Assembly (NCBI RefSeq): GCF_014656135.1 | Contig: NZ_BNBV01000029.1 | Coordinates: 1 to 64,000 of the forward strand | Length of the DNA stretch: 64,000 nucleotides | Direction: 5' to 3' | DNA from: Streptomyces thermodiastaticus | GTDB lineage: Bacteria > Actinomycetota > Actinomycetes > Streptomycetales > Streptomycetaceae | Part shown: piece by piece, positions 1-64,000 of the stretch | Layout: each line of letters opens with the position of its first letter | Position numbering within the stretch: the stretch's first letter is position 1 | Position numbers and translations under genes: made by a program | Notes under the pieces: model-generated | Seen by the model: only the letters and a program-made list of their open reading frames with translations | What the model was told of the DNA's origin: nothing | The model's database searches: none

Positions 1-156
1 GAAGGGCTGGAAGATTCTCCGCGACTGCCGGCTCAGGGGTGACGGCGTGCATCACGCCATGCTCGGCGTCGCCCGCCCGCACAACCTCGCCCTCGCCGGG
101 TGACCGGCAAACGAGCAGGTCACCCGGCACGCCAGAAGCGATTTACGGGACAGCCC
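1..156 (+). mobile_element. Right end of an insertion sequence (IS5-like), truncated by the window edge
   Basis: The stretch carries the last codons of a transposase (2-103). About 50 bases further on it ends at a TTACGGGACAGCCC motif (143-156), which resembles the terminal inverted repeat of common Streptomyces IS5-family elements. The next bases are TTAG, compatible with a short TA-rich target. The left end lies outside the window, so element length and completeness cannot be judged. Base composition drops sharply just after this end, consistent with an insertion beside foreign DNA. Confidence 0.6.
2..103 (+). CDS. Transposase, C-terminal fragment (window edge)
   Basis: This is the last 33 codons of an open frame that enters from outside the window and stops with TGA at 101-103. 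The ending reads KILRDCRLRGDGVHHAM followed by LGVARPHNLALAG. From memory, this matches the C-terminus of DDE transposases (IS5/IS1182-like) that are abundant in Streptomyces, where the arginine/glycine-rich DGVHHAM segment precedes the final helix. The catalytic residues are not in the window, so activity cannot be judged. The terminal-repeat-like motif that follows supports the call. Confidence 0.65.
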   Translation, partial: KGWKILRDCRLRGDGVHHAMLGVARPHNLALAG

Positions 157-243
157 TTAGGGCAACACCTTCGAGTCTGAGGCTACGAGTTTAAGTTCGA
201 CAAGCGGCCAACAGATCGACTTCCAGCTTTTAGCGCGTGTGTA

Positions 244-741
244 TCATACAGCATCGCGTGGCGTAAGATAATCAATCATGGCTTCCCTTACGGATTTAGG
301 TGTTGACAGGTCGTTCGGATCATTCAAGCCGAGCAACGGAAGGTCGAGGATGAGACTCGCGATCTTGCGCGAGAACTTCCTTTCGTTCCAGCGGCTAATG
401 GCTTGGAAGGTGCGAGAAAAACCGTAGTATGCTGGGCTTTCTGCGCACATCTCGGGGACTGCCTCGTACGTCCCTGCCGATGTGCGCTGCACTGGCTGCG
501 ACGGCGGAACTACAACCAAAGGTGGCATGCCGTCGTTCCGCAAATTATCGAAAATTTGAGCGACATCGCGGCGTGAAGAGCCGCCGTAACGCTCAAGCGC
601 GAACATTTCCGACATGCAAATGGCATCAGCTCGGATTGCGTACGGTTTTGCGTGCGTGTATTCGATCTCACTACTAGGGTGAATAATGTCTCGCCAGGTG
701 GACAGGGTGGCGTCTCGATAAGACGTGATATACAAGTGCAA
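244..741 (-). CDS. Hypothetical protein, candidate immunity protein for the adjacent Rhs toxin
   Basis: A 165-residue frame begins only nine bases after the stop codon of the Rhs C-terminal toxin gene and on the same strand. This is the standard position of a polymorphic-toxin immunity gene. The start would be TTG (739-741) with a weak AGG upstream; there is no ATG before residue 43. Codon use is much more A/T rich than the core genes, as expected for horizontally moved toxin-immunity cassettes. I do not recognise a family. No signal peptide or membrane segment is visible, so it would act in the cytoplasm. The immunity role is inferred only from position and composition. Confidence 0.5.
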   Translation of the reverse strand: MHLYITSYRDATLSTWRDIIHPSSEIEYTHAKPYAIRADAICMSEMFALERYGGSSRRDVAQIFDNLRNDGMPPLVVVPPSQPVQRTSAGTYEAVPEMCAESPAYYGFSRTFQAISRWNERKFSRKIASLILDLPLLGLNDPNDLSTPKSVREAMIDYLTPRDAV

Positions 742-750
742 TTTATGGAC

Positions 751-1614
751 CTATACTATGGGTGTGTAAGGAAGAATTCGTACGCGGCCAATCTGTGTTA
801 TCTCGTCGTTCGATAGCGCCATGGGCGAGTCTACCTTCCCTCCGGCGTCGGCGAGGTTTGGAATGCGGCTTATGTCCCTGATCACGTCTTCTCGAAAGAC
901 TCCTCTCGTGAGTGTGTAGGGGACTTTGTCTCTGAATTGATGAAATGCCTCACGTGCGCACGCAGCGGCTCCTTCAGGGGTAGTGGAGAAGTATTTCACC
1001 TCTGCCCCGCCTAGATTTCGGTATCTTCGGTTGGCGGGGCCGGGTATGTCCTTGAGTTCATCATCCATCACGACGCGGTAAACGTATATTTCGCCAAGCT
1101 TGAGTTTACTTTCGTCGGCCTCCTCTTCCTCAGGGCAAACGTCTGGGGCCAGGCCCAAGTGATCAGACCAGATTTGTGGGTCGTAGTACTGGCCCGGGAA
1201 GCGTAGCGGTGTGTACGCGGTGCTGTTCGCCGCCCATGCCGTTGTCCCCCACAGGGTGGATCGGGCGCGCCATGCGAGGTGGCCGTGTTCGTCCACCAAC
1301 TCGGTAGGTGTGCCGACCAGGTCGGTGACGATGGCGAAGAAGCGGGAGTCGATCTCCTCTTGTGAGGCGTCGGCGGCGGGCAGGAGGCGTTCGGTCTGGG
1401 ATATGGGGCGTAGGCCTTGGTGGTCCCAGGTGAGGGCCACCGGGTGGGGCAGGTCGGGGGACGTGGTGGTCTGTTCGCACAGAGTGGTGCCGTCCCAGGT
1501 GAAGTCGACACGTTCGACGACTGTTTCGCCGTCCTCGGCCAGGCGGAGTTTGGCGGTGCGGCGGCCCAGCGGGTCGTAGGTGTAGCGCCAGCGGGTGCCG
1601 TCGGGGGTGATCAC
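751..1614 (-). CDS. 5'-truncated Rhs core with an intact variable C-terminal toxin domain
   Basis: The first ~150 residues are RHS/YD-repeat core: motifs such as YTYDPLGRRTAK and the terminal LRFPGQYYDP. In-frame homology (KPDTWRYEWDAEDRLTS) continues upstream to about 1677, so the true start is lost and GTG at 1614 is nominal. The usual stretch between PGQYYDP and DPLGLAP is collapsed, because IWSDHLGLAPD follows directly, suggesting an internal deletion. The last ~120 residues (YVYRVV, KYFSTTPEGA, then an acidic-rich end) are a different module. The YRV, STT and late Glu pattern resembles ADP-ribosyltransferase-like Rhs toxins of the TreTu type, but this is an inference. The base composition is lower in GC than its surroundings. 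It is probably an orphan Rhs-CT cassette rather than a deployable full-length toxin. Confidence 0.6.
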   Translation of the reverse strand: MITPDGTRWRYTYDPLGRRTAKLRLAEDGETVVERVDFTWDGTTLCEQTTTSPDLPHPVALTWDHQGLRPISQTERLLPAADASQEEIDSRFFAIVTDLVGTPTELVDEHGHLAWRARSTLWGTTAWAANSTAYTPLRFPGQYYDPQIWSDHLGLAPDVCPEEEEADESKLKLGEIYVYRVVMDDELKDIPGPANRRYRNLGGAEVKYFSTTPEGAAACAREAFHQFRDKVPYTLTRGVFREDVIRDISRIPNLADAGGKVDSPMALSNDEITQIGRVRILPYTPIV

Positions 1615-1760
1615 TGAGGTGAGGCGGTCCTCGGCGTCCCACTCGTAGCGCCAGGTGTCGGGTTTGCGGGACAGCCAGGGAGGTGGGCAGCTGTGCCGCT
1701 GCGCCCACCGCTTGGACGGCTCGTGCCACGACGAGACTCCACAGGTTCGGTGCAGCGTTG

Positions 1761-2152
1761 GGCAACCATCGCTTCCGTCAGATCGCCAAGAACACCGGAG
1801 CCCCCACCGACCGCCTGTCCGCCCGGCTGAAGAGTCTGGTCGCGGACGGTGTCCTGGAGCGCCGCCCGCTGCCCGATGACCCGCGCCACGACGGCTACTA
1901 CCTCACCGAGGCCGGCCGCGACCTGCTCGGCGTCATCCGTGAACTGCTGCGCTGGGGGGATCGCTGGCTCACCACCTCCCCGCCCATGAAGCTGCGCCAC
2001 CACGACCACGATTTCACCCCCGGGCGGTCTGCGCCCACTGCGGCGAGCCGGTCACCCAAGGCGAGGTGTACGCGGATGTGACCGTGGAGGGCTGGACACT
2101 GAAGGGCCCGGCCGCAGCCCTGCCCGGTGAGGCGGAAAGCGGCCGGGCGTGA
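1761..2152 (+). pseudogene. HxlR-family regulator relic, N-terminally truncated and frameshifted
   Basis: The translated frame GNHRFRQIAKNTGAPTDR continues through RLSARLKSLVADGVLERR and YYLTEAGRDLLGVIRELLRWGDRW, which is the winged-helix core of HxlR/MarR-like regulators. At about 2021-2028 the reading frame changes. In the shifted frame the expected C-terminal tail continues (VCAHCGEPVTQGEVYADV) with the small Cys-x2-Cys knuckle typical of this subfamily, and it stops near 2152. The N-terminal helices before GNHRF are missing and abut the broken Rhs core of the opposite strand. Both truncation and frameshift argue for a dead gene; a sequencing error could explain the shift but not the missing start. 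Confidence 0.65.
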
Positions 2153-2168
2153 GGGGCCGCGGGGCGCA

Positions 2169-2369
2169 TGCGTCGTGGCGGCCGGGGCCGGTATCGCGCT
2201 CGCTCCTCGGCCGGCCATCGGTGAACAGCAGGAGGTCAGCGTGCACCCGCTCCTCGCCCCGGTCACCCGTACCGTTTACACGGTCATCCGCACCGGCACC
2301 GCCCGCAGGCCGGATGTGCATCTGCTGAACGCCCTGCTGAAGCAGGCGGCCGCCGCCGCAACGACGTGA
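2169..2369 (+). pseudogene. LysR-family regulator relic, C-terminal effector domain only
   Basis: The frame reads VVAAGAGIALAPRPAIG, then VHPLLAPVTRTVYTVIRTGTARRPDV and an alanine-rich end with a stop at 2367-2369. This is the last third of the LysR substrate-binding domain, with the G.GIAL.PR strand-turn and the V.R.VY strand. There is no upstream helix-turn-helix. The preceding sequence is the end of the HxlR relic, so only a fragment remains. It is a remnant of the kind left by repeated deletion and IS activity in this end of the window. Confidence 0.6.
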
Positions 2370-2390
2370 TCCGTAGGTCGCAGCTGTCTG

Positions 2391-2585
2391 TCAGGACAGC
2401 TGGTCGAGCAGTCCCCGGCGATGTGCGGCGGCCCAGGTGCCGAGGTGGAGGGGGTCGCGGCCCGGCAGGTCCTCGACTGTGCCGGTGGTGACCGCCGAGT
2501 GGTCGAAGCGGCCCTCGTAGGTCTGGCGCGCCGGGATGAGGGTGCCGGCCGCGCACGCGGCGTTCATGATGAAGACAGGCGGCAT
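2391..2585 (-). pseudogene. Unidentified 3' gene remnant
   Basis: A 64-residue frame from ATG at 2585 has strongly coding-like codons, with third positions almost all G or C. It ends RDPLHLGTWAAAHRRGLLD plus three residues. No ribosome binding site is obvious and the frame stays open upstream into sequence antisense to the STAS gene leader, so this looks like the tail of a once larger gene. I do not recognise the family. It could be a short functional gene, but its position among other relics makes a remnant more likely. Confidence 0.3.
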
Positions 2586-2666
2586 CTGCACCCGGCACAG
2601 GCATCGGCGAGTGTGCAACGCGTCGCTGGGGGCCCGGCACCGTCCGGAACCGAGGAGGGATGGGCC

Positions 2667-3071
2667 ATGCGCTGGACCATCGCCCGTACCGAGCAGATCG
2701 CCGTCAGTTGCGACACGGCCAATGGCTGGACCGTCGTCGAGGTCGACGGCGACGTCGATGTCCACACCCACGCCACGCTCCGCCAGGCGGTCATCGAGCT
2801 GCTCGGCGAAGGACACCGCAACTTCGTCCTCGATCTGTGCTTCGTGCCCTTCCTGGACTCCGTGGGCCTGGGCACCATCGTCGCGATCACCAAACGCATC
2901 AAGGCATGCGAAGGCTCGCTGCGCATCACCTGTCCCTCGGCCCGGATGGCCCGAGTCTTCGAGCACGGCGGCCTGAGCAACGCTTATGAGTTCTACGACT
3001 CGCCCCAGGAGGCCACCGAGCAGGCGCCGCCGGTCGACGGCCTGGCCTACTGGCCCGGGCCCGTCCGCTGA
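2667..3071 (+). CDS. STAS-domain anti-sigma-factor antagonist
   Basis: The 134-residue product is a single STAS domain of the SpoIIAA/RsbV type, which binds an anti-sigma kinase and is controlled by phosphorylation of a serine. The key segment FLDSVGLGTIVAI (about residues 70-82) contains the D-S-x-G-L phosphorylation loop, so the switch residue is present. ATG at 2667 was chosen because GAGGAGGG (2652-2659) sits at ideal spacing; a longer frame back to 2421 has no coding character. The C-terminal ~15 residues are a proline-rich tail outside the fold. No anti-sigma kinase or sigma factor is adjacent, so its partner is unknown. It is the only intact gene among the relics of 1-4000. Confidence 0.85.
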   Translation: MRWTIARTEQIAVSCDTANGWTVVEVDGDVDVHTHATLRQAVIELLGEGHRNFVLDLCFVPFLDSVGLGTIVAITKRIKACEGSLRITCPSARMARVFEHGGLSNAYEFYDSPQEATEQAPPVDGLAYWPGPVR

Positions 3072-3498
3072 ACGGAGATCGCAGCGACGGCGTCCTGATG
3101 CAAACTGTCGAGGCGCCCCGGCGTTCTCCGGGCGACCCCTGCTGCCGAGATGGCCTGCGCGGCATGGGGGCACCGGCCATCGGTGCGGCAAACCTGCGGT
3201 GACTGGTCGCGTTCGGCCGGCAGCCCTCGCTGGAGTCCGGCAGCCGGACCCGTACGGCCGAAGCGCCCGTAGGCCGGTGGTCGGCCGGAGCGCGGGCAAC
3301 GAGGAGACCGGCGAGGTGGTCGGGACCGCGGAGTCAAGATCGGCGCGGCGGTGAGGGCCGGGTACGCGCGAGCCGGCCACCTGATCGTCGGCCGCCCGGT
3401 GCGCCCTGCGGGCCGGGAGCGGCCGGCCCCCTCGCTCTGGCACTCGGAGTGCCGCTGCCGGGGTTCGTGCTGCACCCGTCCCGCACCGGGCCGCCACC
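3072..3498. other. Gene-free stretch
   Basis: No reading frame here has recognisable homology, a convincing ribosome binding site, or the third-position GC pattern of a gene. Overlapping frames on both strands are arginine/proline-rich shadows. It probably consists of decayed sequence between the STAS gene and the SDR relic. Confidence 0.4.
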
Positions 3499-3989
3499 GT
3501 GCTGGCCGTGTCCGCCGTACGTCCGCTGCCGTCCTCCGGGCTGTGTGCGGCGTCCAAGGGTGCTGTGGAGCTGATCAGCGAGGCCTTCGCCCACGAACTG
3601 GCCCCCACGAGAGCCAAGTGACCATCATCGAACCGGGTGTCTTCGCCACCGAGTTCGCCGCCGGCCTCCATGTCGTCGCTCCCGACGTCTACGAGCCGAT
3701 GGTCGGGAAGTTTCTCGCGGACTTCGCCGCCCTGCCACCCGAGGCCTTCGGTGACGCCGAGGCCGTCGCGGACGCGATCACGGCGGTGACGACGATGGAG
3801 AACCCGCCGCTGCGCCTGGCCGTCGGGGCCGACGATGTCGACGGCATCCGGGCCTCACTCTTCGGTGGCGCAGGGCCTGCGGACGTCGTGCGGTGTGAAC
3901 TCGTGCCCGCGAAGGCGCTGTTCGTCTCGGCGATCTCTCGCAGATGCGGCGGAGCGTCTGCGAGGAACCGTCCGCCAGGTACCGCGTAG
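3499..3989 (+). pseudogene. Short-chain dehydrogenase/reductase relic (frameshifted, catalytic Tyr lost)
   Basis: Two frames together read like the C-terminal half of an SDR. The first gives GLCAASKGAVELISEAFAHEL; the second, after a one-base shift near 3600-3606, gives VTIIEPGVFATEFAAG and then DAEAVADAITAVTTMENPPL with the RLAVGADDVDGIRA ending. The catalytic Y-x3-K motif is present as CAASK, with Cys in place of Tyr. The NAD-binding Rossmann half is absent. The last ~45 codons no longer resemble the family. The missing half, frameshift and altered active site all indicate a dead gene. Confidence 0.6.
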
Positions 3990-4002
3990 GCGGTCGTGAG
4001 CA

Positions 4003-4308
4003 TCAGGTGAGGGCCTGCACAGCCCGGCGGGTGGTGGCCAGGGCCTTGGTGAGGCGGTACGCGGGCAGGTGCGTGACCTTGTAAGGGTGAGCGCAGGCAT
4101 TGCGGATCTCTCGGGCCTCGTGGAGGCGCTGCTCGGAGACGCGGGTGAACCGCGCCAGGTACTCGATCGGTCGCGCCGGGTCGGGGCACTGCCGGACGAG
4201 CCAGTCCCACAGGCAGAGCAGCTCGACGATCCGGCACGGGTCGAGTTGCGTGATCCAGCGCGGCGTGGGCATGTCGTCGAGGTCGAGGAAGGCGCGGATG
4301 GTGGTCAT
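4003..4308 (-). CDS. Small HEPN-like protein (R-x4-H motif)
   Basis: The 101-residue protein starts at ATG 4308 with AGGAGG seven bases upstream on the minus strand; a longer frame to 4404 lacks this support. It is predicted to be all helical. Residues 69-74 read RNACAH, matching the R-N-x3-H active-site consensus of HEPN ribonucleases, and are followed by Pro. The same context (R-E-x-R-x3-CAHP with a downstream helix rich in Leu/Ala/Arg) occurs in the N-terminus of the TPR protein starting at 5868, so the two are probably paralogous modules. The gene is divergent from the HTH-transmembrane gene at 4488. An RNase or toxin role is an inference from the motif; no known antitoxin partner is recognised. 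Confidence 0.6.
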   Translation of the reverse strand: MTTIRAFLDLDDMPTPRWITQLDPCRIVELLCLWDWLVRQCPDPARPIEYLARFTRVSEQRLHEAREIRNACAHPYKVTHLPAYRLTKALATTRRAVQALT

Positions 4309-4487
4309 GTCGGCCTCCTGGGCACAGCACGGCCAGACCCCTTGCCAGGGGCCCGGCGGATGTGGGATGGATCCAGGACAGCCGGGGCAGGAACGGGGTG
4401 TCACGCCTGGCGGACGATCCCGTCCAAGCCCGGACGTGCGGCGAAATCCATCGGACAGCTTCGGACAGTCCGGGAAGGGTGGGCTCG

Positions 4488-5711
4488 GTGGGGGATCGGC
4501 ACGAGACGGCGCGTCAGGAGTTCGCGGCCTGGCTGAGAGAGGTGCGCATCCGGGGCGGGCAGCCGTCGCTGCGGCAACTGGAAGGAGAAACGGAGGCCTG
4601 GGGTCACCGCGTCTCCAAGAGCACGATGCAGGAGATGCTCTCGGGCAAGCGGTTCCCCAACATCAACCAAGCCGTCGCGTTCGCCAAGGCCGCCACCCGC
4701 AACGACAAGGAGGTGGTCGATGACACCCGCAAGAAGTGGCACAGCACAGCGCTCGTCCTGAACTCCCCGGCTCCTGCTGTGCCCATCGCCTCCGATCCAG
4801 CACAGGGCACCATCGCTTCCGCAGCCCGGACGCCGCCGTCTGAGCCCGCACCGTCCGACGCCGACGGGCCACAGGGCCGCAACCGTCTGCTGCCCCGTAC
4901 CGTTGTGCTCGCGTCGCTGGCAACCGCCGGTGCCGCGGCCCTGGTCGCGTGGCTCGTGACCGCCGATCCGTTCGGCGGTGACGCCGCATCACCGGCACGC
5001 GCCGGCAGCTCCTCGTCCGCTGGGGCGGTCCCAGCGCAGACCGCCGCCGCAGCAGGTTCCTCGTCCGGTACGTCGGCGGATCCAGGCACGTGGACCGGCC
5101 AGGCCCCCATCGCCGTCCAGGCCTCCTCGGCTTCCTCCATGTGCGCCTCAGCGTGGTTCGACGGGAGCGCGAAGCAGTACCTCGCCCAGCTCCAGCCCGG
5201 AGGAGCGCCCCCGCGGACGGCCGTCCGCCTGAAGCCGTCCATCCAGGTCACCGTTCAGGGCCGCACGCAGCAGAGCGTGCTCCTCACCGGCATGCACATC
5301 AACATCACCGCACGCCACCCCGGGCCGGCCACCGGCATCGTGGTGTCGAGCGGCCAGTGCGGTGGTGGAGTCACCGAGCGCCACTTCGACGTCGACCTCT
5401 CCGCCACCCCGCCCACCCTCACCGCCGAACCCGCCGTCGACGCCTACACGGGCCAAACAACCTCCCCCGCGGTGGACTTCCCTTACAAGATCTCCCTGAC
5501 TGATCCAGAGGTCTTCGAACTCGACGTGACCAGAGACTGCGCCGGCGACTGCACCTTCACCGTGACACTCGACTGGGTGGCCGACGGCAAGAAGGGGACC
5601 AGCGTCCTGGACAACCAAGGCCGGGGCTTCCGAAGCGTCGACCCCGTATCCCGGCCCCACTATCGGCTGCAGCCCGGAGTCAACGGCATGGAGTTGCGGC
5701 AGGGGGGCTGA
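4488..5711 (+). CDS. HTH protein with one transmembrane segment and an extracytoplasmic domain
   Basis: The GTG start at 4488 follows GGAAGGG (4473-4479); the 407-residue product begins MGDRHETARQEFAAW. Residues ~10-65 form a helix-turn-helix of the XRE-like type often found at the N-terminus of Streptomyces membrane or STAND proteins (SLRQLEGET, then SKSTMQEMLSGKRFPN). A Pro/Ala/Ser linker leads to a membrane helix at about 134-157 (VVLASLATAGAAALVAWLV). The remaining ~250 residues are outside the cell, starting with a Ser/Ala/Gly-rich linker and containing paired cysteines (for example DCAGDC) and beta-rich sequence. It would place DNA binding inside and a sensor outside. It lies between the two HEPN-like genes; a shared role is inferred from position only. 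Confidence 0.7.
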   Translation: MGDRHETARQEFAAWLREVRIRGGQPSLRQLEGETEAWGHRVSKSTMQEMLSGKRFPNINQAVAFAKAATRNDKEVVDDTRKKWHSTALVLNSPAPAVPIASDPAQGTIASAARTPPSEPAPSDADGPQGRNRLLPRTVVLASLATAGAAALVAWLVTADPFGGDAASPARAGSSSSAGAVPAQTAAAAGSSSGTSADPGTWTGQAPIAVQASSASSMCASAWFDGSAKQYLAQLQPGGAPPRTAVRLKPSIQVTVQGRTQQSVLLTGMHINITARHPGPATGIVVSSGQCGGGVTERHFDVDLSATPPTLTAEPAVDAYTGQTTSPAVDFPYKISLTDPEVFELDVTRDCAGDCTFTVTLDWVADGKKGTSVLDNQGRGFRSVDPVSRPHYRLQPGVNGMELRQGG

Positions 5712-5867
5712 TGTCGCTCGCCGCGGGTTCCGGGGCCGCCTCGCGTGATCCTTCGGCAGGCAGCGCGTCGGCGAGGTCACGTCGGACACCCCGCGCGCCG
5801 GCGTCGCCCAACCGGCCGCCGCCCTCCGCCACTGTGAACAGCACCGCCCGTTGAGTAGCCTCTCGTT

Positions 5868-8222
5868 GTGGATGCACGACGCAGTGGGCCGCGGGGAGCA
5901 CTGTCGGTCCGCATGTTCCAGGAAGCGGAGCCAGTCGGGTCCGGTGAGGTCATCCGGGCCTGGGGCAGATTGCGGCAACGAGTACCGGAGGGCAGCTCGC
6001 AACTGGCGTACCTGAACCGCCTCACCGGTGTCGGCTTCAGCGACTTGCGCCACCTGAGGGAGGTGCGGACGTGGTGTGCGCATCCGGAAGAACACGGGTA
6101 TCCAGCCCAGGACGAGGTGGACAGGGCCCTGGCCTGTGCGCGAAAGGCCTTGTCACGCCTGCCCACCATCCCCGTCACCGCATCGTCGGGCACCACCGTG
6201 GCGAACGGTGCCTGCCCGGATGCCGCGCGGTGCCCACCGTCCGCGTCCGCGGAACCCCTGTCCACGGCGGGCCGTCCGACGGCCTCCCCAGGGCCGGCAC
6301 ACGTGCGCGATCGGACGGCGGAGCGGCGCCCGACCCCTCTGGAAGCGGCGTACCGGGAAGCGAAGAACGCCTGCGCCGCCGAACCTCCACACGAGGCGGT
6401 AGCAGCCGCGGACCGGTTGCTCTCCATCGCCGAGCGCGAATTCGGTCCCACGCACGTCCGGACCCTGGAGATCCAGTACGAGGTGGCCCAATGGCTGGGC
6501 GATGCCGGTTACTACCAGGAGGCCGTCGACCTGCTGGACGAGATCGTCGCCTGCCGAGTCGACCAGCGCGGAGCCGATCACCCCACCACCCTCGCTGCCG
6601 AGCACCTTCTGGGCTGGTGGAGCGCCCGGTGCGGCCCCTGGACGGAAGCGGCAGAACTGCTGCTCGACGTCGCCGCTCGCAGCGCTCGAGTGCTCGGCCC
6701 GGACCATCCCGATACGCGGCTGTCAGCCAGCGATGTCGCCGAAGTCGCCGAAGACGGTGCGGCACTCGACGCGGAGCCTGGTACGGCGGCCGGATGGTTC
6801 GCACGACAGCGTCGCGCAGCGATCATCGATCTCGCGCATCCCGGCACTCCCGCACAGACTCAAGACCTGCTCGCCCGCTGGCGCATACTCGCGTCGGCGG
6901 CGACACGGGTGCTTGGGAACGCCCACCCGGAAACGCTGGCGGCTCGCATCGAACAGGCCTACGCGACCCACCAAGCGGGGAAGGTGTCAGAAGCCGCCGA
7001 GCTGTACGACCAGCTGTCCGCACACGTCAAGGCGCACCGGACGGCGGACGCCGGACCGCACGACCGTCGCCCGCCGAGCGAACGAGGGATGCCCGACACG
7101 GAACTGGTGTCCGCGCTCGGCACCGTTCTGGACGGGGCACTCGGCCCGGAAGACCCCACCATACTGCTCGTCCTCCTCCTGGCAGCGCACCGAAAGGGTG
7201 AAGACGGCGATGCGGAGGGCGCCCGGCTGCAGCTCGCCGATCTCACCGTCCGCCTTCACGAGGCGTGTGGCCCCGACCATCCCCGCTCGCTGGCCGCCCG
7301 TCGGGAACTGGCCCACTGGACCGGCGAATCCGGTGCGCGCGACGATGCCCATCGCCTCTTCGACGAACTCGCCCGGGACACCGTGCGTGTCCTCGGCCGA
7401 CGCCACCCCACCACCCTGCTGGCGCTCCAGGGGCAAGGGCACTGGGCCGGGGAGTGCGGCCACGCGGAATACGCACGCAGCCGGCTCACAGATCTCGTCC
7501 TGCCGATCGCCGCGGCCTTCGGAGCCGATCATCCGACAGCCATACGTGCCAGGCTCCAGCGCGCCCGCTGGACGGGCGAGAGCGGCGAGGTCGCCGCCGC
7601 CCACCGACAGTTCGAAGAGCTGGCGCCCTGGGCCGTGCGTGCCCTGGGCACCGGCCACCCGATCACCGTGCAGGTCTTGCTCGGCGCAGCGCGCTGGACG
7701 GCTGAGGCGGGCCTGCCGGGCGCGGCCGCGGCCCAGCTACGGGAGGTGCTCGATGTCCTGACACGAGAGTTGGGTGCCGACCACGTGACCACCCTCGACG
7801 CACGCGAGCGCCTGGTGCAGTGGACCGGTGACTCGGGCGACCCCCAGGGGGCGTACGAGCAATGCGAACGCCTGATCCCCGACCTGGAGAGGGTTTTCGG
7901 ACCCGAGCACTGGACAACACTGGTAGCCCGCTACAACAGTGCCCACTGGGCCTGCGCGGCAGGCCGGCACGACCTGGCCGCGCGGATGTTCGCCGCCCTG
8001 GAGGACGCGTTCCACCGAGTGCAGGGGCCACACGGCACCTGGACTCTGAGCGTCCAACACCGCAAGGCCAACTGCGTCGGCGAGGCGGGGGACACCGCGC
8101 AAGCCAACAGGTACTACAGCGAGCTGGTTCCGAAGGCCATGGCCGCTCTGGGCGAGGCCGACCCCACTGCCCGGCTCATCAAGCAGTGGGCGGAACACTG
8201 GCGGAATCGCCACCGGTCATAG
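5868..8222 (+). CDS. HEPN-like N-terminal domain fused to a long TPR array
   Basis: The 784-residue protein starts with GTG at 5868. Residues ~25-95 resemble the small protein at 4003-4308 and contain R-x4-H as RTWCAH (67-72) followed by Pro. A ~50-residue proline-rich linker leads to roughly eleven ~43-residue TPR units (about 150-770). Their hallmarks are G-x-D/E-HP-x-T-L-x-AR and W-x-GE-x-G, the kinesin-light-chain-like TPR type common in Streptomyces. There is no transmembrane segment or NTPase motif, so it is a cytoplasmic scaffold with a possible nuclease head. It follows the HTH-TM gene by 156 bases on the same strand. Function is unknown. Confidence 0.65.
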   Translation: MDARRSGPRGALSVRMFQEAEPVGSGEVIRAWGRLRQRVPEGSSQLAYLNRLTGVGFSDLRHLREVRTWCAHPEEHGYPAQDEVDRALACARKALSRLPTIPVTASSGTTVANGACPDAARCPPSASAEPLSTAGRPTASPGPAHVRDRTAERRPTPLEAAYREAKNACAAEPPHEAVAAADRLLSIAEREFGPTHVRTLEIQYEVAQWLGDAGYYQEAVDLLDEIVACRVDQRGADHPTTLAAEHLLGWWSARCGPWTEAAELLLDVAARSARVLGPDHPDTRLSASDVAEVAEDGAALDAEPGTAAGWFARQRRAAIIDLAHPGTPAQTQDLLARWRILASAATRVLGNAHPETLAARIEQAYATHQAGKVSEAAELYDQLSAHVKAHRTADAGPHDRRPPSERGMPDTELVSALGTVLDGALGPEDPTILLVLLLAAHRKGEDGDAEGARLQLADLTVRLHEACGPDHPRSLAARRELAHWTGESGARDDAHRLFDELARDTVRVLGRRHPTTLLALQGQGHWAGECGHAEYARSRLTDLVLPIAAAFGADHPTAIRARLQRARWTGESGEVAAAHRQFEELAPWAVRALGTGHPITVQVLLGAARWTAEAGLPGAAAAQLREVLDVLTRELGADHVTTLDARERLVQWTGDSGDPQGAYEQCERLIPDLERVFGPEHWTTLVARYNSAHWACAAGRHDLAARMFAALEDAFHRVQGPHGTWTLSVQHRKANCVGEAGDTAQANRYYSELVPKAMAALGEADPTARLIKQWAEHWRNRHRS

Positions 8223-8329
8223 TGGTGCTGCAGGGGGACGAAGGCACGGTGGCTCGACCGGATCCTGCGGCGACCACACGCAGCCACGGGGCGGTACGCG
8301 CAGCGCCCCGGCGGGACCAACGCCCGTGG

Positions 8330-8615
8330 GGTCACAGACGCACGCCGATCACGACGGCGGTCGCGGCGAAGGGTGGTGAACACCGCCCACGACAGACCGT
8401 CATGGGGCAGCCTCTGGCTGTCGGAGTGGAGTTCGAGTCCGACCAGGACGAACAGGCAACCGTCGAGCAGGGGACCACCGTCCAGAAGGCGTTCGCCCGC
8501 AAGCGCATGTCCGCGCGCACCACGCGCGGCACCACCTGGCTCGTGATCAGTCCGCCGACGACCACGGCGACGACCCCCAAGGTACCGATCTCCTCGGCGA
8601 TCAGGCAGTGGTGAA
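8330..8615 (-). pseudogene. CPA1-type Na+/H+ antiporter relic
   Basis: On the minus strand one frame reads EEIGTLGVVAVVVGGLITSQ, then VVPRVVRADMRLRANAFWTVV. After a frame change near 8500 the neighbouring frame gives DGCLFVLVGLELHSDSQRLP and DGLSWAVFTTL, and the first frame returns with ATAVVIGVRL. Together these form transmembrane helices from the middle of a NhaP/CPA1 sodium-proton antiporter (the FVLVGLEL helix is diagnostic). Both ends are missing and at least two frame changes are needed, so the gene is dead. The rest of the 8223-8877 interval holds nothing else I can support. Confidence 0.55.
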
Positions 8616-8877
8616 GGGGACCAGCAGCATCACGGACCAAGTGGACCTGGACGGCGGGCAGGACCGGCTGCTGCCGCACATGGGGCCGCCGGCCGGCGAC
8701 CTGGTGCCGGCCGAGCGGCTGTGATCCGGTCGGCCCGCCCGGCGGGTCCGCCGTCATCGCCGGCCGGGGCACCGGGCGGTCGTGTCCGGGGAGCCCGGGA
8801 CCGCACAGCGAGCCCGCCTGAGCGCCTGCTTAGTATGGCGGGGTACCGTCGGCCCACCAGCAGCCCAGGAGTACCGT

Positions 8878-9336
8878 GTGACCGCCGAAGCACCCGTCGC
8901 CCCCGCCCTGTCCTACGGGCGGCTGACCCCCGTCACCGTCCACTTCGACGACCTGGACGCGCTCGGGCTGCTGCACAACGCGCGCTACCCACTGCTGGTG
9001 GAGCGGGCCTGGTCCCGGCTGTGGCAGGAGCGCGGCCTGGGCTTCGCGGGCGACTGGGCGGCGGCCGGCGACGCCTGCAACGCGGTCAAGGAACTGCGCA
9101 TCACCTACGAGGCCCCCGTCACCCTGCCCGGCGAGTACGCCGTCCACCTGTGGCTCGACCGGCTCGGCACCACCGGGCTGACGTACGGCTTCCGTTTCTG
9201 CTCCCCCGACGGCGCGCACACCTATGCGCACGGCACCCGGGTCCTGGTCCGGCTGGACGCGGACACCCTGCGCCCCGCCCCGTGGAGCGAGGAGTTCAGG
9301 GCCGCGGGTCGGGAACTTCTGCGGAGCGCTCACTGA
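8878..9336 (+). CDS. Acyl-CoA thioesterase, 4HBT hot-dog fold
   Basis: The 152-residue product has the 4-hydroxybenzoyl-CoA thioesterase signature near residue 20: V-x-F-D-D-L-D-A-x-G-x-x-H-N-A-x-Y, with the acidic residue expected to act in thioester hydrolysis. The GTG start at 8878 follows CCAGGAG at good spacing; the frame upstream to 8782 lacks homology. It is cytoplasmic and the physiological substrate is unknown. A TAGTAT sequence at 8831-8836 could be its -10 element. Its last 41 bases overlap, tail to tail, the end of the MFS gene on the other strand. It marks the start of the conserved core part of the window. Confidence 0.85.
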   Translation: MTAEAPVAPALSYGRLTPVTVHFDDLDALGLLHNARYPLLVERAWSRLWQERGLGFAGDWAAAGDACNAVKELRITYEAPVTLPGEYAVHLWLDRLGTTGLTYGFRFCSPDGAHTYAHGTRVLVRLDADTLRPAPWSEEFRAAGRELLRSAH

Positions 9337-10507
9337 CCGTCGGCCGGCCCCGGTCACCGGGCCGCAGCACCCCGGCGAAGCCGGCCACGCCGCACGCCAG
9401 CAGCGTCACCAGGGCGAACGAGGCCACCAGGCCGGCCGCCTGCGCGAGCCCGCCGATCGCGCTCGGCGCGATCAGCCCCGAGGTGTAGGTGACGGTCGCC
9501 ACGCCCGCGATCGCCTGGCTGGGGTTCGGGCCGCTGCGCCCGGCCGCCGCGAAGCACAGCGGCACCACGACGGCGATCCCGAGGCCCATCAGCGCGAAAC
9601 CGCACATCGCCATGGCCGGATGGCCCGCCAGCACCACGAGCAGCCCGCCCAGGACGGCCAGCACCCCGCTCGCCCGTACCGTGCGTACCGAGCCGAACCG
9701 GTCCACCATCCGGTCGCCCGCGAACCGGGCCACCGCCATGGTGAGCGTGAACCCCGTGGTGCACGCCGCCGCCAGCCCGGCCGAGGTGTGCAGCCGGTCG
9801 TGCAGATACACCGCCGACCAGTCCAGGCTCGCGCCCTCGCCGAAGACCGCGCAGAACCCGATCGCGCCGATCAGCAGCGCCGACTTCGGCGGCAGCGCGA
9901 ACCGCGGCGGCGGCTCCTCGTCCTCGCCCGGGGTGACGTCCAGGACCCAGGTGCAGGCCACCAGCCCCAGCACGGTGAGCACGCCGGCCGCCAGGGCGTG
10001 ATGCAGACGTGCGTCCGAGCCGAGGTGCGCGGCGAGCGTGCCGCCCGCCGAGCCGGTCAGCGCGCCCGCGCTCCACATGCCGTGCAGCCCGGACATGATC
10101 GAGCGGCCCAGCCGGTTCTCCACCTCCACGCCCAGGGCGTTCATCGCCACGTCCGCCATGCCCGAGGAGGCGCCGTAGACGAACAGCGCCGCGCACAGCG
10201 TGAGCAGGTTCGGGCTGAGGGAGGGCAGCACGAGACTGAGCGTCCACAGGGCGAGCAGCCCGCGCAGCGCGGTACGGGCACCGAAACGGTGGCTGATGCC
10301 GCCGGCCAGCGGCATCGCCACGGACGCGCCGAGCGCGGGAAAGGCCAGTGCGAGGCCGAGCTGGCCGGCGCCGATGGAGGCGTGGTCCTGGATCCACGGC
10401 ACCCGCGTGGCGAACGACCCGGTGACGGCCCCGTGCACCGCGAACACGGCGGCCACGGCGTACCGGGCGCGCCGCACCTCGCGCCGCTGCTCGACCCCTG
10501 GGCTCAT
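9296..10507 (-). CDS. MFS transporter
   Basis: The 403-residue protein has twelve hydrophobic helices typical of the major facilitator superfamily, with the loop 2-3 motif G-G-I-S-x-R-F-G-A-R near residue 70. The start was set at ATG 10507 because GGAGGGGCGGAG precedes it. It transports an unknown small molecule across the cytoplasmic membrane, probably as an efflux or sugar-type carrier. It is divergent from a ROK regulator with a palindromic operator between them, so it is very likely the ROK regulator's target. The 3' end overlaps the convergent thioesterase gene by 41 bases. Confidence 0.88.
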   Translation of the reverse strand: MSPGVEQRREVRRARYAVAAVFAVHGAVTGSFATRVPWIQDHASIGAGQLGLALAFPALGASVAMPLAGGISHRFGARTALRGLLALWTLSLVLPSLSPNLLTLCAALFVYGASSGMADVAMNALGVEVENRLGRSIMSGLHGMWSAGALTGSAGGTLAAHLGSDARLHHALAAGVLTVLGLVACTWVLDVTPGEDEEPPPRFALPPKSALLIGAIGFCAVFGEGASLDWSAVYLHDRLHTSAGLAAACTTGFTLTMAVARFAGDRMVDRFGSVRTVRASGVLAVLGGLLVVLAGHPAMAMCGFALMGLGIAVVVPLCFAAAGRSGPNPSQAIAGVATVTYTSGLIAPSAIGGLAQAAGLVASFALVTLLACGVAGFAGVLRPGDRGRPTVSERSAEVPDPRP

Positions 10508-10608
10508 GCTCCGCCCCTCCCCGTATGGCGTTCGTCCACGAGTGCGGCGGCGCGGGCCGTGCACCGGGTGGCGTGTGCCCGGGTCCCCGCGCCGTCACGC
10601 GGCGTAAA

Positions 10609-10631
10609 CTATCAGGAACCCTGCCTGATAG
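10609..10631. promoter_or_regulatory. Palindromic operator between the MFS and ROK genes
   Basis: A perfect inverted repeat, CTATCAGG-7 nt-CCTGATAG, lies in the divergent intergenic region about 58 bases before the ROK start. Its size (8-bp arms, centre-to-centre ~15 bp) fits binding of a dimeric winged-helix ROK regulator. It is the only strong dyad in the gap, so autoregulation plus control of the transporter is the simplest reading. Confidence 0.6.
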
Positions 10632-10688
10632 ACAGAGGGAGAGACGGTCGCCGCGGCGCGGCCCAGCACACCTGGGAGGATCCCCGGC

Positions 10689-11987
10689 ATGCCCGCATCC
10701 CCGAGCACCGCACGGGTCATCAACGACCGGCTCGCCCTGCGCCTGCTGCAGCAGCGCGGACCGCTCACGGCCGGGCAGCTCAAACAGCTCACCGGCCTGT
10801 CCCGGCCGACGGTCGCCGACCTCGTCGAACGCCTGAGCGCGGCCGGTCTGATCACCGTGGTGGGGGAGTCGGACCAGCAACGGCGCGGACCGAACGCCCG
10901 GCTGTACGGCATCGCCGCCGACCGCGCCCAGCTCGCCGCCCTCGACGTGCGCACCGACGGCGTGACGGTGACCGTGGCCGACCTGCTCGGCCGGGAACTG
11001 GCCAGAGCCGGCGCGCCGATCGGCACCGACACCGCCACCGGCCCCGCCGTCGAGCAGGCCGTCGCCCTCGTGGAGCAGGCGGTGCGGCGGGGGAGGGCCG
11101 AGCGGCTGCACACCCTCACGGTCGGCGCGCCCGGCCTGATCGACCCCGCCACCGGCGAACTGCGCGACTCCACCGGCCTGCCCGTGTGGCACCGCCGGCT
11201 GGTGACCGTGCTGCAGCGACGGCTGCCCGGCACCCGGGTCGTCGTGGAGAACGAGACCAACCTCGCCGCGCTCGCCGAACAGCGCGACGGCGCGGCACGC
11301 GGCCGGGACACCTTCGTCCTGCTGTGGCTCGGCGGGGGCACGGGCGCGGCCGTGATCCTGGACGGCACCCTGCGCCGGGGCGCCTCCGGCGGCGCGGGAG
11401 AGATCGGTTTCCTGCCGGTCCCGGGCACCCCGGGGCTGCCCTCCGCCACGGACTGCGAGGGCGGCTTCCACCGGCTGGCCTCGGCGCCGGCGGTGGTGGA
11501 CCTGGCGGCCGCACACGGGATCGCCGGCCACGGGCCCGGCGTGCCGCAGGCCCGTGGCGCCGAGGGCGCGGCCGATCTGGTGCGGCGCGCGGCGCGGCTG
11601 GCTGCCGGGACCGCGACGGCCGTGGCGGACGGGACGGCACCGGGCGGGCTGCAGGAGCAGGCCGCCGACACCGAGAGAGCGGCACGCTTCCTGGACGCCC
11701 TCGCCGACCGGATTGCCCTCGGCGTCGCCTCGGTCGCGGCCGTCCTGGACCCCGGCTGCGTGGTCCTCGGCGGGGAGATCGGCCAGGCCGGCGGGGACGC
11801 GCTCGCCGCGCGGGTGGAACAGCGGGTCGCCCGGCTGTCCCCGCTGCGCACCGAGGTGCGGGCGGGCGTCCTCGGCGGCGCCGCCGTGCTGCGCGGTGCC
11901 CTGCTCACCGCCCGCGACAGTGCCCAGGAGGACCTGGTCACCCCGCCCGGAGCGGTGCCCGACTCGCCGTCGGGGCAGGGCCGTTGA
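10689..11987 (+). CDS. ROK-family transcriptional regulator
   Basis: The 432-residue protein has an N-terminal winged helix (residues ~10-65; LTAGQLKQLTGLSRPTVADL) followed by a ROK sugar-kinase-like domain. The phosphate-binding segments are present (WLGGGTGAAVILDG near 215, GGAGEIGF near 235). The zinc-binding CxCGxxGC motif of classical ROK proteins is not found: the equivalent place reads SATDCEGG, so sugar recognition may differ. ATG 10689 follows CTGGGAGGA. It probably represses or activates the divergent MFS gene in response to a carbohydrate-like ligand. Confidence 0.88.
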   Translation: MPASPSTARVINDRLALRLLQQRGPLTAGQLKQLTGLSRPTVADLVERLSAAGLITVVGESDQQRRGPNARLYGIAADRAQLAALDVRTDGVTVTVADLLGRELARAGAPIGTDTATGPAVEQAVALVEQAVRRGRAERLHTLTVGAPGLIDPATGELRDSTGLPVWHRRLVTVLQRRLPGTRVVVENETNLAALAEQRDGAARGRDTFVLLWLGGGTGAAVILDGTLRRGASGGAGEIGFLPVPGTPGLPSATDCEGGFHRLASAPAVVDLAAAHGIAGHGPGVPQARGAEGAADLVRRAARLAAGTATAVADGTAPGGLQEQAADTERAARFLDALADRIALGVASVAAVLDPGCVVLGGEIGQAGGDALAARVEQRVARLSPLRTEVRAGVLGGAAVLRGALLTARDSAQEDLVTPPGAVPDSPSGQGR

Positions 11988-12018
11988 CCCGTCGGCCCGG
12001 TCCTTTTCACAGGGCGGG

Positions 12019-12945
12019 TCAGTCTGCGACGCTCACCACGATCTTTCCACCGGTGCTGCCCGCCGCGAGCGCGCGCTGCGCGTCAGCGGCACGGTCCAGC
12101 GGGAAGACGGCACCCACCCGCACGGAGAGCCGGCCGGCGGCGGCCAGATCGGCCACGGCCCTGAGGTCGTCACCGTCGAGCCGGCAGAACACCGGGGTGA
12201 CGCCCGGCAGGCCGATGTCCGCCACCGAGGCGACGCGGGCACGTGGCCGGGCCGTGGCAGCGGTTGCGGCCACAACGCTTTGACCGACCGTGTCGAGGAC
12301 GGCGTCCGCACCGCAGGGCACCAGGTCGAGGACGCGCTCGGCGACACCGTCGCCGTAGACGACCGGGGTGGCTCCGAGGGAGCGCACATAGCCATGGTCG
12401 CGCTCGGCGGCCGTGCCGATCACCTGGGCGCCGCGTGACCGGCCGATCTGCACGGCGAGCGAGCCGACACCGCCGGCCGCACCGTGGACCAGCAGGGTCT
12501 CGCCGGGCCTCATGTCCAGGGTGTGCACCACCGCCTGGTACGCCGTCAGGCCCGCCAGCGGGAGTCCGGACGCCTCGGCGAAGCCCATGGTGGAGGGTTT
12601 GTGCACCAGCGTGCGCACATCGGCGGAGACCAGCTCGGCCAGTCCGCCGTGCGCATGCTGCACATCGCTGCGGATGTAGCCGACGACCTCGTCGCCGGGG
12701 GCGAACTCGGTGGCCGCGGGGCCGGCGCTCTCCACCACCCCGGCGATGTCCCAGCCGGGGACCACCGGGAAGTAGGTGGCGACCGCGTCGTCCAGCGCGC
12801 CGGCCTGCAGCGCGAGGTCGGCCGGATTGAGCGCCGCCGCCTTCACGCGGACGACGACCGAGTCAACGTGCGCCTTCGGCCGCGGCAGCTCCGCCGGTTC
12901 GAGTACCTCGGGACCCCCGTAGGAGCGGTAGACCATCGCCTTCAC
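12019..12945 (-). CDS. NADP-dependent quinone oxidoreductase-like MDR protein
   Basis: The 308-residue product is a zinc-free medium-chain dehydrogenase/reductase. It has the N-terminal GroES-like domain (PAELPRPKAHVDSVVVRVKA) and a Rossmann fold with HGAAGGVGSLAVQIGR near residue 145, and no zinc-ligand cysteines. GTG at 12945 is the start because its first bases overlap the stop of the upstream SnoaL-like gene (GTGA), indicating translational coupling. It likely reduces an enone or quinone in the cytoplasm. The divergent LysR gene is the probable regulator of this two-gene operon. Confidence 0.85.
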   Translation of the reverse strand: MKAMVYRSYGGPEVLEPAELPRPKAHVDSVVVRVKAAALNPADLALQAGALDDAVATYFPVVPGWDIAGVVESAGPAATEFAPGDEVVGYIRSDVQHAHGGLAELVSADVRTLVHKPSTMGFAEASGLPLAGLTAYQAVVHTLDMRPGETLLVHGAAGGVGSLAVQIGRSRGAQVIGTAAERDHGYVRSLGATPVVYGDGVAERVLDLVPCGADAVLDTVGQSVVAATAATARPRARVASVADIGLPGVTPVFCRLDGDDLRAVADLAAAGRLSVRVGAVFPLDRAADAQRALAAGSTGGKIVVSVAD

Positions 12946-13436
12946 GTCAGGCCCCCCGGAAGGGCCATCGGCATGTCCATCAGGACATCGTGGCGTACGA
13001 TCTTCCACTCACCGTCGATGCGGCGAAGGTCGGTGTCGTAGTAACCCGACTCGATCGGCTCCACGGTGCCCTGGGCGCCGAGGGCACCGGCCGGCCAGCC
13101 GGCCTCCGGACGGCGCCGGGCGCGCACCCGGAACACGATGAACTGGGCGTTCAGGTGAGCCCGGTCACCGTCGACCTCGATGATGTGGTCCGAGGTGGTG
13201 TGGTGGCTGGAGCCGCCCTCGGGATGCGGCTCCATGAAGTTGTCCACCGCGTACTGTACCGCCGCACCGCCGATCAACGGCTCGCCGAACGGCTCGTAGC
13301 GGTCCGGACCCTCCTTGGTGTGGATCTGCACCACCGCGTCGTCGGTGAACAGGGCGCCCTGTGCTCTGCCGTCACGCCGGTCGGTGGCGCGGACGTAGCG
13401 GGCGAGCACTTCCTGCACCTCGCGCTCGTCACTCAT
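12942..13436 (-). CDS. SnoaL-like/NTF2-fold protein
   Basis: The 164-residue protein starts at ATG 13436 with AGGAAAGAG upstream. It has an alpha+beta cone layout: an N-terminal helix (EVQEVLARYVRATDRRD), then FTDDAVVQIHT, then alternating strands ending GEWKIVRHDVLMDMPMAL. This is typical of SnoaL-like polyketide cyclase/ketosteroid-isomerase relatives. The fold binds small hydrophobic ligands; whether it is an enzyme here is unknown. It is the first gene of an operon with the MDR reductase (4-base overlap), which suggests that the two act on the same metabolite. Confidence 0.8.
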   Translation of the reverse strand: MSDEREVQEVLARYVRATDRRDGRAQGALFTDDAVVQIHTKEGPDRYEPFGEPLIGGAAVQYAVDNFMEPHPEGGSSHHTTSDHIIEVDGDRAHLNAQFIVFRVRARRRPEAGWPAGALGAQGTVEPIESGYYDTDLRRIDGEWKIVRHDVLMDMPMALPGGLT

Positions 13437-13625
13437 GATTCGGATCTCTTTCCTGTAGGGCGTCGCGGTGCCTTCCGCGTGGCTCGGCGGGCCGCGAGAG
13501 GCAAGGGTTCGCATGCACGCAGCGTGGCCGGACCGGCAGGGCCGAAGTCCCGGCGACAGCCAGTGGATCAGATGGGCGTCGGCCTTGGCCATGACCGATG
13601 TGACATGCGGCGATACCCTGAAAGC

Positions 13626-14438
13626 ATGGATCGGTTGGAGACCCGTGAACTCGTGTACTTCTCCGCGCTGGCCGACGAACTGCACTTCGGCCGGGCAGCA
13701 GAGAACCTGGGCATCACCCAGCCGGTGCTCTCGCGCGCCGTCGCCCGCCTGGAGCGGCGGATGGGCGTGCGGCTCGTGAACCGCACGAGTCGGAAGGTCG
13801 AACTGACGGACGCGGGAGACACCTTCCGCGAGGAATGCCGGCGCCTGCTGCGTCGGCTGGATGCCGCGGTACGGCGCACCCGGCAGTCGGCGCACGCAGC
13901 CGGCCCGGCCATCGCGGTACGCCCCGGAACCGGCAGCGGGTTCCTGCCGCACGTGCTGCGACGCTACGACGGACCCGAACCCGAACTGGTCTTCACCTAC
14001 GACACCACGGGCGCGGTGCGGGACGGGACCGCGGACGCCGCCCTGGTGTGCCTCGGCAGCGAGGAGCTCGGCGGCCTGCGGGCCATCAGGACAGGGACGG
14101 AGGACCCGGTCGCGCTGGTGCCCCGGGGACACGTCCTGGCCGGCCGGGACGGCGTCGTGGTCGCCGACCTTCGCGGGGAGAGCAGCTACCGTGACCGATG
14201 CCCCGAAGCCGGCCTCGACGAGATCCTGGACCGCGTCGCCCTCGGCCGTCTCATCACCGTGGTCGGCTCGACGGTCGTCGACCGCCTGCCCGAGGAGGTC
14301 GCCGCCGTACCGGTCACCGACCTGCCCTCCACCACGCTCGCCTTCTGCTGGTCCCCGGCGACGAGGAACCCGCACCTGCGGACACTGGTGCGGAGCCTGG
14401 CCGAGGACGCGCTGCCGGGATCCGCGGCAACGGCGTAG
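13626..14438 (+). CDS. LysR-family transcriptional regulator
   Basis: The 270-residue product begins with a standard LysR helix-turn-helix (LHFGRAAENLGITQPVLSRAV, residues ~20-40). It is followed by a short effector domain with beta strands and the usual hinge. ATG 13626 has no clear Shine-Dalgarno but lies just after a GATACCCT-like -10 sequence, so the message may be leaderless or nearly so. It is divergent from the SnoaL/MDR operon, the classic arrangement for a LysR regulator and its target. The inducing ligand cannot be told from sequence. Confidence 0.88.
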   Translation: MDRLETRELVYFSALADELHFGRAAENLGITQPVLSRAVARLERRMGVRLVNRTSRKVELTDAGDTFREECRRLLRRLDAAVRRTRQSAHAAGPAIAVRPGTGSGFLPHVLRRYDGPEPELVFTYDTTGAVRDGTADAALVCLGSEELGGLRAIRTGTEDPVALVPRGHVLAGRDGVVVADLRGESSYRDRCPEAGLDEILDRVALGRLITVVGSTVVDRLPEEVAAVPVTDLPSTTLAFCWSPATRNPHLRTLVRSLAEDALPGSAATA

Positions 14439-14546
14439 GCGCAGGGCGGCCCGGGCCGGCGGACACTGCGCTCTGTGAGCGAGCACACACCGGTCACCTG
14501 TCTGGACGCCGACCGGGCGTGGCACACTTGCCCTGTACCTGAAGCA

Positions 14547-14673
14547 GCGCACTCCGGGGTCGGTGAAAGTCCGAACCGGCGGTGAAAGTCCGCGACCCGG
14601 CCGCTTCCAGCGGTCGGTTGACCAGGTGGAATTCCTGGACCGACGGTGAAAGTCCGGATGGGAGGCAGTGCGC
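14547..14673 (+). promoter_or_regulatory. FMN riboswitch (RFN element)
   Basis: The conserved RFN segments appear in order: GGGGTCGGTGAAAGTCCGAA, GGCGGTGAAAGTCC, TTGACCAGGTGGAATTCCTG, GACCGACGGTGAAAGTCCGG and ATGGGAGGCAGTGCGC. The outer P1 helix is formed by GCGCAC (14547-14552) and GTGCGC (14668-14673). The aptamer binds flavin mononucleotide and lowers expression of riboflavin genes. It lies 162 bases before ribE, the first gene of the riboflavin operon, which confirms the assignment. Confidence 0.96.
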
Positions 14674-14730
14674 GGCGGGCGGGCACACACCTGTGTGGAC
14701 GCCGCCGTCCGCGGGTACGCCCGCACGGGC

Positions 14731-14828
14731 GTCCTCCGCCGCGGCGCCGTTCGCCCCGAGTGTCCTCGCCCGTGTTCTCTGTCGTCCGTCGACAGCCCCG
14801 GAGTCCGTGCCCGAGGAGGCAGGAGGAC
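14731..14828 (+). promoter_or_regulatory. Candidate anti-Shine-Dalgarno expression platform of the FMN riboswitch
   Basis: GTCCTCC (14731-14737) is exactly complementary to GGAGGAC (14822-14828), which contains the ribE ribosome binding site. With one bulge the pairing extends to ten base pairs (GTCCTCC-GCC with GGC-a-GGAGGAC). There is no U-rich terminator between aptamer and gene, so FMN control of translation initiation by sequestering this site is plausible. This is my inference from complementarity; no folding was run. Confidence 0.45.
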
Positions 14829-14835
14829 CCGGGAA

Positions 14836-15444
14836 GTGTTCACCGGAATCGTCGAAGAGCTGGGCGAGGTCACCGCCGTCGAGGACCTCGGCGACGCCGC
14901 CCGTTTCCGGCTCCGCGGCCCCGTCGTGACCCAGGGCGCCCGGCACGGCGACTCCATCGCCGTCAATGGGGTCTGTCTCACCGTCGTCGACCACGAGGGC
15001 GACGAGTTCACCGCCGACGTCATGGCGGAGACCCTCAAGCGCTCCAGCCTCGGCGTCCTCACCGTCGGCTCCCGCGTCAACCTCGAACGCCCCACCGCCG
15101 TCGGCGCCCGGCTGGGCGGCCACATCGTGCAGGGCCACGTCGACGGCACCGGCACGATCCTCGAGCGCACCCCCTCCGAGAACTGGGAGGTCGTGACGAT
15201 CTCCCTGCCCGCCCACCTCGCGCGCTACGTCGTGGAGAAGGGCTCCATCACCGTCGACGGCATCAGCCTCACCGTCGTCGAGGCCGGCGAGGACTTCTTC
15301 ACCGTCAGCCTCATCCCCACCACCCTCGCCCTGACCACCCTCGGCATCAAGCAGCCCGGCGACCCCGTCAACCTCGAGGTCGACGTCGTCGCCAAGTACG
15401 TCGAACGGCTGCTCGGCGACCGCGTGCAGGGGGCCGGCCGGTGA
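14836..15444 (+). CDS. ribE: Riboflavin synthase, alpha subunit
   Basis: The 202-residue protein starts [12 protein letters not shown], the invariant riboflavin synthase N-terminus. It has two homologous lumazine-binding halves; the second begins near residue 98 (FVQ-like motif as [11 protein letters not shown], then [12 protein letters not shown]). It dismutates two 6,7-dimethyl-8-ribityllumazine molecules to riboflavin. GTG at 14836 is preceded by AGGAGGA (14821-14827); the long frame upstream overlaps the riboswitch and is not coding. It is the first gene of an operon and its stop overlaps the start of ribM. Confidence 0.95.
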
Positions 15445-16085
15445 ACTGGCTCAACTCGGAGGCCTTCACCCTCCTCGGCCAGCACATCAAGTGGTCCGAC
15501 ATGACCGGCAACGTCATCGGCCTGCTCGGCCTGGCCTTCGGCTGGCGCCGGTCCCTGTGGAGCTGGCCCACCCAGTTCCTGTCCGGCCTGATCCTCTTCG
15601 CCGCGTTCGCCACCGCCCACCTGTCCGGCAGCGCCGGCAAACAGGTCGTCGTCATGGCCGTGGCCGTCTACGGCTGGTGGCACTGGAGGCGCGGCAGCGG
15701 GCAGGCGGCGGACGGTCACATCGCCGTCCGGTTCGCCACCTGGCGCGAGCGGGCGGCGCTGCTGGCGGCCGCCGCCGTCGGCACCGTCGCACTCGCCGCG
15801 CTGTTCCACGCCTACCCGTCGCTGTCCTGGGACCCCTGGCCCGACGCCTACATCTTCGTCGGCACCGTCGTCGCCATGTACGCCCAGGCGCACGGCATGG
15901 TCGAGTTCTGGTTCGCCTGGCTGCTCGTCGACGCCGTCGGCGTCCCGCTCAACTTCGCCCATGGCTTCGCCTTCTCCGGCTTCGTCTACGTCATCTACGG
16001 CGCGCTCGTCCTGTGGGGCATGCGCGACTGGTGGCTGCGCTCGCGCCGGAGCGCACAGCCCGTCCCGGAAGGAGCGCCCGCATGA
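15441..16085 (+). CDS. ribM: PnuC-family riboflavin transporter (RibM/PnuX type)
   Basis: The 214-residue protein has seven predicted membrane helices and the PnuC-type W-N-x-W/G-W-W patterns (YGWWHWRRG near residue 75, then [14 protein letters not shown] near 155). PnuC proteins move nicotinamide mononucleotide, nicotinamide riboside or vitamins. The riboflavin-specific branch (PnuX/RibM) is recognised by its place in rib operons under an FMN riboswitch, as here. GTG 15441 overlaps the ribE stop, and ATGA links it to ribBA. The substrate call rests on context. Confidence 0.85.
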
Positions 16086-17410
16086 CCGCGGCACCCGTCC
16101 TCTGCAGCACCGACCACCTCGCGGACATCACCCTCGACCCGGTCGAGCAGGCCGTCGCCGACATCGCCGCCGGCCGCCCGGTCGTCGTCGTCGACGACGA
16201 GAACCGCGAGAACGAAGGCGACCTCGTCGTCGCCGCCGAGAAGGTCACCGACGAGATCGTGGCCTTCATGATGAGCGCCTGCCGCGGCCTGATCTGCGCC
16301 CCCATGACCGGGGACGAACTCGACCGGCTGAATCTCCCTCAGATGGTCGCGGACAACACCGAGTCGATGCGGACCGCGTTCACCGTCTCCGTGGACGCCG
16401 CCGCCGGGCACGGCGTCACCACCGGCATCTCCGCCGCCGACCGGGCCACCACCCTGCGCCTGCTGGCGAGCGGCACCGCACAGCCGGCCGACTTCGTCCG
16501 CCCCGGCCACGTCTTCCCGCTGCGCGCCCGGCCCGGCGGCGTGCTCGAACGCGACGGCCACACCGAGGCCGCCGTCGACCTCGCCCGGCTCGCCGGGCTG
16601 CGCCCGGCCGGCGCGATCGTGGAGATCGCCGGGGACGACGGGCGCATGCTGCGCCTGCCCGAGCTGTTCGTCTTCGCCCGCGAGCACGGCCTGACGATCA
16701 TCTCCATCGAGGACCTCGTCGCCTACCGCCGCTCCCGCGAGCACCCGGCCCCGGCCGGGCAGGGCGACGGCGCGGACACACCCGCCGTGCGCCGCGAGGC
16801 CGAGGTGCACCTGCCCACCCGGCACGGCACCTTCACCGCCCACGGCTACCGCGCCACCGCCGACGGCGTCGAGCACGTCGCCCTCGTCCACGGCGACCTC
16901 GGCGACGGCGAGGACGTCCTGGTGAGGTTGCACTCCGAGTGCCTCACCGGCGACGTGTTCGGCTCGCTGCGCTGTGACTGCGGCCCCCAGCTCGACGCCT
17001 CCCTGGAACGCATCCAGCGCGAGGGCAGGGGAGTGGTGGTCTACCTGCGCGGACACGAGGGGCGCGGCATCGGGCTGATGTCCAAGCTGCGCGCCTACGA
17101 GCTGCAGGAACGCGGCCGGGACACCCTCGACGCCAACCTGGAGCTCGGCCTGCCCGCCGACGCCCGCGACTACGGCGCCGGCGCCGAGATCCTCAAGGAC
17201 CTCGGGGTCGCGAGCGTGCGGCTGATGACCAACAACCCCGACAAGACCGAGGCGTTGCTGCGCCACGGCATCAAGGTCACCGGACGGGTGCCGATGCCCG
17301 TGCAGGCCGGGGAGCACAACCTCCGCTACCTGCGCACCAAGCGGGACCGGATGGGCCACGACCTGCCCTGGCTGGACGCGGCGTCCGCCTCCACCTGCGG
17401 CAACCAGTAA
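16082..17410 (+). CDS. ribBA: Bifunctional 3,4-dihydroxy-2-butanone-4-phosphate synthase/GTP cyclohydrolase II
   Basis: The 442-residue protein fuses two enzymes that start the two branches of riboflavin synthesis. Residues ~15-215 are DHBP synthase ([16 protein letters not shown] metal/acid motif; [13 protein letters not shown]). Residues ~235-430 are GTP cyclohydrolase II, with zinc cysteines in [17 protein letters not shown] and the catalytic [10 protein letters not shown]. All key residues are present. The start ATG overlaps the ribM stop. No RibD (deaminase/reductase) gene is in this cluster, so that step must be encoded elsewhere. Confidence 0.95.
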
Positions 17411-17428
17411 CGACACACGAGGAGAGAT

Positions 17429-17914
17429 GTGAGCGGCAAGGGTGCACCGGAGCTGTCCGTACGGAACGTCGGGGACCTCAGGGTCGCCGTCGTCGCGGCG
17501 CAGTGGCACGAAAAGGTGATGGACGGCCTGGTCGGCGGCGCCCTGCGCGCCCTGCACGAGCTGGGCATCGACGAGCCGACCCTGCTCAGGGTCCCCGGCA
17601 GCTTCGAGCTGCCGGTGGTGGCCAAGGTGCTGGCCGGCCGGGGCTACGACGCGATCGTCGCCCTCGGCGTCGTCATCCGCGGCGGCACGCCGCACTTCGA
17701 CTACGTCTGCCAGGGCGTCACCCAGGGCCTCACCCAGGTGGCCGTCGACACCGGCGTGCCGGTCGGTTTCGGCGTGCTCACCTGCGACACCGAGGAGCAG
17801 GCCCTGGACCGGGCCGGACTGGAGGGATCCAGCGAGGACAAGGGCCACGAGGCGGTCACCGCGGCGGTGGCGACGGCCGCCACGCTGCGCTCGGTCTCCG
17901 AGCCCTGGCGCTGA
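17429..17914 (+). CDS. ribH: 6,7-dimethyl-8-ribityllumazine synthase
   Basis: The 161-residue protein condenses the DHBP and pyrimidine products to lumazine in the penultimate step of riboflavin synthesis. Family motifs are visible: [12 protein letters not shown] near 50, the [17 protein letters not shown] segment near 75-92 with the phosphate-binding GG-T and catalytic His, and [11 protein letters not shown] near 115. The GTG start (17429) follows GAGGAGAG. It is the last gene of the rib operon and would assemble into an icosahedral or pentameric shell. Confidence 0.95.
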
Positions 17915-17948
17915 CCGGCGAGGCGGACCGCGTAGGGTTAGCACCACC

Positions 17949-18221
17949 ATGTCCAAGAAGACGTTCGAGGAGCTGTTCGCCGAGCTCCAGCACAAGGCCG
18001 CCCACGGCGACCCCGCCACCTCCCGCACGGCCGAACTGGTCGGCAAGGGAGTCCACGCCATCGGCAAGAAGGTCGTCGAGGAGGCCGCCGAGGTCTGGAT
18101 GGCGGCCGAGTACGAGGGCAAGGACGCGGCCGCCGAGGAGATCTCCCAGTTGCTGTACCACGTCCAGGTGATGATGGTCGCCCGCGGCATCTCTCTCGAC
18201 GACGTCTACGCCCACCTGTGA
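17949..18221 (+). CDS. hisE: Phosphoribosyl-ATP diphosphatase
   Basis: The 90-residue all-helical protein hydrolyses phosphoribosyl-ATP in step two of histidine synthesis. The motif [15 protein letters not shown] contains the E-E-x-x-E metal-binding cluster of the MazG-like HisE family. It starts 34 bases after ribH with a TAGGGT -10-like sequence 17 bases before the ATG and no clear Shine-Dalgarno, so a separate short-leader promoter is likely. It is followed by hisG. Confidence 0.95.
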
Positions 18222-18276
18222 CCCACCTGCTGTAAAAAGCTGTAGCAACCCCCCTCACGCAAAGGAAGCCGACCTC

Positions 18277-19125
18277 ATGCTGCGCATCGCCGTCCCCAAC
18301 AAGGGTTCACTCTCCGGCCCTGCGGCGGACATGCTGCATGAGGCCGGCTACCAGCAGCGCCGCGACTCCAAGGAGCTGCGCATCGTCGACCCGGAGAACG
18401 AGGTGGAGTTCTTCTACCTCCGCCCCCGCGACATCGCGATCTACGTCTCCTCCGGCCGCCTCGACATCGGCATCACCGGCCGCGACCTGCTGATCGACTC
18501 CGGAGCCGGGGCCGAGGAGATCCTCGCGCTCGGCTTCGCCCGCTCCACCTTCCGCTACGCCACCAAGCCGGGCACGGCCAGTGGCGTGAGCGACCTGAAC
18601 GGCAGGACGATCGCCACCTCCTACGAGGGCATCGTCGCCAAGCACCTCGCCGACAACGGCATCGACGCCTCCGTCGTCCACCTCGACGGCGCCGTGGAGA
18701 CCGCCATCGAACTGGGCGTCGCCGAGGTCATCGCCGACGTCGTCGAGACCGGCACCTCGCTGCGCAACGCCGGCCTGGAGGTCATCGGCGAGCCGATCAT
18801 GACGTCCGAGGCGGTCGTCGTCCGCCGCACCGGCGCCGACGCCGAGGAACCCAAGGTGCAGCGCTTCCTGCGCCGCCTGCAGGGCGTCCTGGTGGCCCGG
18901 ACGTACGTGATGATGGACTACGACTGCCGGGTCGAGCAGCTGGAGAAGGCCGTCGCGCTCACCCCCGGCCTGGAGTCCCCGACCGTCTCCCCGCTGCACA
19001 ACGAGGGCTGGGTCGCTGTGCGTGCCATGGTTCCCGCCAAGGACGCCCAGCGGATCATGGACGACCTGTACGCCATCGGCGCCCGCGCCATCCTCACCAC
19101 GGCCATCCACGCCTGCCGCCTGTGA
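18277..19125 (+). CDS. hisG: ATP phosphoribosyltransferase, long form
   Basis: The 282-residue enzyme catalyses the committed step of histidine synthesis from ATP and PRPP. It begins MLRIAVPNKGSL; the PRPP loop appears as EVIADVVETGTSLRNAGLE near residue 150. The extra C-terminal ~75 residues form the ACT-like regulatory domain of long-form HisG (MMDYDCR then the PTVSPLHNEGWVAV strand), which allows histidine feedback without HisZ. AAGGAAG precedes the ATG. It pairs with hisE upstream. Confidence 0.96.
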   Translation: MLRIAVPNKGSLSGPAADMLHEAGYQQRRDSKELRIVDPENEVEFFYLRPRDIAIYVSSGRLDIGITGRDLLIDSGAGAEEILALGFARSTFRYATKPGTASGVSDLNGRTIATSYEGIVAKHLADNGIDASVVHLDGAVETAIELGVAEVIADVVETGTSLRNAGLEVIGEPIMTSEAVVVRRTGADAEEPKVQRFLRRLQGVLVARTYVMMDYDCRVEQLEKAVALTPGLESPTVSPLHNEGWVAVRAMVPAKDAQRIMDDLYAIGARAILTTAIHACRL

Positions 19126-19135
19126 AGGACGAGCG

Positions 19136-19603
19136 ATGTCCGACCTGCCCGCACTTCCCGTCACCTTCCGGCCGGGACACGTCCGCGCGGTCCTGCTGAC
19201 GGCCGCGGTCGCCCTCTTCGTGGTGATCACGGCCGTCGCCCTGCTGCTGGACCCGCTCAGCCCCGGTGAGCGCCTCAGCTTCGTGCTCACCGCCGCGCTG
19301 ATCTCCGCCGTGCTGGTCCTGCTCTCCCGGCCCAAGGTGGTCGCGGACGACTCCGGCGTCACCGTGGTCAACATCGCCAGCAGCCGCCGTCTGGCCTGGC
19401 CGGAGATCCTCCAGGTGAACCTCCGCACGGGTGACCCGTGGGTGTTCCTCGACCTCAGCGACGGCACCAGCCTGCCCGCGCTCGGCATCCAGCCCGGCAT
19501 CGCACGCAAGCGCGCCCTCGCCGACGCCCGGGCCCTGCGCGCCCTGGTCGAGGCCCGCTCGCTGCACGACCCGGAGCCGTCCCGGGACACGTCCCAGGGC
19601 TGA
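19136..19603 (+). CDS. PH-domain-like membrane protein
   Basis: The 155-residue protein has two closely spaced membrane helices (residues ~20-40 and ~48-66) followed by a small beta-rich bacterial PH-like domain (RPKVVADDSGVTVVNIASSRRLAWPE). This matches the short YdbS/PH-domain proteins found next to hisG in Streptomyces. The cytoplasmic domain may bind lipids or proteins; function is unknown. The ATG at 19136 lies 10 bases after hisG, with GAAGGAC as the ribosome site, so it is co-transcribed with hisEG. Confidence 0.8.
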   Translation: MSDLPALPVTFRPGHVRAVLLTAAVALFVVITAVALLLDPLSPGERLSFVLTAALISAVLVLLSRPKVVADDSGVTVVNIASSRRLAWPEILQVNLRTGDPWVFLDLSDGTSLPALGIQPGIARKRALADARALRALVEARSLHDPEPSRDTSQG

Positions 19604-19675
19604 CCAGGGTCCGTCTCAGGGAAGGGTCCGGGGCCTGTGCCCTGACGCATTCGCCGCGGTCTTGATTAATCTGGG

Positions 19676-19706
19676 GGGCGGAAGCGCGTCCACCGCGCTT
19701 CCGCCC
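19676..19706 (+). other. Strong hairpin in the leader of the CNNM operon
   Basis: A 13-bp perfect stem, GGGCGGAAGCGCG (19676-19688) with CGCGCTTCCGCCC (19694-19706), has a five-base loop. It is not followed by a T run. It could be the terminator of the his operon or the first element of a structured leader for the gene at 19855. Confidence 0.6.
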
Positions 19707-19746
19707 CTGAGCGCGCCCGGCGCCAGGGGCTCCTGCTACCCGAGGA

Positions 19747-19809
19747 GTGACTCCCTCCGGCGATGGACGGATCGTCCTGCAGTACCTGCGCCGCCCCCAG
19801 CCGACATAG
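19747..19809 (+). CDS. Possible leader peptide ORF upstream of the CNNM genes
   Basis: A 20-codon frame begins GTG ACT CCC and ends TAG at 19807-19809; its C-terminal half is QYLRRPQPT, with two prolines near the stop. The stop codon is the first base pair of a 9-bp hairpin (19809-19833) that lies just before the CNNM start. The nearest GAGGAG touches the start codon, so initiation spacing is poor and translation is uncertain. The layout recalls proline-rich leader peptides of magnesium-transport genes such as mgtL, but that is an analogy only. Confidence 0.25.
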   Translation: MTPSGDGRIVLQYLRRPQPT

Positions 19810-19833
19810 CGCGGACCCCGCCGAGGTCCGCGC
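19809..19833 (+). other. Hairpin before the CNNM start codon
   Basis: GCGCGGACC (19809-19817) pairs with GGTCCGCGC (19825-19833) around a seven-base loop. It ends 21 bases before the ATG at 19855 and so occupies the ribosome-access region. No T-run follows, so it is more likely to affect translation than termination. Confidence 0.5.
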
Positions 19834-19854
19834 CCGTGCCCGGGCGGCGGCATC

Positions 19855-21201
19855 ATGACCATCCCCCTGCTGCTCCTGGGAGCGGCCTTCCTGCTGATCC
19901 TCGCCAACGGTTTCTTCGTCGCCGCCGAGTTCGGCCTGGTCACGGTCGAGCGGCAGGACGCCGAGCAGGCCGCCGCCGACGGCGACCGACGCGCCCGCCG
20001 GGTCGTCGAGTCGCTGGGCGAGCTGTCCTTCCAGCTGTCCGGCACCCAGCTCGGCATCACCATCACCTCCCTGGTGGTCGGCATGCTGGCGGAACCGGCC
20101 CTGGCCGACCTGCTGCGCGGACCCTTCGCCGCCGTCGGCATACCCGACGGGGCGGTGTCCGGGACCGCCGTGGTGGTGGGCATGCTGCTCGCCTCCGCCC
20201 TGCAGATGGTGATCGGCGAGCTGGTGCCCAAGAACTGGGCGGTGTCCCGGCCGCTGCAGGTCGCGCGGTTCGTCGCCGGCCCGCAGCACGTCTTCTCGCG
20301 GCTGTTCCGCCCCGTGATCAGCGCGCTCAACACGGTCGCCAACCGGCTGGTGCGCACGCTCGGCGTGGAACCCGCCGACGAGCTGGCCTCCGCCCGCACC
20401 CCCGCCGAGCTGGTCTCCCTGGCCCGGCACTCGGCACGGGCCGGCGCCCTGGAGGAGGACACCGCCGACCTGTTCGTCCGCACCCTGTACCTGGGCGAGC
20501 TGACCGCACAGCACGTGATGACCCCGCGGGTGAAGGTCAGCGCCCTGCAGTCCTCGGCGACCGCCGAGGACGTGGTGAACCTCACCCGTGCCACCGGCCT
20601 GTCCCGCTTCCCCGTCTACCGGGAGCGGATCGACGAGGTCGTCGGCATGGTCCACCTCAAGGACGCCCTCGCCGTCCCGGCCCACGAGCGGCTGCGCACC
20701 CCTGTGGGCCGCATCGCCCGCCGGGCGCTGCTGGTGCCCGAGACGCTGCCGGTGCGGCCGCTGCTCGCGCGGCTGCGCAGCGAGCAGCCCATCGCGGTCG
20801 TCGTCGACGAGTACGGCGGCACCGCGGGCGTGGTCACCCTGGAGGACGTCGTCGAGGAACTGGTCGGCGAGGTCCGTGACGAGCACGACGCCAAGGACGT
20901 GCCGGAGCTGGCCCCCGCCCCGCCCGAGGACGGCCGGCCCGCCTGGGACGTCGACGGCGGCTGCCGTGTCGACCTGCTGCGGCGCATCGGCCTTGAGGCC
21001 CCCGAGGGCCCCTACGAGACCGTCGCCGGCCTGGTCGCCGACCTGCTCGGCCGTATCCCGGCCCCCGGCGACAAGGCGGAGCTGCCCGGCTGGCTGCTGT
21101 CCGTGCGCCAGGTCGGCCACTACCGCGCCGAGCGGGTCCGCGTGGTCCGCACCGCGCCCCCGGCCGAGACCGCCGCGTCCCTGGCGGAGGCCGCCCGATG
21201 A
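19855..21201 (+). CDS. CNNM/CorC-family membrane protein (DUF21, CBS pair, CorC_HlyC)
   Basis: The 448-residue protein has an N-terminal DUF21 membrane domain (residues ~1-190; ILANGFFVAAEFGLVTVER is characteristic). A CBS pair follows (~210-335; MTPRVKVSAL and VVDEYGGTAGVVTLEDVVEELVG). The C-terminus is a CorC_HlyC domain ending near 430. Such proteins move or sense Mg2+ or related divalent cations at the cytoplasmic membrane, with adenine nucleotides binding the CBS domains. Old annotations call them hemolysins. It overlaps the second family member by four bases (ATGA), so the two are translationally coupled. Confidence 0.88.
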   Translation: MTIPLLLLGAAFLLILANGFFVAAEFGLVTVERQDAEQAAADGDRRARRVVESLGELSFQLSGTQLGITITSLVVGMLAEPALADLLRGPFAAVGIPDGAVSGTAVVVGMLLASALQMVIGELVPKNWAVSRPLQVARFVAGPQHVFSRLFRPVISALNTVANRLVRTLGVEPADELASARTPAELVSLARHSARAGALEEDTADLFVRTLYLGELTAQHVMTPRVKVSALQSSATAEDVVNLTRATGLSRFPVYRERIDEVVGMVHLKDALAVPAHERLRTPVGRIARRALLVPETLPVRPLLARLRSEQPIAVVVDEYGGTAGVVTLEDVVEELVGEVRDEHDAKDVPELAPAPPEDGRPAWDVDGGCRVDLLRRIGLEAPEGPYETVAGLVADLLGRIPAPGDKAELPGWLLSVRQVGHYRAERVRVVRTAPPAETAASLAEAAR

Positions 21202-22283
21202 GCGTGCTGCAACTTCTCCTCGCCGCGCTGCTCGTGCTCGCCAACGGTTTCTTCGTCGGCGCCGAGTTCGCGCTCGTCTCCGTCCGCCGCAGCCAGATCG
21301 AACCGCTCGGCACCGCCCGCGCCCGCCAGGTGCTCTACGGCCTTCAGCGGCTGCCGCAGATGATGGCCGCCGCCCAGTTCGGCATCACCGTCTGCTCGCT
21401 GACGCTCGGCGCCGTCGCCGAACCCACGGTGGCGCACCTGCTGGAGCCGGTGTTCACCTGGCTGCACCTGCCCGAGGGCATGGTCCATCCGCTGGGCTAC
21501 GTCATCGCGCTCGCCGCCGTGGTCTTCTTCCACCTGGTGGTGGGTGAGATGGTGCCGAAGAACCTGGCCATGGCCGCCCCGGAGAAGGCCGCGCTGTGGC
21601 TCAGCCCCGGCCTGGTCGCCTTCGCCCGGCTGTGCAAGCCGGTCACCCTGGCGCTCGGCGCCTGCGCCCAGGGCATCCTGCGCCTGTTCCGCGTCGAGCC
21701 GAAGGACGAGGTCGAGACGGTCTTCACCAGCGAACAGCTCAACCGTCTGGTGGAGGACTCCGGGCAGGCGGGTCTGCTGGACCCGGAGGAGCAGGAGCGC
21801 CTGGAGGACGCCCTGGAGCTGGGCTCCCGCCCGGTCATGGACGTGGTGCTGGGCCGCGAGGACCTGGTGACGGTCAGCCCCTCGGTGACCCCCGGGGAGA
21901 TCGTGGAGCTGACCGCGCGCACCGGGTACTCCCGGTTCCCCGTCTGCGCCGACAGCGGTGCCTTCATGGGCTACCTGCACGTCAAGGACGTCCTCGACCT
22001 GGAGGACTCCGACCGGGCGGTCCCGCAGCACATCTGGCGTCCGATGACGACGCTGCGCTCCGAGCTGCCACTGGACGACGCCCTGACCGTGATGCGCCGC
22101 GCCGCCACCCATCTGGCCCAGGTCGCGGACGCCTCCGGGCGGGTGCTGGGCGTGGTGGCCCTGGAGGACGTGCTGGAGCTGCTGGTCGGCGAGGTACGGG
22201 ACCCGGCGCACCGGGTCACGCCGGAGATCCGCGTGACCGGCCCGCGCGGGACGGACGAGCCGGAGCAGGTGCTGGCGACCTGA
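21198..22283 (+). CDS. CNNM/CorC-family membrane protein lacking the CorC_HlyC domain
   Basis: The 361-residue paralogue of the upstream gene starts VLQLLLAALLVLANGFFVGAEF. It has the DUF21 domain (~1-190) and a CBS pair (~200-335) but ends soon after EDVLELLVGEVRDP, so the CorC_HlyC transporter-associated domain is missing. Tandem long/short pairs of this type are usual in actinobacteria and probably form heteromers for divalent cation transport. Its start overlaps the stop of the first gene, and a hairpin terminator follows. Confidence 0.87.
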   Translation: MSVLQLLLAALLVLANGFFVGAEFALVSVRRSQIEPLGTARARQVLYGLQRLPQMMAAAQFGITVCSLTLGAVAEPTVAHLLEPVFTWLHLPEGMVHPLGYVIALAAVVFFHLVVGEMVPKNLAMAAPEKAALWLSPGLVAFARLCKPVTLALGACAQGILRLFRVEPKDEVETVFTSEQLNRLVEDSGQAGLLDPEEQERLEDALELGSRPVMDVVLGREDLVTVSPSVTPGEIVELTARTGYSRFPVCADSGAFMGYLHVKDVLDLEDSDRAVPQHIWRPMTTLRSELPLDDALTVMRRAATHLAQVADASGRVLGVVALEDVLELLVGEVRDPAHRVTPEIRVTGPRGTDEPEQVLAT

Positions 22284-22305
22284 GGGCCGTCGAAGGACGG
22301 CACGC

Positions 22306-22342
22306 CCGCGGGCAGCGACCGCCATCCGGCCGCTGCCCGCGG
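22306..22342. terminator. Bidirectional terminator between the CNNM and AAA genes
   Basis: CCGCGGGCAGCG (22306-22317) pairs perfectly with CGCTGCCCGCGG (22331-22342) around a 13-base loop, between two convergent genes. Like many Streptomyces terminators it lacks a T tract. Confidence 0.65.
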
Positions 22343-22376
22343 CCCGCCGTCCGAGTGTGTCCGTGACGACCGGGGA

Positions 22377-24242
22377 TCAGGCGTCCCGCGGATCCTGCGG
22401 TCCCCGGCCCGACAGCACCTCGCCGTAGGCCTGCATCAGGTCCGGAAGCCGCAGCGTGGCCAGGTCCTCACGGGTCAGCGGGCCCGCACAGGAGGACAGC
22501 CGCAGATCCCGGTAGGCGCAGCTCTTCTCGTACAGCGTGCGCAGGAACCTTCCGTTGCCCAGCTCGTCGATCCACCCCTGGTCGACCACGTGCGTGGCGA
22601 TCGAGGACAGCTCCTCCAGCGCCTCCTCGTCCCACTGGTCGCCGTTCTCCGCGGCGAGCACCTTGCCGATCTCGGTCAGCTCGTGCGGGCGGTACGACGG
22701 GAAGTCGATGCGGGTGGTGAAGCGGGAGGACAGCCCCGGGTTGGCGGCCAGCAGCCGGTCCATGCCCTCCGGATAACCGGCCAGGATCACCACCAGGTGG
22801 TCGCGGTTGTCCTCGGCGCGTTTGAGCAGCACCTGCAGCGCCTCGTCGCCGTAGGCGTCGCCCTTGCCGTAGCCGGCGTTCGACAGCGCGTACGCCTCGT
22901 CGACGAAGAGGACGCCGCCGATCGCGGAGTCGATCAGCTCGTTGGCCTTCACGGCGGTCTGCCCCAGGTACTCGCCGACCAGGTCGGCCCGCTGGGCCTC
23001 CACCAGGTGGTCGCCGCCGAGCAGCCCGAGGGCGTAGAAGACGCGGCCGAGGATGCGGGCGACCGTGGTCTTGCCCGTGCCCGAGGGGCCGGAGAACACG
23101 AAGTGCCGCTTGGGCGGCTGCACGGGCAGCCCCTGACCGGCCCGCAGCCGGGCCATGTTCAGCTGCGCGGACAGCGCCTTGACCTGCCGTTTGACCGGTT
23201 CCAGGCCCACCATGCGCTCCAGCTCGGCGAGCGCCTGTTCGAGCAGGGCGGGGTCGGTCGGGCCGGCGGGCAGCGGACCGGCCGGCGAGGAGGAGCGTTC
23301 CCGCACCGCCGGAGGGGTGAGCGGGGGCCGGGCGGCGGAGCCCGGGAAGCCGCCGTCGCCGCTTTCCGGCGCGCGGCCCTCGGTGCCGAACAGCGGATCG
23401 AGGGTGTCCGGCCCGTCCGCGGTCTCCTGGCCGGCGCCGGACAGGGTGACCGTCGCGAGGTCGCCGCCGTCGCCGTATCCGTCGGACTCGGTGATCGCCG
23501 CGAGCCGTGCGGCGGTGTCCATGAACGCCGGGTCGACCCGGTGCACCGCCCGGTACAGCGGGAGTGCGGCGGCGCTGCGTCCGGTGCCCTCGTGCGCCCG
23601 GGCCAGCCAGTACCGCAGTTCCTTGCGCTGCGGCTGCTCGCTGCGGCAGCGCATCAGCGCCGCCGACAGCAGCGGCTCGGCCTGGCTGTACATCTCCAGC
23701 CTCACCCGCGCCATGCCGCCGAACAGGCCGGCCTCGATGCCCAGCACCGGATCGTCCACCAGCGGGTCGGTGTGCCGGACCAGCTCCTCCCAGTCCTTGA
23801 CCAGATAGGCGCGGCAGGCGTGCAGGAACCGCACCTGGGGATCGGTGTCCACCGGCGGCAGCCCGGCCAGCGCGCGGTCCAGCTCGGGCACATGACGCCC
23901 GTCCAGCCAGTGCGAGGCGTGCGCCAGCAGCAGGTCCCGGGGGGTCTCCAGCACCGGCTGCACCCACCAGCCGAGCCAGTACCAGGAGTTCAGGGTGCGG
24001 CGGTGCCGGGCCCGTTGCTCGCCGAACCGGTCCCGGTGCCGGAACATCTTCAGCAGCGCGGTCGTGGTGTCGACGCGCAGCGCGTGCAGCCCCAGCCAGG
24101 CGTCGGCCATCCCGGGGTCCATCCGCACCGCCGCGCGGAACTCCTCCTCCGCCTGCGGATAGGCGCCCATGGTGTAGGCGTCCACGCCCCGCAGCCAGGC
24201 AAGATCGGCCGGGGCCTGGTGGCCCTGCGTGCCGAAGTCCAT
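22377..24242 (-). CDS. CbxX/CfqX-type AAA+ ATPase with N-terminal TPR region
   Basis: The 621-residue protein, starting MDFGTQGHQAPADLAW at ATG 24242, has TPR-like helices in residues ~15-275 and an acidic, proline-rich linker. Its AAA+ domain (~330-600) carries Walker A GPSGTGKTT near 385, Walker B GGVLFVDEAYAL near 442, and an arginine finger region LSSRFTTRIDFPSY. This is the architecture of EccA/CbxX chaperone-like ATPases, which remodel partner proteins and are often linked to type VII secretion, though no ESX genes are adjacent. A longer frame reaches 24473 but is not codon-supported. It is an ATP-dependent cytoplasmic remodeller of unknown target. Confidence 0.88.
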   Translation of the reverse strand: MDFGTQGHQAPADLAWLRGVDAYTMGAYPQAEEEFRAAVRMDPGMADAWLGLHALRVDTTTALLKMFRHRDRFGEQRARHRRTLNSWYWLGWWVQPVLETPRDLLLAHASHWLDGRHVPELDRALAGLPPVDTDPQVRFLHACRAYLVKDWEELVRHTDPLVDDPVLGIEAGLFGGMARVRLEMYSQAEPLLSAALMRCRSEQPQRKELRYWLARAHEGTGRSAAALPLYRAVHRVDPAFMDTAARLAAITESDGYGDGGDLATVTLSGAGQETADGPDTLDPLFGTEGRAPESGDGGFPGSAARPPLTPPAVRERSSSPAGPLPAGPTDPALLEQALAELERMVGLEPVKRQVKALSAQLNMARLRAGQGLPVQPPKRHFVFSGPSGTGKTTVARILGRVFYALGLLGGDHLVEAQRADLVGEYLGQTAVKANELIDSAIGGVLFVDEAYALSNAGYGKGDAYGDEALQVLLKRAEDNRDHLVVILAGYPEGMDRLLAANPGLSSRFTTRIDFPSYRPHELTEIGKVLAAENGDQWDEEALEELSSIATHVVDQGWIDELGNGRFLRTLYEKSCAYRDLRLSSCAGPLTREDLATLRLPDLMQAYGEVLSGRGPQDPRDA

Positions 24243-24647
24243 CCCGTCCCCCACACGAACCCGTGCCCCCGTTGGTCGGCCACCGGGCGGTCGCCCGATG
24301 GCTGCCGTCGGCCGAACCGCTGTAGCGCGGACCGGAGTTGCAGGTGCGCGAAGCAGCCGTTCGAAGGTCGCACCGAGGGCATGGTACCTGCGGGGTGCCC
24401 GCCGCCGAAGGGTGCGGTACGGGGCGTTCGACGAGGTGGGAGCAGACACGAGCGCCCCGCACTCGGTGACCAAGGGTGACCGGGCGACACCGTGCGGCGC
24501 CGCGGAAGAGGGGCCGGGACAGAACGAAGCCCCCGGTCACGGGGGAACAACCGGGGGCTTCGTGTCTTCGAGCGGTCCCACGATGACCGCACATTGAGAA
24601 CGTAAGGCCTGTACGGCCCCCCGGTCAAGCGAAGTTGGGGGACTGGG
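24243..24647. other. Intergenic stretch between the AAA and kinase genes
   Basis: No gene is supported here. It contains the promoter region of the AAA ATPase gene (minus strand) and the hairpin terminator at 24525-24562. Frames on the plus strand are shadows. Confidence 0.5.
24525..24562 (-). terminator. Rho-independent-type terminator after the uridine kinase-like gene
   Basis: CGAAGCCCCCGGT (24525-24537) and ACCGGGGGCTTCG (24550-24562) form a 13-bp perfect stem with a 12-base loop. On the minus strand it lies 86 bases beyond the kinase stop codon and is followed by TTCTGTC. Confidence 0.75.
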
Positions 24648-25298
24648 TCAGGTTCCCCCGTGCGGGTCTTCACACGTCCCACACATTGCCGACGGTTCCT
24701 CACGGTGCGTGACGAAAAGCCCGGGACCGAGCCGTCCGGACGGCCCCGGCAGCACCTCGTACCCCTGCTCCGCCTGCCGCACCAGCAGGTCGGCGAACGG
24801 CCGGGAGGGATCCCCGGCGAAGTGCCGGCGCTCCGCCTCGGTCCACCCGGACCAGAACTCCCGCTGCTCCTCGCCGTCACGGGCCCGCCCTCGTGCCCAG
24901 GCCTCCTCGCGCGGCAGGTCCATCCACAGCAGCCCGGCCAGATGCGGCCGCAGCGTCCGGCGGCCCGCGCCCACGCCCTCGACGAGGACCACCGGCGCCG
25001 GCGGCAGCGCACGCGGGGACCCGAAGCGCCGGGCACGCCAGTCGTAGGGGCGGTACCGGGCGGTCGCGCCCCGCCCCAGCGGTGCGATCACCTCGTCGAG
25101 CAGCCGCCCGTCCCAGGCGAACAGCTCCTCGTGGCAGGCGATGTCGTCCAGGTGCAGCACGGGCGCGCCGTCCAGTGCGGCCGCCAGCCGTCCGGCGAAG
25201 GTCGACTTCCCCGAGCCCGCGTGGCCGTCGACGCCCACGAGCCGCACGGGGCCCACGGACGGCGCGAGACGGCGCAGGCGGCGGGCGAGGACGTGAAT
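24648..25298 (-). CDS. Uridine kinase-like P-loop protein
   Basis: The product has a P-loop VDGHAGSGKSTFAGRL near its start. It also has a DD(E)-type segment LHLDDIACHEELFAW, the VVLVEGVGAGRR strand with WMDLPREEAW, and a lid rich in Arg. This is the uridine kinase/phosphoribulokinase-like fold, but short (~216 residues), and the substrate is unproven. No ATG, GTG or TTG lies in frame between the tandem repeats and the P-loop except GTG codons within nine residues of it. The best ribosome site is AGGA seven bases before ATT at 25298, so an ATT start is proposed. A GTG at the SVGPVRL segment is the alternative. Confidence 0.72.
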   Translation of the reverse strand: MHVLARRLRRLAPSVGPVRLVGVDGHAGSGKSTFAGRLAAALDGAPVLHLDDIACHEELFAWDGRLLDEVIAPLGRGATARYRPYDWRARRFGSPRALPPAPVVLVEGVGAGRRTLRPHLAGLLWMDLPREEAWARGRARDGEEQREFWSGWTEAERRHFAGDPSRPFADLLVRQAEQGYEVLPGPSGRLGPGLFVTHREEPSAMCGTCEDPHGGT

Positions 25299-25385
25299 GG
25301 CGGATTCCTGACGGGAGCGCGGGGCGGACGATACCTGACGAGGGGAGTGGGGCGGATGATTCCTGACGGGAGCGCGGGGGCGGAC
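25299..25385. repeat. Tandem imperfect 28-bp repeats
   Basis: Three adjacent units of the form GGCGGA..T.CCTGACG...AG.G.GG occupy 25299-25322 (shortened), 25323-25350 and 25351-25378, with the beginning of a fourth at 25379-25385. They lie directly upstream of the kinase start. Each minus-strand copy contains an AGG(A/T)ATC sequence, so the last copy supplies the putative ribosome site. Confidence 0.7.
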
Positions 25386-25472
25386 GGCGGAGGTCCGCGG
25401 ACAGTCTACGGCCGCCCCTCCGCCCCGGCGGGCGCGCGGGGACCGATCACGGTGCCCGTCCGGGCACCCGCC

Positions 25473-25488
25473 ACCGGTCCAGACCAAT
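25473..25488. promoter_or_regulatory. Candidate DasR operator (dre site)
   Basis: ACCGGTCCAGACCAAT matches 13 of 16 positions of the DasR consensus ACTGGTCTAGACCAGT, keeping the GGTC...GACC core. It sits 123 bases before the start of the secreted C39-like protein. DasR represses chitin/GlcNAc genes in Streptomyces and is released by GlcN-6-phosphate. Binding here is an inference. Confidence 0.5.
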
Positions 25489-25610
25489 ATCGGCGAGTGT
25501 GGCGTCGCCCGAAGTACTGGCAGGACCCGTTGTGCGCCGCCATAGTGGGCGCATCGCCGTGCACGGACCGCCCTCCGCCCCGACTCGGACACCTGGGGGT
25601 TTCGCCACCC

Positions 25611-26993
25611 ATGAGCACAGCCGACCAGCCCTCCCGCAGAGCCGTCCTGACCGCCGCCGTCGTGGCCGCCGTGGCAGGCGGCACGGTCCCGGCGGCCGCC
25701 GTCGGCGCCGCCCCGTCCGGCGCCCCCTCCCCGGCGGGCGGCGCCCGCACCGGGTCCGCCCGCCCGATCGACTACCACGCCTGGACCAGCTTCGCGGACT
25801 GGCGCAGCGGCACCGCCCACGGCACCCGCCCGCGCGCCGGGGCCCGCCCCGGCCTCGAACTCGCCACGCCCGCCGGCACCACCGACTACACCGACCCCCA
25901 CACCGGAAAGACCGCCACCTGGGAGTACGCCACCTGGACGAGCCCGGTGCACCGTCTGGCCGTGCCCGCCACCGAGGCCGTCGTGTCGTGGAACGCGGAC
26001 ACCCCGGCCGGCACCTGGCTCCAGGTCGAGCTGCAGGGCACCTACACGGACGGCACCGCCACCCCCTGGTACGTCATGGGCCGCTGGGCCGCCGGCGACC
26101 AGGACATCAAGCGGACCTCGGTCGACGGCCAGAAGGACGGCAGGAGTTCGGTCTGGACGGACACCTTCTCCATCGACGACCCGTCCACCGGGCTGCGCCT
26201 GGCCTCCTACCGGCTGCGCCTGACGCTGCATCGCACGCCCGGCACCCGGCTCACCCCCGTGGTGCGGCGGATCGGCGCGATGGGCTCCGACATCCCCGAC
26301 CGCTTCACCGTCCCCGCCTCCGCCCCCGGCGGCACCGCCCGGGAGCTGAGCGTCCCCCGGTACTCGCAGGAGATCCACAAGGGCCAGTACCCCGAGTACG
26401 ACAACGGCGGCGAGGCCTGGTGCAGCCCCACCTCCTCGCAGATGGTCGTCGAGTACTGGGGCGGCCGGCTCACCCCCGAACAGCTGTCCTGGGTCGACCC
26501 GTCCTACGCCGACCCGCAGGTCTGCCACGCGGCTCGCTCCACCTACGACTACCAGTACGCCGGGTGCGGCAACTGGCCCTTCAACGCCGCCTACGCGGCC
26601 ACCTTCGACGGTCTGCAGGGCGTGGTGACCCGGCTCGCCTCCCTCACCGAGGCCGAGACCCTGATCGCGGCCGGCATCCCGGTGATCACCTCCCAGTCCT
26701 TCCTCAAAACCGAGCTGACCGGCGCCGGTTACGGCACGTCGGGCCATCTGATGGCGATCGTCGGCTTCACCGCGGACGGTGACGTCGTCGCCAACGACCC
26801 GGCGTCACCCAGCGACGAGGCGGTCCGGCGGGTCTACCGGCGCCGCGAGTTCGAGACCGTCTGGCTGCGCACCAAGCGCTACGACGCCGACGGCACGATC
26901 CGAAGCGGCTCGGGAGGCATCTGCTACCTCTACTTCCCGGCCCGCCCGACCCCGGCGCAGCGCCGGGCGCTGGAGCGCGTCGGGGTGCGCTGA
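25611..26993 (+). CDS. Tat-exported C39-like peptidase
   Basis: The 460-residue protein has a twin-arginine signal (PSRRAVLTAAVVAAVAGG, residues ~7-25) and an Ala-rich cleavage region. A ~200-residue beta-rich domain follows (YHAWTSFADW onward), then a C39_2-type cysteine peptidase domain. The Cys is in GGEAWCSPTSS (~C270), the His in SGHLMAIVGF (~H378) and Asn/Asp in VVANDPASPS, so the triad is complete. It is therefore exported folded and probably cleaves or binds peptides outside the cell. ATG 25611 has no strong ribosome site. A DasR-like palindrome lies upstream, suggesting control by aminosugar status, and a hairpin follows the gene. Confidence 0.82.
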   Translation: MSTADQPSRRAVLTAAVVAAVAGGTVPAAAVGAAPSGAPSPAGGARTGSARPIDYHAWTSFADWRSGTAHGTRPRAGARPGLELATPAGTTDYTDPHTGKTATWEYATWTSPVHRLAVPATEAVVSWNADTPAGTWLQVELQGTYTDGTATPWYVMGRWAAGDQDIKRTSVDGQKDGRSSVWTDTFSIDDPSTGLRLASYRLRLTLHRTPGTRLTPVVRRIGAMGSDIPDRFTVPASAPGGTARELSVPRYSQEIHKGQYPEYDNGGEAWCSPTSSQMVVEYWGGRLTPEQLSWVDPSYADPQVCHAARSTYDYQYAGCGNWPFNAAYAATFDGLQGVVTRLASLTEAETLIAAGIPVITSQSFLKTELTGAGYGTSGHLMAIVGFTADGDVVANDPASPSDEAVRRVYRRREFETVWLRTKRYDADGTIRSGSGGICYLYFPARPTPAQRRALERVGVR

Positions 26994-27008
26994 CGTGCGG
27001 ATGCCGCC

Positions 27009-27033
27009 GGCGCGCGGGGCTGTGCCGCGCGCC
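27009..27033. terminator. Hairpin terminator between convergent C39 and cellulase genes
   Basis: GGCGCGCGG (27009-27017) pairs with CCGCGCGCC (27025-27033) around a seven-base loop, 16 bases after the C39 stop codon. No T-run follows. Confidence 0.6.
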
Positions 27034-27110
27034 GACGGCCAGGCGTTCCCCGGACCGGCACGGGGGCGGAACTCCCGTCTCGTGCGGAGCCCCGCCCGGT
27101 GTGTGTGCGG

Positions 27111-28487
27111 TCAGCCGGTGGGGAAGTCGTCCGGGGCGCTGATCCGGTTCTTGATCAGCGCGCCCGACTCGGTCAGCACGCCTTCGCTGCTGTAGTCGGT
27201 GCCGGAGCAGGTGCCCGGCTTGAGCGCCGCGCTGCCCTCGGGAGCGTCGGAGTAGGTCCAGTTGGCGTAGCTGATCTTCAGCTGGTCGAGCAGGTCCAGC
27301 CAGGCCGTGGTGCTCGCCCGGTCCACCGCGCCGTCACCGGTGGCGCTCACCGTGCCGAACTCGGTCACGAACAGCGGCAGTCGCGAGGCCGCCCGGCTCA
27401 CCGTGGCCCGGTAGTCGTCCTTGTGGGTCGCGGCGTAGAAGTGGAACGTGTACATGATGTTGTCGGCGTTCACCGGGTTGGCGAGGATCTCCCGCTCGTC
27501 GGAGCCGTCCGAGACCCCCAGCGAGGACCAGCCGCGGGTGCCGACGATGACGACGGCGTCCGGGTCGGCCGCCCGGATCACAGGGATGACCTGCTCGGCG
27601 TACTGCTTGACGGCGGCCCAGCTCACGCCGTTGGGCTCGTTGGCGATCTCGTAGATCACGTTGTCCTTGGCGGCGTTGCGGGCGGCCACGGAGGCGAAGA
27701 AGGTCTTGGCGCGCTCCAGGTTGTAGTTCGGGTCACCGGGCGTCAGGGTGTGGAAGTCGATCAGGGCGTACAGGCCCCGGGCCTCGGCCTCGTCCACGAG
27801 GCTGTTCACCCGGCGGGTGAAGCCTTCCGGGTCGGTCTCGTAGCCGTCCTCCTGCACATACATGGCGATGCGGAGCAGGTCCGCCTTCCAGTCCCGCGCC
27901 AGCGCGTCCAGGGAGGCGTCGTTGTAGCACTGGCTGAACCACTGCAGTCCGTGCGTGCTCATGCCGCGCAGCTGGATGGGACGGCCGTACTGGTTGCACA
28001 GGTGCACGCCGCAGACGTGGAGCCGGCCGTTGATCCCGACGGGTGTGGCGTCGTCGCCGGTGGCGGGCGGCGTGGTGCCTCCGTCGGAGCCGGTGCAGGC
28101 GACGCCGTTGAGGGCGAAGCCGGCGGGTGCGGGGTTGGCGCCGGTGAACGAGCCGATGAAGCCGGCGTCGACCGAGGCACCGGTGGCCAGCGTGCGGTTC
28201 CCTTCGGTGCCGGCGGCGGTGACGGTGGAGCCGGACTGCGACCAGGCGGCGTTCCAGCCGTGGACAACCTTCTGCCCGGCGTCCGGCAGGGTGAAGGTCA
28301 GCGTCCAGCCGTTCAGCGGATCACCGAGGTTCGTGATCCTGACCCCGGCCTGGAAGCCGCCCTGCCACTGGCCGGCGACGGTGTACTCCACCCGGCAGCC
28401 GGGGGCGGCGGTCGCCTCCGGGCCGGCCAGCGCCACCAGCCCCAGTGCCGTGGCGAGGGTCGCCAGTAGTGCCATGAGACGTCTCAC
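27111..28487 (-). CDS. Secreted GH5 cellulase with N-terminal CBM2
   Basis: The 458-residue endoglucanase has a Sec signal peptide (residues ~1-30, MRRLMALLATLATALGLVAL with an AXA-like end). A cellulose-binding CBM2 follows (~32-135; W residues in GQWQGGFQ and NGWTLTFTL). After a short Gly/Thr linker comes a GH5 catalytic domain (~150-455). The acid/base Glu is in YEIANEPNG (~284) and the nucleophile Glu in FVTEFGT (~376). GTG at 28487 was chosen because GCAGGAGGAACGC stands directly before it. A perfect CebR box lies 54 bases upstream. It hydrolyses beta-1,4-glucans outside the cell. Confidence 0.93.
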   Translation of the reverse strand: MRRLMALLATLATALGLVALAGPEATAAPGCRVEYTVAGQWQGGFQAGVRITNLGDPLNGWTLTFTLPDAGQKVVHGWNAAWSQSGSTVTAAGTEGNRTLATGASVDAGFIGSFTGANPAPAGFALNGVACTGSDGGTTPPATGDDATPVGINGRLHVCGVHLCNQYGRPIQLRGMSTHGLQWFSQCYNDASLDALARDWKADLLRIAMYVQEDGYETDPEGFTRRVNSLVDEAEARGLYALIDFHTLTPGDPNYNLERAKTFFASVAARNAAKDNVIYEIANEPNGVSWAAVKQYAEQVIPVIRAADPDAVVIVGTRGWSSLGVSDGSDEREILANPVNADNIMYTFHFYAATHKDDYRATVSRAASRLPLFVTEFGTVSATGDGAVDRASTTAWLDLLDQLKISYANWTYSDAPEGSAALKPGTCSGTDYSSEGVLTESGALIKNRISAPDDFPTG

Positions 28488-28540
28488 GCGTTCCTCCTGC
28501 ATGTCGAACCGACGGGACATCGTGCGGGACGAGCGGGGGG

Positions 28541-28554
28541 TGGGAGCGCTCCCA
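28541..28554. promoter_or_regulatory. CebR operator
   Basis: TGGGAGCGCTCCCA is the exact 14-bp palindrome recognised by CebR, the cellobiose-responsive LacI-family repressor of cellulase genes. It lies 54 bases upstream of the cellulase GTG, as in other CebR-controlled genes, so cellobiose or cellotriose induction is expected. Confidence 0.9.
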
Positions 28555-28787
28555 TGAGTCCATACGGCCCGAGACCGTACAGCCGCCGGGGCGGGTGTGT
28601 ACAGGGATGCGAACGGGCAAATTTGTCGCGGACCTGTCATGAGGTCGACGGGCCGGCTGTGACCGAAGTCTCCGCCGCGCCGTCCGCGGCGGGTGGCAAG
28701 GTGGACTGGGGGCCGCGGGCACGAGTCCGGCGGCCGGGGGGGTCCACCCAGTACGACCGTTCCCCAGCCTTCTCCAGTGAGATGCCC

Positions 28788-28949
28788 ATGACCGCGCACT
28801 CCGCCTCCGCCGGCCCTGTCACTCCCGTCCGCGTCCGCACCGGTGGCCCGAAGGGCGACGGCGACGGCTCCGCCCTCCTCGAGCACGTCCTCGGCTGGCT
28901 CCTCGTCGTGGTGATCGCGATGCTCGTCACCCGGCTCGGCCTGTTCTGA
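28788..28949 (+). CDS. Small membrane protein
   Basis: A 53-residue frame (alternative start ATG 28782) has a polar, glycine-rich N-terminal half and one C-terminal membrane helix (VLGWLLVVVIAMLVTRLGLF). Codons are coding-like with high GC at third positions. AGTGAG is a weak ribosome site. No homologous function is known to me. The tail-anchored layout suggests a small cytoplasmic-membrane component; the gene stands alone between the cellulase promoter and an acyl-CoA dehydrogenase. Confidence 0.6.
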   Translation: MTAHSASAGPVTPVRVRTGGPKGDGDGSALLEHVLGWLLVVVIAMLVTRLGLF

Positions 28950-29179
28950 GACCTCCGTTCACCGGGGCGTGAGGCGCCGGAGCCCTTTCTTCAAGTAAGC
29001 GCTCGTTAACCGGTGACTCCGCGCCGCCCATCGGGCATACTCACTGCGCGCAGCCGCTGGTCAGCTGCTTCCGCGATCCGGAAGCGCGAGTACCGGCCGG
29101 CCCCGAGAACCCTCCGGCGGAGCCGCCCCACCCAAGGCGCCCTTCCGCCGCTGTGCCCGACAGGGAGGAGAGCGTCGCC

Positions 29180-30352
<1,173 letters not shown>

Positions 30353-30770
30353 ACAGGCCGAGCCCCGGGAACGGCGCGGCGAGCCGGGCCCACTCCGGGT
30401 CGTGGCGTCCCGGCAGCATGCGGCCGCGGTCGGCCCAGGTGCGCACCAGGTCGCGGTAGATCGGCGGATCCGTGAGCGGGGCCGGCACGGGCAGCAGCGG
30501 TGCCGCGGGCTGCGGCACGACGATCCGGCGCCGGCGTTCGCCGGCCGTGGCGATACGGGTCATACCTGGGCAACGCGCCACGGCGGGCCCAGGTCACTGT
30601 CGCCGGAATCGCGCGTGCGTGCACCGGCGTCCACGTCCGTGCCGGTGCCGCCGCGCCGCTCGCGGGCTCCCGCTGCGGCCGCGCCGCGCCGCGCACGGGA
30701 TCCCGCGCACGGCGGTCCCTGCGCCCCGGTGCGGAGCGTGGCACCCGGGCCGGGCGGGCGCCCCGACGGC

Positions 30771-31205
30771 TCAGGCGGCCCGACGGCGCATCGCCGGGAC
30801 CGGCACGCGCATCGGACGGGAGCCCGGGCCGCCCACGTGGGAGAAGGGCTGCATCCGCCAGTCGAGTCCCTGAGGAAGCGTCAGCACCACGGCGGTCTTC
30901 TGCTCCTGCGGGGCGAAGGTCTCGCTCGCCGGACGAGCGTCGGAGGCCTTGCGTCCGGTGCCGGAGCAGACCGTCGCACCGAACGGGTTCCACGGCGAGG
31001 CGCACCGCGCGTGCTGCGGCAGCACCTCGTCGTCAGGCAGCAGGGCGATGGGCTGCGCGCACTCCGGGCAGATCACCCGGTACACCTCGGTGTCGTGGTC
31101 GTCGAACTCATCGGCGTCGCCGTCGTCGAACGCGGCGCTGTCCGGCAGGAGTTCGAGAACCTGCTGCTGCCGCTTGGACACGGAACGGCGCTTGACACTG
31201 TGCAT
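30771..31205 (-). CDS. Hypothetical protein with a zinc-knuckle-like Cys pair
   Basis: The 144-residue protein starts at ATG 31205 with GGGGGAG upstream. It has a basic N-terminus, an acidic patch (DDGDADEFDDHDTE) and a V-I-C-P-E-C-A-Q-P segment near residue 45. Two further cysteines near residues 68 and 79 may complete a zinc site. The C-terminal half is Pro/Arg-rich. It is soluble and of unknown function, standing alone between a small minus-strand ORF and the Lrp regulator. Confidence 0.65.
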   Translation of the reverse strand: MHSVKRRSVSKRQQQVLELLPDSAAFDDGDADEFDDHDTEVYRVICPECAQPIALLPDDEVLPQHARCASPWNPFGATVCSGTGRKASDARPASETFAPQEQKTAVVLTLPQGLDWRMQPFSHVGGPGSRPMRVPVPAMRRRAA

Positions 31206-31406
31206 GGGATTCTCCCCCTAGAGCTGGGCCGTGAGGCGCTCGGCCTCGACCACAGCAAGCACTTCCCGTCCGCTCACGGCGGTAATCACGGAAGCATTAC
31301 GAACGGCACCCGAAGGGTGTGGCGTTGCTCACATGCGGGCAGGGGGAGTGCGCCGCGGAGGACGCGACCGGCACGGAGCCGTGCGCGCCCTGTAGGTTCT
31401 TGCGCC

Positions 31407-31847
31407 ATGGAGGAGCTGGACCGACAGATCGTGCAGCTGCTCGTCAAGGACGGGCGGATGAGCTACACCGACCTGGGCAAGGCCACGGGCCTGTCCACCT
31501 CGGCCGTGCACCAGCGGGTGCGGCGGCTGGAACAGCGTGGCGTCATCCGCGGATACGCCGCGGTCGTCGACCCCGAGGCCGTGGGACTGCCCTTGACGGC
31601 GTTCATCTCGGTGAAGCCCTTCGACCCCAGTGCCCCCGACGACATCGCCGACCGCCTCGCCGGGGTGCCGGAGATCGAGGCCTGCCACAGCGTGGCGGGC
31701 GACGAGAACTACATCCTCAAGGTGCGCGTGGCCACCCCCCACGAGCTGGAGGAGCTTCTCGCCCGCGTGCGCAGCCTGGCCGGCGTGTCGACCCGGACGA
31801 CCGTGGTGCTGTCCACGCCGTACGAGGCGCGTCCGCCGCGCATCTGA
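31407..31847 (+). CDS. Lrp/AsnC-family transcriptional regulator
   Basis: The 146-residue protein has the full Lrp/AsnC layout: a helix-turn-helix in residues ~1-55 (SYTDLGKATGLSTSAVHQRV) and a RAM ligand-binding domain (ACHSVAGDENYILKVRV, the typical G-D-Y-x-L strand). It forms dimers or octamers and responds to amino acids. ATG 31407 has no Shine-Dalgarno and a TAGGTT -10-like sequence 13 bases upstream, so the transcript is probably leaderless. The downstream amidohydrolase gene could be a target, but this is inference. Confidence 0.9.
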   Translation: MEELDRQIVQLLVKDGRMSYTDLGKATGLSTSAVHQRVRRLEQRGVIRGYAAVVDPEAVGLPLTAFISVKPFDPSAPDDIADRLAGVPEIEACHSVAGDENYILKVRVATPHELEELLARVRSLAGVSTRTTVVLSTPYEARPPRI

Positions 31848-31904
31848 CCTCCGTCGGCCGCCCTGCGTGCCGGGGCGCGCCGGTGACGCGCGAGACTGGT
31901 GCTC

Positions 31905-33506
31905 ATGAGTGAGCGCACCGCCGAACCCCGTACCGTCCTCCTCCGCCGCGGGGAGATCCACAGCCCCGCCGACCCGTTCGCCACCGCGATGGTCGTCGAG
32001 TCGGGGCACATCGCCTGGGTCGGGTCCGAGGGCGCGGCCGACGCCTTCGCGGACGGCGTCGAGGAGGTGATCGACCTCGACGGTGCCCTGGTCACCCCGG
32101 CGTTCACCGACGCCCATGTGCACACCACCGCCACCGGCCTGGCGCTCACCGGGCTGGACCTGTCCGACGCGCTCTCGCTTCAGGCGGCCCTGGCCCGGGT
32201 GCGGGAGTTCGCCGCCGCCCGGCCGCACGACCGGGTCCTGCTCGGCCACGGCTGGGACGCGGCCCGCTGGCCCGGCGGGCGCCCGCCGACCCGCGCGGAA
32301 CTGGACGAGGCCACCGGCGGCCGCCCGCTGTACCTCAGCCGCATCGACGTGCACTCCGCGGTCGTCACCACCGCGCTGCTCGACCTGGTGCCCGGCCTCG
32401 GCCCGGTGGACGGTCCGCTGACCGGCGACGCCCACCACGCCGTGCGCGCGGTCGCGTTCGGCGCGATCACCCCGGCGCAGCGAGCCGAGGCGCAGCGCGC
32501 CGCGCTCGCCCACGCGGCCTCCCTCGGCATCGGCGCCGTGCACGAGTGCGGCGGTCCGGACATCTCGTCCGAGGACGACTTCACCGCCCTGCTGAAGCTC
32601 GCCGCGCAGGAGCCCGGCCCGCGGGTCGTGGGCTACTGGGCGGAACGGGACGTGGACAAGGCCCGTCAGCTGGGCGCGGCCGGCGCCGCCGGCGACCTGT
32701 TCGTCGACGGCTCCATCGGTTCGCACACCGCCTGCCTGCACGCCCCGTACGCCGACGCCGGCCACACCGGCACGGCGCACCTGGACGCCGACGCGGTCGC
32801 CGCGCACGTCGTCGCCTGCACCGAGGCGGGCCTGCAGGCCGGATTCCACGCCATCGGCGACGCGGCCGTCACCGCGGTCGTCCAGGGCGTGCGGGCCGCC
32901 GCCGAGAAGATGGGACTGGCGCGCATCCGTGCCGCCAGGCACCGCGTCGAGCACGCCGAGATGCTCACCGAGCAGACCATCGCGGCCTTCGCCGAGCTGG
33001 GCCTGACGGCGTCCGTGCAGCCCGCGTTCGACGCGCTGTGGGGCGGCCCGGACGGCATGTACGCCCAGCGGCTGGGCGTCGAGCGGGCCCGCACCCTCAA
33101 CCCGTTCGCGGCCCTGCTGCGCGCGGGCGTGCCGCTCGCCTTCGGCTCCGACAGCCCGGTCACCCCGCTGGACCCCTGGGGCACGATCCGGGCCGCCGCC
33201 TTCCACCGCACACCCGAGCACCGCGTCTCGGTGCGTGCCGCGTTCACCGCGCACACCCGGGGCGGCTGGCGGGCGATCGGACGGGACGACGCGGGCGTCC
33301 TGGTGCCCGGCGCGCCCGCGGACTACGCCGTGTGGCGGACCGGCGAGCTCGTCGTCCAGGCCCCCGACGACCGGGTGGCCCGCTGGTCGACCGACCCGCG
33401 CTCGGGCACCCCCGGGCTGCCCGACCTCAGCCCCGGCCAGGATCTGCCCCTGTGCCTGCGGACGGTCGTGGGCGGGCGGACGGTGTTCGTACGGCCGGGC
33501 GAGTGA
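31905..33506 (+). CDS. Amidohydrolase family protein (YtcJ-like)
   Basis: The 533-residue protein is a metal-dependent amidohydrolase of the amidohydrolase_3/YtcJ type. It starts with a small beta domain (residues ~8-60), then the metal motif TDAHVHT near 68. Further ligands lie in GFHAIGDAAV and RVEHAEM, and the last Asp in FGSDSPVTPLDPW near 410. It hydrolyses an amide or carbamate of unknown structure. Start ATG 31905 is six bases inside a longer GTG frame; the leader is short or absent. It follows the Lrp-type regulator on the same strand. Confidence 0.87.
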   Translation: MSERTAEPRTVLLRRGEIHSPADPFATAMVVESGHIAWVGSEGAADAFADGVEEVIDLDGALVTPAFTDAHVHTTATGLALTGLDLSDALSLQAALARVREFAAARPHDRVLLGHGWDAARWPGGRPPTRAELDEATGGRPLYLSRIDVHSAVVTTALLDLVPGLGPVDGPLTGDAHHAVRAVAFGAITPAQRAEAQRAALAHAASLGIGAVHECGGPDISSEDDFTALLKLAAQEPGPRVVGYWAERDVDKARQLGAAGAAGDLFVDGSIGSHTACLHAPYADAGHTGTAHLDADAVAAHVVACTEAGLQAGFHAIGDAAVTAVVQGVRAAAEKMGLARIRAARHRVEHAEMLTEQTIAAFAELGLTASVQPAFDALWGGPDGMYAQRLGVERARTLNPFAALLRAGVPLAFGSDSPVTPLDPWGTIRAAAFHRTPEHRVSVRAAFTAHTRGGWRAIGRDDAGVLVPGAPADYAVWRTGELVVQAPDDRVARWSTDPRSGTPGLPDLSPGQDLPLCLRTVVGGRTVFVRPGE

Positions 33507-34130
33507 TCTGGCCGCACGCCCCGGAGAGCATCCGTTCCCTGTCCGCCCCCGCGTCCTGTCGCGCTACCTGCGCTTTGTCCGCTCCGGCCCGCGGCGGGCG
33601 CCCCGCCCGGCGGACCGGGCGGCTGTTTGACAGGCGGCGGCGGGGGGCCGGTAGGTTCTGCCGCGTCCACCACCGGACGCCCGGCCTGGGAACTTCCGTG
33701 CCCGCGTCGCAGTGCCGCTGGGTCAGGGACGGTGTGCCGTACCGGGACACCGTCACGGGAGCCAGGCGCAGCGCCCGCGTCGGCGGGGGAGACGTTCCGG
33801 ACGGTCGGCAGGTGTGACCCGGGTGGGGCCCGGGTGCTCAGTAGACAACGGCTCTCGGTCGACCCGCAGCCAGCGGGTCCCAGGTCGGCCCGAAGGGCAC
33901 CGGGCCCCGTCCGCAGGCCGGCGGATCCCGGACCCGCGGCGGTCGCACCGCGGTCCGCCGCGGCCGGGCACGGGCCCTGGCGGCCCGCACGGGGGGTGCG
34001 GCGGACCGCCGGGGAGGACCGGTTCGCCCCACTTGCGCCGCACCGGCGTCACCGCACGGCCGTGGTGGCACATCCCCGCAGGCCCTGACCACTAAGGTGG
34101 TCCCCTGCGTACGGACATGAAGGGGCAGCA
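33507..34130. other. Long intergenic stretch with one promoter-like sequence
   Basis: No gene is firmly supported between the amidohydrolase and ppm1. A TTGACA...TAGGTT promoter-like pair (33627-33657) lies within it. A 40-codon frame from GTG 33698 to 33817 follows this promoter but lacks a ribosome site. The rest is GC-rich sequence with no clear codon signal. Confidence 0.45.
33627..33657 (+). promoter_or_regulatory. Housekeeping-type promoter in a gene-poor gap
   Basis: TTGACA (33627-33632) and TAGGTT (33652-33657) are separated by 19 bases, a good HrdB-like promoter apart from slightly wide spacing. The first supported gene downstream is ppm1, 473 bases away, so the transcript would have a long leader or encode a small RNA or peptide. 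Confidence 0.5.
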
Positions 34131-34934
34131 GTGAACGACGGCGAGGGCACCCGCGCGGGACGCGGCCAGCAGAGGCGGTTCGGCCCGCTCGGCACCGCGC
34201 TGGTGATCATCCCGACCTACAACGAGGCGGAGAACATCAAGGCCATCGTGGGCCGGGTGCGCAAGGCCGTTCCCGAGGCGCACGTCCTGGTGGCCGACGA
34301 CAACAGCCCCGACGGCACCGGCAAGCTCGCCGACGAACTGGCCGCCGAGGACGAGCAGGTCCACGTCCTGCACCGCAAGGGCAAGGAGGGCCTGGGCGCC
34401 GCCTACCTCGCGGGGTTCCGCTGGGGCCTGGAGCGCGACTTCGGCGTGCTGGTCGAGATGGACGCCGACGGCTCCCACCAGCCCGAGGAGCTGCCCCGGC
34501 TGCTGACCGCCCTCAAGGGCGCCGACCTGGTGCTCGGCTCGCGCTGGGTGCCGGGCGGACGCGTGGTGAACTGGCCCAAGGGCCGCGAGTTCATCTCCCG
34601 CGGCGGCAGCCTGTACTCCCGTCTCGCCCTGGACCTGCCGCTGCGGGACATCACCGGCGGCTACCGGGCCTTCAGGCGCGAGACGCTCGAGGGCCTGGGC
34701 CTGGACGAGGTCGCCTCCCAGGGCTACTGCTTCCAGGTCGACCTGGCGCGGCGCGCGGTGAAGGCCGGCTACCACGTCGTCGAGGTCCCCATCACCTTCG
34801 TCGAGCGCGAACTGGGCGACTCCAAGATGAGCCGCGACATCCTCGTGGAGGCGTTGTGGCGGGTCACCGCCTGGGGCGTGGGTGAGCGGGTGAGCAGGAT
34901 CACCGGCAAGAAGGGCCCGGCGTCCCGGCCGTAG
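34131..34934 (+). CDS. ppm1: Polyprenol monophosphomannose synthase (GT2)
   Basis: The 267-residue glycosyltransferase 2 shows the nucleotide-sugar fold near its start ([14 protein letters not shown]), the [11 protein letters not shown] strand, the DXD-like [12 protein letters not shown], and the [29 protein letters not shown] region of Dpm1/Ppm1. It transfers mannose from GDP-mannose to polyprenyl phosphate at the membrane for protein O-mannosylation and lipoglycan synthesis. The mycobacterial-type acyltransferase domain is absent, as in Streptomyces. GTG 34131 has AAGGGGCAGC upstream. fxsA follows after 41 bases. Confidence 0.9.
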
Positions 34935-34975
34935 CTTTTATCCGGTCCTGAGCCGGGGTTCGGCACACTGGGAGC

Positions 34976-35533
34976 ATGACGACAGGCGCTTCGACCTCCC
35001 CGTACACCGCCCGCTCCGCGCGCTCCCGGCTGCGCAAGTATCTGCCGGCGGTCCTCGCGGTCTGGCTGGTGCTGGAGGTCTGGCTGCTGACCATGGTCGC
35101 CGGGGCGGCGAACGGGTTCACGGTCTTCCTGCTGCTGGTCGCCGCCTTCGTGGCCGGCGCCGTGGTGATCAAGCGGGCGGGCGGGCGCGCCTTCCGGGAT
35201 CTCGACGCCACCCTGCGCCAGGGCGGGGTTCCGTCCGGGCGGCGGGGCGGCAACGGCCTGACGATGCTGGCCGGGCTGCTGCTGATGATCCCCGGCATGA
35301 TCTCCGACGCGGCGGGACTGCTCCTGCTGATCCCGCCGGTCCAGCGGCTGGTGAGCCGGCGCGTGGAGCGGACGGTCGACCGCCGGCTGCGCCGGGCCGG
35401 CGCCGGCCCCCTGGGCGACGCCTTCCGGTGGGCCCGCACCGGCGGTCCCGGCGGCAAGGTGGTCCCGGGCGAGGTGATCCGGCAGGAGCCCGAGGACGGC
35501 CCGGGGGAGCAGCGCCCGCCGCTGACCCGCTGA
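34976..35533 (+). CDS. fxsA: FxsA-family membrane protein
   Basis: The 185-residue protein has an N-terminal positively charged region, two adjacent membrane helices (residues ~22-62), and a third near 88-105 with the MLAGLLLMIPGMISDAAGLLLLIPP hallmark of FxsA. The family is known from E. coli, where overproduction relieves F-exclusion of phage T7; its normal role is unknown. The C-terminus is a charged, cytoplasmic tail. It lies just downstream of ppm1, a conserved Streptomyces order, and is followed by two terminators. Confidence 0.88.
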   Translation: MTTGASTSPYTARSARSRLRKYLPAVLAVWLVLEVWLLTMVAGAANGFTVFLLLVAAFVAGAVVIKRAGGRAFRDLDATLRQGGVPSGRRGGNGLTMLAGLLLMIPGMISDAAGLLLLIPPVQRLVSRRVERTVDRRLRRAGAGPLGDAFRWARTGGPGGKVVPGEVIRQEPEDGPGEQRPPLTR

Positions 35534-35562
35534 GAGGCGTCCGCCTGCCGTCGTGAGCCTCA

Positions 35563-35596
35563 GGGGCCGTGTCGTGCCCGCCCGGGACACGGCCCC
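35563..35596 (+). terminator. Terminator after fxsA
   Basis: GGGGCCGTGTC (35563-35573) pairs with GACACGGCCCC (35586-35596) and is followed by TTTC. It lies 30 bases after the fxsA stop. Confidence 0.7.
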
Positions 35597-35639
35597 TTTC
35601 GGTGCGGCCACGCCCGGACCTGTGCGGGGCACGACAAAA

Positions 35640-35686
35640 GCCGCGGGCGCCGTACGCCCCCTGAAAAGACGTACGGCGCCCGCGGC
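35640..35686. terminator. Long bidirectional terminator between fxsA and rbpA
   Basis: A 17-bp perfect stem, GCCGCGGGCGCCGTACG (35640-35656) with CGTACGGCGCCCGCGGC (35670-35686), lies between convergent genes. A run of A bases before the left arm gives Us on the minus-strand transcript, so it best serves rbpA. Confidence 0.85.
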
Positions 35687-35730
35687 CCTGTCGGAGCGTG
35701 CCGGACGAGCCGGCCACGTCCGCGCGAGGA

Positions 35731-36105
35731 CTAGGCGCTCTTGCGGCTGTCCCGCGGATGGACGGCGATGTTCATCGCACCGGAGCGCAGAACGGCGAGG
35801 CGCTCCTCGAGGACCTCTTCGAGTTCCTCACGGGTGCGCCGCTCCATCAGCATGTCCCAGTGCGTACGCGCCGGCTTGGCCTTCTTCTCCTCCGGCCCGT
35901 CGCCGTCCACCAGGAGTGCCTGGCCCCCGCAGACCTTGCACTCCCACTCCGGCGGGATCTCCGCCTCGACCGAGAAGGGCATCTCGAAACGGTGGCCCTT
36001 CTCGCATGCGTACTCCACGGCCTGGCGCGGAGCCAGGTCGATACCGCGGTCGGTCTCGTAGCTGGTCACCACGAGGCGCGTGCCGCGAAGAGCTCGCTCA
36101 CTCAT
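35731..36105 (-). CDS. rbpA: RNA polymerase-binding protein RbpA
   Basis: The 124-residue protein is RbpA, which binds the sigma factor and RNA polymerase and stabilises the open complex at HrdB promoters. The zinc site is complete: C34 and H38 in ACEKGHRF, and C56 and C59 in ECKVCGG. The C-terminal sigma-interaction helix (WDMLMERRTREELEEVLEERL) is intact. ATG 36105 follows GGGAGGCACGATTC. The upstream SigR promoter fits its known induction by disulfide stress. It is monocistronic, ending at a strong terminator. Confidence 0.97.
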   Translation of the reverse strand: MSERALRGTRLVVTSYETDRGIDLAPRQAVEYACEKGHRFEMPFSVEAEIPPEWECKVCGGQALLVDGDGPEEKKAKPARTHWDMLMERRTREELEEVLEERLAVLRSGAMNIAVHPRDSRKSA

Positions 36106-36442
36106 GAATCGTGCCTCCCGGGCTGGTCGCCCACAGGACAGGTGTCGCTGTCGTCGTCATCCGGTCAACGTCCGGTCGGCGGTAAAGATTCCCGTTCCGA
36201 GTCCCGTTCCGGGTCATGCGTCGCCGTCGTAGCCGCAGCCTTGTCTCCAGTGCAGTACCCACCGGCGCCCGGTTTGTCACGTCTGCCAGGTGTTGTCACC
36301 CAGCGTTCCGGCACCTTCGACGCGCAGTAACGGTACGCCTGGGGCAGGCCGAACGCGTACGGTACCTTTCTCGCGCCCCGAGTGCTAATCCTTCGGCCGG
36401 AGCGTTGCGCCGGGCTCCGTCGCGCGGGCGCCCGGAGCCGGC
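36106..36442. other. rbpA upstream region
   Basis: The 337-base gap between the GDPD stop and rbpA contains the SigR promoter (36167-36192). No gene is supported; frames such as 36098-36280 are non-coding in character. Confidence 0.6.
36167..36192 (-). promoter_or_regulatory. SigR-dependent promoter of rbpA
   Basis: On the minus strand GGAAT (36192-36188) and GTT (36169-36167) are separated by exactly 18 bases, the SigR consensus GGAAT-N18-GTT. Transcription would start near 36160, about 55 bases before the rbpA ATG. rbpA is a known member of the thiol-stress regulon in Streptomyces. Confidence 0.92.
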
Positions 36443-37210
36443 TCAGACCCAGACGCCGCGCTCCTCCAGCACCTGCCGCAGCGTGCCGAGGGCGTCGGTC
36501 ATGATGCCGTCCACGCCGAGGTCCAGAAGCCGGTGCATCGTCGGCGCGTCGTTCACCGTCCACACGTGCACGTGCAGCCCCCGCGCGTGCGCGGCCCGGA
36601 CGAACCGCGCGTCGGCCACCGGCACGCCCCACCGGGCGAGCGGCACCTGCACCGCCACGGCCGGCCTGCGCGGCGCCGCGGGCAGCCCCCAGGAGCACAG
36701 CCGCAGCGCCAGCACCCCGCGCGTGCCGTACGACGTCGCCAGGCGCGGCCCGGCCAGCCGCTGCGCCCGCGCCACCCGCGCCTCGGAGAACGACCCGACG
36801 CACACCCGCTCCCAGGCGTCCGCGCGCTCGATCAGCTCCAGCAGGGGGCGCAGCGCACCGTCCGCCTTGACGTCGACGTTCCAGCGCACCCCGGGGAAGG
36901 CCGCCAGCAGCTCCTCGAAGAGCGGCACCGGTTCCCGGCCGCCCACGCGGGCCCGGCGCACCCGGTCCCAGGGCAGGTCGGCGATCCGGCCCGAGGCGCC
37001 GGTCACCCGGTCCAGGACGGCGTCGTGGAAGGCGACCAGCCGGCCGTCCGCCGTGGCGTGCACGTCGGTCTCCAGGTACCGGTAGCCGGTGGCGACCGCG
37101 CGCCGGAACTGGGCCAGGGTGTTCTCCGGGCCGCCGGCCGCCCCGCCGCGGTGCGCGAAGGCGAGGGGCCCGGGATGGTCGAGGAACGGGTGGCGGGCGG
37201 GCGCGGTCAC
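36443..37210 (-). CDS. Glycerophosphodiester phosphodiesterase
   Basis: The 255-residue TIM-barrel enzyme hydrolyses glycerophosphodiesters to glycerol-3-phosphate and an alcohol. The GDPD signature is clear: AHRGGAAGGPENTLAQF near residue 19 (catalytic His-Arg, Glu), then YLETDVHATADGRLVAFHD near 45 (metal Glu, Asp and the second catalytic His), and the late HVWTVND. There is no signal peptide, so it is cytoplasmic. GTG 37210 overlaps the stop of the upstream YczE-like gene (GTGA), so the two form an operon. Confidence 0.9.
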   Translation of the reverse strand: MTAPARHPFLDHPGPLAFAHRGGAAGGPENTLAQFRRAVATGYRYLETDVHATADGRLVAFHDAVLDRVTGASGRIADLPWDRVRRARVGGREPVPLFEELLAAFPGVRWNVDVKADGALRPLLELIERADAWERVCVGSFSEARVARAQRLAGPRLATSYGTRGVLALRLCSWGLPAAPRRPAVAVQVPLARWGVPVADARFVRAAHARGLHVHVWTVNDAPTMHRLLDLGVDGIMTDALGTLRQVLEERGVWV

Positions 37211-37872
37211 GGGTGCAGTATCACCCGCTCGGGTGAGGGCGGGGCAACGGCCCGGGTGCCGGAGGGGGACTCCCGAACGGCGAACAGGCGCAGGAACAGC
37301 TGGGCCAGCGGGCCGATCGACACCGCGTAGAGCACGGTGCCGGCCCCGACCGTCCCGCCCAGGAGAAACCCGGTGACGACGACCGTCACCTCCACCGCGG
37401 TCCGCATCAGCCGGATGGAGCGCCCGGTGCGCCGGTGCAGCCCGGTCATCAGCCCGTCCCGGGGGCCGGGCCCGAACCCCGCGGCGATGTACAGCCCGGT
37501 CGCCGCACCGTTGAGCACGATGCCCGCCACCAGCGAAACGACGCGTACGGCCAGGGCGCGGACGCCGGGCAGCAGGGCGAGGGTTGTGTCCATGGCCAGG
37601 CCCACGACGAGCACGTTGCAGAGCGTGCCGAGGCCCGGGCGCTGCCGCAGCGGTATCCACAGCAGCAGCACCAGCGCGCCCGTCAGGGTCGTCACGACGC
37701 CGATGCTGAGCCCGGTCCGCTCGGCGAGTCCCTCGTGCAGCACGTTCCAGGGGCCCAGGCCGAGGCCCGAGGCCACGACGAGCGCGGAACTGACGCCGTA
37801 CAGCACGAGGCCGACGGCGAGCTGGAGGCCGCGCCGCACCAGGCGGCGCGGCCGGGGCAGGGCATCGGACAC
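37207..37872 (-). CDS. YczE/YyaS/YitT-type membrane protein
   Basis: The 221-residue protein has five to six membrane helices and the YczE features LGLGPWNVLHEGLAERTGLSIG near residue 35 and GFGPGPRDGLMTGLHRRTGRS near 135. GTG 37872 follows GAGGGGG. The family's function is unknown but it is often divergent from a MocR regulator, exactly as here, and probably transports or senses a small metabolite. It is the first gene of an operon with the phosphodiesterase (4-base overlap). Confidence 0.88.
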   Translation of the reverse strand: MSDALPRPRRLVRRGLQLAVGLVLYGVSSALVVASGLGLGPWNVLHEGLAERTGLSIGVVTTLTGALVLLLWIPLRQRPGLGTLCNVLVVGLAMDTTLALLPGVRALAVRVVSLVAGIVLNGAATGLYIAAGFGPGPRDGLMTGLHRRTGRSIRLMRTAVEVTVVVTGFLLGGTVGAGTVLYAVSIGPLAQLFLRLFAVRESPSGTRAVAPPSPERVILHP

Positions 37873-37904
37873 AGCGGTCCCCCTCACGGTGGGTGATGAT
37901 GGGA

Positions 37905-37924
37905 AGTGGCCTGGTCGTGCCACT
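37905..37924. promoter_or_regulatory. Candidate MocR operator
   Basis: AGTGGC-8 nt-GCCACT forms an inverted repeat between yczE and the MocR gene. GTGGCC/TGGCC direct repeats (near 37906, 37928 and 37952) overlap it, and direct repeats are typical of MocR-family sites. Confidence 0.45.
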
Positions 37925-37982
37925 CTGTGGCCGCGCGCAGAAGGCCATCCATGGCCAATCCGAGGAAGGTGGACCGGTTCGC

Positions 37983-39482
37983 ATGCCGCAGTGGACCTCC
38001 GTGGTGAGTGCCGCGCAGCTCTCCCGCCTGCTCAACTCCCAGCAGCACCGTCCGGCGGGCTCCGGCAGCCGCCGCCCGCCCGCCTACCGGGCCCTGGCCG
38101 ACGGCGTCCGGGTGCTCGTCCTGGAGGGCCGCGTCCCGGTGGCCGCCCGGCTGCCCGCCGAGCGGGAACTCGCCGCCGCGCTGTCGGTGAGCCGCACCAC
38201 GGTCGCCGCCGCCTACGAGGCGCTGCGCACCGAGGGCTTCCTGGAGTCCCGGCGGGGGGCGGGCAGCTGGACGGCGGTCCCGGCCGGCAACCCGCTGCCC
38301 GCCCGGGGACTGGAGCCCCTGCCGCCGGAGGCACTGGGCTCGATGATCGATCTGGGCACCGCGGCCCTGCAGGCACCCGAGCCGTGGCTCACCCGGGCCG
38401 TGCGGGGCGCGCTGGAGGAGCTGCCGCCCTACGCCCACACGCACGGCGACTACCCGGCCGGGCTGCCCGCGCTGCGGTCGATGATCGCCGAGCGCTACAC
38501 CGCGCGGGGCGTCCCGACCATGCCCGAGCAGATCATGGTCACCACCGGTGCCATGGGCGCCATCGACGCCATCTGCCACCTCTTCGGCGGCCGCGGCGAG
38601 CGCATCGCGGTGGAGTCGCCGTCCTACGCCAACATCCTGCAGCTGATGCGGGAGGCGGGTGCCCGGCTGGTGCCGGTGGCGATGGGGGAGGGCCTGAGCG
38701 GCTGGGACCTGGACCGGTGGCGCCAGGTGCTGCGCGAGGCCGCGCCCCGCATCGCCTACGTGGTCGCCGACTTCCACAACCCCACCGGCGCTCTCGCCGA
38801 CGAGGACCAGCGGCGCCGCCTGGTGGAGGCGGCCCGTGCGGCCGGGACGGTGCTGGTCGTCGACGAGACGATGAGCGAGCTGTCCCTGGACCCGGACCTG
38901 CGCATGCCGCGGCGGATGTGCGGATTCGACCCCGCAGGCTCCACGGTGATCACCGTGGGCTCGGCCAGCAAGGCCTTCTGGGCCGGTCTGCGCATCGGCT
39001 GGGTGCGCGCGGCACCGGACGTGATCCGCAGCCTGGTCGCCGCCCGCGCCTACGCGGACCTGGGCACCCCCGTCCTGGAACAGCTGGCCGTGAACTGGCT
39101 GTTCGCCACCGGTGGCTGGGAGGAGGCGGTGCGGCGGCGCCGCGAACAGGCCCGGGAGAACCGAAACGCCCTGGTCGCGGCGGTACGACGGGAACTGCCC
39201 GACTGGGAGTTCGAGGTGCCGCGCGGCGGTTTGACCCTGTGGGTGCGCACCGGCGGCCTGTCCGGCTCGCGCCTGGCCGAGGCAGGGGAACGGGTGGGGG
39301 TACGGATTCCCTCCGGTCCGCGGTTCGGCGTCGACGGCGCCTTCGAGGGGTACATCCGGCTGCCGTTCACGGTCGGCGGAGCGGTGGCCGACGAGGCCGC
39401 GGCGCGTCTGGCGGCGGCGGCCCGCCTGGTCCGCACGGGCGCGTCCGGCAACGGCGCACAGATCCGGAGCTTCGTGGCGTAG
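37983..39482 (+). CDS. MocR-family regulator (GntR HTH fused to PLP aminotransferase-like domain)
   Basis: The 499-residue protein has a GntR winged helix (residues ~40-110; RLPAERELAAALSVSRTTVAAAYEAL) and a fold-type I aminotransferase-like domain (~140-490). The PLP lysine is present in SASKAFWAGLRIGW (~K330), as are ADFHNPTGA and the Asp/Tyr pocket residues, so PLP binding is expected. Such regulators answer to PLP and amines. ATG 37983 has GGAAGGTGGAC upstream at wide spacing. The divergent yczE-GDPD operon is the likely target. Confidence 0.92.
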   Translation: MPQWTSVVSAAQLSRLLNSQQHRPAGSGSRRPPAYRALADGVRVLVLEGRVPVAARLPAERELAAALSVSRTTVAAAYEALRTEGFLESRRGAGSWTAVPAGNPLPARGLEPLPPEALGSMIDLGTAALQAPEPWLTRAVRGALEELPPYAHTHGDYPAGLPALRSMIAERYTARGVPTMPEQIMVTTGAMGAIDAICHLFGGRGERIAVESPSYANILQLMREAGARLVPVAMGEGLSGWDLDRWRQVLREAAPRIAYVVADFHNPTGALADEDQRRRLVEAARAAGTVLVVDETMSELSLDPDLRMPRRMCGFDPAGSTVITVGSASKAFWAGLRIGWVRAAPDVIRSLVAARAYADLGTPVLEQLAVNWLFATGGWEEAVRRRREQARENRNALVAAVRRELPDWEFEVPRGGLTLWVRTGGLSGSRLAEAGERVGVRIPSGPRFGVDGAFEGYIRLPFTVGGAVADEAAARLAAAARLVRTGASGNGAQIRSFVA

Positions 39483-39661
39483 CCGCCGCGCCGCCGGCCG
39501 GAGGGGCGGATCCATGGTCCTGACGGCATGCGACGGTGCCGCCCCGCCGCGGCCCGCCGGTCCTTTGGGGACCTCCGGTTCTCCGGGCCCGCCCGTGACG
39601 GCGCCGTCCGTGTCCTCGCGCGAGGCGCGCGCCGTCGGCGGTGCGCGGCCGCCCCGCTGTC

Positions 39662-41281
39662 TCAGGACCGGTCCGGCACCGCCGCCTTCGAGGCCATCGA
39701 CGCGTCGACGGCCTCGGCGGTCGCCTCGCTCACCGGTGTGCCGTCCTCCGGCACCCTCTCCCCGTCCGGGGGCGTCGTCCTGGGCGGCAGCAGATCGAGC
39801 ACCGCCCGGCGCAGCACCTCGCTCACCGTGTCGTCGTACGGGTCGGGCGTCGCCGGCACCTGCAGCCGGTGCACAGGGCCCGTGCCCAGCCGGGCGTATC
39901 CGCGCCCGGGCGGCACGGCGGCGAGCGGCGTGGTGTGCGGAGGGGCGCCGAGCACGGCCTTGACCTGCTCCGGTGTCGCAGGCCCCAGCACCGCGCGGGC
40001 ACGGGTGTGCTGCCGTACCGCGTCGCACAGCGCGTCGGCGCTGTCGAACTGCTCGGCCACCACCACCGTCACGTTGGCCGCACGGCCGTGCCGCAGCGGC
40101 ATCTGCAGCAGCGTCTGCGGGTCCTTGCGGCCGTCGGAGGCGGCCAGATGGGTGAAGGCGGTGGGCCGGTCGAGCAGCAGCCACAGCGGGCGCCGGGTGT
40201 CGTCGGGCGGCGGATGCCCGGCCTGCCGTGCGCGGTTGACGGCGATCAGCCGGCGCTCGGTCTCGGTGGCGGCCCACTCCAGGCTCGCCAGCACCCCGCC
40301 CAGCGTGCACTCGACCGCGAGGACGCCGTCGCGCCCGGTCAGGCAGGCGTACTCGCCGGTGCCGCCGCCGTCGACGACGAGCACGTCGCCGTGGCGCAGG
40401 ACCTGCAGCGCGATCGAGCGCAGCAGGGTGGAGGTGCCGCTGCCCGGCTGGCCCAGGGCCAGCAGATGCGGCTCGGTGGAGCGCGGGCCCGTGCGCCAGA
40501 CGACCGGCGGCATGTCGCGCTGTTCCTCGCGGAAGCTCAGGGGGAGGGTGCGCGGAACCTCGCCGGGGTCGGTGAAGCCGAGCACGGTCTCGCCGGGGGC
40601 GGTGACGAAACGCTGGGCCGGAATGCCGGCGGGCAGCGGGGCGAGCGCGGTCACCGCCAGCTCGTTGTCCTCCTCGTTCCAGGTGAAGAGGTACTCCCTC
40701 CCGCGGCCCGCCTTGGCGGACAGCAGGTGCTCGATCCGGGCGCGGGCCTCCGGTTCGCCGTCGGTGAAGTGGGCGGGGTAGCGGATCAGCAGATGGCACA
40801 GGCGGCCGGAGTCGTCGAACCGGTGGTCGGGGAAGGCTTTCTGCCATGCGCCGCCGTGGGCGTACAGCGGGTCGGGGTCGCCGGCGGCGGAGAAGTAGGG
40901 CACGAGGGCTTCGTACAGGGCGACCAGGCGCTGGGTGCGAGGCTCGGCCGGGTCCTCGGACGGGGGCGGGGTGCGGTCGCGGCCCTGCCAGGCCGCCGCC
41001 GCGGTCACCGTCAGGGCCGCCAGCAGCGGCCCGTACGGCACCATCGCCACCACAAGGATCACCGACCCCACCAGGAACAGCAGGGGACCGCGCCGGTCCT
41101 TCGGGGTCTGGGCCCACCTGCGCCGGCCGGCCGCCGCGAGCCGGCGCAGACCACGGGCGATGACGATCAGCGGGTGGAGGACGTCCGTGGCGTTGTCGGC
41201 GGCGGTCCGGGCCAGCTCCCGGCTCCGCGCGAGCTGGGCGCCGCCGGCGGTGAGAATGCGGGGGAGGGGGCGCCGGGCCAC
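39662..41281 (-). CDS. sffA: SpoIIIE/FtsK-like DNA translocase of sporulation septa
   Basis: The 539-residue protein has two membrane helices near residues ~65-100 (PLLFLVGSVILVVAMVPYGPLL) and a compact FtsK/SpoIIIE-type ATPase domain. Walker A is altered to LGQPGSGTSTLLRS: the usual GKS/GKT lysine is Thr, so ATP binding may be weak or use a variant mode. DVLVVDGGG and PLWLLLDRP lie at strand positions. It lacks the usual gamma (KOPS-binding) winged helix. GTG 41281 has AAGGAGG upstream. Its place behind smeA matches Streptomyces SffA, which is brought to sporulation septa by SmeA and affects chromosome segregation into spores. Confidence 0.88.
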   Translation of the reverse strand: MARRPLPRILTAGGAQLARSRELARTAADNATDVLHPLIVIARGLRRLAAAGRRRWAQTPKDRRGPLLFLVGSVILVVAMVPYGPLLAALTVTAAAAWQGRDRTPPPSEDPAEPRTQRLVALYEALVPYFSAAGDPDPLYAHGGAWQKAFPDHRFDDSGRLCHLLIRYPAHFTDGEPEARARIEHLLSAKAGRGREYLFTWNEEDNELAVTALAPLPAGIPAQRFVTAPGETVLGFTDPGEVPRTLPLSFREEQRDMPPVVWRTGPRSTEPHLLALGQPGSGTSTLLRSIALQVLRHGDVLVVDGGGTGEYACLTGRDGVLAVECTLGGVLASLEWAATETERRLIAVNRARQAGHPPPDDTRRPLWLLLDRPTAFTHLAASDGRKDPQTLLQMPLRHGRAANVTVVVAEQFDSADALCDAVRQHTRARAVLGPATPEQVKAVLGAPPHTTPLAAVPPGRGYARLGTGPVHRLQVPATPDPYDDTVSEVLRRAVLDLLPPRTTPPDGERVPEDGTPVSEATAEAVDASMASKAAVPDRS

Positions 41282-41337
41282 TTGTGCCTCCTTGGGTGGT
41301 GGGTGGGGCGGGGTGTCCCCGTTCGGGCGGTTGCGGG

Positions 41338-41532
41338 TCAGAACCTCATGCCGCCGAGCAGGCTCGCCAGACTCTCTCCGCCGGCCTTGATGCTCGGTGC
41401 GATGGCCGTGCTGGCGAGGTAGAAGCCGAACAGGGCCGACACGCACGCGTGGGAGGGCTTCAGCCCGTCCTTGCGGAAGAACACGAAGACGAGGATGCCG
41501 AACAGGACGACGCCTGAGACGGAGAGGATCAT
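41338..41532 (-). CDS. smeA: Small membrane protein SmeA
   Basis: The 64-residue protein has two short membrane helices (ILSVSGVVLFGILVFVFF and VSALFGFYLASTAIAP) separated by a basic loop. Its position 56 bases upstream of sffA on the same strand is the conserved smeA-sffA order. SmeA localises to sporulation septa and recruits SffA. ATG 41532 follows AGGAGA. GACAC motifs upstream might reflect WhiA control. Confidence 0.88.
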   Translation of the reverse strand: MILSVSGVVLFGILVFVFFRKDGLKPSHACVSALFGFYLASTAIAPSIKAGGESLASLLGGMRF

Positions 41533-41865
41533 GGAAATCTCCTGGTGTCGAGGGGGACAGTCACCCTGAGTCCTTCCAGCATCACAGGATGTGTCTATAT
41601 GACAAAAGGTGCAACTGGGTGAGATCGGGTCGATTTCCGCCGCGCGGCGGAACCGGCACGGGAACCGGCCGCCCGGTCCTGTTGCGCCCGGCCCGTTCCG
41701 CGGTGATCGTTACCCCGGCACCGGGCGCGAAGGACGCCGTCCGGGCCAGTACGCTGGCGGTTCACCCCTACGGCCGATTCCGCGCACGGCCGTACCCGGC
41801 GCCCCGCGGGAGCCCGCGCGGCCCCCGCAGTCCCCGACGTCCACAGCGAGAGGCGGTCCGCACGC
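41533..41865. other. Divergent intergenic region, smeA / ankyrin gene
   Basis: No gene is supported. On the smeA side two GACAC pentamers are seen on the minus strand (41549-41545 and 41595-41591), the core recognised by the sporulation regulator WhiA. The ankyrin side has no obvious consensus promoter. Confidence 0.4.
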
Positions 41866-42258
41866 ATGAGTGAAGCCCCTGACCCCGAGGTCGTGGAGCT
41901 GGCGACCAAGATCTTCGATCTGGCCCGGCGGGGGCGGACCGAGGCGCTCGTCGCCTACATCGACGCCGGCGTCCCGGCCGACCTCACCAACGACCGTGGC
42001 GACTCCCTGGTGATGCTCGCCGCCTACCACGGACACGCCGGCACCGTCCGTGCCCTGCTCGCACGCGGCGCCGAGGCCGACCGCGTCAACGACCGCGGCC
42101 AGACACCCCTCGCCGGAGCGGTGTTCAAGGGCGAGCAGGAGGTCGTCGAGGTCCTGCTGGAGGGCGGCGCGGACCCGACGGCGGGGACGCCGTCGGCCGT
42201 GGACACGGCCCGCATGTTCGGCCGGACCGAGCTGCTGGAGCTGTTCGGCCGGCAGTGA
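41866..42258 (+). CDS. Ankyrin-repeat protein
   Basis: The 130-residue soluble protein has about three ankyrin repeats: TEALVAYIDAGVPADLTNDRG, then DSLVMLAAYHGHAGTVRALLARGAEA and QTPLAGAVFKGEQEVVEVLLEGGADP. A capping helix stands at each end. Such repeats bind partner proteins; the partner is unknown. ATG 41866 has GAGAGGCGG upstream. It is transcribed away from smeA and is alone on its strand until the leader of the HEAT protein. Confidence 0.88.
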   Translation: MSEAPDPEVVELATKIFDLARRGRTEALVAYIDAGVPADLTNDRGDSLVMLAAYHGHAGTVRALLARGAEADRVNDRGQTPLAGAVFKGEQEVVEVLLEGGADPTAGTPSAVDTARMFGRTELLELFGRQ

Positions 42259-42635
42259 CACGACAAGCCGCGCACGTCCCGGACGGCCCGCCCGCCGGCC
42301 GGCCGCGCGGCACCGGCGGCGCGCCCGGCGTGCGTCCCGCCGCCGTACCGGCTACGGGCGGCGGCCACGGCCGGGCGGGGACGTGCCGCCGGAAATTTCG
42401 GTCGCGGCGGCGCGGACGCCGGGTCATCATGACGTCGTGATTCACGGACGCGACGGCTGGGCAGGTGTTGCCGCACCGCGCGGTCCGTGATGCGGCCCGT
42501 CCGGGCCACCGACGAGAGGCAGAGGACATGGTCTACAGCAAGCAAGCAACGGCGGGCGCCCCGACGTGTTGTCACGCAGCCAGGTGATGCGCGGTTCCCG
42601 GTTGCGTCGACGCTCGATGTGAGGCTGTGTTGTCC
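42259..42635 (+). other. Leader region of the HEAT-repeat gene
   Basis: The gap after the ankyrin gene has no large gene but contains the 19-residue ORF at 42528-42587, which has a good ribosome site and cysteines near its stop. The first ~200 bases show nothing recognisable. Confidence 0.45.
42528..42587 (+). CDS. Putative Cys-rich leader peptide (MVYSKQATAGAPTCCHAAR)
   Basis: A 19-codon frame starts with ATG, preceded by GAGAGGCAGAGG. Its C-terminal region has Cys-Cys-His just before the last residues, and it stops 48 bases before the HEAT-repeat gene. Tandem cysteine codons at the end of a short upstream ORF suggest ribosome-mediated attenuation by cysteine or sulfur supply, or oxidation sensing. 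It could instead be a tiny functional peptide. Confidence 0.45.
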   Translation: MVYSKQATAGAPTCCHAAR

Positions 42636-44057
42636 ATGTTCGATCCGGTCATAGCGCCCAGCGGCACGCTGCTCGGCCTTCTGCAGCGGGGCCGAGGCGA
42701 CGGCACGCTGCACGCGCTCACCGCCCCCCGCGCCGAGGCGCTGGCGGCGCTGGAACAGTGCGTGCGGCACGATCCCCGCCACGACTGGCGGGTGGAGAAC
42801 CGCTCCCTGTACTACGCCCGGCTCTATCTCGACCTCGCCGGCGACCTGGACGCGATCGAGGCCCACCTGTTCGCTCCCGAGGACGCCCTCGACCCCGACG
42901 AGTCCCGCACCGGGCTGTCCCTCGCCGTCCTCGGCCACCTCGCCTCCTACGGCCGGCGCGACGCCCTCGGGCTGCTGCGCCGGTACGCCGCGAGCGGCTC
43001 CAACTGGGCCTGGGCCCTGGACGAGCTGGCGCTCAGGGACGACGACGCCGGGCTGCGCGCCCTGGCCGAACCGGTCCTGGCGCGCTTTCCCGCCGACCCC
43101 CAGGGCGAGGCCGAGCTGGCCGCCGCCGTCCGCGACGCCTTCGAACCGCGCCCGTGGCGGCTGTGGGCCGAGGACCCGCGCCCGGCGATCGCCGGACGGG
43201 TGCGGGCCGCCCAGGAGGCCGGCAGCTTCGACCGCTGGCGACGGCAGCTGCGGCCCGGCGGCCCCCGCCCCGGGTGGAGCGTGCAGGCCGTGTTCGACTG
43301 GGCACAGCAGGGCCTGGAGCGCGGCACCGCCCGCCATGTCCCCGCCGCGCGCTGTCTGGCCGCCGTGGCCGGAGTCGGGGACCGCGGCACGATCCTGCGG
43401 GCCGCCCGAGAGGGCGCCGAGGCCGCCCGCTGCACCGCCCTGCGCTACCTCGCCGACAGCGACGACCCGGACGCCCTCGACCTGATCGAGGCGGCCGCGA
43501 CGACCGGCCCCGCCGCGGTGGCCGAGGCCGCCGTCGAGGCCTTCGAACGGATGCGCAGCGACGCCGCCCTGGACCGGGCCCGCGGCTGGGCCCGCCGCCC
43601 CGGCGCGCTGGGCGCCGCCGCCGGACGCATGCTCGCCTGCCGCGGCGGCGCCCGGGACCGCGACCTCGTCCTCGCCGCCCTGCGCCGGACCGCCCGGGGC
43701 GAGGGCCCCGACGCGCCCGCCCTGTGGACCCTCGTCGAGGGCGCCGGCCGCCTGGGCATCGCCTGTGCCGCACCGGTGCTGCGGCACATCTACCGGGAGA
43801 CGGCCTCCTCCCATCTGCGCGGCCGCGCAGCCCGCGCGCTCGCCGCGACCGACCCCTCCTTCCCCGCCGGGTTCGCCGTGGAATGCCTCTGGGACTGCGA
43901 GGAGAGCACCCGTGAACTCGCCGCCCGCTACGCCGAGACCGGGGACAGCCGCGTCGTGGAGCGCCTGCGCCGGCTGGCCGCCGACCCCGCCGAGGAGGCC
44001 GAGGTGCAGACGGCCGTCCGCAGCCGCATCGGCCCCGGCGACACGCCGCTCGCCTGA
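42636..44057 (+). CDS. HEAT-repeat protein
   Basis: The 473-residue protein starts MFDPVIAPSGTLLGLLQRGRGD (ATG 42636, chosen over GTG 42627 and TTG 42630 by spacing to GAGG). It consists almost wholly of alpha-alpha repeats, with many HEAT-like pairs (AARCTALRYLADSDDPDALDLIE, then LRGRAARALAATDPSFPAGF). There are no catalytic motifs or membrane helices. It is probably a protein-interaction scaffold. A small cysteine-containing ORF precedes it and may control it. It ends at a terminator shared with the convergent alcohol dehydrogenase. Confidence 0.85.
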   Translation: MFDPVIAPSGTLLGLLQRGRGDGTLHALTAPRAEALAALEQCVRHDPRHDWRVENRSLYYARLYLDLAGDLDAIEAHLFAPEDALDPDESRTGLSLAVLGHLASYGRRDALGLLRRYAASGSNWAWALDELALRDDDAGLRALAEPVLARFPADPQGEAELAAAVRDAFEPRPWRLWAEDPRPAIAGRVRAAQEAGSFDRWRRQLRPGGPRPGWSVQAVFDWAQQGLERGTARHVPAARCLAAVAGVGDRGTILRAAREGAEAARCTALRYLADSDDPDALDLIEAAATTGPAAVAEAAVEAFERMRSDAALDRARGWARRPGALGAAAGRMLACRGGARDRDLVLAALRRTARGEGPDAPALWTLVEGAGRLGIACAAPVLRHIYRETASSHLRGRAARALAATDPSFPAGFAVECLWDCEESTRELAARYAETGDSRVVERLRRLAADPAEEAEVQTAVRSRIGPGDTPLA

Positions 44058-44134
44058 CCGGTCCCCGGCCGCCCGGCCGTGCTCGGGGCGCGGCCCGGGA
44101 CCGGGCGGGCAGCGGCGGCTTGCCGTGCGCACGA

Positions 44135-44175
44135 GGGTGCGGGGCCGGGGCCGCGCCACGCCCGGCCCCGCACCC
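44135..44175. terminator. Bidirectional terminator between the HEAT and ADH genes
   Basis: A 15-bp perfect stem, GGGTGCGGGGCCGGG (44135-44149) and CCCGGCCCCGCACCC (44161-44175), with an 11-base loop ends one base before the alcohol dehydrogenase stop codon. Confidence 0.8.
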
Positions 44176-44176
44176 G

Positions 44177-45229
44177 CTACCGGTCCGAATGGTCCAGGTC
44201 GGACATGTCCAGCACGAACCGGTAGCGGACGTCACCCGCGGCAAGACGGTCCAGGGCGGTCTCCACCCGGCTGGACGGCAGGACCTCGACGTCCGCGGTG
44301 ATGCCGTGCTCGGCGCAGAAGGCGAGCATCTCCGCGGTCTGCCGCAGCCCTCCCGTGCCGGAGGCGGTGAGCTTCTTGCGGCCGGTGACGAGCTCGAACA
44401 GCTTCGGCGCGTCCATCAGGGGGTTGCCGAGGACGCACAGCGTACCGTCGAGGCCCAGCATGCCGAGCAGCGGCGCGAGGTCGTGGCCGGCCGAGATCGT
44501 GTCGAGGACGAGATCGAAGCGCCCCCTGGCCGCGGCCACCTGGGCCTCGTCGGTGGTCACGATCAGCCCGGCCGCCCCGAGCCGCAGGGCGTCCTTCTCC
44601 TTGGCGGCGCCGCGGCTCAGGACGGTGACCTCGGCGCCGAGCGCTGCGGCGAACTTCACCGCGAGGTGGCCGAGCCCGCCGAGCCCGGCGACGGCCACGC
44701 GGTGCCCCGGACCCGTGCCGGCGGCCCGCAGCGGCTCCCAGACGCTGATGCCGGCGCAGAGCAGCGGTGCCGCCGCGGCCGCATCGAGCGCGTCGGGCAG
44801 ACGGAACGCGAACGTCTCGCGCAGCACGTACTCCCGGCTGTAGGCACCCAGGGTCGGCGTGCCGTCGATGCGGTCGGTGCCGCCGTAGGTGGTGGTCGGG
44901 CCCTCGTGGCAGTAGTTCTCCTGCCCGGCCCGGCACATGGCGCACGCCCCGCACGAGTCGACGATCGTGCCGATGGCGACCCGGTCGCCCGTACAGAAGC
45001 GGGTGGCTTTCTCGCCGGTGGCGACGACCACGCCGGTCGCCTCGTGACCGGGGACGAGGTTCTTCTCGCCGAGCAACCCGTGGATCCGGTGCAGGTCGCT
45101 GTGGCACACACCGCAGTAGTCGATCCGCACGGCGATGTCGTCGGGCCGCAGGTCACGCCGGTCGAGGGTGACGCGGGTCAGTGCGTTGGAGGCGGGGTCG
45201 AAGCTCCGCCAGCCGGTCGTCCTCCTCAT
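44177..45229 (-). CDS. Zinc-dependent alcohol dehydrogenase (YahK/CAD-like)
   Basis: The 350-residue protein is a zinc-type MDR alcohol dehydrogenase. The catalytic zinc ligands are Cys in YCGVCHSDLHR (~39-42) and His-Glu in PGHEATG (~61). The structural zinc cysteines lie in DSCGACAMCRAGQENYC (~92-107). The coenzyme fold has AGLGGLGHLAVKF near 181. It reduces aldehydes using NADP(H), as do YahK and cinnamyl alcohol dehydrogenases. ATG 45229 has GAGGAG upstream. It is divergent from a TetR regulator with two palindromes between them, so it is probably aldehyde-inducible. Confidence 0.92.
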   Translation of the reverse strand: MRRTTGWRSFDPASNALTRVTLDRRDLRPDDIAVRIDYCGVCHSDLHRIHGLLGEKNLVPGHEATGVVVATGEKATRFCTGDRVAIGTIVDSCGACAMCRAGQENYCHEGPTTTYGGTDRIDGTPTLGAYSREYVLRETFAFRLPDALDAAAAAPLLCAGISVWEPLRAAGTGPGHRVAVAGLGGLGHLAVKFAAALGAEVTVLSRGAAKEKDALRLGAAGLIVTTDEAQVAAARGRFDLVLDTISAGHDLAPLLGMLGLDGTLCVLGNPLMDAPKLFELVTGRKKLTASGTGGLRQTAEMLAFCAEHGITADVEVLPSSRVETALDRLAAGDVRYRFVLDMSDLDHSDR

Positions 45230-45247
45230 GGACGGCTCCTCTCTATG

Positions 45248-45275
45248 AAGATGAAGCGGAATTCCGGTTCATCTT
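45248..45275. promoter_or_regulatory. 28-bp operator palindrome, ADH/TetR gap
   Basis: Arms AAGATGAA (45248-45255) and TTCATCTT (45268-45275) enclose a CGGAATTCCG core, so nearly the whole 28 bp is a dyad. It overlaps the 5' leader of the alcohol dehydrogenase on the minus strand and is a likely TetR site. Confidence 0.7.
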
Positions 45276-45285
45276 AACGCGACTC

Positions 45286-45301
45286 CGGAATGATCGTTCC
45301 G
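45286..45301. promoter_or_regulatory. Second operator palindrome, ADH/TetR gap
   Basis: CGGAATGATCGTTCCG is a near-perfect dyad (14 of 16 positions). It shares the CGGAA half-site with the first palindrome, 21 bases before the TetR start, consistent with autoregulation. Confidence 0.65.
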
Positions 45302-45321
45302 ATTCGCCTAGACTGAGGGCG

Positions 45322-45912
45322 ATGAGCGAACGACCCAGCCCCTCGGCCCCCCGGCGCGCGCCGCGCCGCGACGCCCTGCGCAACGACGCCGTCGTCATCC
45401 AGGCGGCACGCGAGGTCTTCGCCGAGCAGGGGCCGCAGGCGAGCATGGAGTCCATCGCCGCGCGGGCCGGCCTCGGCGTCGGCACGATCTACCGCCGCTT
45501 CCCGGGCAAGGACGCCCTCCTCGACGCGATCGCGCGGCTCTTCGTCCAGGAGCTGGACGAGGCGACCGCGGCGGCCCTCGCGGATCCCGATCCCGCGGCC
45601 GGGCTGGAGCGGTTCCTCGACTTCGTCGGCGCCTTCAACACCGAGAAGCGCCGCTACGCGTCCTTGCTGGCCGGCCGGCTCGGAGCCGACGACGAGGTGA
45701 GCAGACCCACCTTCGAGCGGATCCGGCAGCTCACGCAGAAGGCGGTCGACGCCGGACATCTGGCGCCCGACGTGACCGGCGACGACATCAGGGCGCTCGT
45801 CGCCGCGATCCACGCGGTGGTCGCCGCGGCGCCGGACGGGGACGGCTCGGCGTGGCGCCGTTTCGTCCGCATCCACCTCGCCGGGCTGCGCGCCGGCCGG
45901 ACGGAGGGATGA
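45322..45912 (+). CDS. TetR-family transcriptional regulator
   Basis: The 196-residue repressor has an N-terminal TetR helix-turn-helix (SMESIAARAGLGVGTIYRRFPGKDALLDAI, residues ~45-75) and an all-helical ligand domain. A basic tail (RRAPRRDALRND) precedes the HTH. ATG 45322 has GAGGGCG upstream. It is divergent from the zinc alcohol dehydrogenase and two palindromes separate them, so it probably represses both. The ligand is unknown. Confidence 0.9.
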   Translation: MSERPSPSAPRRAPRRDALRNDAVVIQAAREVFAEQGPQASMESIAARAGLGVGTIYRRFPGKDALLDAIARLFVQELDEATAAALADPDPAAGLERFLDFVGAFNTEKRRYASLLAGRLGADDEVSRPTFERIRQLTQKAVDAGHLAPDVTGDDIRALVAAIHAVVAAAPDGDGSAWRRFVRIHLAGLRAGRTEG

Positions 45913-45944
45913 CCGGGCGGGACGACGACCGCTCGCACCGGCGC

Positions 45945-46110
45945 CGGACCACGGCACCCCCCTGCCGCCGGACGACCGGACGGCGCGGCCGACGGATGCC
46001 GCCGTCCCCAAGGACGCGGCCGAGTGCCGCCGGACGACCGGAAGCGCGACCGACGGACGCCCCCGTACCGGACGGCGCGGCCGACGGACGCCCCCGTGCC
46101 GGACGACGCG
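45945..46110. repeat. GC-rich imperfect tandem repeats downstream of tetR
   Basis: Units built on GCCGACGGACGCCCCCGT and CCGGACG(G/A)CGCG recur several times between 45945 and 46110, with copies differing by one to three bases; an isolated related piece occurs near 45922-45942. They fill most of the gap between the TetR and GntR genes. Predicted peptides from all frames are repetitive and not gene-like. Confidence 0.6.
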
Positions 46111-46211
46111 ACCGCTCGCGCCACGTCCGGCGATCGTTTTCGGCCGCTCGTTGAACGATTCCGCGATACCCGTGTTGTTTCGTTCTCGCACGATGCGGTT
46201 GAATCACGGGC

Positions 46212-46907
46212 ATGGCTGAGCACCTGAGAGAACTGGCCGACGACCGCGCCCTCCTGGGTCGCACGAGCACCGCCGAGCGGGTCGCGGACATCCTCAGGAG
46301 CCGTATCGCCGAAGGGTACTTCCCGCCCGGGACCCGGCTGTCGGAGGACAGCATCGGCGGCGCGCTCGGCGTCTCCCGCAACACCCTGCGCGAGGCCTTC
46401 CGGCTGCTCACCCACGAGCGGCTGCTCGTCCACGAGCTGAACCGGGGCGTGTTCGTCCGGGTGCTCACCGTCGAGGACGTCGAGGACATCTACCGCACCC
46501 GCCGCCTCGTCGAGTGCGCCGTCGTGCGCGGTCTGGGCGAGCCGCCGTACGCGCTCGACGACGTGGCGGAGGCCGTCGCCGAGGGCCGGCGGGCTGCCCG
46601 TACCGGCGACTGGAAGGCGCTGGGCACCTCCAACATCCACTTCCACCGCGCGCTGGTCGCGCTCGCGGGCAGCGAACGCACCGACGAGCTGATGCGCAGC
46701 GTCTTCGCCGAACTCCGGCTCGCCTTCCACGTCGTGGACGACCCGCGCCGGCTGCACGAGCCCTACCTCGCCCGCAACGAGCAGCTCCTGCAGACCCTGC
46801 AGGAGGGCCGCCGCGAGGAGGCCGAACAGCAACTCGCCGTCTACCTCGACGAGTCGCTGGACGGCGTCGTCGAGGTCTACCGGCGAAGGGTCGGCCAGAC
46901 CGCCTGA
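46212..46907 (+). CDS. GntR-family regulator with FCD domain
   Basis: The 231-residue protein combines a winged helix (residues ~18-80; RLSEDSIGGALGVSRNTLREAFRLLTHERLL) with an all-helical FCD/FadR-type effector domain (~95-220). The domain carries D/H metal-ligand patterns (YRTRRLVECAVV, then SNIHFHRALVALAGSERTDELM). It responds to a carboxylic acid, with no target evident. ATG 46212 has no strong Shine-Dalgarno, so a short leader is likely. It precedes the SMC-like operon by 118 bases on the same strand but has its own promoter region. Confidence 0.9.
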   Translation: MAEHLRELADDRALLGRTSTAERVADILRSRIAEGYFPPGTRLSEDSIGGALGVSRNTLREAFRLLTHERLLVHELNRGVFVRVLTVEDVEDIYRTRRLVECAVVRGLGEPPYALDDVAEAVAEGRRAARTGDWKALGTSNIHFHRALVALAGSERTDELMRSVFAELRLAFHVVDDPRRLHEPYLARNEQLLQTLQEGRREEAEQQLAVYLDESLDGVVEVYRRRVGQTA

Positions 46908-47025
46908 CCCCGCCCGGCCCGCGCGCGGTCACGAGCGCACGGCACGCTGCCGACGTGGCGTGTCCTCGACGATGGCGACCCGCGCCGTTTGGGAGGTTGT
47001 CCGATCGAGGACCTAGTCTGTGATC

Positions 47026-48552
47026 GTGACTTCGCCTGCAATGACGGACAGTGATCCGCCCCAGCTCAGCGCGGGGCCGCGGCCCGCTCTGGGCCCGGCC
47101 GCCGACGAGGGACTGGCGCGGCGGCTGCGCGCACTCGCGTGCACCGCGCCCCTGCACGACCTCGACGCGCGCAAGGCGAATCTCGCCGGCGAGTACACGG
47201 TGTACGGAATGGCGGAGATCGCCCTCGCCGCGATCGATCTCGTCACGCTCCACATGGACTTCGACACCGGCGCCGACCACGACGAGGTCGTCGCCCGGCT
47301 GATCCCGCGCGTCGCCGCCCAGGCCCCCGAGCGGCCGGCCGCCGAGCACGAGCGGGTGGCCCGCTGGGTCCTGGAGAACCTGATCAACGTCGGCAGCGCC
47401 GACCGCGGCTTCCGCGTCGTCTACGGCACGTTCGAGCCCGACGGCACCTATGTGCGGCGGGACTACGACTTCAAGCTGATCGAGGAGGTCCCCGGCCCCG
47501 GTGGCAGCGTGTACCTGCGCACCACCGACGAGGCGGTCAACGTCCTCGTCGGCGCCCTCGACACCGACGTCACCAGCGCGCAGATCGCCGCCGAGGTCAA
47601 GCTGGAGGTGCTCATCAGCCGGGGCCGGCTGGCCGACGCCCAGCTCGCCGCCGAACAGGCCCGCTACCGCACCGTGCAGTACGCCGAGTCGCTGCGCCGC
47701 GCCCTGGAGGCCACCCGGCGCAACGTCCGCGCGGTGGACTGGCTGAAGGCGGTCCCCGACATGATCGCCGAGGCGCTGGACCACGTCGCCGAGCGCTACC
47801 GGCACGAGAACGCGGTCCTCACCAACATCCGCCGGGCCCGCGACGAGTCCGAGGACCCCGAGCACAAGCGGCGCGCCGCCGAACTCGTCGACATCGTCAA
47901 GGACTGCATCCGCCGCCACACCCAGCTGCAGGTGCGGCTGCTGGAGGCGGGCCCCCTCTTCCGCGCCGAACAGGACCGGCAGGCCTTCGCCGCCCCGGTC
48001 ACCGCCTCCGGCACGGACCTGTACGGGCATCTGCTCGCCCCGACCCTGCCGCTGCCGCTGGAGCAGGCGCTCCGCGTCACCGACGCGTTCTTCGCCCGCG
48101 GCACCGGACTGCGCACCCCGGTGTCCGTGCGCCTCGGCGACCTGGTGGACCTCCTGCTCACCCCGCCCGCCGAACGCGACCACCTCGGCGCGGAGATGCC
48201 CGAACCCGACCTGATCGCCACCCCGGACGACAGCCGGTTCAGCGAGGAGCAGATGGCCGCCGCCCAGGAGCTGCTGGACCTGCCGGCCGACGCGCCGCGC
48301 CGGCTGTCCGGGCTGCTCGCCGAGGCCCGCCGGCAGGACCCCGACCTGCCGTACCTGGTCGCCCTGCTGGCCGTGCACGCCGCCAGCCCGCCGGTCGGCA
48401 CCGCCTACCGCCAGGGCGAGGAGAAGCTGCTGTTCGCCGTGGACGACGGCACCGAGCTGGACGACCCCGAGTTCGGCGGGGCGGACCTCATCGTCGGCAC
48501 CGCGCTGCTGGACGCCGCCGGGATGGCCGCCGACCGCACGGAGGCCGTGTGA
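47026..48552 (+). CDS. Kleisin-like subunit of an SMC-type complex (MksF/JetA-like)
   Basis: The ~508-residue soluble protein is mainly helical. It has an N-terminal domain (LARRLRALACTAPLHDLDARKANLAGEY) and a long central coiled region (RYRTVQYAESLRRALEATRRNVRAVDWLK, then HENAVLTNIRRARDESEDPEHK). The C-terminal half includes helices like those of kleisin subunits. It begins a three-gene run with a small winged-helix-type protein and an SMC-like ATPase, the gene order of JetA-JetB-JetC and MksF-MksE-MksB. GTG 47026 follows a TAGTCT -10-like sequence (47014-47019), so the message may be leaderless. The function assignment rests on context and predicted fold. Confidence 0.6.
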   Translation: MTSPAMTDSDPPQLSAGPRPALGPAADEGLARRLRALACTAPLHDLDARKANLAGEYTVYGMAEIALAAIDLVTLHMDFDTGADHDEVVARLIPRVAAQAPERPAAEHERVARWVLENLINVGSADRGFRVVYGTFEPDGTYVRRDYDFKLIEEVPGPGGSVYLRTTDEAVNVLVGALDTDVTSAQIAAEVKLEVLISRGRLADAQLAAEQARYRTVQYAESLRRALEATRRNVRAVDWLKAVPDMIAEALDHVAERYRHENAVLTNIRRARDESEDPEHKRRAAELVDIVKDCIRRHTQLQVRLLEAGPLFRAEQDRQAFAAPVTASGTDLYGHLLAPTLPLPLEQALRVTDAFFARGTGLRTPVSVRLGDLVDLLLTPPAERDHLGAEMPEPDLIATPDDSRFSEEQMAAAQELLDLPADAPRRLSGLLAEARRQDPDLPYLVALLAVHAASPPVGTAYRQGEEKLLFAVDDGTELDDPEFGGADLIVGTALLDAAGMAADRTEAV

Positions 48553-48661
48553 CCCTCCGCCCCACCACCCCGGCGGAGCGTGCCGCCGGCCGTCCGCCGT
48601 GCCCGCCGCCCGTCCCCGCCCGCCGTCGTCGTCCCACCGTGAGATACAAGGAGTTGTGTCC

Positions 48662-49546
48662 GTGACCGAGCACGTCGAGCGCATCGAGCCGGACAGCGGC
48701 GGTGCGGCCGGGCCGGCCCCCGTCACGCCCGCCGACGCCGCCGACGCGGCCCGGCTCGTCGCCTTCGGTCTGCAGCCCAGACTGCAGCCGGCCCGCGACC
48801 AGGAGTACGCCGACCTGCTGCGCCGCCACCGCGAGGACCCGGCCTTCGCCCGGCTCGCCGACGCCGTGGCCGCCGGCCTCGGCCTGGTCGTGCTGGAGGT
48901 GTCCCCGCGCGCGGGCATGGTGGTCACCGCCGCCGAGGACTCGGTGTTCGCCGTCCGCATGGGCGACTACGCCCGCCGCACCGCCGCCGACTCCGGCGAC
49001 CGCTTCCTGCACGGGCTCGCCCATCTCGCTGTCGCCGCCCTCGCGTTCCCGCGCCCCGAGGACCTCGCGGACGACGCCTACGTCGGCCGGGTCACGGTCA
49101 ACGGCGTCGACGCCTTCGTCCGCCAGGCCTGCCGCCGCCTGGAGGAACGCGCCGAGGAGAGCGGCGAGAACACCGACCCCGCCACCGACGCCCCCGGCCT
49201 GGAGGCCGCCTGGCGCGTCTGGGCCCGGCGCAGCGCCACCGGCGCCACCAAGGACGCCCGCCGGCCCGCCTCCTCCACCACCGGCATCGTCGCCAAGGCC
49301 ATGGCCTTCCTCGCCGACTCCGGATTCCTGCAGCGCACCGGCGACGACAACGGCGGCACCTACCGCACCACCGCCCGCTACCAGCTCCAGGTCCGCGACA
49401 TGGCGGGCAGCGCCGCCCTCGCCGAACTGCTGGACCTCGGCATCGTCCCGGTCACCGACGGCACCCCCAGCCTGCTGCCCGCCGAGGACACCGACGACCT
49501 GGACCTGGTCGCCGAGGCCGGGCTGCCGTTCCACACGCCGTCCTGA
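48662..49546 (+). CDS. Kite-like winged-helix subunit (MksE/JetB-like)
   Basis: The 294-residue protein starts at GTG 48662 with AAGGAG eight bases upstream; a GTG at 48656 has too little spacing. Two helical/winged-helix-like regions are seen (residues ~35-110 and ~150-260). The second has a run GIVAKAMAFLADSGFLQRTG and RYQLQVRDMAGSAALAELL that resembles a helix-turn-helix wing. Kite proteins of SMC complexes have tandem winged helices and bridge the kleisin. It lies between the kleisin-like and SMC-like genes. Homology to JetB/MksE is inferred, not shown. Confidence 0.55.
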   Translation: MTEHVERIEPDSGGAAGPAPVTPADAADAARLVAFGLQPRLQPARDQEYADLLRRHREDPAFARLADAVAAGLGLVVLEVSPRAGMVVTAAEDSVFAVRMGDYARRTAADSGDRFLHGLAHLAVAALAFPRPEDLADDAYVGRVTVNGVDAFVRQACRRLEERAEESGENTDPATDAPGLEAAWRVWARRSATGATKDARRPASSTTGIVAKAMAFLADSGFLQRTGDDNGGTYRTTARYQLQVRDMAGSAALAELLDLGIVPVTDGTPSLLPAEDTDDLDLVAEAGLPFHTPS

Positions 49547-49614
49547 CCCCTGAGGGGCCCGCCTCCCGCGGCCCCGCACCACCCCGATTAGCACAACACT
49601 GACGAGAGTCCGCC

Positions 49615-52600
49615 ATGTACGAGCTGTCCCGGGTCCGCCTCTACTCCATCGGGCCTGCCGGTGCGCGCTACGCCGACACCGTGCTCGACCTGCGGGGCGT
49701 GGGCGAACCGGTGCCCGAACCCGCACCCACGCAGGGGGAGTTCTTCGAGGAGGAACCGGCCGGCCCGCCGCGCCGCCCCGCCCCGGCCGGTGTGCTGTTC
49801 CTGGAGAACGGCGGCGGCAAGTCGGTCCTGCTCAAACTGATCTTCTCGGTGATGCTGCCCGGTCACCGCAACACCCTCGGCGGCGCCAGTTCCGGCGTGC
49901 TGCGCAAGTTCCTCCTCGCCGACGACTGCGGGCACGTCGCGCTGGAGTGGCAGCACGTGCAGACCGGCGAGTGCGTGGTCGTCGGCAAGGTCAGCGAGTG
50001 GCGCGGACGCCAGATCTCCACCGACCCGCGGAAGTTCGCCGAGGCCTGGTACTCCTTCCGCCCCGGCCCCGGCCTCACCCTGGACAACCTGCCCGTGGCC
50101 GAGGCCACCTCCATCCGCCCGCCCGCCGAGGGCACCTCCGGCGCCAAGGGCCGGCGCCGCACCATGAAGGGGTTCCGGGACGCCCTCACCGAGGCCGGCA
50201 AGGCCTACCCGCACCTGCAGGTGCACTGGGAGGAGATCCACGAACGCTGGACCGAGCACCTCGGCGAGCTCGGCCTGGACCCCGAACTCTTCCGCTACCA
50301 GCGCGAGATGAACGCCGACGAGGGCGAGGCGGCCGGCCTGTTCGCGGTGAAGAAGGACTCCGACTTCACCGACCTGCTGCTGCGCGCCGTCACCGACACC
50401 CGCGACACCGACGGCCTCGCCGACCTGGTCAGCGGCTTCGCCGACAAGCTGGGCCGGCGCGCCGAGCTGATCGCCGAGAAGGACTTCACCGCCGGGTCCG
50501 TGGAACTGCTCGGCCGGGTCGTGGACGCCGACCAGGCACGCGCCCGGGCCCGCGACGTGCACGCCGGCGCCGAGCGCCGCACCCGCACCCTGGCCCGCCG
50601 GCTGTCCGCCCGGGCCGCGCAGGAGCGGGCCCGCGCCGCCGACCTCGCCCAGCGCGTCACCGCAGCCGCCCACGCCGTCACCGACTGCGAGAGCGCCCGC
50701 GAACGCAGCGCGCTGATCTCCGCCGAACTCGCCTACCGGCACGCCTCCCTCGCGCTGGCCGCCGCCGAGAAAGCCGCCGCCGCGCAGAAGAAGGAACTCG
50801 CCGAGGCACGCACCCTGCACTCCGCCTGGCAGGCCGCCGAGGCCGTGCTGCGCCACCGCGCCGCCGCCGACCGGGTGGCCCGCGTCTCCGCCGCGATCCA
50901 GGAGGCCGAACGGGACGCGGCCCCGGCGCTCGCCGCCCGCACCGAGGCCGCCGTGGACCTCGTCCGCGCCCTGCACGCCGCCGCCGAGGAGGCCGAAGCC
51001 CTCGCCAATGAGGGCGAGGAACGCTCCGCACAGCTGCAGGAGCTGAGCGAGAGCGCGCACCGGGACGCGACCGCCGCCGCCACCGAGGCGCAGCGCGCCC
51101 GCAGCGAGGCCGAGCACCTGCGGCAGCGGCTGGCCGAGGTCGAGCAGGAGACCGCCGACGCGGTCCGTGCCGGATGGCTCGACGACAGCGCCCCAGACGC
51201 CGACCCGGCCCGTGCCGCGCTGGCCGCCAGCGACGCGGAACAGACCGCCGTCGCCGCCTTCGACGAGGCCCGCGAGGCCGCCCGCACGGCCGGCGAACGC
51301 GCCCGCGAGGCGGCCGCCGAGGCCTCCCGCGCCGAACTGATCGACGCCCGCGCCGCCGCCGCGGCCGCCGCCGCCGAACGGGACCACGACGCCGAGCGCC
51401 GCACCGCCGAGGCGCTCGCGACCGAGGAACGGCTTGCCGAACTGCTCGGCCTGCCCTCGGCGGCCGCCCGCGTCACGGTGCCCGGACCGCGTCCCGCGTC
51501 CGACGACGCGGACGGCACCGGCGCACCGGGTGCGGCGTCCCCGAACGCCCCCGAGGCCGCCGCCCGCCCCCGGACCGAAGGGCCGCTGACCGCCGAGGAC
51601 CTGGACCGCTACGCCGAGGAGCTGCGCGCCCTGCTGGACGACGCGGTCGCCTCCGCCGAACGGCAGCTGTTCGACCTGCGCACCGCCGCCGCGGACGACG
51701 CGCGGATCCTCGGCGCGCTCGGCGACGGCGGCCTGCTCCCGCCGTCCCCGGACGTGCTGGCCACCGTCGAGTTCCTCGGCGAGCTGGGCATCCCCGCCCT
51801 GCCCGGCTGGCGCTACCTCGCCCAGGCCGTCGACCCCGCCGACCACGCCCGCGTGCTGGCCGCCCGGCCCGAACTCGTCGACGGTGTGATCATCACCGAC
51901 CCGGACACTCACGCCCGGGCCCGCGAGGCACTCGCCGACGCCGCCCTGCTGCCCCGGTCCGCGGTGGCCGTCGGCACCGCCGCCGCGCTGCTCGCCCCGG
52001 CCCCTGAGACCGGCTCGGGCGAGGGCGAGGTCTTCCTCGTCCCGCCGAACCCGGCCATGCACGACGAACTCGCCGCCGACGAGGAGCGGCAGGCGCTGCG
52101 GGCACGGGCCGCCGAACGCGACGAGGAGATCCGCCGGCTCGCCGCCCGGCTCGGCAAGGACCGTGAACTGTCCGCCCGGCTCGCCTCCTGGCGTGCCGGC
52201 TGCCCGGCGGGACGGCTGGCCGAACTCGCCGAGGCCGTCCGCGCCGCCCGCCGGTTCGCCGAGGAGGCCGAGGCCGAACTGGCCGAGGCCCGCGCCGCGC
52301 TGACGGAGGCCGAGGAGGCCGCCGCCGAGGCCGCCCGGCTCCGCGACGAGCGGCAGGAGACCGCCCAGCAGGCCCGCCGTGCCGCCGCCGCCCTCTCCGG
52401 GCTCGCCTCCCGGCTGCGGGAACGCGCCGGCTGGCAGGCCCGGCTGCGGGAGGCCGCCGCCGAGGCCGCCGAGGCCGAGGCCCGCGCCCAGGCCTGCCTG
52501 GAGCGCGCCCGCGCCGCCGACGAGGACCGCCGGGCCGCCCAGCGCGCCGCCGACGACGCCCGCCGCACCGCCCGCGCCCTGCGCGCCGAACGCTCCGAGA

Positions 52601-54285
52601 TCGCCGGTGCCTCCGACGACCTGCCCGAGGCGGACGCGGAGGCGCCCAAGGCGTCCCTGCCCGCCCTGCGCGAGGCCTACCGGGCCGCCTCCCAGGTGTA
52701 CGAGAAGGTCGGCGTCGGCGCCGACCTGCGCGCCGAGCAGGCCCGCGCGGAGAGCGACGAGAGCGCCGCCCGCGCCGAACTGGACCGCCTCAGCAACAAG
52801 GTCCGCACCCGCGCCGAACAGCTCCTGCAGTCGCCCGACGGCTCCGACGGCCCGTCCCGGCAGGCCGCCGCCGCCCGCGCGGAGGAACTGGTGCACGTGC
52901 TGGAGGCCCGCATGTCCTCGGCCAGCGAACAGCTCGGCCGGCTGCGCGGCGAGGCCGAGCGGCTGGCACCCGCGGACGGCGAGGGCCACACCGACCTGCC
53001 CGAGGACCTGATCCCCGCCGACGCCGGCCACGCCCAGGCCCTGCTGCGCACCGCCACCGCCGAACTCGCCTCCCGAACCGAGGCCTTGGAGCAGGCCCGG
53101 CAGACCCACCAGGAGCTGCTCGACGCCCACCGGGCCGCCGAGGACGCGGCCGGCGGCTTCGACGAACTCGCCGCGATGCTCCGCGATTCGCTGCGCGATC
53201 CGGCCGGGGAGGAGGAGCAGACCGACCCGGAGCCCTACCCCGGCAGCATGGAGGCGGCCCGGCAGGCGGCCGCCGAGGCCCGCCGCTCGCTGCGCGGCTG
53301 CGCCGCCGACCTGTCGGCCGCCGAGACCGCCGTGCGCGAGGCCGCCGACGTCCTCGTCCGGCACGCCAACTCCGCCCGCTACGAGCAGGTGCGCACCCCC
53401 GCCCGGCAGCAGATCCGCGAACTGCCCGCCTCCGCCCTGCCCGAGCACGCCCAGCGGTGGGCCGACGCCTTCGCACCCCGGCTGCGCGTCCTCACCGACG
53501 AACTCGCCCAGCTGGAACGCAACCGGGACTCGATCGTGGACCGGCTGCGCGGCCTGGTCGAGTCGGCGCTCGCCACGCTCCGCTCCGCCCAGCGCCTGTC
53601 CCGCCTGCCGGAGGGCCTGGGGGAGTGGTCCGGGCAGGAGTTCCTGCGCATCCGCTTCGAGGAACCCGACCAGGCCACCCTCACCGAGCGGCTCGGGGAG
53701 GTCATCGACGAGGCCACCCGCGCCGCCGTGAAGAAGAACTCCGATCTGCGCCGCGACGGCATGTCCCTGCTGCTGCGCGGGGTCGCCGCCGCACTGCGGC
53801 CCAAGGGCGTCGCCGTGGAGATCCTCAAACCGGACGCGGTGCTGCGCGCCGAACGCGTCCCGGTCGGGCAGATGGGCGATGTCTTCTCCGGCGGCCAGCT
53901 GCTCACCGCCGCCATCGCCCTGTACTGCACCATGGCGGCCCTGCGCAGCAACGACCGCGGCCACGACCGGCACCGCCACGCCGGCACCCTGTTCCTGGAC
54001 AACCCCATCGGGCGGGCCAATGCGACGTATCTGCTGGAGCTGCAGCGCGCCGTCGCCGACGCGCTCGGGGTCCAGCTGCTGTACACCACCGGCCTGTTCG
54101 ACACCACGGCGCTGGCGGAATTCCCGCTGGTCATCAGGCTGCGCAACGACGCCGACCTGAGGGCCGGACTGAAGTACATCAGCGTCGAGGAACACCTGCG
54201 TCCCGGCCTGCCGCAGCCGACGCCGGAGGGGCAGGCGGTGCACAGCGAGATCACGGCGACGCGGATGTTCAAACGGCCGGCCTGA
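49615..54285 (+). CDS. Large SMC/RecN-like ATPase (MksB/JetC-like)
   Basis: The 1,556-residue protein has a Walker A near residues 62-75 (FLENGGGKSVLLKLIF). Very long coiled coils rich in Ala, Glu and Arg lie at ~270-640 and ~830-1370. They are interrupted by a globular hinge-like segment (~660-815; VEFLGELGIPALPGWRYLAQA, then RPELVDGVIITDP). The C-terminal head has an ABC signature DVFSGGQLLTAAIALY near 1424 and Walker B TLFLDNPIGRANATYLLE near 1460. This is the order of SMC/MukB/JetC proteins, whose heads join on ATP binding to load DNA. It is the third gene of the operon; a hairpin follows. A JetD-type toprim nuclease is not encoded next to it. Confidence 0.85.
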   Translation: MYELSRVRLYSIGPAGARYADTVLDLRGVGEPVPEPAPTQGEFFEEEPAGPPRRPAPAGVLFLENGGGKSVLLKLIFSVMLPGHRNTLGGASSGVLRKFLLADDCGHVALEWQHVQTGECVVVGKVSEWRGRQISTDPRKFAEAWYSFRPGPGLTLDNLPVAEATSIRPPAEGTSGAKGRRRTMKGFRDALTEAGKAYPHLQVHWEEIHERWTEHLGELGLDPELFRYQREMNADEGEAAGLFAVKKDSDFTDLLLRAVTDTRDTDGLADLVSGFADKLGRRAELIAEKDFTAGSVELLGRVVDADQARARARDVHAGAERRTRTLARRLSARAAQERARAADLAQRVTAAAHAVTDCESARERSALISAELAYRHASLALAAAEKAAAAQKKELAEARTLHSAWQAAEAVLRHRAAADRVARVSAAIQEAERDAAPALAARTEAAVDLVRALHAAAEEAEALANEGEERSAQLQELSESAHRDATAAATEAQRARSEAEHLRQRLAEVEQETADAVRAGWLDDSAPDADPARAALAASDAEQTAVAAFDEAREAARTAGERAREAAAEASRAELIDARAAAAAAAAERDHDAERRTAEALATEERLAELLGLPSAAARVTVPGPRPASDDADGTGAPGAASPNAPEAAARPRTEGPLTAEDLDRYAEELRALLDDAVASAERQLFDLRTAAADDARILGALGDGGLLPPSPDVLATVEFLGELGIPALPGWRYLAQAVDPADHARVLAARPELVDGVIITDPDTHARAREALADAALLPRSAVAVGTAAALLAPAPETGSGEGEVFLVPPNPAMHDELAADEERQALRARAAERDEEIRRLAARLGKDRELSARLASWRAGCPAGRLAELAEAVRAARRFAEEAEAELAEARAALTEAEEAAAEAARLRDERQETAQQARRAAAALSGLASRLRERAGWQARLREAAAEAAEAEARAQACLERARAADEDRRAAQRAADDARRTARALRAERSEIAGASDDLPEADAEAPKASLPALREAYRAASQVYEKVGVGADLRAEQARAESDESAARAELDRLSNKVRTRAEQLLQSPDGSDGPSRQAAAARAEELVHVLEARMSSASEQLGRLRGEAERLAPADGEGHTDLPEDLIPADAGHAQALLRTATAELASRTEALEQARQTHQELLDAHRAAEDAAGGFDELAAMLRDSLRDPAGEEEQTDPEPYPGSMEAARQAAAEARRSLRGCAADLSAAETAVREAADVLVRHANSARYEQVRTPARQQIRELPASALPEHAQRWADAFAPRLRVLTDELAQLERNRDSIVDRLRGLVESALATLRSAQRLSRLPEGLGEWSGQEFLRIRFEEPDQATLTERLGEVIDEATRAAVKKNSDLRRDGMSLLLRGVAAALRPKGVAVEILKPDAVLRAERVPVGQMGDVFSGGQLLTAAIALYCTMAALRSNDRGHDRHRHAGTLFLDNPIGRANATYLLELQRAVADALGVQLLYTTGLFDTTALAEFPLVIRLRNDADLRAGLKYISVEEHLRPGLPQPTPEGQAVHSEITATRMFKRPA

Positions 54286-54607
54286 TCGCCTGATCCCGGG
54301 CCCGCCCAGCGGAGGCCGGACGGTTCGGGCGAGTTCAGTGCCGTGGTGTGATGCCGGCCTTCATGACCCGCAGGGGTCGTGGAGGCCGGCGCCGTGCCGT
54401 AGTCCCCCGGGGACGGCGTTCGGGGCACAGCGGTCGAGCGGTCGGAGAGGACGTCGCCGGGCTGGGAAGTCCGGGTGCGGAAGACACCCCTGCCAGGCCG
54501 GGGCGCGGCGGATCACGTCGACGGCCCGCCGCCGGAGCCCGGGCCGTTCCTGGCACGGCAGGGCCGCTCGGCCGCCGCCGGACGCCCGGCCGGGCCCAGT
54601 ACGGGCG
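54286..54607. other. Intergenic stretch after the SMC-like gene
   Basis: A weak hairpin, CCGGCCT (54277-54283) with AGGCCGG (54313-54319), straddles the end of the SMC gene and may end its transcript. Nothing else is recognisable between it and the convergent membrane-protein gene. Confidence 0.4.
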
Positions 54608-55036
54608 TCACGGGTGCGACAGCTGCTCCGAGCCGCCCCTGCGGCGCATGCGTGCCTCGGCGCGCGCGGCGGCCTTCGCCTCCCGCCGGGCCCGGCGCCG
54701 TTCGCGCCGCAGGGCCCGCGCGGTGCTGCGCGGCGTCGAGACCACGCCGCCGCGCTGCACCCACACCTGCCGGGTCACCCAGACGTCCAGCACCGCCCAG
54801 GTCGCCACCACCGTGCCGGCCACGGCGAACAGGACCATGGGGAAGGCCAGCCAGGACCCCGCCATCGTCAGCAGGAACGCGGTCACGGCGAGCACGAGCG
54901 TCACGGCGACGATCAGCACCGCCCGCACGGCCGCCTCGCGCACGGGATCGGGCAGCCTGGGCCGCCGCGCGGGCTCCTCCACCCACAGGGGTCTGCGCGG
55001 ACCGGGGCGGTCCGCCTGCTGTGGTGTGCCCCTCAT
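54608..55036 (-). CDS. Hypothetical two-helix membrane protein
   Basis: The 142-residue protein starts at ATG 55036 with GAGGGAC upstream. It has a proline/arginine-rich cytoplasmic N-terminus (residues ~1-35). Two membrane helices follow at ~37-60 (AVRAVLIVAVTLVLAVTAFLL) and ~65-88 (FPMVLFAVAGTVVATWAVLDV), then a strongly basic Ala/Arg C-terminal tail. Its function is unknown. It is convergent with the SMC operon and divergent from the conservon, so it is probably not part of either. Confidence 0.6.
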   Translation of the reverse strand: MRGTPQQADRPGPRRPLWVEEPARRPRLPDPVREAAVRAVLIVAVTLVLAVTAFLLTMAGSWLAFPMVLFAVAGTVVATWAVLDVWVTRQVWVQRGGVVSTPRSTARALRRERRRARREAKAAARAEARMRRRGGSEQLSHP

Positions 55037-55476
55037 GTGTCCCTCCCCGCTGCCGGCACCGCCCGCCCCCCGGGTGTCCCCGTACCGGCTACCTCGTGAC
55101 TGCCCGCCACGCACCGCTTCACGCCTGTGCACCGGCCGGTACCACGCCCCGCCGCGGTGACTCCGCGCGTCCCGGTGTGCCCTGGACCGTCCCGGTGCGC
55201 CATCGACAAGGACGCACGGCAGGCCGTGAAGATTCCCGCCCGCCGGAACATACCGGACCCTCACCCGCCGAACCCCTCACCAGGGCATCCGTCCGGTACA
55301 TCCCCCTTCCGGCCGAGACATCCGTCGTACCGGGACGACTCGACCCGGTCGCGACCGAGAACGGACGTTTGCGTTCCGGTCGGCTCTTCGAATAATCCGG
55401 TGGTCGGTAGTAGGCTCGCGCCGTTTCGTGACGCACAGGTACACCCCCGGCCCAAGGGGGCGAGCTGGGGGAGGCC
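55037..55476. other. Divergent promoter region of the conservon
   Basis: A TTCGAA...TAGGCT pair (55387-55392 and 55411-55416, 18-base spacing) lies 60-90 bases before cvnA and may be its promoter. No gene is supported in this 440-base gap. Confidence 0.45.
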
Positions 55477-58209
55477 ATGCGCTTTCGCGGGAAGTCCATC
55501 CGCAGGAAGATCGTGGCGCTGCTGCTCGTGCCGCTGCTGTCGCTGACCGTCGTCTGGGCCTTCGCGACCGTGATCACCGGACGCCAGGCGGCCCGGCTTC
55601 TCGCCACCTCGTCCGTGACGGAACAGGTCGCCCGCCCCACCGGGGACACCGTCCGCGTCCTGCAGCAGGAACGCCGCCGCACCCTCGTCCACCTCGCCGG
55701 CCCCGGTGACTCCGGCGCCCTCACCGCGTTGCGCCGCAGCCGCGCCGCCACCGACGAGGCCGTCGCACAGCTGCGCCGCGACGCCCGGAACCCGGAGGTC
55801 CGCGACGCGCTGGGCACCGGCGGCGCAGGACGCCTGACCGCCGCGATCGACGCCCTGAACGGCCTGGACGACCTGCGCCGCAGCGTCGACGACCGCGCCG
55901 TCGACCGCGCCCAGGCCCTGGACCTGTACAACCGCCTGGTCGACCCCTGCTTCGACCTGCTCGCCGGGCTGCACGTCACCGACGACGCCCGCCTCGCCCG
56001 CGAGTACCACGCGCTGGTCGACCTCGGCCGCGCCCGCGAGCTGCTCTCCCGCGAGGACGCGGTGCTCGGCTCCGCCCTGGTCACCGGCACCCTCACCCGT
56101 GACGAAAGCCGTGCCGTGGCCGAACTCGTCGCCCAGCGATCCCTGCTGTACGACGTCAGCCTGCCGCTGCTGCCGGCCTCGGAACGCGAGCGCTACCAGC
56201 GTTTCTGGGCCGACGCCTCCTCCGCCCCGGTGCGCGCCGCCGAGCAGGCGGCCGCCAAGGCCGGCTCCGGACCGCCCCGGGGAGTGACGGCGAAGAGCTG
56301 GGACGCCGCCGCCGCGAACGCCCTCGGCGACCTGTCCGCCCTCGGCGAACAGTCCGCGGACCGCTACGAGGACCGCGTCCGCCCGGTCGAGACCAGGATC
56401 GTCCTGAAGGCCGCCGTCTCCGGCGTGCTCGGTCTGCTGACCCTGCTGCTCTCCCTGCTGGTGTCCGTGCGCATCGGCCGCGACCTGATCCGCGACCTCA
56501 AGCAGCTGCGCGCCCAGGCCCACGAGGCCGCCTCCGTCCGCCTTCCCGGGGTGATGCGCCGCCTGTCGGCCGGTGAACAGGTCGACGTCGCCACCGAGGT
56601 GCCGCAGCTCACCTACGACCGGAACGAGATCGGCGAGGTCGCCCAGGCCGTCGACACCCTGCACCGGGCCGCCGTCGAGGCCGCCGCGAAACAAGCCGAA
56701 CTCCGCGTCGGCCTCTCCCAGGTCTTCGTCAACCTCGCCCGCCGCAGCCAGGTGCTGCTGCACCGCCAGCTCGCCCTCCTCGACGCCATGGAACGCCGCA
56801 CCGAGGACACCGAGGAACTGGCCGACCTGTTCCGCCTCGACCATCTGACCACCCGCATGCGCCGGCACGCCGAGGGCCTGGTGATCCTCTCCGGCGCCGC
56901 ACCGACCCGGCAGTGGCGCCGGCCCGTGCAGCTCATGGACGTCGTCCGCGCCGCCGTCGCCGAGGTCGAGGACTACGAACGCGTCGAGGTCCGCCGGCTG
57001 CCGCGCGTCGCCGTCACCGGCCCGGCGGTCGGCGACCTGACCCATCTGCTCGCCGAACTCCTGGAGAACGCCACGGTGTTCTCCCCGCCGCACACGGCCG
57101 TGCAGGTCCTCGGCGAACGGGTCCCCAGCGGTTTCGGCCTGAAGATCCACGACCGGGGCCTGGGCATGCCGCCCGAGGCCCTGCTGGAAGCCAACCTCCG
57201 GCTCGCCGAGACCCCGGAGTTCGAACCGTCCCAGACCGACCGGCTCGGCCTGTTCGTGGTCAGCCGCCTGGCCCGGCGGCAGAACGTCCGCGTCTCCCTC
57301 CAGCCGTCCCCCTACGGCGGCATCACCGCGGTCGTGCTCATCCCCGACACGCTGCTGACGGACGACGTCCCCGACACCAACGGCGTCGGCTTCCGCCTCG
57401 ACCGGCCCCGGATCAGCGGGAAGAAGGAGCCGGAGGACCGCCGCGGCACGGAGCGGGCCGAGGTCCCCGCACGGCTGCCCCGGCTGCCGGAGGAGCCGGG
57501 GCAGCCGGGGGACGCCGAGGCGCCGTCCGGCGCGGACGCCGAGGAGCAGGCCCCGGCCGCCCCCGGCGAGCGGGACGCCGCAGCAGGATCGTTCCGCCCG
57601 CGCCCCGCCCCCGCCCGGCCCCGTACGGACACCAAGGACACGGGGAACGACGGGGACGAGGCACCCGGCCGGCCGGTGCCGCTGCCCCGCAGGCGCCGGA
57701 CGCCGAAGCTGGTCAGCTCGCACGGCCGCCCGGTCGCCGAGCAGCCCACACCCTCCGGCCGCGAGCCGGGCGACGCGCCGCGCTCCCCGGGCGACAGCGG
57801 TACGGAACCGGCACCGCTGCCCGCCCTGCCGCGCCGCCGCCGCAGCACGTCAGCCGGGGCACCGGAGGGGCCCTCCCGGGCCACGCCCGGGGAGCGGGAC
57901 CAGCCGGCCGCCCCGGCAACCGCCGGGTCCGGGCCCGCCCGGACCCCCGCCGCCGAGGACGGCGAACCCGCCGCCCGGCCGCTGCCCCGGCGGGTGCGGC
58001 AGGCGAGCCTCGCGAAGCGGCTCCAGCAGACTCCGCAACGGCGCACCGCCCGCCAGGCCGATCCGGCCGAACGGGACGCCGAACAGGTCCGCGCCCGCAT
58101 GGCCTCGCTCCAGCGGGGCTGGCAGCGCGGCCGGCAGGAGAACGCCACGGGCGACGACGCCCGCGACGACAGCACAGCACCAGGAACGACTAAGGGGGAC
58201 GGTCGATGA
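55477..58209 (+). CDS. cvnA: Conservon sensor kinase-like protein CvnA
   Basis: The 910-residue membrane protein has a transmembrane helix near 11-30, a ~270-residue extracellular nitrate/nitrite-sensor-like helical domain, and a second helix (~307-330). A HAMP linker follows, then a DHp-like helix with His in QVLLHRQLALLDAM (~428). An HATPase domain shows ELLENATVFSPPH (~525) and the G-box DRGLGMPPEAL (~558). The last ~270 residues are low-complexity with several P-L-P-x-x-R(R) repeats ending in RRVRQASLAKRLQQ. In conservons, this membrane kinase-like protein gathers CvnB, C and D into a G-protein-like complex. Its stop overlaps the start of cvnB. Confidence 0.92.
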   Translation: MRFRGKSIRRKIVALLLVPLLSLTVVWAFATVITGRQAARLLATSSVTEQVARPTGDTVRVLQQERRRTLVHLAGPGDSGALTALRRSRAATDEAVAQLRRDARNPEVRDALGTGGAGRLTAAIDALNGLDDLRRSVDDRAVDRAQALDLYNRLVDPCFDLLAGLHVTDDARLAREYHALVDLGRARELLSREDAVLGSALVTGTLTRDESRAVAELVAQRSLLYDVSLPLLPASERERYQRFWADASSAPVRAAEQAAAKAGSGPPRGVTAKSWDAAAANALGDLSALGEQSADRYEDRVRPVETRIVLKAAVSGVLGLLTLLLSLLVSVRIGRDLIRDLKQLRAQAHEAASVRLPGVMRRLSAGEQVDVATEVPQLTYDRNEIGEVAQAVDTLHRAAVEAAAKQAELRVGLSQVFVNLARRSQVLLHRQLALLDAMERRTEDTEELADLFRLDHLTTRMRRHAEGLVILSGAAPTRQWRRPVQLMDVVRAAVAEVEDYERVEVRRLPRVAVTGPAVGDLTHLLAELLENATVFSPPHTAVQVLGERVPSGFGLKIHDRGLGMPPEALLEANLRLAETPEFEPSQTDRLGLFVVSRLARRQNVRVSLQPSPYGGITAVVLIPDTLLTDDVPDTNGVGFRLDRPRISGKKEPEDRRGTERAEVPARLPRLPEEPGQPGDAEAPSGADAEEQAPAAPGERDAAAGSFRPRPAPARPRTDTKDTGNDGDEAPGRPVPLPRRRRTPKLVSSHGRPVAEQPTPSGREPGDAPRSPGDSGTEPAPLPALPRRRRSTSAGAPEGPSRATPGERDQPAAPATAGSGPARTPAAEDGEPAARPLPRRVRQASLAKRLQQTPQRRTARQADPAERDAEQVRARMASLQRGWQRGRQENATGDDARDDSTAPGTTKGDGR

Positions 58210-58640
58210 CCGCACCGAAGGCGACCGGCCAGACCGCGACCGACAAGAAGGAGCTGAACTGGCTCCTGGACGACCTCGTGGAACGGGTCGCGAGCATCCG
58301 CAAGGCCATGGTCCTGTCCAGCGACGGCCTGCCGACGGGCGTGTCCAAGGACCTCACCCGCGAGGACAGCGAACACCTGGCCGCGGTGGCCTCCGGCTTC
58401 CACAGCCTCGCCAAGGGAGTGGGCCGGCACTTCGACGCCGGCGGGGTCCGCCAGACGGTCGTCGAACTCGACGAGGCCTTCCTGTTCGTCACGGCCGCCG
58501 GCGACGGCAGCTGCCTGGCCGTGCTGTCGGAGGCCGAGGCGGACATCGGCCAGATCGCCTACGAGATGACCCTCCTGGTCAAGCGGGTCGGCGCGCACCT
58601 GGGGTCCGCCCCGCGCACCGACCTGCCCTCCGCCGGGTAG
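58206..58640 (+). CDS. cvnB: Conservon roadblock/LC7-domain protein CvnB
   Basis: The 144-residue protein starts MTAPKATGQTATDKKELNW and consists of a single roadblock/LC7 (longin-like) domain (LLDDLVERVASIRKAMVLSSDGLP, ending AYEMTLLVKRVGAHL). Roadblock proteins act as GTPase partners or regulators for CvnD. The ATGA overlap with cvnA shows translational coupling. cvnC follows after nine bases. Confidence 0.95.
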   Translation: MTAPKATGQTATDKKELNWLLDDLVERVASIRKAMVLSSDGLPTGVSKDLTREDSEHLAAVASGFHSLAKGVGRHFDAGGVRQTVVELDEAFLFVTAAGDGSCLAVLSEAEADIGQIAYEMTLLVKRVGAHLGSAPRTDLPSAG

Positions 58641-58649
58641 TGGGAAGGC

Positions 58650-59045
58650 ATGAGCACGGACGGTCAGGCAGGACACCACTGGTTCGACGACGAGGCCGGA
58701 CCGGTGGTCCGCCCTTACGCCATGACGCGGGGGCGCACCAGCCACGCTGCCCAGCACCGCCTGGACCTGATCGCGGTGGTCGTCACCGAACCCGGCGCGG
58801 ACGACCCGGACACGGACGACGCGCTGTCCCCGGAGCACGTGGAGATCATCGAACGGTGCCGCGACACCCCGCAGACGGTCGCCGAACTGGCCGCGGACCT
58901 CGATCTGCCCGTCGGCGTGGTCCGCGTGCTCGTCGGTGACCTGATGGACCAGGAGTACGTGTACGTCAACCGCCCCGTACCGCCTGCGGAACTGGTGGAC
59001 GAGAGTATTCTGCGCGATGTGATCAACGGCCTGCGGGCGCTGTGA
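58650..59045 (+). CDS. cvnC: Conservon DUF742 protein CvnC
   Basis: The 131-residue protein has a DUF742 fold with a C-terminal winged-helix ([23 protein letters not shown], residues ~75-100) and begins [13 protein letters not shown] after an acidic N-terminal stretch. DUF742 proteins are the third member of conservons and link the kinase-like sensor to the GTPase. ATG 58650 follows GGGAAGGC. In other conservons cvnD comes next; here a hydantoinase-type gene intervenes. Confidence 0.94.
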
Positions 59046-59073
59046 GCGGCACGCACGGAAGCGGGGTAGCGAC

Positions 59074-62676
<3,603 letters not shown>

Positions 62677-62693
62677 GCAGGAGAGACACATCG

Positions 62694-63302
62694 ATGATCC
62701 GCGGGCGTTCCGAGGCGGGCAAGCCGCCCATCGAGCCGGTCACGCTCAAGATCCTGGTGGCCGGTGGCTTCGGCGTGGGCAAGACCACCTTCGTCGGCGC
62801 GGTCAGCGAGATCAGGCCGCTGCGCACCGAGGAGGTGCTCACCGAGGCGGGCCGCCCGGTCGACGACGTCACCGGAGTGGAGGGCAAGCGGACCACCACG
62901 GTCGCACTGGACTTCGGGCGGATCACGCTGCGCGAGGACCTGGTGCTGTATCTGTTCGGCACCCCGGGCCAGGAGCGGTTCTGGTTCATGTGGGAGGAGC
63001 TGACCGAGGGGGCGCTCGGCGCGGTGGTGCTGGCCGACACCCGCCGGCTGGAAGGCTGCTTCCCGGCCGTCGACTACTGCGAACGGCGCTCCATCCCGTT
63101 CGTGGTGGGCGTCAACTGCTTCGAGGGGGCCGTCCGCTACCCGGTCGAGGACGTCCGCGAGGCCCTCGACCTGGACCCGTCGATCCCGGTGGTGCTGTGC
63201 GACGCACGCGAGCGGGAGTCGGTCAAGCAGGTCCTGGCCGCGGTCGTCCAGCACGCCCGGCATCACGCGGCGGCCGCGGGCCGGCGCCAGGTCACCACCT
63301 GA
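62694..63302 (+). CDS. cvnD: Conservon small GTPase CvnD
   Basis: The 202-residue protein is an ATP/GTP-binding CvnD of the MglA/Ras-like type. The P-loop is in VAGGFGVGKTTFVGAVSEI (residues ~23-40), switch-I-like TTTVALDFG (~67), and the G3 motif FGTPGQERFWFM (~89). The N/TKXD motif is replaced by VGVNCFEG, as usual in CvnD. ATG 62694 has CAGGAGAG upstream. It follows the hydantoinase gene by 17 bases, completing a CvnA-B-C-[hydantoinase]-D operon. Confidence 0.94.
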   Translation: MIRGRSEAGKPPIEPVTLKILVAGGFGVGKTTFVGAVSEIRPLRTEEVLTEAGRPVDDVTGVEGKRTTTVALDFGRITLREDLVLYLFGTPGQERFWFMWEELTEGALGAVVLADTRRLEGCFPAVDYCERRSIPFVVGVNCFEGAVRYPVEDVREALDLDPSIPVVLCDARERESVKQVLAAVVQHARHHAAAAGRRQVTT

Positions 63303-63392
63303 GACGAGGACACCGGGACGGTCGCCGGCGGGGGCCGCGCCGTCCCGGTGGATCTTCCGGGCGGTCCCCCGCACCCGATACATGTAGGAGAC

Positions 63393-64000
63393 ATGACATC
63401 TCTGACCCGTCTCCTGCGCGCCGCGGTCACCGCCGCCGCCGCGCTGCTGGCCCTCACCACCGCCTCCGCCACCGCGTCCGCCGCCCCGCAGCATCACGAC
63501 GGCCCGCGGGCACCCGGTGACTTCGTCGCGCTCAGCAGCGTCGACCCGACGATCATCCAGGAGATCCGCTACTTCACCCCGCACAACTTCGTCGGCGAAC
63601 GCATCGACGGCTACCGGCAGCCGCTGTGCATCCTGACCCGCCCCGCCGCCGAGGCCCTGCACCGCGCCCAGCGGCAGCTGCTGCGCCAGGGCTACTCGCT
63701 GAAGGTCTACGACTGCTACCGGCCGCAGCGCGCCGTCGACCACTTCGTCCGCTGGGCCGAGGACCTCGGCGACCAGAAGATGAAGGACGAGTTCTACCCG
63801 CGCGTGGACAAGACCCGCCTGTTCGAGGACGGCTACATCGCGGAGAAGTCCGGCCACAGCCGCGGCTCGACGGCGGACCTGACGATCGTCCCGCTCCCGG
63901 CCCGGCCGACCCGCCCCTACGTCCCCGGACAGCCCCTCGTGCCCTGCTACGCGCCCCAGGACGAGCGCTTCGAGGACAACTCCCTGGACATGGGTACCGG
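63393..64000 (+). CDS. Secreted VanX-like D-Ala-D-Ala dipeptidase (partial, window end)
   Basis: The gene begins with ATG at 63393 after TAGGAGAC. A Sec signal peptide spans residues ~1-30 (LRAAVTAAAALLALTTASATASA). The mature part matches M15D peptidases: VDPTIIQEIRYFTPHNFVG, YSLKVYDCYRPQRAV, and the zinc motif SGHSRGSTADLTI near 152 with the His and Asp ligands present. The second His and the C-terminus lie outside the window. The enzyme splits D-alanyl-D-alanine dipeptides outside the membrane and acts in peptidoglycan recycling. VanX itself is cytoplasmic, so the signal peptide points to a non-resistance role. Confidence 0.88.
   Translation, partial: MTSLTRLLRAAVTAAAALLALTTASATASAAPQHHDGPRAPGDFVALSSVDPTIIQEIRYFTPHNFVGERIDGYRQPLCILTRPAAEALHRAQRQLLRQGYSLKVYDCYRPQRAVDHFVRWAEDLGDQKMKDEFYPRVDKTRLFEDGYIAEKSGHSRGSTADLTIVPLPARPTRPYVPGQPLVPCYAPQDERFEDNSLDMGT

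Follow-up and report, generated by a model that had tools for sequence, protein, structure and literature searches.

Domains of the HEPN superfamily carry the motif R-x4-6-H at the end of helix 3 or the start of the loop between helices 3 and 4, and Table 1 of PMC3710099 includes HEPN fusions to TPR, Sel1 or transmembrane segments as well as operons with TPR genes. HEPN toxins are also known, including those of the mobile two-gene HEPN/MNT systems (HepT/MntA, PMC7641770), in which the partner is a nucleotidyltransferase. In ToxR-type transmembrane transcription regulators (TTRs, PMC10269533), an HTH domain is connected to an outer domain by a single membrane helix. Finally, the EAD conflict systems of multicellular bacteria have a small helical domain of which one gene encodes a standalone copy and the adjacent gene a copy fused to a repeat protein (PMC7159879, PMC8195603).

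We analyzed a locus in a 64,000-nucleotide stretch of Streptomyces thermodiastaticus DNA (hereafter, the window) that shares features with each of these groups. Like the Swt1-like, DUF4145 and Abi_2 branches of the HEPN superfamily (PMC3710099), its small protein has R-x4-H where helix 3 of the model ends and a polar residue following the R; unlike them, the domain is shorter (about 85 aa), stays below every Pfam cut-off, has an invariant C-A-H-P, and is paired with a membrane HTH regulator, an arrangement absent from the examined parts of Table 1 in PMC3710099. The small HEPN-like protein and the mobile two-gene unit recall HEPN/MNT, but the nucleotidyltransferase is missing and the genes are divergent. 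With TTRs the locus has in common the predicted architecture of the regulator and a neighboring gene that is likely controlled, whereas the fixed HEPN-like partner, the tandem array of 10-bp spacing between the divergent genes and a different ectodomain at one locus set it apart. A standalone and a repeat-fused domain copy in adjacent genes, as in EAD systems, were found in the window only, and none of the vWA, MoxR, GTPase or STAND families was present among 11 window ORFs scanned with Pfam.

The three ORFs were confirmed at the positions given in the preliminary description (Table 1), and their composition is coding-like (GC3 of 0.88, 0.84 and 0.80 versus GC2 of 0.56, 0.58 and 0.55, calculated on the longest ORFs). 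Comparison with the relatives of the regulator indicates that its true start is probably the GTG at 4488, rather than 4362. The TPR gene may start at the ATG at 5913.

Table 1. Features of the locus (positions in the window)
Feature	Position	Strand	Remarks
Small HEPN-like gene P0001, 101 aa, R69-x4-H74-P	4003..4308	-	ORF translation, shared domain
Divergent promoter separating the two core genes, 179 bp	4309..4487		165 to about 250 bp across six loci
Operator-like array, CGGAC at 4411, 4431, 4452 and 4462	4411..4466		GTCCG on the - strand; spacing 20/21/10
Regulator P0003, HTH, single TM helix, ectodomain	4488..5711	+	ORF of the preliminary description begins at 4362
P0002, HEPN-like domain and TPR repeats, 784 aa	5868..8222	+	TPR_12 E 7.9e-28

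The small HEPN-like gene and the membrane HTH gene form a conserved divergent unit. An HTH-TM gene is adjacent and divergent at all six distinct loci with a standalone core domain, which represent three genera and include one plasmid: the window, Streptomyces longhuiensis plasmid p1, Streptomyces triculaminicus JCM 4242, Streptomyces sp. SDr-06, and genomes G805 and G812 from two other genera of the family (the loci other than the window are labeled L015, L026/L029, L028, L109 and L110). The window was given and the other five loci were found via HEPN-like queries; the plasmid locus was also recovered, as the best match, from the HTH-TM protein alone. Comparison of 16 and 20 kb from SDr-06 and S. 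triculaminicus gave a single DNA match (1787 columns, 86% identity), which stops 17-18 bp beyond the two genes.

In the reverse direction, no HEPN-like neighbor below E 0.05 was found at any of 38 other loci of the HTH-TM family (best 0.07), comprising 29 of about 75 listed matches, 6 matches from Streptomyces genomes and 3 of 31 plasmid records. Since flanks of 1.5 kb could have missed neighbors, this test was repeated with flanks extended to about 4 kb per side for most loci, less at contig ends. In 392 Streptomyces genomes, the HTH-TM profile exceeded 600 bits only in the window and S. triculaminicus, both of which are rows of the profile, and a HEPN-like neighbor was absent for all of the next six matches (127-217 bits). 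The nearest of the six, G236, is a relic, a fragment on a 7.6-kb contig with just the outer domain in frame; thus no intact near relative of the regulator was seen without the HEPN-like gene, although few could have been. A phage or virus origin was rejected, with no matches in phages or viral contigs.

The divergent promoters carry half-site arrays with 10-bp spacing. The register of GTCCG is nearly identical in three genera, namely 22/32/53/73 in the window, 20/30/51/71 in L110 and 20/30/51/61/82 in L109, while L015, L026 and L028 have TTCA arrays in common. The half-site type goes with the HTH subgroup and not with the HEPN tree, because the latter places L109 with L015 (support 79); identities are 36-51% and 53-71% within the HTH subgroups and 20-25% across them. 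The window array, under a gap rule of 10, 20 or 21 that was set after the spacing had been seen, was matched in none of 2000 shuffles. In a stricter test, limited to one 5-mer repeated in steps of 10-12, neither the window (493 of 1000 shuffles) nor L015 (534 of 1000) reached significance. Nowhere else in the 6.1-Mb genome is there an exact three-site match to the array. The three-site pattern by itself is no rarity, with 9 matches in 13 genomes besides G000, G805 and G812, and 5 for the backwards pattern in all 16. The weight of the array lies in its place and its register in three genera. A sigma-70 promoter scan of positions 3950-6000 returned no sites.

The preliminary description had assigned to the regulator an HTH, one membrane helix and a Cys-paired external domain. 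The membrane helix was borne out by the hydropathy profile, which has one peak only (2.2, residues 139-157 of 407). Cysteines do occur in the predicted outer domain, at 219, 291, 351 and 355, and may pair in disulfides; all but the one at 351 are conserved without exception across four relatives, in an alignment with different numbering. The HTH fared less well in Pfam, where the window protein matched no family and one relative had a below-cut-off match to HTH_31 (E 0.0055). Since the AlphaFold2 model of P0003 is poor (pLDDT 39.7), the case for sensing an outer cue, like the predicted topology still putative, is made from topology and from the different ectodomain of the L109 regulator.

As had been proposed, both the small protein (R69-N-A-C-A-H74-P) and the TPR protein near its N-terminus (R-T-W-C-A-H-P) contain R-x4-H. 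Their likeness comprises a whole domain beyond this motif: residues 17-100 of the former align by BLASTP with 15-98 of the latter at 30% identity over 84 aa (E 3e-10 in a single comparison). Seven diverged members have in common W, L, T, R, C-A-H-P, A-L and a final L.

The suggestion of a three-gene locus was upheld for the divergent pair only. At each of the five other loci, 12-20 kb contained no ORF resembling the TPR part below E 0.1 (best 0.19) and a single domain copy below E 0.05, in contrast to the two adjacent copies in the window. The three-gene layout was accordingly rejected, the TPR gene being found only in the window, and the TPR gene is best read as a local add-on to a two-gene cassette. 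The PADLOC matches of P0002 fall within the TPR stretch, and its FxSxx_TPR match reaches 175 bits against a cut-off of 300.

The domain could alternatively be a non-catalytic alpha-helical adaptor of the EAD kind, the standalone and TPR-fused copies binding each other and the motif being structural. The gene arrangement in the window follows the EAD pattern (PMC7159879, PMC8195603), and the domain is apparently able to persist without R-x4-H, because the His is missing in 13 of 13 relatives fused to Sel1/TPR-like repeats. We nevertheless consider an adaptor unlikely. The catalytic-type motif R-x-x-C-A-H-P is retained in all seven core members, although these are 24-56% identical apart from one 92% pair, and the other five loci have one copy each. 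Furthermore, adjacent EAD copies tend to be mutual closest relatives (PMC7159879), whereas the TPR copy is closer to the SDr-06 and S. triculaminicus copies (45 and 44%; P0012/P0013) than to its neighbor P0001 (29%).

The small protein and the TPR N-terminus probably represent a HEPN-like domain, which is the best reading available of the shared region, although it stays below the Pfam cut-offs and gave no significant fold match. Three Pfam HEPN families, HEPN_Swt1 (E 0.032), DUF4145 (0.049) and Abi_2 (0.31), all align at the R-x4-H motif, none reaching its own cut-off for this domain; HEPN_Swt1 (PF18731) scores 14.9 bits, and 12.5-12.7 in two relatives, against a gathering cut-off of 27.5 bits. 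Profile comparison with HEPN_Swt1 by hhalign gave a score of 30.9 (probability 70; best of 200 column shuffles 18.6), and 27.5 (probability 48; shuffles 14.6) with the seven-member alignment. The AlphaFold2 model of the small protein is confident (pLDDT 87.8), with main helices at 24-39, 47-55, 59-73 and 83-100 preceded by two short ones. Foldseek found no significant PDB match to it (best E 3.4). Structure comparison returned AadA (Z 3.6), the C-terminus of which is HEPN-like, and 2q00 (Z 4.5) only amid unrelated helical rows. PMC3710099 gives 2q00 as HEPN.

These results also bear on the improbable case of a non-HEPN small protein that partners the membrane regulator as an unrelated helical co-regulator or inhibitor. 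Besides the missing fold match, this would accord with the equally weak scores of other non-HEPN Pfam families, the better score of DUF6548 (0.0018; function unknown) and the concentration of the signal in six motif columns, the masking of which lowers the profile score to 18.1, within the null tail. With the R and H columns alone masked, however, the score of 23.6 still exceeds all 200 shuffles (maximum 19.9); the three HEPN families meet at the motif; and in the model H74 directly follows the third main helix, the position described for HEPN.

A toxin-antitoxin pair, in which the HTH-TM protein directly neutralizes a HEPN toxin, would suit the compactness and mobility of the two-gene unit, its apparent autoregulation and the existence of HEPN toxins, but appears hardly probable given that the genes diverge instead of running in one direction, the HTH-TM partner has a membrane anchor and a large ectodomain, and a MNT-type antitoxin is lacking. 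Only one of the six loci (L110) has GSX10DXD in a nearby nucleotidyltransferase-like ORF, about 0.5 kb away, and membership in HEPN/MNT was rejected; the other four regex matches to G[ST]X10DXD (window, L026, L028 and L110) did not look nucleotidyltransferase-like by eye, and RX4HXY is present in one of the seven members, the small protein of the window. Accidental adjacency of the TPR gene, or of all three genes, is highly improbable, since restriction of the TPR gene to the window has to be set against the pair at six of six loci, the shared 1.8-kb unit, and a shared rare domain for which these neighbors are the sole two matches below E 0.5 in the 6.1-Mb genome.

We thus tentatively favor, as a reading that falls somewhat short of probable, a mobile two-gene cassette that places a HEPN-like effector under the control of a membrane-tethered regulator, the TPR copy being a local scaffold or brake. 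The product of the first gene would be a one-component regulator with the HTH inside, one TM helix, and a Cys-containing domain outside; the divergent second gene would encode a HEPN-like protein of minimal size. Both genes are most likely controlled by the regulator through binding to the putative 10-bp-spaced half-sites. A cue at the outer face, read by the replaceable ectodomain, would alter promoter control and hence the amount of the effector. Most likely this effector targets RNA as a dimer and slows or arrests the cell in response to stress or phage. The TPR-fused copy, downstream of the regulator, probably pairs with the small protein. The pair suggests an outside signal switching on a growth-limiting or defence protein; both the RNase activity and the biological role of the cassette, defence included, are inferred.

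It is more doubtful that the cassette defines a new class, in which a minimal HEPN RNase is gated via a tandem operator by a membrane-tethered one-component sensor whose ectodomain can be exchanged, so that a cue at the outer face (envelope damage, phage contact, or a peptide or neighbor signal) is coupled directly to RNA cleavage, TPR-fused HEPN copies being local modulators. If true, outside sensing and a HEPN-like effector would be joined in one compact transferable unit, with no need for a nucleotide messenger, an NTPase switch or an antitoxin enzyme. Each step is testable by swapping domains in a laboratory strain of Streptomyces because natural variants exist: the L109 ectodomain, the operator type that follows the HTH type, and the HEPN type independent of both.

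Sequence searches gave unrelated weak matches only in the PDB and weak matches only in PHROGs, one of them named abortive infection resistance protein (E 0.19). A species-collection scan with the small protein leading the alignment yielded 155 pattern stretches, none confirmed, and a second scan had 2 of 24 confirmed. Further weak matches (E 3e-4 to 0.01) were found in 5 and in 8 genomes, with 3-kb loci viewed. Between two relatives of the small gene, dN/dS was 0.26 (16 differences).

A gene for a regulator with an HTH domain, a single TM helix and an ectodomain adjoins a standalone copy of the HEPN-like domain, divergently and 165 to ~250 bp apart, in all six distinct loci: the window, S. longhuiensis p1 (L015), S. 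triculaminicus JCM 4242 (L026/L029), Streptomyces sp. SDr-06 (L028), and genomes G805 (L109) and G812 (L110) from other genera of the family. The three window genes were all found as the preliminary description had given them, and its proposal that they occur together held for the small gene and the regulator (6/6 loci) but failed for the TPR gene, for which an ORF search over 12-20 kb at each of the other five loci found no counterpart. The genes surrounding the pair vary by eye from locus to locus. The DNA of SDr-06 and S. triculaminicus shares one match (86% over 1787 columns), both ends of which lie 17-18 bp beyond the two genes; comparing 16 kb with 20 kb gave nothing further at E 1e-5. 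Since this match is confined to the two genes and the surroundings differ, the pair moves as a unit, and we regard it as almost certainly a conserved mobile one. Between these two loci, dN/dS was 0.26 in the small gene, where just 16 differences were available, and 0.46 in the regulator. The wider family of HTH-TM-ectodomain proteins is widespread, being present in 51 of 61 Streptomyces genomes, and no HEPN-like match at E < 0.05 was found near 38 other loci of this family (best E 0.07), with the same outcome for shorter flanks. A fragment in genome G236 resembles the outer domain of the window regulator (225 bits), with no HTH or TM in frame and no HEPN-like neighbour in 4.9 kb; it is a probable relic of the cassette.

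Within the window, the likeness noticed earlier between the small protein and the TPR protein's N-terminus was borne out and extends to a domain of 84 residues, with 30% identity and E 3e-10 when just the two sequences are compared. These are the only two places in its own 6.1-Mb genome that the small protein matches at E < 0.5. The TPR gene lies on the same strand as the regulator, 156-201 bp downstream of it, and the repeats of its product resemble those of the FxSxx-COOH system protein, with a score below the cut-off of that family. Its HEPN-like domain matches SDr-06 at 45% and S. triculaminicus at 44%, versus 29% for the neighbouring small protein. We read the TPR gene as a second copy of the domain, apparently captured by a TPR protein.

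Used as a single query against 149 other Streptomyces genomes, the small protein matched nothing at E 0.001, and the domain profile matched strongly in two of 392 genus genomes, its own included (five further genomes at E 0.006-0.009 were treated as chance). Among 326 genomes of the family, four matched at E 1e-4, namely its own, G805, G812 and G972. A plasmid search led to S. longhuiensis p1, and a search of a species-level collection to SDr-06 and S. triculaminicus, the latter being the same locus as that of genome G257. In G972 the domain carries the motif R-N-R-I-A-H, forms a fusion with a DUF2846-like part (E 0.00057, below the cut-off) and is without an HTH-TM neighbour.

Features of the window and of related loci
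Feature	Location	Strand	Remarks
165-aa ORF	window 244-741		no Pfam match; downstream of RHS fragment
RHS fragment	window 751-1614	-	RHS E 9.4e-9; C-terminal tail unrelated
HxlR-type regulator	window 1683-2081	+	E 7.8e-15; left of pair
STAS-domain protein	window 2421-3071	+	E 1.7e-16; left of pair
ORF beside pair	window 3351-3989	+	by eye like short-chain dehydrogenase C-terminal part; no Pfam match at E 0.01; probable gene relic
Small HEPN-like gene	window 4003-4308	-	101 aa
HTH-TM gene	window 4488 (start)	+	most likely start
TPR gene	window 5868-8222	+	784 aa
ORF with RNECAHP	L078:1108-1653	+	182 aa; helical context; weak match; possible further HEPN-like family
Nucleotidyltransferase-like ORF	L110:7324-8049	-	GSX10DXD; ~0.5 kb from HEPN-like gene; 1/6 loci
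G972 fusion	L111:6326-7033	-	
G236 fragment	L141:3878-4531	+	
Sel1/TPR-like fusions	L061-L066, L068-L070, L073, L074, L077, L081		n=13

Between the paired genes, TTCA recurs at exact 10-bp steps, five times in L015, six in L026 and four in L028, and the window promoter carries GTCCG four times, with steps of 10, 21 and 20. In a first shuffle test (one 5-mer, steps 10-12), none of 1000 shuffles reached the array for L028 or for L026, while 493 did so for the window and 534 for L015. A second test used dinucleotide shuffles and steps of 10, 20 or 21, a rule fixed after the spacing had been seen; whichever array was better, 4-mer or 5-mer, was reached by 0 of 2000 shuffles in each of the four loci, and the other word length by 7, 12, 10 and 0 of 2000 for the window, L015, L028 and L026, respectively. 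Taken by itself, the array in the window carries modest weight, because 3 of 710 window tiles also reach a 5-mer chain of four. Stronger evidence is the register match in G812 and G805, genera found after the window array was described: distances of GTCCG from the same gene edge are 22/32/53/73 in the window, 20/30/51/71 in G812 and 20/30/51/61/82 in G805, and CGCCGCA precedes the third site in all three. By chance, the bare GTCCG pattern gave nine matches in 13 other genomes; in the window's genome this promoter is the only match. The HTH domains form two groups identical to the half-site groups (36-51% and 53-71% within, 20-25% between). Half-site type tracks HTH type, as predicted for direct binding, and the putative operator is very probably tied to the latter. 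Unlike the half-site groups, the HEPN tree places L109 with L015 (support 79). The L109 regulator retains its HTH and TM segments (profile E 6.4e-12; the match stops near the TM), and its outer domain differs and has no Pfam match, which would fit a replaceable putative sensor.

At the motif (R69-N-A-C-A-H74-P in the small protein), weak Pfam matches were obtained to HEPN_Swt1 (3 of 12 members, best E 0.032), DUF4145 (2 of 12, E 0.049) and Abi_2 (2 of 12, E 0.31). Four non-HEPN families also matched; one of them, DUF6548, a family of unknown function, gave the lowest E overall (0.0018). Using hhalign, five core members scored 30.9 against ten HEPN_Swt1 sequences (probability 70), versus 15.2 when reversed and 18.6 for the best of 200 column shuffles; seven core members scored 27.5 (probability 48) versus 14.6. 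Masking R and H gave 23.6 versus 19.9, and masking six motif columns gave 18.1, indistinct from shuffles. As to the HEPN fold suspected in the preliminary description, a model from a four-row alignment (pLDDT 87.8, pTM 0.80) has four main helices, with R69 close to where the third one ends and H74 immediately beyond that helix, but a fold search with this model returned no significant match. Among solved structures, no relative of the small protein was found by sequence. The motif position agrees with that described for HEPN in PMC3710099. We consider HEPN ancestry of the small protein probable, and its RNase activity a proposition falling somewhat short of even.

A class-wide search of 394 genomes matched 23, the window's own included. 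In 13 of them the domain is the C-terminus of repeat proteins, all from one other family, which we labelled Sel1/TPR-like after annotated relatives; the family is probably that of Nonomuraea, one record of which gave a 67% match. In these 13 the motif His has invariably given way to Arg, and 12 of them retain the motif Arg. In one more genome (L067) a HEPN-like domain is combined with TM helices, and the other eight matches besides its own were weak. The domain is thus found together with repeat proteins in two different arrangements, one of which lacks the motif, and therefore a non-catalytic alpha-helical adaptor, like the effector-associated domains of PMC7159879 and PMC8195603 and with a structural motif, stays alive as an alternative to a HEPN RNase. 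At locus L104, the gene after the repeat protein resembles, by eye, alanine dehydrogenase.

HEPN RNases generally act as dimers. HepT is dimeric according to PMC7641770, and Table 1 of PMC3710099 already includes HEPN fused to TPR, Sel1 or TM. The accessible parts of the open-licence literature searched yielded no description of a membrane HTH regulator that has a HEPN-like gene as its partner. The full mechanism proposed for the cassette is tentative, slightly less credible than its negation, and a role specifically in defence is unlikely. Left of the pair in the window, the RHS fragment and the ORF downstream of it have the layout of what we take to be the remnant of a polymorphic RHS effector accompanied by a candidate immunity gene.
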